Shown: piece after piece, positions 1-23,915 of the stretch | Layout of the letters: every line of letters begins with the position of its first letter | How positions within the stretch are numbered: position 1 is the first letter of the stretch | Translations under genes and position numbers: made by a program | IMG/VR virus record: IMGVR_UViG_3300049483_000063 | Span: 1 to 23,915 of that record | Origin: a virus | Length of the DNA: 23,915 nt | Strand: one strand, 5' to 3' | The notes under the pieces: model-generated | Databases searched by the model: none | Seen by the model: the letters and a program-made list of their open reading frames with translations, nothing else | What the model was told of the DNA's origin: nothing

Positions 1-135
1 CCCCTGCGTCGTCACGGCCACGCCCGCCTGGCCTGTCTTCCCGCTCTGGATTTTCGACAGCACGTCATCGAAGTGCGTCTGCAGGGCGGCGCTGATCGGC
101 TTCGGGTCCAGAGGCGTGTTGATGGTCGGCGGCAC
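1..135 (-). CDS. Partial gene running off the left edge
   Basis: An open minus-strand frame starts at a GTG three bases beyond the holin stop and reads PPTINTPLDPKPISAALQTH, then FDDVLSKIQSGKTGQAGVAV to the edge (45 codons). The composition looks like real protein. The frame is also open upstream through the holin gene, so the true start is uncertain; CAGG five bases before the GTG is a weak ribosome binding site. No function can be given. Confidence 0.45.
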   Translation of the reverse strand, partial: MPPTINTPLDPKPISAALQTHFDDVLSKIQSGKTGQAGVAVTTQG

Positions 136-137
136 GA

Positions 138-530
138 CTACCTGGCTCCCGTCGTCGCCGCCACCCGTACGTCCGACAGCACCGCCGCGGTGCCCATCCG
201 GATCTTGCCGAGCGTCTGCTGCGCCAGCGCGTGCGCCTCCTCCGTGCTCACGCCGGGCAGCGCATCCGCGGCCAGCTTCAGGTAGTGCTGCGCCTTTTCT
301 GCCGCGGCGACCGACACGCCGGCCTTGAGGCGAGCCGAGGCCCACTCCTCGGTCTGCGCCACGAGTTGCGCGGTGAGATGCTCGAGCTTCGCGCGCTTCT
401 CGGCGTCAACGGTCAGCCCGAGTTTCTGGAGGGCCTTCAGCGCGAGGCCCACGATCAGCGTCGAGAGGATCGGCGCCACAATGGCGAAGACGACGGCGAC
501 GATTTGGGTGGTGAGATCAGTCGGTTCCAT
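138..530 (-). CDS. Holin, LLH type
   Basis: 130 residues. One transmembrane helix at about 8-33 (TQIVAVVFAIVAPILSTLIV) is followed by LQKLGLTVDAEKRAKLEHLT and a long amphipathic region ending GVSTEEAHALAQQTLGKIRM. This layout (N-terminal span, 'G[IL].VDA..R..LE', C-terminal helix with an acidic turn) matches the LLH superfamily of phage holins. It would let the endolysin encoded two genes upstream cross the membrane. ATG with GGGAGA about five bases upstream; 18 bases after the lipoprotein stop. The family call is by pattern. Confidence 0.75.
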   Translation of the reverse strand: MEPTDLTTQIVAVVFAIVAPILSTLIVGLALKALQKLGLTVDAEKRAKLEHLTAQLVAQTEEWASARLKAGVSVAAAEKAQHYLKLAADALPGVSTEEAHALAQQTLGKIRMGTAAVLSDVRVAATTGAR

Positions 531-548
531 GAGGTCTCCCGCGCACGC

Positions 549-2168
549 CTACCGGCGCGCGATCAGAATGGCCGCCTCGCGGCCGGTGAAGGTGACGGCC
601 TCGCCGGCGGCCGCCGTGAAGGTGCCGAGTGACGCGCCCGTGAGGGCGTCGTACCAGGTGCCCGTGATGGCCTGTCGTGCGGTCAGCCGGAGCGTGCCGG
701 TGATGGCGAGCGGCAGGCAGACAACCTCCGGCTCGCGCGTGGCGCAGTACATCCGCAGGACCGTCGTGCCGTCGCAGTCGAACGGCCGGCCCGGGAAGTT
801 GCTGTTACAGTTCTGGGTCTGCCAGGTCGGCAGGTCAGCCGGCAGGAGCGCGCGCGTGGCCACGATGCCCGCGAGCGTCGCGTCGAAGTGCTCGCTCTCC
901 CAGAGGTTCGCCGGCCGGTTGCGCGAGGGGTCGACCTTGCCGAAGATCCCCGCGCCGCTGTGATAGACGTAGCCCGCGCCACCCGCCAGCCAGGTCATCG
1001 CGGCATACATCGTGAGCCGGAGCGGATCCGCGTCCTGCTCGACGCTCGAGGTCGGGCCTTTGCCCTCGTTGTTCGTCCAAGCCGCCGGCGGCGGCGCGCA
1101 GAATTGCATCTCCCACGGCTGCCTGACGTAGCGCCACGGCCCGCCCTCGCCGCCGCTCCAGCGGTCGAGGTGCTTGGTCCTGACCGTGGCCCACTCTCCG
1201 TACTGCTCACCCGTGCCACACCCATCCATCCCGGTCGTGGCTGCCGTCGTGGCGACCGGAATGCTCGAGCTGGCCCGGATCCGCTCAGCCAGGCGGCGCA
1301 GCTCGTCAGGCCCGATCGCCGTGGCCGAGCCGTCTCCCCAGGCCTCGTTGCCGACTTCCCAGAGCTGGATCTTGTGCTCGCGGCCGCGGGACATCGCGAG
1401 GAACCGGTCGACGACGGCCGCGCGATCGGCCTCGGTTGGCACCGAGTCCACCCCACCGAGGATCGTCCACTGGACCCGGAGCCCGTGCGCGTAGGCCAGG
1501 TCCGTCACGCCGGCGATCGCCACGTCGAAGCCGGGGACTCGCGGGTCTGCCACCCGATCGAACCAGAGGCCCACTGGCCCGACGACCCCAAGGATGCGCA
1601 CGTAGTCGACGCCGCGCTTCGCCAGTTCGTCGAAGTGCCGCACCAGCCGCACCTGGTCGTGCTGCCAGCCCCAGACGCCCCAGAACAGCGTGGCTCCAGT
1701 CGCCAGCCACTCCCCGTCGGCGTCGGCGAACGCACGCCCCTGCAGCCGCACAGCGCCTCGGCGGGCCTGATACTGAGGCGGCTTCGGCGCCAGCGAGACG
1801 TTGACGAAGTTGACGCCGCAGAGCTTGACGCGCACGTCGCGCGCGGGCTCGTAGCCCTCGGCGCCGACCGACACGAGATACTCTCCCTCCGCCTCCACGA
1901 AGAGGCCGAGCGAGGTGACGTTGCCGGATCCATCCGCCAGGCCAACACGGCCGGCGACGGTCGCGAGTGCGCCTGGAATCTTGTGGTCGGCCTTGACCTC
2001 CGCCGGCGTCGCCAGCCCGGAAGAGGCTCCCTGGTAGACATGCACGGTCAGCCCGCACGTCACCGGCGGTGTGACAGGCGGGGTCACGACCGGAGGTTTG
2101 ACCGGGACGCAGCTCGTCAGCAGCAGCGCAACACCCAGGGCGACGACGGCAATCCACGTGCGTCTCAT
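549..2168 (-). CDS. Lipoprotein with glycoside hydrolase clan A-like domain
   Basis: 539 residues. Lipobox LLLTSC with Cys20, followed by a Pro/Thr/Val linker and no Asp at +2, so outer-membrane anchoring is likely. Residues about 38-128 are a small beta-sandwich resembling carboxypeptidase-regulatory domains, with C38 and C117. Residues about 140-470 look like a TIM-barrel glycosidase: LFWGVWGWQHDQVRLVRHFD, RVQWTILGG, and QLWEVGNEAWGDG, whose N274-E275 is the acid/base pair of clan GH-A. E368 in TNNEGKGP is a candidate nucleophile. LTMYAAMTWLAGGAGYVYHS and a C-terminal strand domain (GTWYDALTGASLGTFTAAAG) resemble DUF4038/collagenase-type C-termini. GGAGG stands about seven bases before the ATG. 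Substrate is unknown. Confidence 0.78.
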   Translation of the reverse strand: MRRTWIAVVALGVALLLTSCVPVKPPVVTPPVTPPVTCGLTVHVYQGASSGLATPAEVKADHKIPGALATVAGRVGLADGSGNVTSLGLFVEAEGEYLVSVGAEGYEPARDVRVKLCGVNFVNVSLAPKPPQYQARRGAVRLQGRAFADADGEWLATGATLFWGVWGWQHDQVRLVRHFDELAKRGVDYVRILGVVGPVGLWFDRVADPRVPGFDVAIAGVTDLAYAHGLRVQWTILGGVDSVPTEADRAAVVDRFLAMSRGREHKIQLWEVGNEAWGDGSATAIGPDELRRLAERIRASSSIPVATTAATTGMDGCGTGEQYGEWATVRTKHLDRWSGGEGGPWRYVRQPWEMQFCAPPPAAWTNNEGKGPTSSVEQDADPLRLTMYAAMTWLAGGAGYVYHSGAGIFGKVDPSRNRPANLWESEHFDATLAGIVATRALLPADLPTWQTQNCNSNFPGRPFDCDGTTVLRMYCATREPEVVCLPLAITGTLRLTARQAITGTWYDALTGASLGTFTAAAGEAVTFTGREAAILIARR

Positions 2169-2713
2169 GCGTGCACCTCCGCGGCCGGCGGTCGCTTGCC
2201 GGCGAGCGCCTCCGCCACCGTGACCTCGGTCGTTTCAACGTGGCAGGCATCCCAGCCGTACGGGTAGATCCGGGTGAACGGGGGGCCGGCGTTGATGACC
2301 CCGTCGAGCACGGCGCGCGGCTCGGGCGCCAGGCCCCACAGCACGCCGGTCCGGAGGCCCTCCTGCCGGGCGCACCAGGCGAGCATGAACACGTACCGGT
2401 TTGAGGGATGGAGGGGCGCGTCATCGTCCAACACGTCGGCCGCCAGCGCCTCCGTGCGGCCATCCTGTCCGATACAGGAATGGAACCCGCGCTTCACCTG
2501 ACTGTTCCCCGCCTTGTAGGCGGCCAGCTCATCCTCCGGACTGCGGTAGGCGTCCTGAATGCGCGGCCGGAAGCCGAACTGCTCCAGCCGCCCTAGCACG
2601 CGACGAAGCGGATCGCGGAAGGCCGGGAAACACTCACCAAGACGATTCGAGTTCCGAATCAGCCGTGCCTCTTCAGTCATCGTCTCGCTTTCGACGCGGG
2701 CGCCCCGGCCCAT
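2165..2713 (-). CDS. Endolysin-like M15-type peptidase
   Basis: 182 residues. Probably a metallopeptidase that cuts peptidoglycan cross-links during lysis. Motifs: FGFRPRIQDAYRSPEDELAA (the helix before the zinc site), GFHSCIGQ with H78, LAADVLDD with D93 and GWDACHVE with H158 and E160, giving the His-Asp-His set and general-base Glu of the VanY/M15 group; the first His to Asp gap is longer than in the textbook SxHxxGxAxD. No signal peptide, so a holin must release it. Start: ATG at 2713 has GGGGGAGG seven bases upstream; an ATG 11 codons later (2680) begins closer to the conserved part but has a weaker site. Its stop overlaps the lipoprotein gene (ATGA). Confidence 0.82.
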   Translation of the reverse strand: MGRGARVESETMTEEARLIRNSNRLGECFPAFRDPLRRVLGRLEQFGFRPRIQDAYRSPEDELAAYKAGNSQVKRGFHSCIGQDGRTEALAADVLDDDAPLHPSNRYVFMLAWCARQEGLRTGVLWGLAPEPRAVLDGVINAGPPFTRIYPYGWDACHVETTEVTVAEALAGKRPPAAEVHA

Positions 2714-2765
2714 CCCCCGGCCTCCCCCGAGTCCATCGGGCGACCAGGGCACCCGCCACGCCTGC

Positions 2766-2876
2766 CTACCGAGTGATCCGGCTCACCAGCCACGCGGCGA
2801 GCGCCCAGCCGAAGCCGGCGAAGAACCCGACTGCGGCCCATACGCCAATCTGATACAGACTGATCACTAATGGCAT
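2766..2876 (-). CDS. 36-residue membrane peptide
   Basis: Short gene reading MPLVISLYQIGVWAAVGFFA, then GFGWALAAWLVSRITR and a TAG stop. Almost the whole peptide (residues about 4-31) is one hydrophobic helix rich in Gly, Ala and Trp, ending in a positively charged SRITR. AGAGGAG stands six bases before the ATG, one of the best ribosome binding sites in the window, and the gene fits neatly between the membrane protein and the endolysin. A small holin, antiholin or lysis accessory peptide is possible from position; nothing in the sequence proves it. Confidence 0.65.
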   Translation of the reverse strand: MPLVISLYQIGVWAAVGFFAGFGWALAAWLVSRITR

Positions 2877-2889
2877 ACTCAGCTCCTCT

Positions 2890-3315
2890 CTACCTCGGCG
2901 GTCGAATCACGTCGCAGGCATCCCGCGCCACGCGCGCGGAATAGTCGCTCCCCTGCACGACGTTGCGGCACGTCTGCCGCTGCACCATCAGCATCAGCTC
3001 CTTGTACGCGCGGTCCTCCTGCGCGAAGGCGCCCATGGTGATGCTGGCGGACGCCTGCGCGGATCGCGTCGTTGAGACCGCGTCGAGGATCATCCGCTGG
3101 TTGTCAAGGATCATCCGCTGGTTGCCGGAGAACTGCGCGAGTAGGAACTGCAACATCACCCACGCGAACACGGTCCCCACGCCTCCAACCAGGATGAGCT
3201 GCACCCACCAGGGGCGTTGGCCCTGCGACGCGGCGGCCCGGCGATCGCTCAACTCGTCCTTGAGTTCGTCGAGGCTGACCCGCGTGGGTCCGATGTCCGT
3301 GTTGCTGTGGTCCAT
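2890..3315 (-). CDS. Single-span membrane protein with heptad duplication
   Basis: 141 residues. Residues 1-35 are hydrophilic and probably cytoplasmic (LDELKDELSDRRAAASQGQ). Residues 36-60 are one transmembrane helix (WWVQLILVGGVGTVFAWVML). The rest is a helical tail with the tandem NQRMILD-NQRMILD at 65-78, a further helix (FAQEDRAYKELMLMVQRQ) and two cysteines (C116, C134). AAGGA stands seven bases before the ATG. Topology (short N-terminus in, coiled tail out) is like an i-spanin or other lysis-associated membrane protein, but no o-spanin partner of usual size is seen, so the role remains open. Confidence 0.7.
   Translation of the reverse strand: MDHSNTDIGPTRVSLDELKDELSDRRAAASQGQRPWWVQLILVGGVGTVFAWVMLQFLLAQFSGNQRMILDNQRMILDAVSTTRSAQASASITMGAFAQEDRAYKELMLMVQRQTCRNVVQGSDYSARVARDACDVIRPPR
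3086..3124. repeat. 21-bp tandem duplication inside the membrane-protein gene
   Basis: The 18 bases AGGATCATCCGCTGGTTG at 3086-3103 recur at 3107-3124 without mismatch, a period of 21 bases (seven codons). It encodes the doubled NQRMILD heptapeptide. Confidence 0.95.
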
Positions 3316-3344
3316 GATGCGGTCCTTATAATGAGGATCGTGGT

Positions 3345-3707
3345 CTACTTCTTCGGCTCCGGCTTCGGCGCCTCTGGCGCTTTCGTCTCGGCCACATACC
3401 GCCACTGCCCGTCCTGCCCGCGCGCCAGCGTGTAGCCGGGCCGCACCAGCGTTTGCAGATAGGGGCGCGCCTGCGCCTCGAGCGTGGCGAGCTGGCCCTG
3501 CAGCGCGGCGATCTGGAGCCGGATGTTCTGCGCCTGCAGGTCGACCGACTGGAGCTTCAGCGCGTCCACCTCGTTCAGTTGGGGTATAATTGGTGTTGTG
3601 GTCGTTTCCGCCTTGGATACGGCTTGTTTCCCGGCGTCAGACTGCGGGCTAGCCGTGCTCGTAGCCACGACCAATAGCGCGAGCACTAAAGGAGCCAACT
3701 GCTTCAT
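3345..3707 (-). CDS. Secreted coiled-coil protein of unknown function
   Basis: 120 residues. Signal peptide at 1-20 ([20 protein letters not shown]) without a lipobox cysteine, so a soluble periplasmic or exported protein is expected. Residues about 43-85 form a coiled coil ([20 protein letters not shown], then [13 protein letters not shown]). [16 protein letters not shown] strand segment and a Pro/Lys-rich tail ([11 protein letters not shown]) end the protein. ATG start with GAGG eight bases upstream; this ribosome binding site lies within the first codons of the opposite-strand endonuclease gene. It sits in the lysis region, but it has neither the lipobox nor the transmembrane span of classic spanins. 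Function not recognised. Confidence 0.72.
3585..3590 (+). promoter_or_regulatory. Possible promoter -10 box for the endonuclease gene
   Basis: A perfect TATAAT on the plus strand lies about 115 bases before the endonuclease start, inside the minus-strand coiled-coil gene. No good -35 hexamer stands at 16-18 bases upstream, and chance occurrence is possible, so this is weak support for independent transcription. Confidence 0.3.
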
Positions 3708-4305
3708 GGGACCAGCCTCAATGAACATCACGGGACAACGATACGGGAAGCTTCTCGTGCTGCGTAAAACGAACGATCGCAACGTGAGTAATAGCCCGAT
3801 CTGGCTTTGCCTCTGCGACTGCGGTTCGACCAAGCTTATTGGTCAGAACGTCTTGCGCCAAGGCGGTAGCCGGGGCATAAGTTGCGGTTGCAATCGAAGC
3901 GAAGCCAATCGAATCACCAGCTTCGTGCACGGCCACGGCGGCAGTAAGAACAGCGTTAGGAGCCCGGAATATTTGGCTTGGTCTGGGGCGAAGTACCGAT
4001 GCCACAACCCAAACTCTGGAAATTTTAGATACTACGGCGCGCGTGGAATTGAAATGTGCGAAGAATGGCGCGGTTCCTTCGCGTCCTTTTTGCGAGACAT
4101 GGGATTGCGGCCAAGCCCGCACCTTACCCTGGACCGAATCGACAACGACGGACCATACTCCCCAGAGAATTGCCGATGGGCAGACCGATCTACTCAAACG
4201 CGAAACCGAAGAAGAGGCGCATGGGCGCACCTCGCAACAACCCCGCACTGCCCAAAATGCCACTGTTTCTTGCCCGCCTCCGGTAGCTGTAGTCGCTGCG
4301 AGTAA
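3706..4305 (+). CDS. HNH/homing-endonuclease-like protein on the opposite strand
   Basis: 199 residues from ATG 3706, or 194 from ATG 3721. It is the only plus-strand gene. Order of motifs: [14 protein letters not shown]; a Cys cluster (LCLCDCG and, later, ISCGCNR); [33 protein letters not shown]; then [20 protein letters not shown] with TQTRNRR, the conserved end of a family of phage-borne HNH/AP2-like mobile endonucleases. A further zinc-knuckle-like tail ([17 protein letters not shown]) is added. G+C is low for the window (62 of 120 bases over 3961-4080 against 79 of 120 over 17041-17160), pointing to transfer. AAAGGAG lies 11 bases before the first ATG; the family usually begins near the second. 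Probably a selfish gene. Confidence 0.85.
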
Positions 4306-4371
4306 CACCTCCGGCGCCTGCGCGAAGGCGACCGACGACACGAGGCAGAGCGCAAGCACGATCCGCTTCAC
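4306..4371 (-). pseudogene. Start of a signal-peptide gene, apparently cut by the endonuclease gene
   Basis: A GTG start overlaps the fibre stop (GTGA) and has AGGAG eight bases upstream, so translation here is very likely. The first 18 residues, MKRIVLALCLVSSVAFAQ, are a signal peptide, then APEV. Beyond this the frame runs antisense through the opposite-strand endonuclease gene; it happens to stay open to 3718, but its composition there (many Cys, Trp, Ser and Val in no pattern) looks like a shadow. I read it as the 5' remnant of a secreted-protein gene whose body was lost or replaced. A genuine 217-residue product cannot be excluded from sequence alone. Confidence 0.5.
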
Positions 4372-6758
4372 TGGCGTTTCTCCTGCAGTGCGGCGATCTG
4401 CGCTTCAAGGGCTTGGATACGAGCGAGTAGAGAGACAGGCGTCAGCTCTGGACTGAGGCAGCCGACGGAGGTGACGATCCCATACTCTGTCGTGATGGTG
4501 TCGACCCCGGCTCCACACGACGCAGCGTTCACCCCGTCGGTGCGATACCACAACTGCCCAGACGTCTGCACGACGGGATACCCGCTCGTCGCCGTCGGCA
4601 GACCGGAGGCATAGATTCTGTCGGCCACATAGAAGGCAGCCCACGGGTCGGTGGCCGTCCCAAGGTTGCGGTCGTCGGCGCTGTAGAACCCGCCCGATCC
4701 CAACACCACGCCGTAGCTTCCCGCTTCGAGCGTCAGGCTGCCGGAGTTTCCATGTATGTAGAGCGACCCGCCGTTTGAGTACAGGTAGGTGCCGTCACTC
4801 CACCGAACTTGGTTACTTGTTCCTGTTCCGGCCGTGAACAGAATGCCACTACTGTCGAGGGTGACGTTGCCGCCCCCGAACGTCGCCGACACGCCGCTGA
4901 TGCTGCCTGCGGTGATCGTGCCAAGGTCTGCGGCAATCGCCGACAGCGTGGACGTGGAGATCCGATCGGCCGTGATGCTCGCCGCCCGGATATGCCCCGG
5001 CCCGATCTGCCGCTGCATTTCGACGTTGTCGACATACACGTCGGAGTAGGTGCCCGTCGTGCGCGTCCAGTTGTAGACCGACAGCGTCACCCACTGCACG
5101 CCCGAGGGCACGGTGTAGGTGTAGGACAGGGCGTTCCATCCGGCCGCAAGCGCGCCATCCGACAGCAGGTCGGTGAAGCTACTGCGCGTCGTGCCGCCGA
5201 ACGTCCCGCTGCCGGCCGTCACCCGCGTGACGTAGGCCGACGACGATGACTCCTGCATCCGCACGTAGATCCCGGTCGTCGTGCCGCTCGCGTGATAGAG
5301 ATCCAGCGCGACGCGGTAGGTCTGCCCGGCCTGCACGGGCACCGCCGTGTAGCCCACCCCGATCGTGAGTGTGGACGGCGGAGACAGCACGTAGAGGCCG
5401 GGCCCGTTCGTGCCGCCGCTCGCGAATCCATACCCCGCGCTGGCACTCGCCGTGCCCTCCACTTGCGCCCACCCCACGGCTTGCACGGCCGTCGTGCCGC
5501 CCTCGAACAAGCCGTTTTTCACGACGTTGTCACCGAAGCCCGTGGCGTTGATCGCGCCGACGTTGATCGTGCCCGTCGTGATGTTCCCGCCGTTGATCGC
5601 GGTCAGGCCCGCGCCGTCGCCGACGAACGTCAGCGTCCCGGCCGACCCGTCCCACTTCATCGACGCGCCGGCCATGTTCCCGACGCAGAAGTCGTACGAC
5701 GCATCGGCCGCCTTGCCCATCCACACGCCCGTCCCGCTCGCGCACGACGTCGGCAGCGTGGCCCCGAGCGCAAACGAGGGCACCGCGGGCGCGAGCCGGA
5801 TCGTGTTCGACGTCCCGTCGAACAGCTTCAGGTCGATCCCGTGCAACTCGAACGCCTGGTCAGACGCACGGAAGTAGTGCCCATTCGTGGCCGCGTACGT
5901 CCCAGCAATTAGGCCGTACTCCGTCGTGGCCGTGATGCCCCGCAGATTCCCGAGCCGCGTGCGGACGGTGCGGTTCGCGGCGACCGGCGCCGTGGCCCAC
6001 GTCACGACCTGCGAGTACGGGCTGTTGATGGCATAGGCGCCGTCTACCGCGCTGATCTCGTGATAGCCGTTGCCACTCACCCCGTAGTCGAGCGCGAGGC
6101 TGTCAATCTGGACGTCCGTCGCCGGCGTCATCGTGCCGCCCGTGCCGCCACTCGTCCCGCGCGTGAACGTCCATCGCTGCTCGCCCGATCCGTCGAGATA
6201 GCCCGACACCGTCCCGACGCAGTCGCCAATCGTGAGCGTCCCCGCGGCCCGCGAGAACGACCGGAGGACCACCCAGTCGCCAGACTCGAAGGTCTGCATG
6301 TCGGAGGCGCTCGGCAGATCCCGCACAAACAGATACGCCGCGGCCTCGTAGGCTGGGCACGCAAAGACGTGCGACACGACGGCCACCGACTTGGTGATGA
6401 TCTGCCCGCCCGCGAGCGCCTGTTCGAGGTCGGCGATGAACGCCTTGACGTGCATCTCGTCCGCAAAGAGGTAGCGGAAGTCGGCCCCGCCCGCGTTGTC
6501 GATCCGCCAGCCCGTCGTCTGCGACACGTAGGACGGCAGCCCGATGTAGCCGGAGACGCCCGTGTTGCCCGTCGTGCCGTCCGTGGTGAATCCGCCGCTC
6601 GTGACGGTCAGGCCCCCGGTGAGGGTGATAATCGTCCCATCGGCCGTGACGACCGCCGATCCCATCACGATCTTGCTGGCGTAGAGACTCTGGGCCTGCG
6701 CCACGCCGGCGAGCGACGCGACAAGGAGAAGTGCAGTCAGCCAGGTGATGCGCCTCAT
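4368..6758 (-). CDS. Fibre-like tail protein with signal peptide and carbohydrate-binding-like domain
   Basis: 796 residues. Residues 1-22 are a textbook Sec signal peptide (RRITWLTALLLVASLAGVAQ, AxA-type cleavage), odd for a virion part. Residues 24-130 hold fibre-like beta repeats and a helix (YLFADEMHVKAFIADLEQAL). Residues about 412-582 resemble a CBM_4_9 jelly roll (VVKNGLFEGG, QAGQTYRVALDLY, VQWVTLSVYNW, DVYVDNVEMQ). Residues 590-622 (IRAASITADRIS, LGTITAGSISG) are the kind of repeat seen after tip-attachment domains. The C-terminus has a peptidase-free tip (ADDRNLGTATDPWAAFYVAD) and a short coiled coil (LLARIQALEAQIAALQE). ATG overlaps the hub stop. It likely binds host glycans; the target is unknown. 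Confidence 0.78.
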   Translation of the reverse strand: MRRITWLTALLLVASLAGVAQAQSLYASKIVMGSAVVTADGTIITLTGGLTVTSGGFTTDGTTGNTGVSGYIGLPSYVSQTTGWRIDNAGGADFRYLFADEMHVKAFIADLEQALAGGQIITKSVAVVSHVFACPAYEAAAYLFVRDLPSASDMQTFESGDWVVLRSFSRAAGTLTIGDCVGTVSGYLDGSGEQRWTFTRGTSGGTGGTMTPATDVQIDSLALDYGVSGNGYHEISAVDGAYAINSPYSQVVTWATAPVAANRTVRTRLGNLRGITATTEYGLIAGTYAATNGHYFRASDQAFELHGIDLKLFDGTSNTIRLAPAVPSFALGATLPTSCASGTGVWMGKAADASYDFCVGNMAGASMKWDGSAGTLTFVGDGAGLTAINGGNITTGTINVGAINATGFGDNVVKNGLFEGGTTAVQAVGWAQVEGTASASAGYGFASGGTNGPGLYVLSPPSTLTIGVGYTAVPVQAGQTYRVALDLYHASGTTTGIYVRMQESSSSAYVTRVTAGSGTFGGTTRSSFTDLLSDGALAAGWNALSYTYTVPSGVQWVTLSVYNWTRTTGTYSDVYVDNVEMQRQIGPGHIRAASITADRISTSTLSAIAADLGTITAGSISGVSATFGGGNVTLDSSGILFTAGTGTSNQVRWSDGTYLYSNGGSLYIHGNSGSLTLEAGSYGVVLGSGGFYSADDRNLGTATDPWAAFYVADRIYASGLPTATSGYPVVQTSGQLWYRTDGVNAASCGAGVDTITTEYGIVTSVGCLSPELTPVSLLARIQALEAQIAALQEKRQ

Positions 6759-9061
6759 TCGAGGATCCCTCCTGCGGCGAAGACGTCCTCGGCCGCCACG
6801 CCGGGGAGCAGCTCGAGGCGATACGTCTTGCGGCCCCCCGCAAGGGTCACGCCGAAGACGACGGTCTGCCAGGTCGTCGACGTGACCAGCGCGCTCTCGC
6901 CCACACAGGCCGCGCTGTCAGACACGTTGTAGAGCCGGGCCTTAACCGACACGGCAGCCGACGCGGCCCGGAGTCGAACCGTCACCGTCGCGGCGAGCGT
7001 CCCGCGGGCCGTCGCGTCGACAGAGACCTCGATCGCACAGGCCGCCACCCAGGTGGGCGTCGCGCTCTGCACCGCCTCGAAGCCCGTGCCGCCCAGGTAG
7101 TAGGCGGTGCGCACGATGACGGCCATGCCCGAGGCCGCTCCTGAGGAGCTTGACGAGCCAGACCACCCCCTGACCGTGTCGCGCTCATCGCCATGGAAGA
7201 CGGTGCCTTCTTCGGTCTTCACCGTGCGAAGGCTCCGCGATCCTCGGTCCTCTGTCTCCACCTCAGTGATGAGGAACGTGTTGTTCAGATTCCGCCAGGC
7301 GGCCTGGATGGTCTGCGTCTGGCCAGGGTGCAGGCCCTTCTCGTACGTGCTGTAGCCGACGTGCTTCTGGCTGGCGTTGTGCGTCACCAAGAGCGCGTCA
7401 CAGAGCGCCTGGCCGCCGGCGATGTCCGTGATGTCCTCGTTGGCGGTCGTGTAGACATAGGGATCGGTCGCATATTCGGCCGTCTCCGCGAACACCGGGA
7501 ACGGGAACGACCCCTGATAGTCGATCGTCACATGCGCGGCGCTGGCGATGGATCCGAACGAGGTCGTGTGGAGTAGACACGCGCGGCCGTTGCTGCCAGT
7601 GGTCGCCCCCGCCGCGTCCCACTGCCACTCCGACCCGTCGCCGAGCACGCCGACCCCAATCCAGATGTCGCCACCTGATCCCGTCGCGTCGTACTTGACA
7701 TAGTCAGGGATCGGAGACGCCGGCGACGGATAGTCGCAGTAGAACACCTGATACGCGCCGACGGTGACCGCGTCGCTGCCGTACCAGAAGCGCGATCGCG
7801 GAATCGGATCCCCCTTGCCGCACAAGAGCACGACCCGATTGGCGTAGTCCTGATCGGTCGGCTCCACCGTGATGTCGCCCTCGACGTGGCCGTCGCCGTC
7901 GGCGATGTTGAAGGGCGCGGCCACGGTGCCAGGGGCGAATCCTCGGAGCACTTTGTAGTAGTCGATCTCGATCGTGTAGCCCGAGAGCTGTGACAGGCCC
8001 CCGTCGCCCCAGAGGCATTCGGACGCTTGCTTCCATCGCCATTCGATCGCCGGCAGGGTCGGGCCGTTGGCCTGGGCCGGATCCAGCGTAACGCCGAGCG
8101 GCGCGAGCTGTGCCGCGACGGCCTGCAAGGCGGCTTTCAAGTTGCCGACCGCGAGCACGGCGTTGATCGGCAGCCGGTCGGCCAGCCCATTGAAGTCGAC
8201 GGCGTCGACGGTCGTCGTGATCGGCTGGAGGCCCACACCACCGAAGCCACTCTCCCGCGGCGTCTCAATCGTCCCGCCAAAGGTCCGCGTACCGTCTTCG
8301 GTCGCGATGACCTGCGTGCGCTTCGCCGGCCGCACTGATCCATCCTGTGAGGTCACGTCGACTACCAGCCGGCTCCGGCCGTTGATCAGCTCGGTGATGT
8401 GCAGCGTGCCGTCGTCGTATTTCGTGCTGGCGAGGGCGAGTGCGTAGTGTGCGGCCACGGTCGCCGCCGACAGCGCGGTCGGGTAGATCGCGACCTCGTC
8501 GAGGGAGCCGGGGAAGTAATACGCGCCGCCGAAGTGCCGCCCAATATTCCAGGTCGTCCCGGTCATCGATCCGGTTGCGGCCGTCGGTCCTCCCCGCAAT
8601 ACACCATCGACGTACACGCGCATGTCCGCGCCGTCGTAGGTCGCCACGACGTGATGCCACGCTCCATCGTTGGACGCCGTCGCGCTCGTACAACTCACCC
8701 CGGTCATCCACAAATTGACCCGACCACCGCTGCAGAAAAACTGCGGCGGACCGGCCTCAGTGATGGTCACAAAGTCGGTCGACGTGAACTTCGCCCAGAC
8801 TTCAATCGAGAACAGCGTGTTCAACGCCGCGATAGTGGCCGTGATGTAGCCCGACGCAAACAACGCGGCCGTGTCCCCATCATCGACCGCCCCCGCCTGT
8901 CCGAACGTCACCCCGCCCGCGACCGTCCCGGTGCGACCCAGCCCCGAACTGTCGGCCGCCGTCCCCGATCCCACGGCGTCCCCGAGCCGCCAGTACCCCA
9001 CCGCGCCGTCTGCCAGCACGCGATCCCGATACGGGTGACCGATGTGGAGGACAATCGCCAT
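6755..9061 (-). CDS. LamG-domain tail tip / baseplate hub-like protein
   Basis: 768 residues. Residues about 12-215 form a concanavalin/laminin-G-like domain: DRVLADGAVGYWRLGDAVGS (the usual 'YWRL.D' opening), FSIEVWAKFTSTD, DGAWHHVVATYDGADMRVYV and FPGSLDEVAIYPTALSAATV. Residues about 220-620 look like a tail hub or tip protein (LPINAVLAVGNLKAALQAVA; EGDITVEPTDQDYANRVVLL; HPGQTQTIQAAWRNLNNTFL). A Ser/Gly linker near 640 precedes a C-terminal beta domain. It follows the tape measure gene, where distal tail and tip proteins sit. ATG with AGGA five bases upstream; its stop overlaps the fibre gene. The LamG part probably binds host glycans. Confidence 0.8.
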   Translation of the reverse strand: MAIVLHIGHPYRDRVLADGAVGYWRLGDAVGSGTAADSSGLGRTGTVAGGVTFGQAGAVDDGDTAALFASGYITATIAALNTLFSIEVWAKFTSTDFVTITEAGPPQFFCSGGRVNLWMTGVSCTSATASNDGAWHHVVATYDGADMRVYVDGVLRGGPTAATGSMTGTTWNIGRHFGGAYYFPGSLDEVAIYPTALSAATVAAHYALALASTKYDDGTLHITELINGRSRLVVDVTSQDGSVRPAKRTQVIATEDGTRTFGGTIETPRESGFGGVGLQPITTTVDAVDFNGLADRLPINAVLAVGNLKAALQAVAAQLAPLGVTLDPAQANGPTLPAIEWRWKQASECLWGDGGLSQLSGYTIEIDYYKVLRGFAPGTVAAPFNIADGDGHVEGDITVEPTDQDYANRVVLLCGKGDPIPRSRFWYGSDAVTVGAYQVFYCDYPSPASPIPDYVKYDATGSGGDIWIGVGVLGDGSEWQWDAAGATTGSNGRACLLHTTSFGSIASAAHVTIDYQGSFPFPVFAETAEYATDPYVYTTANEDITDIAGGQALCDALLVTHNASQKHVGYSTYEKGLHPGQTQTIQAAWRNLNNTFLITEVETEDRGSRSLRTVKTEEGTVFHGDERDTVRGWSGSSSSSGAASGMAVIVRTAYYLGGTGFEAVQSATPTWVAACAIEVSVDATARGTLAATVTVRLRAASAAVSVKARLYNVSDSAACVGESALVTSTTWQTVVFGVTLAGGRKTYRLELLPGVAAEDVFAAGGILE

Positions 9062-9068
9062 CGTCGTC

Positions 9069-12000
9069 CTACCCGACAAACCGCTTCGCCGACCGGACCA
9101 CCGCGTTCATGACGGCGCGGTCATTCCGGACGACCCATTCCTGGAGCACGCGACCCTCGACGACGAGCTGGGCGTGGATCTCGTTCTGGACAATCACCGG
9201 CGCCGCGCCGCCGCCCTGGAGCATCCCGACGGCGCCGGCGGCCTCCGCACTCATCGGCCGGTTGAACGGGATGATCGCTTCGAGGCCGTGGAGCCGAACC
9301 GTGGTCCCGAGACCGAAGTCACGGAACCCGCCCGAGGCAAAGCTGAGCCCGCCGTCTCGCCCCGGTCCAGGGCCCGGCCCGGGTCGCCCGGCGTCAACGG
9401 GCCCTCCCGGCGCCGTTCCCCAGTCCTCCCAGGGCGCCTTGACGCGCAGGTCGACCTGGTCCCAGGCGTCCTGTGTCTCCTTGGCGCCCCGCCTCCCCTC
9501 CCGGGGAATGTCAGTCCCGAGCCTCCCGATCAACTCGCCGAGTTTCGTGATGAGGAGGTCGAACTTCGTCGTCAGATCCTCGGAGAACTTCAGCTTGGTC
9601 AGGTCGGTGAGCTTCGTCCCGTTGTCGTCGGTGAGGGTGCCCTGCTTGATCATCGCTTCGATGATCGGCTTGAGCCCCGCCGGGAGTTCCATCCCGTACT
9701 TGAGCGCGTTCCGGACGAGGTCCTGCACTTTCCCGCCCATCCCGACCGCCAAGTTGTCGCCCTTCGAGAACGCCTCCAGGATCGGCTTGAGTCCCGCCGG
9801 GAGCGTGCCGCCGTTCTTGAGCGCCTCTGTGCTCAGGTCGATGAGCTTCTGCTTCATCTCTTCCGTGAGCGGCACGCCCGCCGCGAGCGAGTCAAGGATG
9901 GGCTTCATGCCGGCGGGCAGCGCGGATCCGAACCCGAGCGCCGCGGTGACGCTGTCTTTGAGCGTGCCGGTGATTCCCCCGATCAAGGCCTCGATCGGCG
10001 CCCCGGCTTGCGTCAGCAGCTTCCAGTCCTTGATCGCCTGGTCGGCGGCGTCGGTCAGCTTGAGTTGTTGGACCTTGGGGCCGAGCTGGTCCAGCGAGAG
10101 GCCGTAGCGATCCGCGGCCTCTTTGATGTCTGCCAGCGACGGCATCGTGTCGGCCGCCAGGCCGAGCATCGCGCGCGCGGCAGCGTCGGTCAGCTTACCC
10201 GCCCGGATCATCGTTTCGAGCAGGGGCTGCAGCGCCGGCGGGATCTTCTGTCCCGTCTTGACGGCGTCGAGAATAAGCTGGTTCAGGCTCCCGCTCATCC
10301 CCCCCACGGCGGTGTCGAACGGGACGCCCGCTTGCCGGAGCCGGCCCATGTCGTCCAGGAGCCCGTTGACGATGTCGGTGAACCTGATCGCGCGGATGTT
10401 CTCGCCGAGGTCGGTCCAGGACAGGCCGTACTTATCGAGCGTCTCATCGAGCAGCTTCGTCCGCGCGGTGAGGTCGTCGAGCACGCCCTGCAGCGCCGCC
10501 GCATCGTCCCAGGTGAACGCTTCGCGGATGTTGATGCCGACGGCGTCCGCCTCGATCGCCAGGTTGTGCATCCCCCCGTAGAGCTTCAGCATGCCCTCGC
10601 GCAGTGTGACGAGGGCCGCGGTATTCGCCCGGACGCGCTTCTCGTACTCCGTCGGTCCCCCCGCGCCGAACAGGCCCGCGATCGCCTTGCCGGCCTGCAG
10701 CGCGGCGCCAGCGACCCCGAGATAGCCGGCGACCATGCTGATCGTGCCGCCGACGCCCCCCTGGGCCTTCCCCTCGCCGATGGCCTTGACGCTCTTGGCG
10801 GCCGCATCCGCCGCCGACACGACCGTCGCGAGCCCCTGCACGATGCCGCCGAACGTGCCGCCGGCAATCTGCGAGAGCTGCGAGAGCGACTGCGCGACGT
10901 CGCTGAGGCTCTCGTTCCAGTCCTTCGTGGGCGGGATCACGTTTTGTCTGAGCACTGGACTCCACTTCCGCGCCTCCGTGGTCCAGTCCTTCGACAGGGG
11001 GATCGTGACCTTCTCCAGCTCCGCGGCCAGTTTGATTGCGTCCGCCGCTGCGTCTTCCATCCAGGCCAGATCGGACACGCGGTCCTTCGCGCTCATGGCC
11101 TTCAGCGCCGCCTGCGCGGCCACCGTGATGTTGCCGTAGCCGAGCCGGACCTTCTGCTGCATCGCCTCGAACGCGGACGCGGCGGACGCGGTCGCGTCCA
11201 GTTCCGCCTTTGTCGGGGCGAGTGAGCCGCCGCCTGGCCGGGTCCCCTGCGGCGTCTTCGACGCTGGCGCCATCGATCGGTCAATCGCCGCGCCCAGGGA
11301 ATTCACGAAGTCCTTCTGCCACTGCGCCGCCTTCTTGGCTTCGTCGGCCCAGGTCTTGAACACCGCCGCCTCGCCGAATTTTCCAGCGGCCGACGCGACC
11401 GACGAGAGCGTCTCGAAGATGGCGGCCTTCCATTCGTAGAGGCGCTCCGCCGATTGCGCCATCCCGTAGTCGAGATAGACGAACAGGTTGCCGAGGTGCT
11501 TGAAGAACCCCCCGACGGGCTCTGACACCTGCAGCAAGCTATCGAAGGCGGGCCGGAGATTCGACAGGATGTTCGCGCTCAGGGCGCGCCCCTGCAGGCG
11601 CACGGTATCCAGCGTGTCACCCATCGCGTCGAGGTTGGCGATGGTCGTCTCGCTCAACACGAGGCCGAGACGTTCCGCCTGGGCCATCAGCGACCCAAGT
11701 TCGTCCGTGACCCCACGAAGGTCTTTCCAGGACTTCGAGAAGATCTGCGCGCCGGCGGCGGCCTGCTCCGCCGGGTCCTTGATCCCGTGGATCTTCTCGA
11801 TGAGTAGGGCCATCTGCTGCTCAGGACCGAGCTGACGGAACGCGGCCCACGACCCGACGAGCTTCTCGATCGCTGGGCGGTTCTCCGCCATGCCCTTCTG
11901 CATCTGGAAGATGCCGGTGGTCATGGTCTCGAGGCTCACGCCCATCATCTGCCCGGCGTAGTCGAGTTTCTGGAGGGCGTCCGTCTCGAGCTGTGTGGCG

Positions 12001-12239
12001 TTATGTAGATCGTTCCACTTCGACCCCAGGTCGATCGCCTGCTTCGCGAGCGCGGCGAACCCGATCCCCGCGACAATCCCGCTGAGCTTCGCGGCGGCCG
12101 ATGACAGACCGTGGGCGCTTTCCTGCGCCTTCTTCGCCTCCGTGCCCAATCCGGCGAGGCTCCGCCGCGCCGCCGACAACTCCTGATCGGTGAGGTTTTT
12201 CGCAGTGATGCGGATTTCTACCGTTCGTTCGTCGCCCAT
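9069..12239 (-). CDS. Tail tape measure protein
   Basis: 1056 residues, the longest gene in the window, directly after the chaperones and before the tip genes. It sets tail length; at roughly 0.15 nm per residue a tail near 160 nm would be expected. N-terminal part: TVEIRITAKNLTDQELSAAR, long helices and a hydrophobic stretch (SGIVAGIGFAALAKQAIDLG). A second hydrophobic segment (GTISMVAGYLGVAGAALQAG) lies mid-protein. The C-terminal half contains repeats (see separate entry) and ends in a Gly/Pro linker (GPGPGPGRDGG) and a small domain with RLHGLEAIIPFNRPMSAEAA, common at tape measure C-termini. Start ATG overlaps the chaperone TGA by one base; a TTG 11 codons upstream is unlikely. Confidence 0.93.
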   Translation of the reverse strand: MGDERTVEIRITAKNLTDQELSAARRSLAGLGTEAKKAQESAHGLSSAAAKLSGIVAGIGFAALAKQAIDLGSKWNDLHNATQLETDALQKLDYAGQMMGVSLETMTTGIFQMQKGMAENRPAIEKLVGSWAAFRQLGPEQQMALLIEKIHGIKDPAEQAAAGAQIFSKSWKDLRGVTDELGSLMAQAERLGLVLSETTIANLDAMGDTLDTVRLQGRALSANILSNLRPAFDSLLQVSEPVGGFFKHLGNLFVYLDYGMAQSAERLYEWKAAIFETLSSVASAAGKFGEAAVFKTWADEAKKAAQWQKDFVNSLGAAIDRSMAPASKTPQGTRPGGGSLAPTKAELDATASAASAFEAMQQKVRLGYGNITVAAQAALKAMSAKDRVSDLAWMEDAAADAIKLAAELEKVTIPLSKDWTTEARKWSPVLRQNVIPPTKDWNESLSDVAQSLSQLSQIAGGTFGGIVQGLATVVSAADAAAKSVKAIGEGKAQGGVGGTISMVAGYLGVAGAALQAGKAIAGLFGAGGPTEYEKRVRANTAALVTLREGMLKLYGGMHNLAIEADAVGINIREAFTWDDAAALQGVLDDLTARTKLLDETLDKYGLSWTDLGENIRAIRFTDIVNGLLDDMGRLRQAGVPFDTAVGGMSGSLNQLILDAVKTGQKIPPALQPLLETMIRAGKLTDAAARAMLGLAADTMPSLADIKEAADRYGLSLDQLGPKVQQLKLTDAADQAIKDWKLLTQAGAPIEALIGGITGTLKDSVTAALGFGSALPAGMKPILDSLAAGVPLTEEMKQKLIDLSTEALKNGGTLPAGLKPILEAFSKGDNLAVGMGGKVQDLVRNALKYGMELPAGLKPIIEAMIKQGTLTDDNGTKLTDLTKLKFSEDLTTKFDLLITKLGELIGRLGTDIPREGRRGAKETQDAWDQVDLRVKAPWEDWGTAPGGPVDAGRPGPGPGPGRDGGLSFASGGFRDFGLGTTVRLHGLEAIIPFNRPMSAEAAGAVGMLQGGGAAPVIVQNEIHAQLVVEGRVLQEWVVRNDRAVMNAVVRSAKRFVG
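9663..10430 (-). repeat. Internal repeats of the tape measure gene
   Basis: Two adjacent 108-residue units begin with YGLSWTDLG (at 10430) and YGLSLDQLG (at 10106), exactly 324 bases apart. Each contains QAG-[VA]-P, a GG-[MI]-[ST]-G segment and a [PA]-A-[LM]-[QK]-P-[LI]-L core. After the second unit the core (LPAG[LM]KPI[LI]) recurs at steps of 39 residues (plus-strand positions near 9897, 9780 and 9663), where the DNA itself stays similar (ATCGGCTTGAG, then CCCGCCGGGAG). This indicates tandem growth of the ruler. Confidence 0.85.
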
Positions 12240-12694
12240 CACTCCAGCTCGCGGCGCTTCTTTTCGCGCCAAGCGGTCAACGTGTCGGTCTCGCGACTCG
12301 TCTTGATGTCCTCACCCAGCACGGCGTTGGCTTCGTGCCGTGCCGTCTCCGTGGCCTCCCACAGCCACGCGTCCTGATCGCCGACGCTCCCTGGCCCCGC
12401 CATCCACGCCCGCCGCCAGTACGCCCCGAAGCCCGTCTGCACCAGCTCGTGCGTCGCCCTGAACCACCCAAGCACCTCCTGCACCTCCGGGGTGAGCAAG
12501 CGCACGGGGCATTCCGTCAGCTCGAGGTCCCCGTCGATCCAGACGAGCTGCTCGCCATCGCCGCCGTCGCAGCCACGCTCTCGGTCGTACCCGCCGGCGC
12601 GGCAGGCTCGGCAATCGGCGCCAGTGTCGGCCCATCCGGAGCCGGCCCGTGCGCGTCGGAGGAAGGCGCCGAAGCGGACGCCGACGCGGATGCT
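12239..12694 (-). CDS. Tail assembly chaperone T-like extension, made by -1 frameshift
   Basis: 151 residues read in the -1 frame relative to the upstream chaperone; fused to its first 139 residues this gives a 290-residue GT-like protein, close to lambda gpGT (279). The frame is open from the slip site to the TGA that overlaps the tape measure ATG, yet its first possible start codon is a GTG at 12505 without a good ribosome binding site. The part before that GTG looks coding: DCRACRAGGYDRERGCD carries a CxxC plus Cys pattern, and EQLVWIDGDLELTECPVRLL reads as normal protein. After it come VLGWFRATHELVQTGFGAYW and an Arg/Glu-rich tail. If no shift occurs, only an 88-residue product from the GTG is possible. 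Confidence 0.78.
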   Translation of the reverse strand, partial: SIRVGVRFGAFLRRARAGSGWADTGADCRACRAGGYDRERGCDGGDGEQLVWIDGDLELTECPVRLLTPEVQEVLGWFRATHELVQTGFGAYWRRAWMAGPGSVGDQDAWLWEATETARHEANAVLGEDIKTSRETDTLTAWREKKRRELE

Positions 12695-13110
12695 TTTCGG
12701 ATCAGCTCGGTGAGCGTCTGGCCGTTGGAGATGCCCATAAGGACATCCATCACCACGCGCTGCCGGTCGCCGATCACAGAGACCAGGTGCGCGCCCGTGG
12801 TCACCATCACGCCGTCGACGGCGAGCTGGCCGGATTCGACCGAGACGTAGTCCGTAATGGCCTCAATCGCAAAGGCGCTGTTCTCGGCGTCTTCTCGCTC
12901 CTGCCGTTCCTTCTCCGCGCACGCCTGGTCCTCGGTCATCTCCGCGGATTTCGCCATCACGGATTTCTGCCGCTCAGCGCAGGCGAAGAGCCATGCGAGC
13001 CGGCGCCCGTGGTCCTCCGCTTGCGTGATGGAGAGCCGCGCGATCTGTAGACGGATCTCCTGCCCGTCGAGCGTGATGGTTGTGGGTCGTGTTCTCGTCA
13101 GGTTCAGCAT
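12517..13110 (-). CDS. Tail assembly chaperone, G-like, zero-frame product
   Basis: 197 residues when read without frameshift. Starts LNLTRTRPTTITLDGQEIRL, a usual opening of G-type chaperones, and has a highly charged helical middle (TEDQACAEKERQEREDAENS). Residues 1-139 form the shared domain, ending TLTELIRK; residues 140-197 are Ala/Ser/Pro/Thr low complexity (ASASASASAPSSD onward). In lambda, gpG and gpGT bind tape measure protein and recruit tail tube subunits. ATG with AGAGG about eight bases upstream; a GTG three codons earlier is less likely. The slip site at 12693-12700 lies at codon 139, almost exactly the length of lambda gpG (140 residues). Confidence 0.82.
   Translation of the reverse strand: MLNLTRTRPTTITLDGQEIRLQIARLSITQAEDHGRRLAWLFACAERQKSVMAKSAEMTEDQACAEKERQEREDAENSAFAIEAITDYVSVESGQLAVDGVMVTTGAHLVSVIGDRQRVVMDVLMGISNGQTLTELIRKASASASASAPSSDAHGPAPDGPTLAPIAEPAAPAGTTESVAATAAMASSSSGSTGTSS
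12693..12700 (-). promoter_or_regulatory. Probable -1 ribosomal frameshift site
   Basis: On the minus strand the zero-frame codons are ATC-CGA-AAA-GCA; the run C-CGA-AAA-G lets tRNA-Lys on AAA slip back one base onto AAA again. A CGA-AAG shift site is known from Bacillus subtilis cdd, and lambda G/GT uses GGGAAAG. The site joins residue 139 of the G-like protein to the start of the -1 open frame. No clear stimulatory pseudoknot could be assigned by eye. Confidence 0.65.
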
Positions 13111-13245
13111 CGGTCGCACCTCTGGTGTGAAGTTCTTTCCCCAGTACTCCGTGCGGTCGATGCGCCCGCGAGTGGAGCCGGCCAGCCTGATCGCCTGAGT
13201 GCGACGGCCCGCCAGCAGTGCGGTGCGCGAGATGCAGGACTCGGT

Positions 13246-13274
13246 GAGGCCGGACGGTCGAGTCCCCCGGCCTC
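13246..13274 (-). terminator. Hairpin after the tail tube gene
   Basis: Perfect 8-bp inverted repeat, GAGGCCGG at 13246-13253 and CCGGCCTC at 13267-13274, with a 13-base loop, about 20 bases past the tail tube stop on the transcribed strand. No T-tract follows, so a factor-independent terminator is doubtful; attenuation or mRNA-end protection is possible. The rest of the 183-base gap (13111-13293) holds no gene I can support. Confidence 0.45.
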
Positions 13275-13293
13275 CTGGGACGTGTTCGTCGAT

Positions 13294-14451
13294 CTATGCG
13301 AACGCAATCGAAAGTTCGTCGTTCTGCCCGTCAGCCGACTCGCAGCACACGCCCTTGAAGGGCCAGGTCGGCACGTCGTCGGGGTCGTCCTGGTCGGGGA
13401 CGTCGAAGTCCACCAGCGGCGCGTAGAGCGCCACGATGTTCCCCTCGGTGAGCCCGGTCTGCTTCAGCACCGACACGCGGCTGCCGCTCTCGGCGTTGTC
13501 GTAGATGACCGCCTCGTCACCCACGAGCGCATCCAGGCCGAGCGTGATGATCCGTCGGCCGCGCGGCAGGATCTCTTCCGCCTGCGAGAAGCCGTAGCTG
13601 TTGTCGCGCAGCTTCATCCCGTTCGAGATGTCCACGTCCATCTTCGTGAACTTGTACTGCGCGCTCCCGATGACCAGGTGGCCCGTCAGCCCCGAGGGCG
13701 GATTGCCGGTGCCCACGGCCGTGAACGCGGCCGGCTTCGCCGCGGCCGGCGTGGTGACGGTCTTCGCGGGCCCGCTCGCCGTGAAGCGCGGCTCCTCGTT
13801 CTGCGCGAACGCCATCGTCAGCTTGTCGACGACCGCCCCGGTCACGACCTTCGAATGCGTCGTGTCGGCCGTCAGATAGTGCTCCATCGCCAGAGACAGC
13901 GCGAGGTCGGTCGTGAGCTTGTGCGTGATGACGCCCTTGACGGCGGACGCCGCCGCAGGGGCGGAAGGCAGCGCCGGCGCCCAGGTCAGCGCGAGCGTGC
14001 TGATGTTGGTCAGGAACCGCACGTACTTGACCCCGGCGACGACCAGGAGGATCGCCTGGCCCACCACCAAGCCGGTGGCGCTAGCCACCGTGCAGCCCGT
14101 CGTCGTGGGCGAGGGCGAGGCAGACACCGTCGTCGAGAGCGTGATGTTCGACGTCGATCCGAACGCCGCGTTCATGACGGCCGCCGCTTCCGGCAGGGTA
14201 TTGAGCGTGCCGGAGGGACGCAGCAACGCCTCGATCGACCAGCCGGCCGTCTCGCGCCGATCGAAGCGAGAGACCGTGCCGGGGCTCTGTTTCTTCTCCG
14301 GGTTGTTCACCCGGTTGAAGGGGTTCCGGGTCGGCTTGAAGTTGAGGTGCCGGAGCGCCTCGGTCGCCGTGAAGGTCGGAGCCGTCCCGTAGGTCGCCTC
14401 CGCCTTGACGTAGAGCTGTCCCTTGCGTCCACTCGCCAGCGTTTCAGCCAT
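13294..14451 (-). CDS. Major tail tube protein
   Basis: 385 residues, predicted almost all beta. It begins with LASGRKGQLYVKAEATYGTA, a common opening of phage tube proteins, followed by RNPFNRVNNPEKKQSPGTVS and ETAGWSIEALLRPSGTLN. The middle (about 100-155) has a Thr/Ser/Ala-rich, Ig-like segment (TVSASPSPTTTGCTVASATG) that may project from the tube. The C-terminal half (KFTKMDVDISNGMKLRDNSY) repeats the tube-fold pattern. Placement between terminator and chaperones confirms the call. ATG with GAGGAG seven bases upstream; a hairpin follows the stop, as after the capsid gene. Confidence 0.87.
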   Translation of the reverse strand: MAETLASGRKGQLYVKAEATYGTAPTFTATEALRHLNFKPTRNPFNRVNNPEKKQSPGTVSRFDRRETAGWSIEALLRPSGTLNTLPEAAAVMNAAFGSTSNITLSTTVSASPSPTTTGCTVASATGLVVGQAILLVVAGVKYVRFLTNISTLALTWAPALPSAPAAASAVKGVITHKLTTDLALSLAMEHYLTADTTHSKVVTGAVVDKLTMAFAQNEEPRFTASGPAKTVTTPAAAKPAAFTAVGTGNPPSGLTGHLVIGSAQYKFTKMDVDISNGMKLRDNSYGFSQAEEILPRGRRIITLGLDALVGDEAVIYDNAESGSRVSVLKQTGLTEGNIVALYAPLVDFDVPDQDDPDDVPTWPFKGVCCESADGQNDELSIAFA

Positions 14452-14683
14452 TGCGATTCTCCTCGGTGTCAGGCATCACCGGCTGGGCCGGCTTCGGTGA
14501 CGATTTCTTTGACGGCGCGACCGGCTCCGGCATCGGGTCGAACCAGTCCACCCGCACGTGATCGGCGAGCGTCCCGCCGCCAGGCAGGCGTTCGTCGAGG
14601 TCGACCACGGCGCCCGGCGTGAGCTGGCGCCCGAAGTTGGGCGCGAGCACCGACGCCGCCACGCGCGAGATCATCTGTCGCAT
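14444..14683 (-). CDS. Small protein of unknown function before the tail tube gene
   Basis: 79 residues. The central part (FGRQLTPGAVVDLDERLPGG, then TLADHVRVDWFDPMPEP) resembles small phage proteins with a single beta-barrel-like 'G..V.L' motif that often lie next to tail tube genes; the C-terminal 25 residues are Pro/Lys/Ser-rich and likely disordered. I do not recognise a function. ATG with GAGGAG five bases upstream; it overlaps the start of the tail tube gene by eight bases, so coupled translation and a virion-related role are likely. Confidence 0.7.
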   Translation of the reverse strand: MRQMISRVAASVLAPNFGRQLTPGAVVDLDERLPGGGTLADHVRVDWFDPMPEPVAPSKKSSPKPAQPVMPDTEENRNG

Positions 14684-14692
14684 ACCTACTCC

Positions 14693-15172
14693 TCAGGCCA
14701 CGTCCGGCTGGCCGTACTGACGGTAGAACGCGATCTCGACGTCGATTTGTGCCCAGACCAACGCCCCGCCGATCGCCTTCTCCAAGGTGCGTGTTGTAAT
14801 CCGGGTGTCGACCGCACGCCCCCCGCGCGTGGTGTCGACCGCGATCGCCCGTTCGACATCGGCGCAGCCACACAGATAGGTCTCGAGCCAGCTTTCGTCG
14901 CTCGTCGGGTCGGACTCCTGGATCCAGTGAATCGTCACGGGCAGCACGATCCGCAGCTCGTTCGCTGGAAAGTAGACCCACTTCTCCGGATTGGCTTCGA
15001 GGATCACCACCGGTCGCGGACCATCCGGAGGAATCAGCTCCTCAATGGAATGATTCGGGTCCAGTTTGATCGCCAGCGTGGCGAGCGTGTAGTGATACCC
15101 GCGCACCACCGACATCGCCTGCAGCGCCGCCTTCAGGTTGAGAAGAATCGCGTAGTCGATGGGGTCACTCAT
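14693..15172 (-). CDS. Tail terminator / tail completion protein
   Basis: 159 residues, mixed alpha/beta. The N-terminal helix (DYAILLNLKAALQAMSVVRG) and a YPVVILEA-like strand (GPRPVVILEANPEKW) followed by LRIVLPVTIHWIQE, the cysteine-containing helix TYLCGCADVERAIAVD, and the final strand WAQIDVEIAFYRQYGQP fit the gpU-type terminator fold that caps the tail tube. It sits between the gpZ-like protein and the tail tube gene, the expected place. No direct catalytic motif is expected. Assignment is from predicted structure and gene order. Confidence 0.75.
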   Translation of the reverse strand: MSDPIDYAILLNLKAALQAMSVVRGYHYTLATLAIKLDPNHSIEELIPPDGPRPVVILEANPEKWVYFPANELRIVLPVTIHWIQESDPTSDESWLETYLCGCADVERAIAVDTTRGGRAVDTRITTRTLEKAIGGALVWAQIDVEIAFYRQYGQPDVA

Positions 15173-15722
15173 CAGCGACCCCCTGCCCGGCCGTCAGGCG
15201 TGCCAGCTCATGGTCAAAGGCGGCTGAGAAGGCTTCACGGGTGCGCGCCATGCCGGCTGGCCGGTACTTCGCGAAGACGTGCCCAAGCGAGGGGCCGTAC
15301 AGTTCCACGACCGGGAGACGCTTGCTCCCCTTGCGCTTGAACACGCCCCGGTGCCCGCTCGCCATCTGGGCGATGAAGGCGTTCGCCACACGAGACCGAC
15401 CACCTGGCAGGCCGTAGCTCACCCCGCGCCCGCGCCCCCTGGACGGTTCAGGACCGCGGGCCCGGAAGTGGATCAAGGGGATCCGCTTGAGCGTCGCGGC
15501 GAACGCCGCTTCGAGCCGGTCGCGCGTGGCCTTGCGGACGGGCAGCGCGGCCTTGACCTCTCCGACCTTGAGTCCGGTGTCCTGCGCGATGTCACGCGAC
15601 ATCGCCGTCTTGCCGCTGTCGATGGCACGGTTCAACGCGCGGACCGCGGCCCGCGTGATCTTGGCCGACCTCCCCAAGAGGTCCTCGACAACCAAGCGAT
15701 CGTTGACGTCCACCGAAATCAT
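15165..15722 (-). CDS. Minor tail protein Z-like (gpZ family)
   Basis: 185 residues. It begins ISVDVNDRLVVEDLLGRSAK, followed by ITRAAVRALNRAIDSGKTAM, the helix pattern shared by phage minor tail protein Z homologues, and then a conserved basic strand region (KVGEVKAALPVRKATRDRLE; IPLIHFRARGP). Gly/Arg-rich GRGRGVSYGLPGGRSR and FIAQMASGHRGVFKRKG follow, also usual for the family. In lambda, gpZ acts at the head-proximal end of the tail. ATG start overlaps the connector stop by four bases (ATGA); the 3' end overlaps the next gene by eight bases. Confidence 0.85.
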   Translation of the reverse strand: MISVDVNDRLVVEDLLGRSAKITRAAVRALNRAIDSGKTAMSRDIAQDTGLKVGEVKAALPVRKATRDRLEAAFAATLKRIPLIHFRARGPEPSRGRGRGVSYGLPGGRSRVANAFIAQMASGHRGVFKRKGSKRLPVVELYGPSLGHVFAKYRPAGMARTREAFSAAFDHELARLTAGQGVADE

Positions 15723-16063
15723 GGGTTGACCTGCAGCGCGAGAATCACCCGATTGAGGTCCGCCTCGACGCGGTCGATGCCGTCCACCCGCCACGATCGA
15801 ACGGCCCCCCCAGAGACGTCGGCGGCCAGGATCACCGTCCCGCGAGGGATGGTGTCCAGGGCCAAGGTTCGCGGAATCGCCATGACGTGCCGCGGCTCAC
15901 GTCGCGTGAGTTCATGCCCGAAGGGCTGCGGCTCGTCAGGCGACTGGACCCAGATGCCCGTCGTCTCGACCGGCAGGCCGTAGGGAACCGTGACCGTGGC
16001 GGGCACGCTGAATGCGCTCATCGTGAGCTCACGCACGAGTGCCCGCAACGGTCCAAGGTCCAT
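15719..16063 (-). CDS. Head-tail connector / head completion protein
   Basis: 114 residues, predicted mostly beta (VPATVTVPYGLPVETTGIWV; PRTLALDTIPRGTVILAADV; a C-terminal RSWRVDGIDRVEADLNRVIL). A small beta-barrel protein between decoration protein and tail genes is typical of gpFII/stopper-type head completion proteins, and the 'WRVDGIDR' segment is common in them. The family is inferred mainly from size, composition and place in the operon. Start ATG with GAGG eight bases upstream; its stop overlaps the next start (ATGA). Confidence 0.7.
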   Translation of the reverse strand: MDLGPLRALVRELTMSAFSVPATVTVPYGLPVETTGIWVQSPDEPQPFGHELTRREPRHVMAIPRTLALDTIPRGTVILAADVSGGAVRSWRVDGIDRVEADLNRVILALQVNP

Positions 16064-16081
16064 AACGCTCGCCTCGCGCCG

Positions 16082-16675
16082 CTACGTGGCGATGATGCCG
16101 GCGATGCGGAGCTTGGCCAGCACGGCGTTCTGCTTGGTGGACAGCTCCTTCACGGCCGCCATCAACGCCGTGATCGCCGCGGCAATCGCGGTCGCATCGG
16201 CCGCGCTCGGATGCACGTCGGTGCCGTTCCACGCCAGCGACGGCGTGAAGGTGGTCACCGCGGCGATCGTGCCGTCCGCCGCGGCGCCACCGCTGTTGTC
16301 CGTCAGGTCCGCTTCGGCCGCCTGCGGCCCTTCGAGTGCCGAGGGCACCGATCCGTTCAGGCGCACGTTGCCGGTGCTGGAGGGGTTCGCCGCCACGGCG
16401 GTGGCCACGCCGATCAACTGGCCCACCGTCGAGTCGGAGTCGCAGCGGTGGTTGCTGTTGTCCCAGTAGATCTTCTGGCCGACCGTCCACGCCTGGGCGC
16501 TGGTCTTCGCGAGCGTCCAGACGCCCGCGACCGAGAACTCGCCGGAGACCGTGCTCAGCACGGTGCCCAGCGAGACGCCGAAGATCGACCCCACCAGGGC
16601 GCCGTGCCCAGGCGTGCAATCGTAGGGCGCCACCAGCGTGAGAGTCTTTCCGGGCTGCACGTAAGTCGTCGCCAT
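16082..16675 (-). CDS. Head decoration (capsid cement) protein, DUF2190-like, with C-terminal extension
   Basis: 197 residues. The first ~115 residues form a small beta-rich domain (start ATTYVQPGKTLTLVAPYDCT, later GQLIGVATAVAA near 85-97), the pattern of DUF2190-type decoration proteins that stabilise capsids. Residues about 130-197 are an extra module: AADGTIAAVTTFTPS, then WNGTDVHPSAADATAIAAAI and a long helix KELSTKQNAVLAKLRIAG, which looks like an oligomerising helix at the tip. Position just after the capsid protein fits. ATG with AAGGAG eight bases upstream. The N-terminal family call is by pattern, not by alignment. Confidence 0.8.
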   Translation of the reverse strand: MATTYVQPGKTLTLVAPYDCTPGHGALVGSIFGVSLGTVLSTVSGEFSVAGVWTLAKTSAQAWTVGQKIYWDNSNHRCDSDSTVGQLIGVATAVAANPSSTGNVRLNGSVPSALEGPQAAEADLTDNSGGAAADGTIAAVTTFTPSLAWNGTDVHPSAADATAIAAAITALMAAVKELSTKQNAVLAKLRIAGIIAT

Positions 16676-16729
16676 GTTCCTGCTCCTTCTGCGGGGTTAT
16701 GGCCCCCCGTGGCCTGCGTGACGAAACGA

Positions 16730-16759
16730 GGGCGCCGGCCCTACCTGACACCGGCGCCC
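16730..16759 (-). terminator. Hairpin after the capsid gene (attenuator or RNA-end stabiliser)
   Basis: Perfect 9-bp inverted repeat: GGGCGCCGG at 16730-16738 and CCGGCGCCC at 16751-16759, with a 12-base loop. It lies about 21 bases past the capsid stop on the transcribed minus strand and is followed there by TCGTTTCG, only a weak T-tract. It could be a partial terminator or protect the capsid mRNA 3' end. Confidence 0.5.
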
Positions 16760-16780
16760 GATCGGATGGGTTCGGCCGGA

Positions 16781-18298
16781 CTACCCGCCGGCGTTGGTGA
16801 CGGCCCCTCGGTAGTCGACCGCGGCCACGCCGTAGTCGAACCGGACCTTCATCTCGGCGCCGTCGGTGCGCCAGCCGTTCTGCGTCTCGAGCACCGGGGA
16901 GGCCTGGCCCTCGAGGAACGCGACTTCGAGCACGGGCGCGACGCCCGGATCCGCGAAGAGGTAGCGGCGGTTGCCGGAGATGCGGGGCGACCCGACGATG
17001 TCGCGGAACAGGCCCTGCACCATGTTGGGGCGCTGGAGCTTGTTCGCCGTGTCGGGGTCGAAGGTGGAGGTGTTGATCACCTTCGCGGTGCCCTCCAACC
17101 CGATCGCCACGAGCAGGACCGCCGGTCGGAGGTCGAGGTACTCGTTGCCCCAGGGGTCCTTCTGCTGCGCCATGATGACGCGGTCGGCGTCGAGCGAGGC
17201 GACCGCAATCGCCGCATTGGACCCGACGTTCGAGCGGTTCGAATGGAAGAGCGGCTGGCCGTCCGTCTGCGTCGGCCCGAGGTTCGAGTTGAGCGCGAGG
17301 GTCGCGTAGACATCGACCTCGACCGAGAGGCCGGCCGCGCGGCCGAGCATCGCCATCAGCCGCGTGAACGCGCCCATGTCGTCGTTGACGATCATCTGGC
17401 GCGAGACGTTGATGATGTTGCCCTTGGTCGTCGCGGTGATCGACGCCTTCTCGGCGTCGCTAATCGCCTTGTTCTTGAACTCGCCGTTCTCGAGCAGGGC
17501 ATCGAGCGAGCCGAAGCTGCCCATCCGGTAGCGGTTGTGCGCCCGGAAGTCGGACACGGTGCTCGTCGCGCAGAAGCGCCGCCAGGTGTCGGCCTGTGTC
17601 GCGTAGGCCGCCTGGAGCATCTTGTGCATCGTGTTCTCGAGCAGCGTCGCGAAGTCGCTGGTCGACTGCGTGATCGACCGGCGGATGAAGGCTTCCGACA
17701 CGACGCGCATCTTGTCCCAGCCGCGGGTCGCGACGCTGGCGCGGGTCAGGCACTCGCGCGCCAGGTCAACGAGGGTCATGCCGCGGAACTCTCCCGGGTC
17801 GCCGGCATCCTTCGCGGCCACGCCGCCCTTGACCATCAGCCAGTTGATGGCGCCGCGGAAGAACTTGTCGCGCGCGTCCTCGCCGCCCTCGACGCGGACG
17901 AGCTGCTCGGTCGGCCCCAGGTCCTTGTCACGCGTGGCCATCTTCGCGAAGATTTCCGCACGCGCGGCTTCGAGTGTGAGGCCGCGGCCGACCATGTCGG
18001 CGGCCTCCTTCGGATCGAGCTTCGCCACGCGGCAGGCGTCCTGGATTCCCGTGATGCGCTCACGCTCGGCGGTCCGGATGGCCTCCTCACTGGTCGGCGC
18101 CGAAGTGGGCGGTGTCGGCGCCGGAGCCGGTGTGGCATCGATGACGCGAATCTCCGCGTCGATCCGGTCGATCTCCGCCAGCTTCGCATCGAACGCCGCG
18201 CGCGCCGCGTCGTCCTTGAATGTCCCGTCCGGGCCCTTCATCCCCTCGGCCTCGCGGAGGAGCTGGGCGCGCTTGTCGAGTAGCTGCTGTCGCTTCAT
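16781..18298 (-). CDS. Major capsid protein, HK97 fold with N-terminal delta-like region
   Basis: 505 residues. Residues 1-55 are a charged coiled coil (KRQQLLDKRAQLLREAEG and a later LAEIDRIDAEIRVID helix). A Pro/Ala/Thr-rich linker (about 57-72) and a further helical part to about residue 130 make up a delta/scaffold-like region, probably removed by the protease next door. The rest resembles the gpT-like capsid group found in protease/capsid fusion proteins of other phages: RRSITQSTSDFATLLENTMH, FKNKAISDAEKASITATTKG and GQPLFHSNRSN are the landmarks. Strong ribosome binding site AGGAG. A hairpin follows the stop. The exact cleavage site cannot be read from sequence. Confidence 0.92.
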   Translation of the reverse strand: MKRQQLLDKRAQLLREAEGMKGPDGTFKDDAARAAFDAKLAEIDRIDAEIRVIDATPAPAPTPPTSAPTSEEAIRTAERERITGIQDACRVAKLDPKEAADMVGRGLTLEAARAEIFAKMATRDKDLGPTEQLVRVEGGEDARDKFFRGAINWLMVKGGVAAKDAGDPGEFRGMTLVDLARECLTRASVATRGWDKMRVVSEAFIRRSITQSTSDFATLLENTMHKMLQAAYATQADTWRRFCATSTVSDFRAHNRYRMGSFGSLDALLENGEFKNKAISDAEKASITATTKGNIINVSRQMIVNDDMGAFTRLMAMLGRAAGLSVEVDVYATLALNSNLGPTQTDGQPLFHSNRSNVGSNAAIAVASLDADRVIMAQQKDPWGNEYLDLRPAVLLVAIGLEGTAKVINTSTFDPDTANKLQRPNMVQGLFRDIVGSPRISGNRRYLFADPGVAPVLEVAFLEGQASPVLETQNGWRTDGAEMKVRFDYGVAAVDYRGAVTNAGG

Positions 18299-18310
18299 GG
18301 TGGTCTCCTG

Positions 18311-18943
18311 TCAGAAACGGGCCTGCACGAGTCGGAGTTGACGCAGCCGATCGGCGTCGGTGAGGCGCGGACCACACGACACGATCAAGCAGGGGTTGGT
18401 TTCGACGTCATCGCTCTTCCGGACGCGCGCCCCGGAGTCTGCGCCCATCGGAACCATGCTGATTTCGTAGGGCTCCCAGTCCACTGCCAGGCGCACCGGG
18501 AATCCGTCCTTGGGTTTGGGCTGTTCTTCGAACCGCGACACGCGATAGCCCACGCTGACGTTGCGGATGATGCCGTCGCGCACGTCCTGGTAGAACGGCT
18601 CGACATCGGGTCGCTTGGAGAAGCGAACAACGGCGCGCGCCTCGCCCTTGCCCAGCACCGCCGACCCGTCGACGACCACGCCGATGACGTTCGAGAGCTG
18701 GTATGCGCTATGCGCGTTGAGGAGTGGTGCGCCGTTGTTCAGCCGGTCGAGCCTGACGTGCGCGGGATCCAGGGAGAGGCGTTCGTAGTACCGCTTCCCA
18801 GTGTCCCAGTCGAACCGCAACACGTCGCCACCCTTGGCCGTCGAGAACACGAGCTCGACGGTGCGCTTGTCAGCGTCAATCGCGCCCACGTCGGCGCGGA
18901 TGTCCAGAGGAGGCATCGTGACGGTCTGTGACGTCGGCTCCAT
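18311..18943 (-). CDS. HK97-type prohead protease
   Basis: 210-residue serine protease that trims the capsid protein during head maturation. Family landmarks: LVFSTAKGGDVLRFDWDTG near residues 31-50, the catalytic-His segment GAPLLNAH (H78), and the nucleophile segment GIIRNVSVGYRV (S130), followed by PYEISMVPMGAD, the conserved strand that ends the fold. ATG start with AGAGG about eight bases upstream; it overlaps the end of the preceding small gene. Directly followed by the capsid gene, its expected substrate. Assignment rests on these motifs and on position. Confidence 0.92.
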   Translation of the reverse strand: MEPTSQTVTMPPLDIRADVGAIDADKRTVELVFSTAKGGDVLRFDWDTGKRYYERLSLDPAHVRLDRLNNGAPLLNAHSAYQLSNVIGVVVDGSAVLGKGEARAVVRFSKRPDVEPFYQDVRDGIIRNVSVGYRVSRFEEQPKPKDGFPVRLAVDWEPYEISMVPMGADSGARVRKSDDVETNPCLIVSCGPRLTDADRLRQLRLVQARF

Positions 18944-18954
18944 GGTGAGTACCT

Positions 18955-19191
18955 CTACCACTGGCGGACGGCTTGGTGATTTGTTGAGGACGTAAACTCA
19001 CGAACGGCGGCACGCACCACGTCCGGTAAGGACTGCCCGGACGCCAGCGCCACACGGCAACACTCATCAAAGAGCGGCTGGGGCAAGCGGACTGTGGTGG
19101 GCACTGTGGGCACCACCGCGCGCGGGCGGCCGCGACGACGATTGACCAGTTGATGCGTGAAGACCGCGCGATCCACGCGCTCGATGATCAC
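18955..19191 (-). CDS. Small ribbon-helix-helix-like protein
   Basis: 78 residues, between portal and protease. The basic N-terminal half (HQLVNRRRGRPRAVV) contains an AT-hook-like RGRP core. It is followed by a ribbon-helix-helix-like segment: the strand PTTVRLPQPLFDECCRVA, a turn at ASGQS, and the helix LPDVVRAAVREF. Such folds usually bind DNA as dimers; what it does in a head operon is not known to me. Start choice: a GTG overlapping the portal stop (GTGA) with GGAGG six bases upstream. A GTG ten codons further upstream is possible but lacks this site. Overlap with neighbours on both sides argues that it is translated. Confidence 0.7.
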   Translation of the reverse strand: MIIERVDRAVFTHQLVNRRRGRPRAVVPTVPTTVRLPQPLFDECCRVALASGQSLPDVVRAAVREFTSSTNHQAVRQW

Positions 19192-20738
19192 GAGGCGCCT
19201 CCGAACATTCGACTCAGCCACCGCGCGGCTAGCTCAGGGTCGGTGTCGCGGATAAGTTCGGCGAACCCTCGGGCTCCTCCGGATGCGGCGACTGGCGCAG
19301 ACTGGAATTGCCCAGCTTGGTTCATCTTGCGTGGATCGCAGTCGAGCACCAGGCCGCGCGCGTCGAGGTCCTCGAAGTCCTGTTGCAGTTCGTCGAGGAA
19401 CTGCTCGCGGTTGTAGCCGCGGGCGCGAATCTCTTCCGACAGGGTCGTTATACCCGTGCGGATGTTCCGCTGGATCGCCAAGCCTTCCTTGTCGGGCTCG
19501 ATCATCGGGAGCGGAGGCGCGGTCCACTCGGTGACTTCAGGCGCAGGCAGGCCCAGAATCGACGCCGTCTGCATCGCCCACGTCCACACAGGGGCGAGGA
19601 ACTGGGGCACCAGAATCCGCCAGCGCCAGTCGTCAACGCGGACCCAATGTCGAATCCGTGACATCCTCGCCGCCGAGAACGTCAGGTTTGAGTAATCCCC
19701 GGTGAGGTCTTCGTAGGTGACGCCGAGGCCCGTGGCGATGGAGCGGAGCATTGTCGTGGAGTAGGGGGTGTAGTCAGCCACCGCCGGCGGGTTGACGACG
19801 TGAATGTCCCGACCGGGCGGAACGTTCATGATCATCCCAGGCTCGAGCGAGTCCAGCCCGGGCGTGGTGGTGTCGTCCGCGGTCCCAAGCGCCGGCGCGC
19901 TGCCGTCGACGTCGCTGGTAATCACGGCGAGGCACGCCGCGATCTTCTGCTTCATCAGGGTGGCGTCTTCGAATTCGTCGAAGTCCTTGAACCGCAGCAG
20001 CACTGGCGCGAACCAGGAGGGGCCGCGCACCTGGCCCGGACGCCCGGGCTTGAAGATATGCAGCACGTCCTCCGCGGGGATACGTGACGAGGCCCCGCTG
20101 AACGTCGAACTTGTCAGCGAGTACGCCGAGCCTGGGTGTGAGCGGTACAGCCAGTAGGCCGCGCGTCGCCCCAAGGGATCGAATTCAACGCCCTGCACGA
20201 TCTTGCCGCCGTTCATGAGCGACGGGTTGTCCCTGGTGGTGTCGAGAAAATCAGGCTCGAGGACTTGCAGCTGCATCGGCAACGGGAGGCCGTCCTCTGG
20301 GAGGCGCATCCGCCGGCGCACCAGGCACTCCCCGGACTCGACGACCGTGCGCATGACGAGCTTCTCGAGGCCAGCGAGATTCGTTCGGCCATCGGCGTCA
20401 ATCGCGGTGCTCTCCGTCCATCGCCGCCAGGCCTCGTGCTTCTCCGCGGCGACAATGCCCCACCCAACCGCCTGGTCGACGATGGTGGACAGCGCCGATT
20501 CGGCATAGGGGTTGTTGCGGACCAGGTCACGCGCGGCGTCGCGAAGTTTTGCGAGGCTCGGTCCGATCGCCGTGTTTGCGTCGGTCGCGACGCGATACCA
20601 GCCCTGGGTGCGCCGACCGGTCGCGGCGGCCTCATAGTGTCGAGCGAGGAGGTCGTGGGCAGTTCGCGCACGCAGACGCTGGAGGGCGAGCGAAGGCGAC
20701 AGGAAGCCGACGGCGCGCTCGAGCCAGGTCGTCGTCAT
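19188..20738 (-). CDS. Phage portal protein, lambda type
   Basis: 516 residues, about the size of lambda gpB. It forms the dodecameric ring through which DNA enters and leaves the head. The N-terminus (LERAVGFLSPSLALQRLRAR, then RRTQGWYRVATDANTAIGPS and DLVRNNPYAESALSTIVDQ) matches the lambda-portal pattern; later segments such as RRRMRLPEDGLPLPMQLQVL, DVLHIFKPGRPGQVRGPSWF and the YEDLTGDYSNLTFSAARM stretch are characteristic. The 3' end carries GGAGG, which serves as ribosome binding site for the next small gene, and the two overlap by GTGA. Start ATG overlaps the gpW stop. Confidence 0.95.
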   Translation of the reverse strand: MTTTWLERAVGFLSPSLALQRLRARTAHDLLARHYEAAATGRRTQGWYRVATDANTAIGPSLAKLRDAARDLVRNNPYAESALSTIVDQAVGWGIVAAEKHEAWRRWTESTAIDADGRTNLAGLEKLVMRTVVESGECLVRRRMRLPEDGLPLPMQLQVLEPDFLDTTRDNPSLMNGGKIVQGVEFDPLGRRAAYWLYRSHPGSAYSLTSSTFSGASSRIPAEDVLHIFKPGRPGQVRGPSWFAPVLLRFKDFDEFEDATLMKQKIAACLAVITSDVDGSAPALGTADDTTTPGLDSLEPGMIMNVPPGRDIHVVNPPAVADYTPYSTTMLRSIATGLGVTYEDLTGDYSNLTFSAARMSRIRHWVRVDDWRWRILVPQFLAPVWTWAMQTASILGLPAPEVTEWTAPPLPMIEPDKEGLAIQRNIRTGITTLSEEIRARGYNREQFLDELQQDFEDLDARGLVLDCDPRKMNQAGQFQSAPVAASGGARGFAELIRDTDPELAARWLSRMFGGAS

Positions 20739-20941
20739 CAGACCCCCTTGCTCGTGGCGGCGACGCGGTAGCCCTGCCGGGTGGCGTTATTCACCTCCCG
20801 GGCCATGACCGCCAGCAGCTCGAGCATCTCGGAGGGGGAGTTGAAGGTGATGGTCTGTTCGCCGAACGTGATCGACCTGGCGCCGCGGCCGTCCGCGATC
20901 GCGCGCTTGAGCGCGTCAATGTCCGCCTGAGTCCAGGCCAT
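20738..20941 (-). CDS. gpW-like head-tail joining protein
   Basis: 67-residue protein just upstream of the portal, the place of lambda W. It starts AWTQADIDALKRAIADG and continues with ITFGEQTITFNSPSEMLELL, the two-helix plus beta-hairpin pattern of the gpW family. In lambda, gpW sits under the portal and is needed before tails can join. The frame is open for 88 more codons upstream, but that part translates the 18-bp repeat and low-complexity sequence, so the ATG that starts the family homology is preferred even though its ribosome binding site is weak. Its TGA overlaps the portal ATG by one base (TGATG), suggesting coupled translation. Confidence 0.85.
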   Translation of the reverse strand: MAWTQADIDALKRAIADGRGARSITFGEQTITFNSPSEMLELLAVMAREVNNATRQGYRVAATSKGV

Positions 20942-20990
20942 CTCGGCGCCAGTGTCACCGAGACGACGGCGGAAGACGAGCGCGGCGTTG

Positions 20991-21037
20991 CTCTGGAGGC
21001 TGTGGCGGCTCTGGAGGCTGTGGCGGCTCTGGAGGCT
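20991..21037. repeat. 18-bp tandem repeat, about 2.6 copies
   Basis: The plus-strand unit CTCTGGAGGCTGTGGCGG occurs at 20991-21008 and 21009-21026 without mismatch; a third partial copy of 11 bases runs to 21037. The block fills the gap between the stop of the HTH gene (21036) and the gpW start (20941), with about 50 bases left over, and has no coding role in the transcribed strand that I can support. Confidence 0.9.
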
Positions 21038-21263
21038 ATTTCGAGATACGGTGTGCGACGCGCGGGCACCACTTTCGGCAGTAGATGAGGAAGTCGGTCC
21101 GTGCGATCCGACGATAGGTGCGACCGCCAGGGCGACGAATCTCGACGGCCGCACTGAGGCGGCCGTCAATGATCTCGCCGCGCACGAATTCTGTGTCAAC
21201 GCCAAGCTGGTCGGCCACCTGGCGCACGGTCAGGGTGTGATCGGTGGGTGTCATCATCCTCAT
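21036..21263 (-). CDS. Small helix-turn-helix (excisionase-like) protein
   Basis: 75-residue protein between the large terminase and gpW. Residues about 10-60 fit the HTH_17/MerR-excisionase fold: TLTVRQVADQLGVDTEFVRG is the helix-turn-helix, followed by a short beta-wing (AVEIRRPGGRTYRRIARTDF). Two cysteines lie in YCRKWCPRV. The start ATG overlaps the terminase stop (ATGA) and has AGGAAGG seven bases upstream; two further in-frame ATGs follow within four codons. A role in DNA binding is inferred from the fold only. Lambda has no such gene between A and W, so this may be a moron-type insertion or an extra packaging or regulatory factor. Confidence 0.75.
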   Translation of the reverse strand: MRMMTPTDHTLTVRQVADQLGVDTEFVRGEIIDGRLSAAVEIRRPGGRTYRRIARTDFLIYCRKWCPRVAHRISK

Positions 21264-23158
21264 CGGTCGCGCCTTCCTGAGAGCCAGCTCCCCTGTCGTC
21301 GAGGGATCCATCCGGGTTTATTCACTGAGGGCGGAGCCGGCGGCGGTGGTTTGCTCCGGCCCTGCATCCTGGCCGCCAGGCCGTCGAGGTCGGGGTGCGC
21401 CAGGCGCAGCGCGCCCAGTGCGTAGACGGCCATGTCGAGCGCCTCGTTGCGCGGCCGGATCTTCTTCCAGACTTGCTGCGGTACGCCCTTGTGCCACCGC
21501 ATCACGAGGCGCTCGCTGGTCATCTGCGCCGCGAATTCGTCATCGCACCAATCCGCCTGCGGGAGGTGGACCCGACCGCGGCCCTCTTCGGTGACGACCA
21601 GGCGCGAGAGCCAGAGGGCCTTTGCGGCGTCGACGCCGATCGTGTAGAGCGGCACCTTGCGCTGCCCACGTCCCCAGCGCCGCGGCGACGGCGACGAGAC
21701 GATGGGGCGCTGCCCGTCGCGGCCGATGACGGCGTAGACCCGGCGCGCCGCCTTGCGCAACGCATACTCGTAGACCATCGTGGTCCGGTGACCGCCGGAG
21801 TCGATGCACGTGGCGTGGATGGACAGCCCGACGCCCGAGGCGTGGAGGTAGTCGCGATCGAGCAGCTCGTCGAGCGAAGCCCAGGGCTCCGGCTGGGACG
21901 TGTCCCCACTGAGCGTGTCACGATCGAGAATCCAGGATTCTTCGCCGGGCCCCCAGCCAATCACCAGCACCTCGAGGCGATCGTCCTGCACGTCAACGCC
22001 CATCGTCAGCAGACACACTCCCGCGGGCGACGGCGACGCGAACGGCTCACGACGGACCAGGAGCGCGTGCGGCTCGACGCCGTCGCCCTGGTCGGGTTCG
22101 ATGGGCTCACCGAGCGTGGTGTTCTGCCAGGTGTGCATCGCGCTGGCATCGCCGTGCTTCTGATCAACGCGGGCGCGAAGGAAAGACGCGACGATTTCCG
22201 CGAGCGAGGACAGCGGCGAGTAGGCCTCCCACAGGTGGAAGCTCACGATGCTCTTCTCGCTCCGATCGGTCAGCTCCGCCTGCCAGGCGCCCTTCGAGAG
22301 CATCGCCAGACGCTCGACGTCGTCGAGGGCATGGTCGCAGTGCGGGCAGTGCAGGCGCGCCGTCGCGGGGTCGTCGTCAGTCCAGCGGACTTGTGACCAC
22401 TGGTACGCGAACATCGCGCCGCAGTCCGGGCAGGGCACATGGAAACGCCGTTGGTCTCCCCGCTTGAACCACGCGTGAATCGGGGCGTCGCGCAACGTCG
22501 GTGAGCTGAGCATGAGGATCCGACGCCGTCGCCCGTACGCCGTGGTCCGCTTCATGGCGATCGAGAGCGTGTTGCCTTCGCCGGGGAGCTCGGCCGGGTA
22601 GCGGTCGATCTCATCCAAGACGAGGAGCCGCACCGCGCGCGAGGCGAGCGAGGACGCGGAGTTCGCTCCGCCGATCGCAATCGCCCCGCCGCGGAACGTC
22701 TTCTGCAGGACCGTGTTGCTGGAATCCTTCGACCGCTTCTTCGAGACGACTCCCGCAAGGATGGAGCTCGCCGCGATGACGGGCTCGAGCCGGTTGCGTG
22801 CGAAGTCCTTCGCCATTGGGTCGACGGTGGGTTCGACGACCAGGATGGTGCACGGGTCGTGGGCAATGTGATACGCCACGACGTTGACCGCGCACGCGGT
22901 CTTCCCCCACTGGCTCGAGCCCATCACGACGACGGTCTGCACGCCGGGTTCGTGGAACGCGTCAAGGATGCCCCGCTGATACGGCGCGTAGTCGGTCTGC
23001 CAGTGCGTGCCGGCGAGCGGGCCCGTCGTCAAGACGATCTCCCGGTCCGAGAATTCCGAGACGGTGAGCCGAGGCGGGGGCGCGAAGCGCGAGCGGACGC
23101 GATCCCGGAGACTGATCGCCGCGAACGGATCCCCGAGCGACATCGTCTCGACATTCAC
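21260..23158 (-). CDS. terL: Large terminase subunit, GpA family
   Basis: ATPase/nuclease that cuts and pumps phage DNA into the prohead; 632 residues, close to lambda gpA. Visible features: a Walker-A-like loop GSSQWGKT at residues 80-87, a Walker B LLVLDEIDR ending in Asp-Glu at 182-183, a coupling-motif candidate LMLSSP at 215-220, and two CxxC pairs (C243/C246 and C271/C274) that form a zinc-ribbon-like insert typical of the GpA family. The C-terminal half holds the nuclease-type segment beginning LLTMGVDVQDDRLEVLVIGW. GTG start overlapping the small terminase stop (GTGA), with GGGGAG seven bases upstream; an in-frame ATG five codons later is an alternative. The stop overlaps the next gene's ATG by four bases. 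Confidence 0.95.
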   Translation of the reverse strand: MNVETMSLGDPFAAISLRDRVRSRFAPPPRLTVSEFSDREIVLTTGPLAGTHWQTDYAPYQRGILDAFHEPGVQTVVVMGSSQWGKTACAVNVVAYHIAHDPCTILVVEPTVDPMAKDFARNRLEPVIAASSILAGVVSKKRSKDSSNTVLQKTFRGGAIAIGGANSASSLASRAVRLLVLDEIDRYPAELPGEGNTLSIAMKRTTAYGRRRRILMLSSPTLRDAPIHAWFKRGDQRRFHVPCPDCGAMFAYQWSQVRWTDDDPATARLHCPHCDHALDDVERLAMLSKGAWQAELTDRSEKSIVSFHLWEAYSPLSSLAEIVASFLRARVDQKHGDASAMHTWQNTTLGEPIEPDQGDGVEPHALLVRREPFASPSPAGVCLLTMGVDVQDDRLEVLVIGWGPGEESWILDRDTLSGDTSQPEPWASLDELLDRDYLHASGVGLSIHATCIDSGGHRTTMVYEYALRKAARRVYAVIGRDGQRPIVSSPSPRRWGRGQRKVPLYTIGVDAAKALWLSRLVVTEEGRGRVHLPQADWCDDEFAAQMTSERLVMRWHKGVPQQVWKKIRPRNEALDMAVYALGALRLAHPDLDGLAARMQGRSKPPPPAPPSVNKPGWIPRRQGSWLSGRRDR

Positions 23159-23682
23159 GCCACGACTCCCCGCCGCTTCTTCGTCGTCCGCTTCAATTTC
23201 TTCCGCGATCTCCGCTTCTTCACGAGCGGCGTACCGCCCGCGAGCTCGCGCAGTGTTTCATAGGCGGCATCTTGCAACACCCGTTCGACGCCAGCGGCGC
23301 CGTCGGTGGCCGCAACGCGATGGAGACGATCGGCGAGGGCCGTGGGCCACGAGAGCAATCGTGATCGCACCGCGGCGACCTGGGCGGACCAGATGCGGTC
23401 GACCTCTTCGATGGGGATCAGCTGCTTCGCGCGCATCGCAACGCGTTGCTCGGCTTCGATCGCTTGGGCCAATTCCTTCCGCGCCCGACAGGCCGCAAAG
23501 TCCGGCGCATTCTGCCGGGCCCTCTCCTCTCGAGCCTCCAGCCAGGCGCGGACATCAGCCTCGTTGTAGCGCGAGGCCACGCCACGCCTGCCGCGGGAGG
23601 CGATTGGCAATCCTTCCTGCTGCCACTTCGCGATCGTGATGGGGTGCACGCCGAGTCGCGCGGCCAATTCCAGCCGTGTCAA
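23155..23682 (-). CDS. terS: Small terminase subunit, Nu1-like
   Basis: Probable DNA-recognition subunit of the packaging motor, 175 residues. The N-terminus carries a winged helix-turn-helix of the Nu1/MerR type (residues 1-50: LAARLGVHPITIAKWQQEGL, then a conserved YNEADVRAWLEAR helix). The middle (about 50-135) is a charged helical region suited to oligomer formation. The C-terminus (about 150-172) is very basic (KKRRSRKKLKRTTKKRRG). It overlaps the large terminase by GTGA, the usual order in phages. The start is uncertain: the frame stays open for about 33 more codons upstream without any ATG, GTG or TTG, and the TTG used here has no clear Shine-Dalgarno. The HTH begins right after it, so little of the protein can be missing. 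Function is inferred from the domain and position next to terL. Confidence 0.82.
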   Translation of the reverse strand: MTRLELAARLGVHPITIAKWQQEGLPIASRGRRGVASRYNEADVRAWLEAREERARQNAPDFAACRARKELAQAIEAEQRVAMRAKQLIPIEEVDRIWSAQVAAVRSRLLSWPTALADRLHRVAATDGAAGVERVLQDAAYETLRELAGGTPLVKKRRSRKKLKRTTKKRRGVVA

Positions 23683-23915
23683 TAGGCCCGAGGCGACCGG
23701 CGCAACGACGCCTATCTCGCCCTCGCCGCGTTGCGTTCCGGGCTGTCCCGTGACTGTGGCCGTGACAATAACCCCTTTAGCTGTTAGCCCTTAGAGCCAT
23801 TAGGAATCTGACGATTCTGCGCGGCCCCGTTTACCCGCTAGCGTCTTCTGGCGGAAGAACCTATAGCGACCGGCCCCCCGCGGTCCGTCGCTTCGCACGC
23901 CGGCGCGACCGCTCG
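23683..23915. other. Right edge, leader of the packaging operon
   Basis: The region is richer in A+T just upstream of the small terminase. On the minus strand three imperfect CTAA-containing segments stand close together (GGCTCTAA, GGGCTAACA, GCTAAAGGGG at about 23772-23797). A minus-strand frame from the edge to a TAA at 23800-23802 reads GRYRFFRQKTLAGKRGRAES and could be the C-terminus of an upstream gene, with low support. I see no convincing promoter or terminator. Confidence 0.3.

Follow-up and report, generated by a model that had tools for sequence, protein, structure and literature searches.

Mycobacteriophages carry in their lysis module the enzyme LysB, which is encoded beside the endolysin and acts on an envelope layer beyond the peptidoglycan (PMC6116114). 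The o-spanins of the Rz1 and P2 LysC type are lysis-cassette lipoproteins with a proline-rich N-terminus (PMC3556154, PMC6139136). Their periplasmic domain is small and holds no enzyme. A recognised spanin is missing from about 13% of surveyed phages, and the means by which these breach the outer envelope is an open question (PMC6139136). Phage T5 encodes an outer-membrane lipoprotein of another kind, Llp (PMC9586334). Llp blocks a protein receptor and is no enzyme.

Here we describe a predicted lipoprotein glycosidase encoded between a putative endolysin gene and a holin-like gene on a 23,915-base IMG/VR virus contig (the window, which was analysed at its full length). Like LysB, this protein is encoded by an extra enzyme gene inside an endolysin-holin cassette, and an action beyond the peptidoglycan is proposed for it. 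However, LysB is an alpha/beta-hydrolase esterase (GxSxG) of mycolata phages that has no lipid anchor, whereas the window protein has a predicted barrel fold and a lipobox, making it at most an analogue in role and not in chemistry. With the o-spanins it shares its place in a lysis cassette, its lipoprotein nature and its proline-rich N-terminus, but the mature protein would comprise ~520 residues with an enzyme-type barrel, and a search of its surroundings yielded no confirmed i-spanin partner. Llp is likewise a phage-coded outer-membrane lipoprotein, although its function and its operon context differ. Searches of the open-licence literature gave no account of lysis cassettes that encode a lipoprotein glycosidase, and the words lipoproteins and glycoside hydrolases are absent from a 2025 survey of viral lytic proteins. 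The arrangement is apparently undescribed so far.

Organization of the lysis cassette

Terminase, portal, capsid, tape-measure and tail genes are all present on the minus strand of the window and rule out a chromosomal origin. The initial annotation of this DNA had placed a lipoprotein glycosidase gene between endolysin and holin genes and had coupled it to the former by an ATGA overlap. Both statements are borne out: the stop of the endolysin gene overlaps the ATG start of the glycosidase gene at 2168-2165, and the three genes follow each other in the order given (Table 1), with the endolysin recognised by motif and the holin by its transmembrane (TM) segment and by a homologue in a related prophage, G019.

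The putative endolysin carries AYRS, FHS...ALAADV and WDACHVE motifs, which we take to be typical of M15 peptidases of the CwlK/T5 type. The call is motif-based, with no significant HMM or PDB match, and searches for this protein in the relatives returned only E values of 1e-3 to 0.05. On the other side, the holin-like gene starts 18 bp past the glycosidase stop, behind a GGGAG stretch that resembles a ribosome-binding site. Its product has no significant match in Pfam or PHROGs; topology and synteny suggest a holin, the G019 homologue being located at the lysis end of that prophage. Two further genes for small membrane proteins precede the endolysin gene, and the product of the more distant one is a possible accessory holin or i-spanin-like protein.

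Table 1. Features of the lysis cassette and of related loci. Coordinates refer to the window unless another contig is named; domain limits and functions are predictions.
Feature	Coordinates	Strand	Evidence
Predicted lipoprotein glycosidase gene, 539 aa	549..2168	-	ORF; homologues with 25-41% identity in phages and Acidobacteriota; fold model
Predicted type II signal peptide and lipobox, residues 1-20 (LLLTS-C20)	2109..2168	-	Sequence; lipobox scan
Proline-rich linker PVKPPVVTPPVTPP, straight after the presumed lipid-bearing Cys	2064..2108	-	Sequence; similar stretches in phage lipoprotein homologues
Predicted N-terminal beta/Ig-like domain, residues ~37-128 (low model confidence)	1785..2060	-	Model strands 40-116
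Predicted clan GH-A type (beta/alpha)8 barrel, residues ~141-410	939..1748	-	AlphaFold2, Foldseek
N274-E275, predicted acid/base pair after beta-4	1344..1349	-	Conservation; strand beta-4 = 267-272
E368, predicted nucleophile after beta-7	1065..1067	-	Conservation; strand beta-7 = 364-366
Predicted C-terminal beta-sandwich, residues ~450-539	552..821	-	Eight predicted strands, pLDDT mostly 79-92
Putative M15-type peptidase endolysin, ATGA-coupled to the glycosidase gene	2165..2680 (ATG) or to 2752 (GTG)	-	Motifs
Holin-like protein, 130 aa, N-terminal TM, LLH-like layout	138..530	-	TM segment 4-35; homologue in prophage G019, E 9e-24
Small single-TM ORF MPLVISLYQIGVWAAVGFFAGFGWALAAWLVSRITR upstream of endolysin	2764..2877	-	Translation
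One-TM protein with helical C-terminus	2890..3330	-	TM segment; no family match
LamG (concanavalin-like) domain near tail-protein N-terminus	6755-9079	-	PF13385, 8e-23
Putative GH-A-like lipoprotein and beta-propeller-like protein of G019	L123 885-2207 and 2204-3997	-	Endolysin-holin interval, isolate prophage

Tail genes with LamG and carbohydrate-binding-module-like domains had earlier been read as pointing to a glycan-coated host. The LamG domain is real, but the 'CBM' of the other tail gene (E 0.09) falls below the cut-off. LamG domains are common among tail proteins, which makes the case for a glycan-coated host weak. IMG/VR relatives found through this domain have essentially nothing else in common with the window, bar one weak tape-measure match in contig L023. 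On the opposite strand to the late operon, an ORF at 3721-4305 (+), between a tail gene and the 3345-3719 gene, resembles phage homing endonucleases of the HNH/AP2 type.

A lipoprotein with a predicted glycosidase fold

From N- to C-terminus the protein is laid out as a lipobox (LTSC20), a proline-rich linker, an Ig-like domain, a barrel and a beta-sandwich, the last three as predicted by modelling. Its signal peptide, MRRTWIAVVALGVALLLTS followed by Cys20, has Lys/Arg in the n-region and a hydrophobic h-region, and the L-T-S-C sequence fits the pattern [LVI][ASTVI][GAS]C near residue 20. The lipobox assigned initially to Cys20 is the sole pass in a scan of all six frames of the whole window (ORFs of >=45 aa), where 0.007 are expected by chance per composition-shuffled window; the scan is imperfect and misses the lipoproteins of G019 and of contig L165. 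Since the residue at position +2 is Val and not Asp, sorting to the outer membrane is expected, and the phage lipoprotein homologues have no Asp at this position either. We infer from these features that the protein is lipidated and sorted to the outer membrane.

No significant sequence match to the protein was found in Pfam, PHROG, NCBIfam or PDB. Glycosidase families were absent at E < 1 from Pfam searches with the window protein and 10 aligned relatives, and glycosidase family models matched neither the window protein (NCBIfam) nor three chromosomal relatives. The family may be equal to a CAZy family that is without a model in the Pfam and NCBIfam libraries. Two homologues match CarboxypepD_reg (best E 4.8e-6), which compares with the N-terminal Ig-like domain.

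An AlphaFold2 model based on an 11-sequence alignment (mean pLDDT 73.7, with 75-94 over most of the barrel) predicts a complete (beta/alpha)8 barrel in which N274-E275 follow beta-4, H333 follows beta-6 and E368 follows beta-7, with lower confidence in the loops that bear the catalytic residues (blocks of 47-75). A single-sequence AlphaFold model was discarded (pLDDT 42). Foldseek returned 414 PDB matches at E <= 0.001, the best of which belong to clan GH-A and include the GH5 mannanase ManDH5 (8e-15), GH30 xylanases, a GH140 apiosidase (TMt 0.65) and PslG (1e-8), all at ~10-14% identity. A near full-length structural match is given by the unannotated phage protein A0A6J5R1U1 in BFVD (538 aa, E 3e-38, 29% identity). 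The window protein thus resembles clan GH-A enzymes (GH5, GH30, GH39/PslG, GH140) in its barrel, in the Asn-Glu pair after beta-4 and in the Glu after beta-7, but differs from them in being a phage lipoprotein encoded with lysis genes and in matching no Pfam or NCBIfam glycosidase model.

The pair N274-E275 and the candidate nucleophile E368, which had been named from the sequence of the ORF, do not vary across the 16 aligned relatives, and the same is true of H333 and R336. R191 and W202 are kept in every one of the 15 alignment rows that cover those positions. Although no Pfam or NCBIfam family model recognises it, the predicted product of this gene is by the other in-silico criteria a glycosidase, presumably with a retaining mechanism. 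Phages do reuse folds for binding, and the GH-A barrel might have been kept as a glycan-binding adhesin or as a structural lipoprotein. We consider this very improbable, because the acid/base and nucleophile Glu residues, the Asn that precedes the former, and the active-site-type residues R191 and H333 do not vary.

Distribution of the family

Searches with the single protein sequence found no homologue in Pfam, PHROGs, NCBIfam, PDB, INPHARED (tblastn) or the viral and genome scans. Homologues were instead reached through related phages, located by capsid and terminase, and through alignments grown from the pair formed by the window and the related record G006. The terminase and capsid of G006 are 76% and 65% identical to those of the window phage, and its glycosidase homologue is 38% identical. 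A homologue is present in one of 34 scanned records related to the window phage, many of these records being fragments that lack the lysis end. Further phage contigs with homologues are L151, L152-L158, L160, L165 and L167-L172, and one Acidobacteria MAG contig carries a homologue as well. Of 396 Acidobacteriota genomes, five matched at E <= 1e-5, and two of those matches are weak. Relatives are present on four Acidobacteriota chromosomes, showing that the fold serves bacteria too. A search for the host by way of the capsid gave 28-33% matches in six of the same 396 genomes and is not decisive.

The family is mostly phage-borne. Concern that the homologues might be host genes only, joined to the phage genes here by misassembly, is met by two observations: most relatives lie on phage contigs, and the position in the lysis cassette recurs in independent contigs. 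The overlapping start and stop codons and the like gene order in those contigs rule out misassembly of the window junctions.

Association with lysis genes in diverged phages

A search for the endolysin-lipoprotein-holin order elsewhere revealed that adjacency to lysis genes recurs in several diverged phages. In each of the seven lipobox-form phage members (window, G006, L151, L160, L152, L158 and L165) a lipobox-like N-terminus leads into a proline-rich stretch, and in L165 the lipobox is atypical (LNSC). In six of these (all save L152) the glycosidase gene adjoins endolysin genes, holin genes or both. The order is M15_3 peptidase (1.8e-19), short GH-A-like ORF, lipoprotein glycosidase and holin-like TM protein in G006, and endolysin (PHROG 315, 1.4e-9), lipoprotein glycosidase and Phage_holin_10 (3e-9) in L151. 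In L160 a putative transglycosylase-like endolysin, called by motif (phrog_3108, unknown function), lies directly upstream. A TM protein gene of one type overlaps the glycosidase gene by 4 nt in both L158 and L165, and is followed in L158 by the glycosidase gene and a GH108 endolysin (1e-17), and in L165 by the glycosidase gene, a weak LLH-holin-like gene and an M15_3 endolysin (5e-15). Partner endolysins are therefore of at least three kinds, with the partner-gene calls in L160 and G006 made partly by motif or topology.

The contigs, or parts of them, that were used to bound the effect of chance hold 10 to 51 non-overlapping ORFs each, so that random placement within two genes of an endolysin would have a probability of well under half in each case. 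By this rough bound, six of seven near lysis genes is not expected by chance, on an assumption of independent contigs that is only partly true. L158, L165 and L152 are close kin inside one clade. The recurrent element beside lysis genes is the lipoprotein form of the family.

Three of these contigs show further features. The short ORF that follows the M15 endolysin in record G006 (L093 719-1492, +), ahead of the lipoprotein glycosidase, is a second, unanchored GH-A-like sequence with AELRNEPD and VTEIGYH motifs; it could not be aligned with the family (hhalign E 0.33) and has no match in Pfam or PHROG. In L151 the Phage_holin_10 ORF at 9369-10094 (+) does not end with the holin: another hydrophobic segment follows, with a lipobox-like SFAAC, and may belong to an additional lipoprotein gene that starts inside the ORF. 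An ORF at 7790-8815 (+) of L165 encodes a putative membrane-anchored protein with a hydrophobic N-terminus, a proline-rich linker and a possible TIM barrel, and has no family match.

Prophage G019 of an isolate genome (IMG 2710724059), and the near-identical G005, carry a different lipoprotein in the corresponding interval. The order there is a GH108/PG-binding endolysin, a beta-propeller-like gene, the lipoprotein, a 64-aa ORF and the holin that is homologous to the holin-like protein of the window. This lipoprotein has a lipobox (MVGAC) and EIGNEP and VADEPP motifs, and appears GH-A-like by motif. Its alignment to the family is marginal (hhalign E 5e-4, probability 31), with the NE and DE positions falling on N274-E275 and E368. 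A second, very divergent lipoprotein of apparent GH-A type in this interval is the strongest hint that the position reflects a lysis function and not chance cargo. Another beta-propeller-like gene is found at L098 113-1789.

Proposed role in opening the cell envelope

The initial annotation had offered three roles for the protein, namely opening a capsule as the cell bursts, removing receptor glycans and blocking superinfection. Among these, gene position favours lysis. Our preferred explanation, which we rate at about even chances, is that an outer-membrane glycosidase removes a glycan barrier at lysis and thus acts as a 'third-layer' enzyme. The late lysis module would encode a clan GH-A type glycoside hydrolase that leaves the cytoplasm through Sec, receives its lipid at Cys20 and ends up in the outer membrane. 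Around the time of lysis it would hydrolyse a glycan of the host envelope, either a surface polysaccharide or exopolysaccharide or a periplasmic or outer-membrane glycan. Holin and endolysin would act first, and glycan hydrolysis would then open the cell fully and release the progeny. Late co-expression, glycan hydrolysis and a role in release are the parts of this scheme that we infer. The placement of the gene is confirmed, the core reading as a lipoprotein glycosidase is supported, and what was seen on one contig now extends to a recurrent arrangement, for which a function in lysis is proposed.

Superinfection exclusion or receptor trimming would have the anchored enzyme clear the infected cell, or debris, of receptor glycans, so that neither related phages nor newly released progeny attach, with the late operon providing timing only. 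Llp of T5 is a precedent for a phage-encoded outer-membrane lipoprotein of this kind (PMC9586334), an enzyme anchored at the surface would suit receptor trimming, and the lipobox is kept in the lysis-linked members. However, exclusion of the Llp type needs early expression, whereas the glycosidase gene is at the end of a late module. Nor does exclusion predict that the gene should turn up repeatedly beside endolysin and holin genes from different families, and exclusion-gene neighbours were not seen. We regard this explanation as unlikely, if worth keeping in mind.

The TM proteins near the glycosidase gene bear on another explanation, in which the proline-rich outer-membrane lipoprotein is an o-spanin-like partner of a nearby TM protein and its glycosidase domain passes or loosens the glycan layer. 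Candidates of i-spanin type (TM segment and helix) are found directly upstream of the glycosidase gene in L158 and L165, and two genes upstream of the endolysin gene in the window. The 4-nt overlaps in L158 and L165 recall overlapping spanin gene pairs (PMC3556154). No second lipoprotein was detected by the scan of the window, and only one, distant and on the other strand, near the glycosidase in the scanned cassettes; lipoproteins are rare in phage genomes, and some of the surveyed phages lack a recognised spanin (PMC6139136). Weak lipoprotein- and proline-type matches to Rz-like spanins also occur, but they are below or near noise and due to the signal peptide and Pro/Glu repeats: matches of the N-terminus to Pfam LysC and PHROG spanins (E 0.03-0.26) were rejected as signal-peptide and proline effects, and a phrog_812 match in one relative (7.5e-6) was taken as Pro/Glu repeat similarity. 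Moreover, an Ig-like domain, a barrel and a beta-sandwich come after the linker where a spanin would have an alpha-helical domain, the lipobox scan overlooks some lipoproteins, as in G019 and L165, and true spanins may sit beyond the contig end, 137 bp past the holin-like gene. We hold a spanin substitute to be quite unlikely.

The arrangement points to phages that may breach a sugar or outer-membrane barrier enzymatically on their way out of the cell. Found repeatedly in endolysin-holin modules, such a lipid-anchored glycosidase would be a testable candidate for envelope breach, at least with heavily glycan-coated hosts. The family has no HMM in Pfam or NCBIfam, and its substrate would bring to light an envelope glycan of little-cultivated hosts. 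A broader form of the hypothesis is more doubtful, although we entertain it tentatively: phages of several lineages would finish lysis with an outer-membrane-anchored glycosidase as a third, hitherto unrecognised lysis function, possibly replacing the spanin, and the same interval would have been filled convergently by different GH-A-type lipoproteins.

Members outside lysis cassettes

The family is broader than lysis, and the link to lysis genes does not hold everywhere. In the lipobox-bearing L152/153/155 lineage the gene is located beside tail-region genes and not lysis genes. On marine T4-like contigs (L168, L169, L170 and L171) the gene lies in replication or structural modules and its product has no signal peptide. 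The Acidobacteriota chromosomal members sit among housekeeping genes, and one of them, in G057, is a lipoprotein.

Such members bear on the view that the gene is cargo of metabolic or ecological use. It would then encode a secreted polysaccharidase, acquired from a host, that breaks down matrix or plant polymers to supply nutrients or aid dispersal, and would occupy a permissive position where the late operon ends. Phage and Acidobacteriota rows interleave in a tree of the 16-row alignment, the chromosomal G057 protein is itself a lipoprotein, and glycosidases are often reported in soil phage contigs in the literature. But the deep divergence of the homologues, combined with fixed catalytic residues and a fixed position in several lineages, points to a function long kept by phages, and in G019 the same interval is filled by a different lipoprotein with GH-A-like motifs. 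We judge cargo to be rather unlikely, and prefer the envelope-opening role at lysis for the lipoprotein form; labelling such genes carbon-cycling 'auxiliary metabolic genes' from fold alone calls for caution.

In two of the marine contigs, L168 (3751-5184, +) and L171 (3897-5339, +), the glycosidase is fused to an N-terminal stretch that resembles a bulb-type lectin, and its gene lies beside DNA polymerase and helicase genes.
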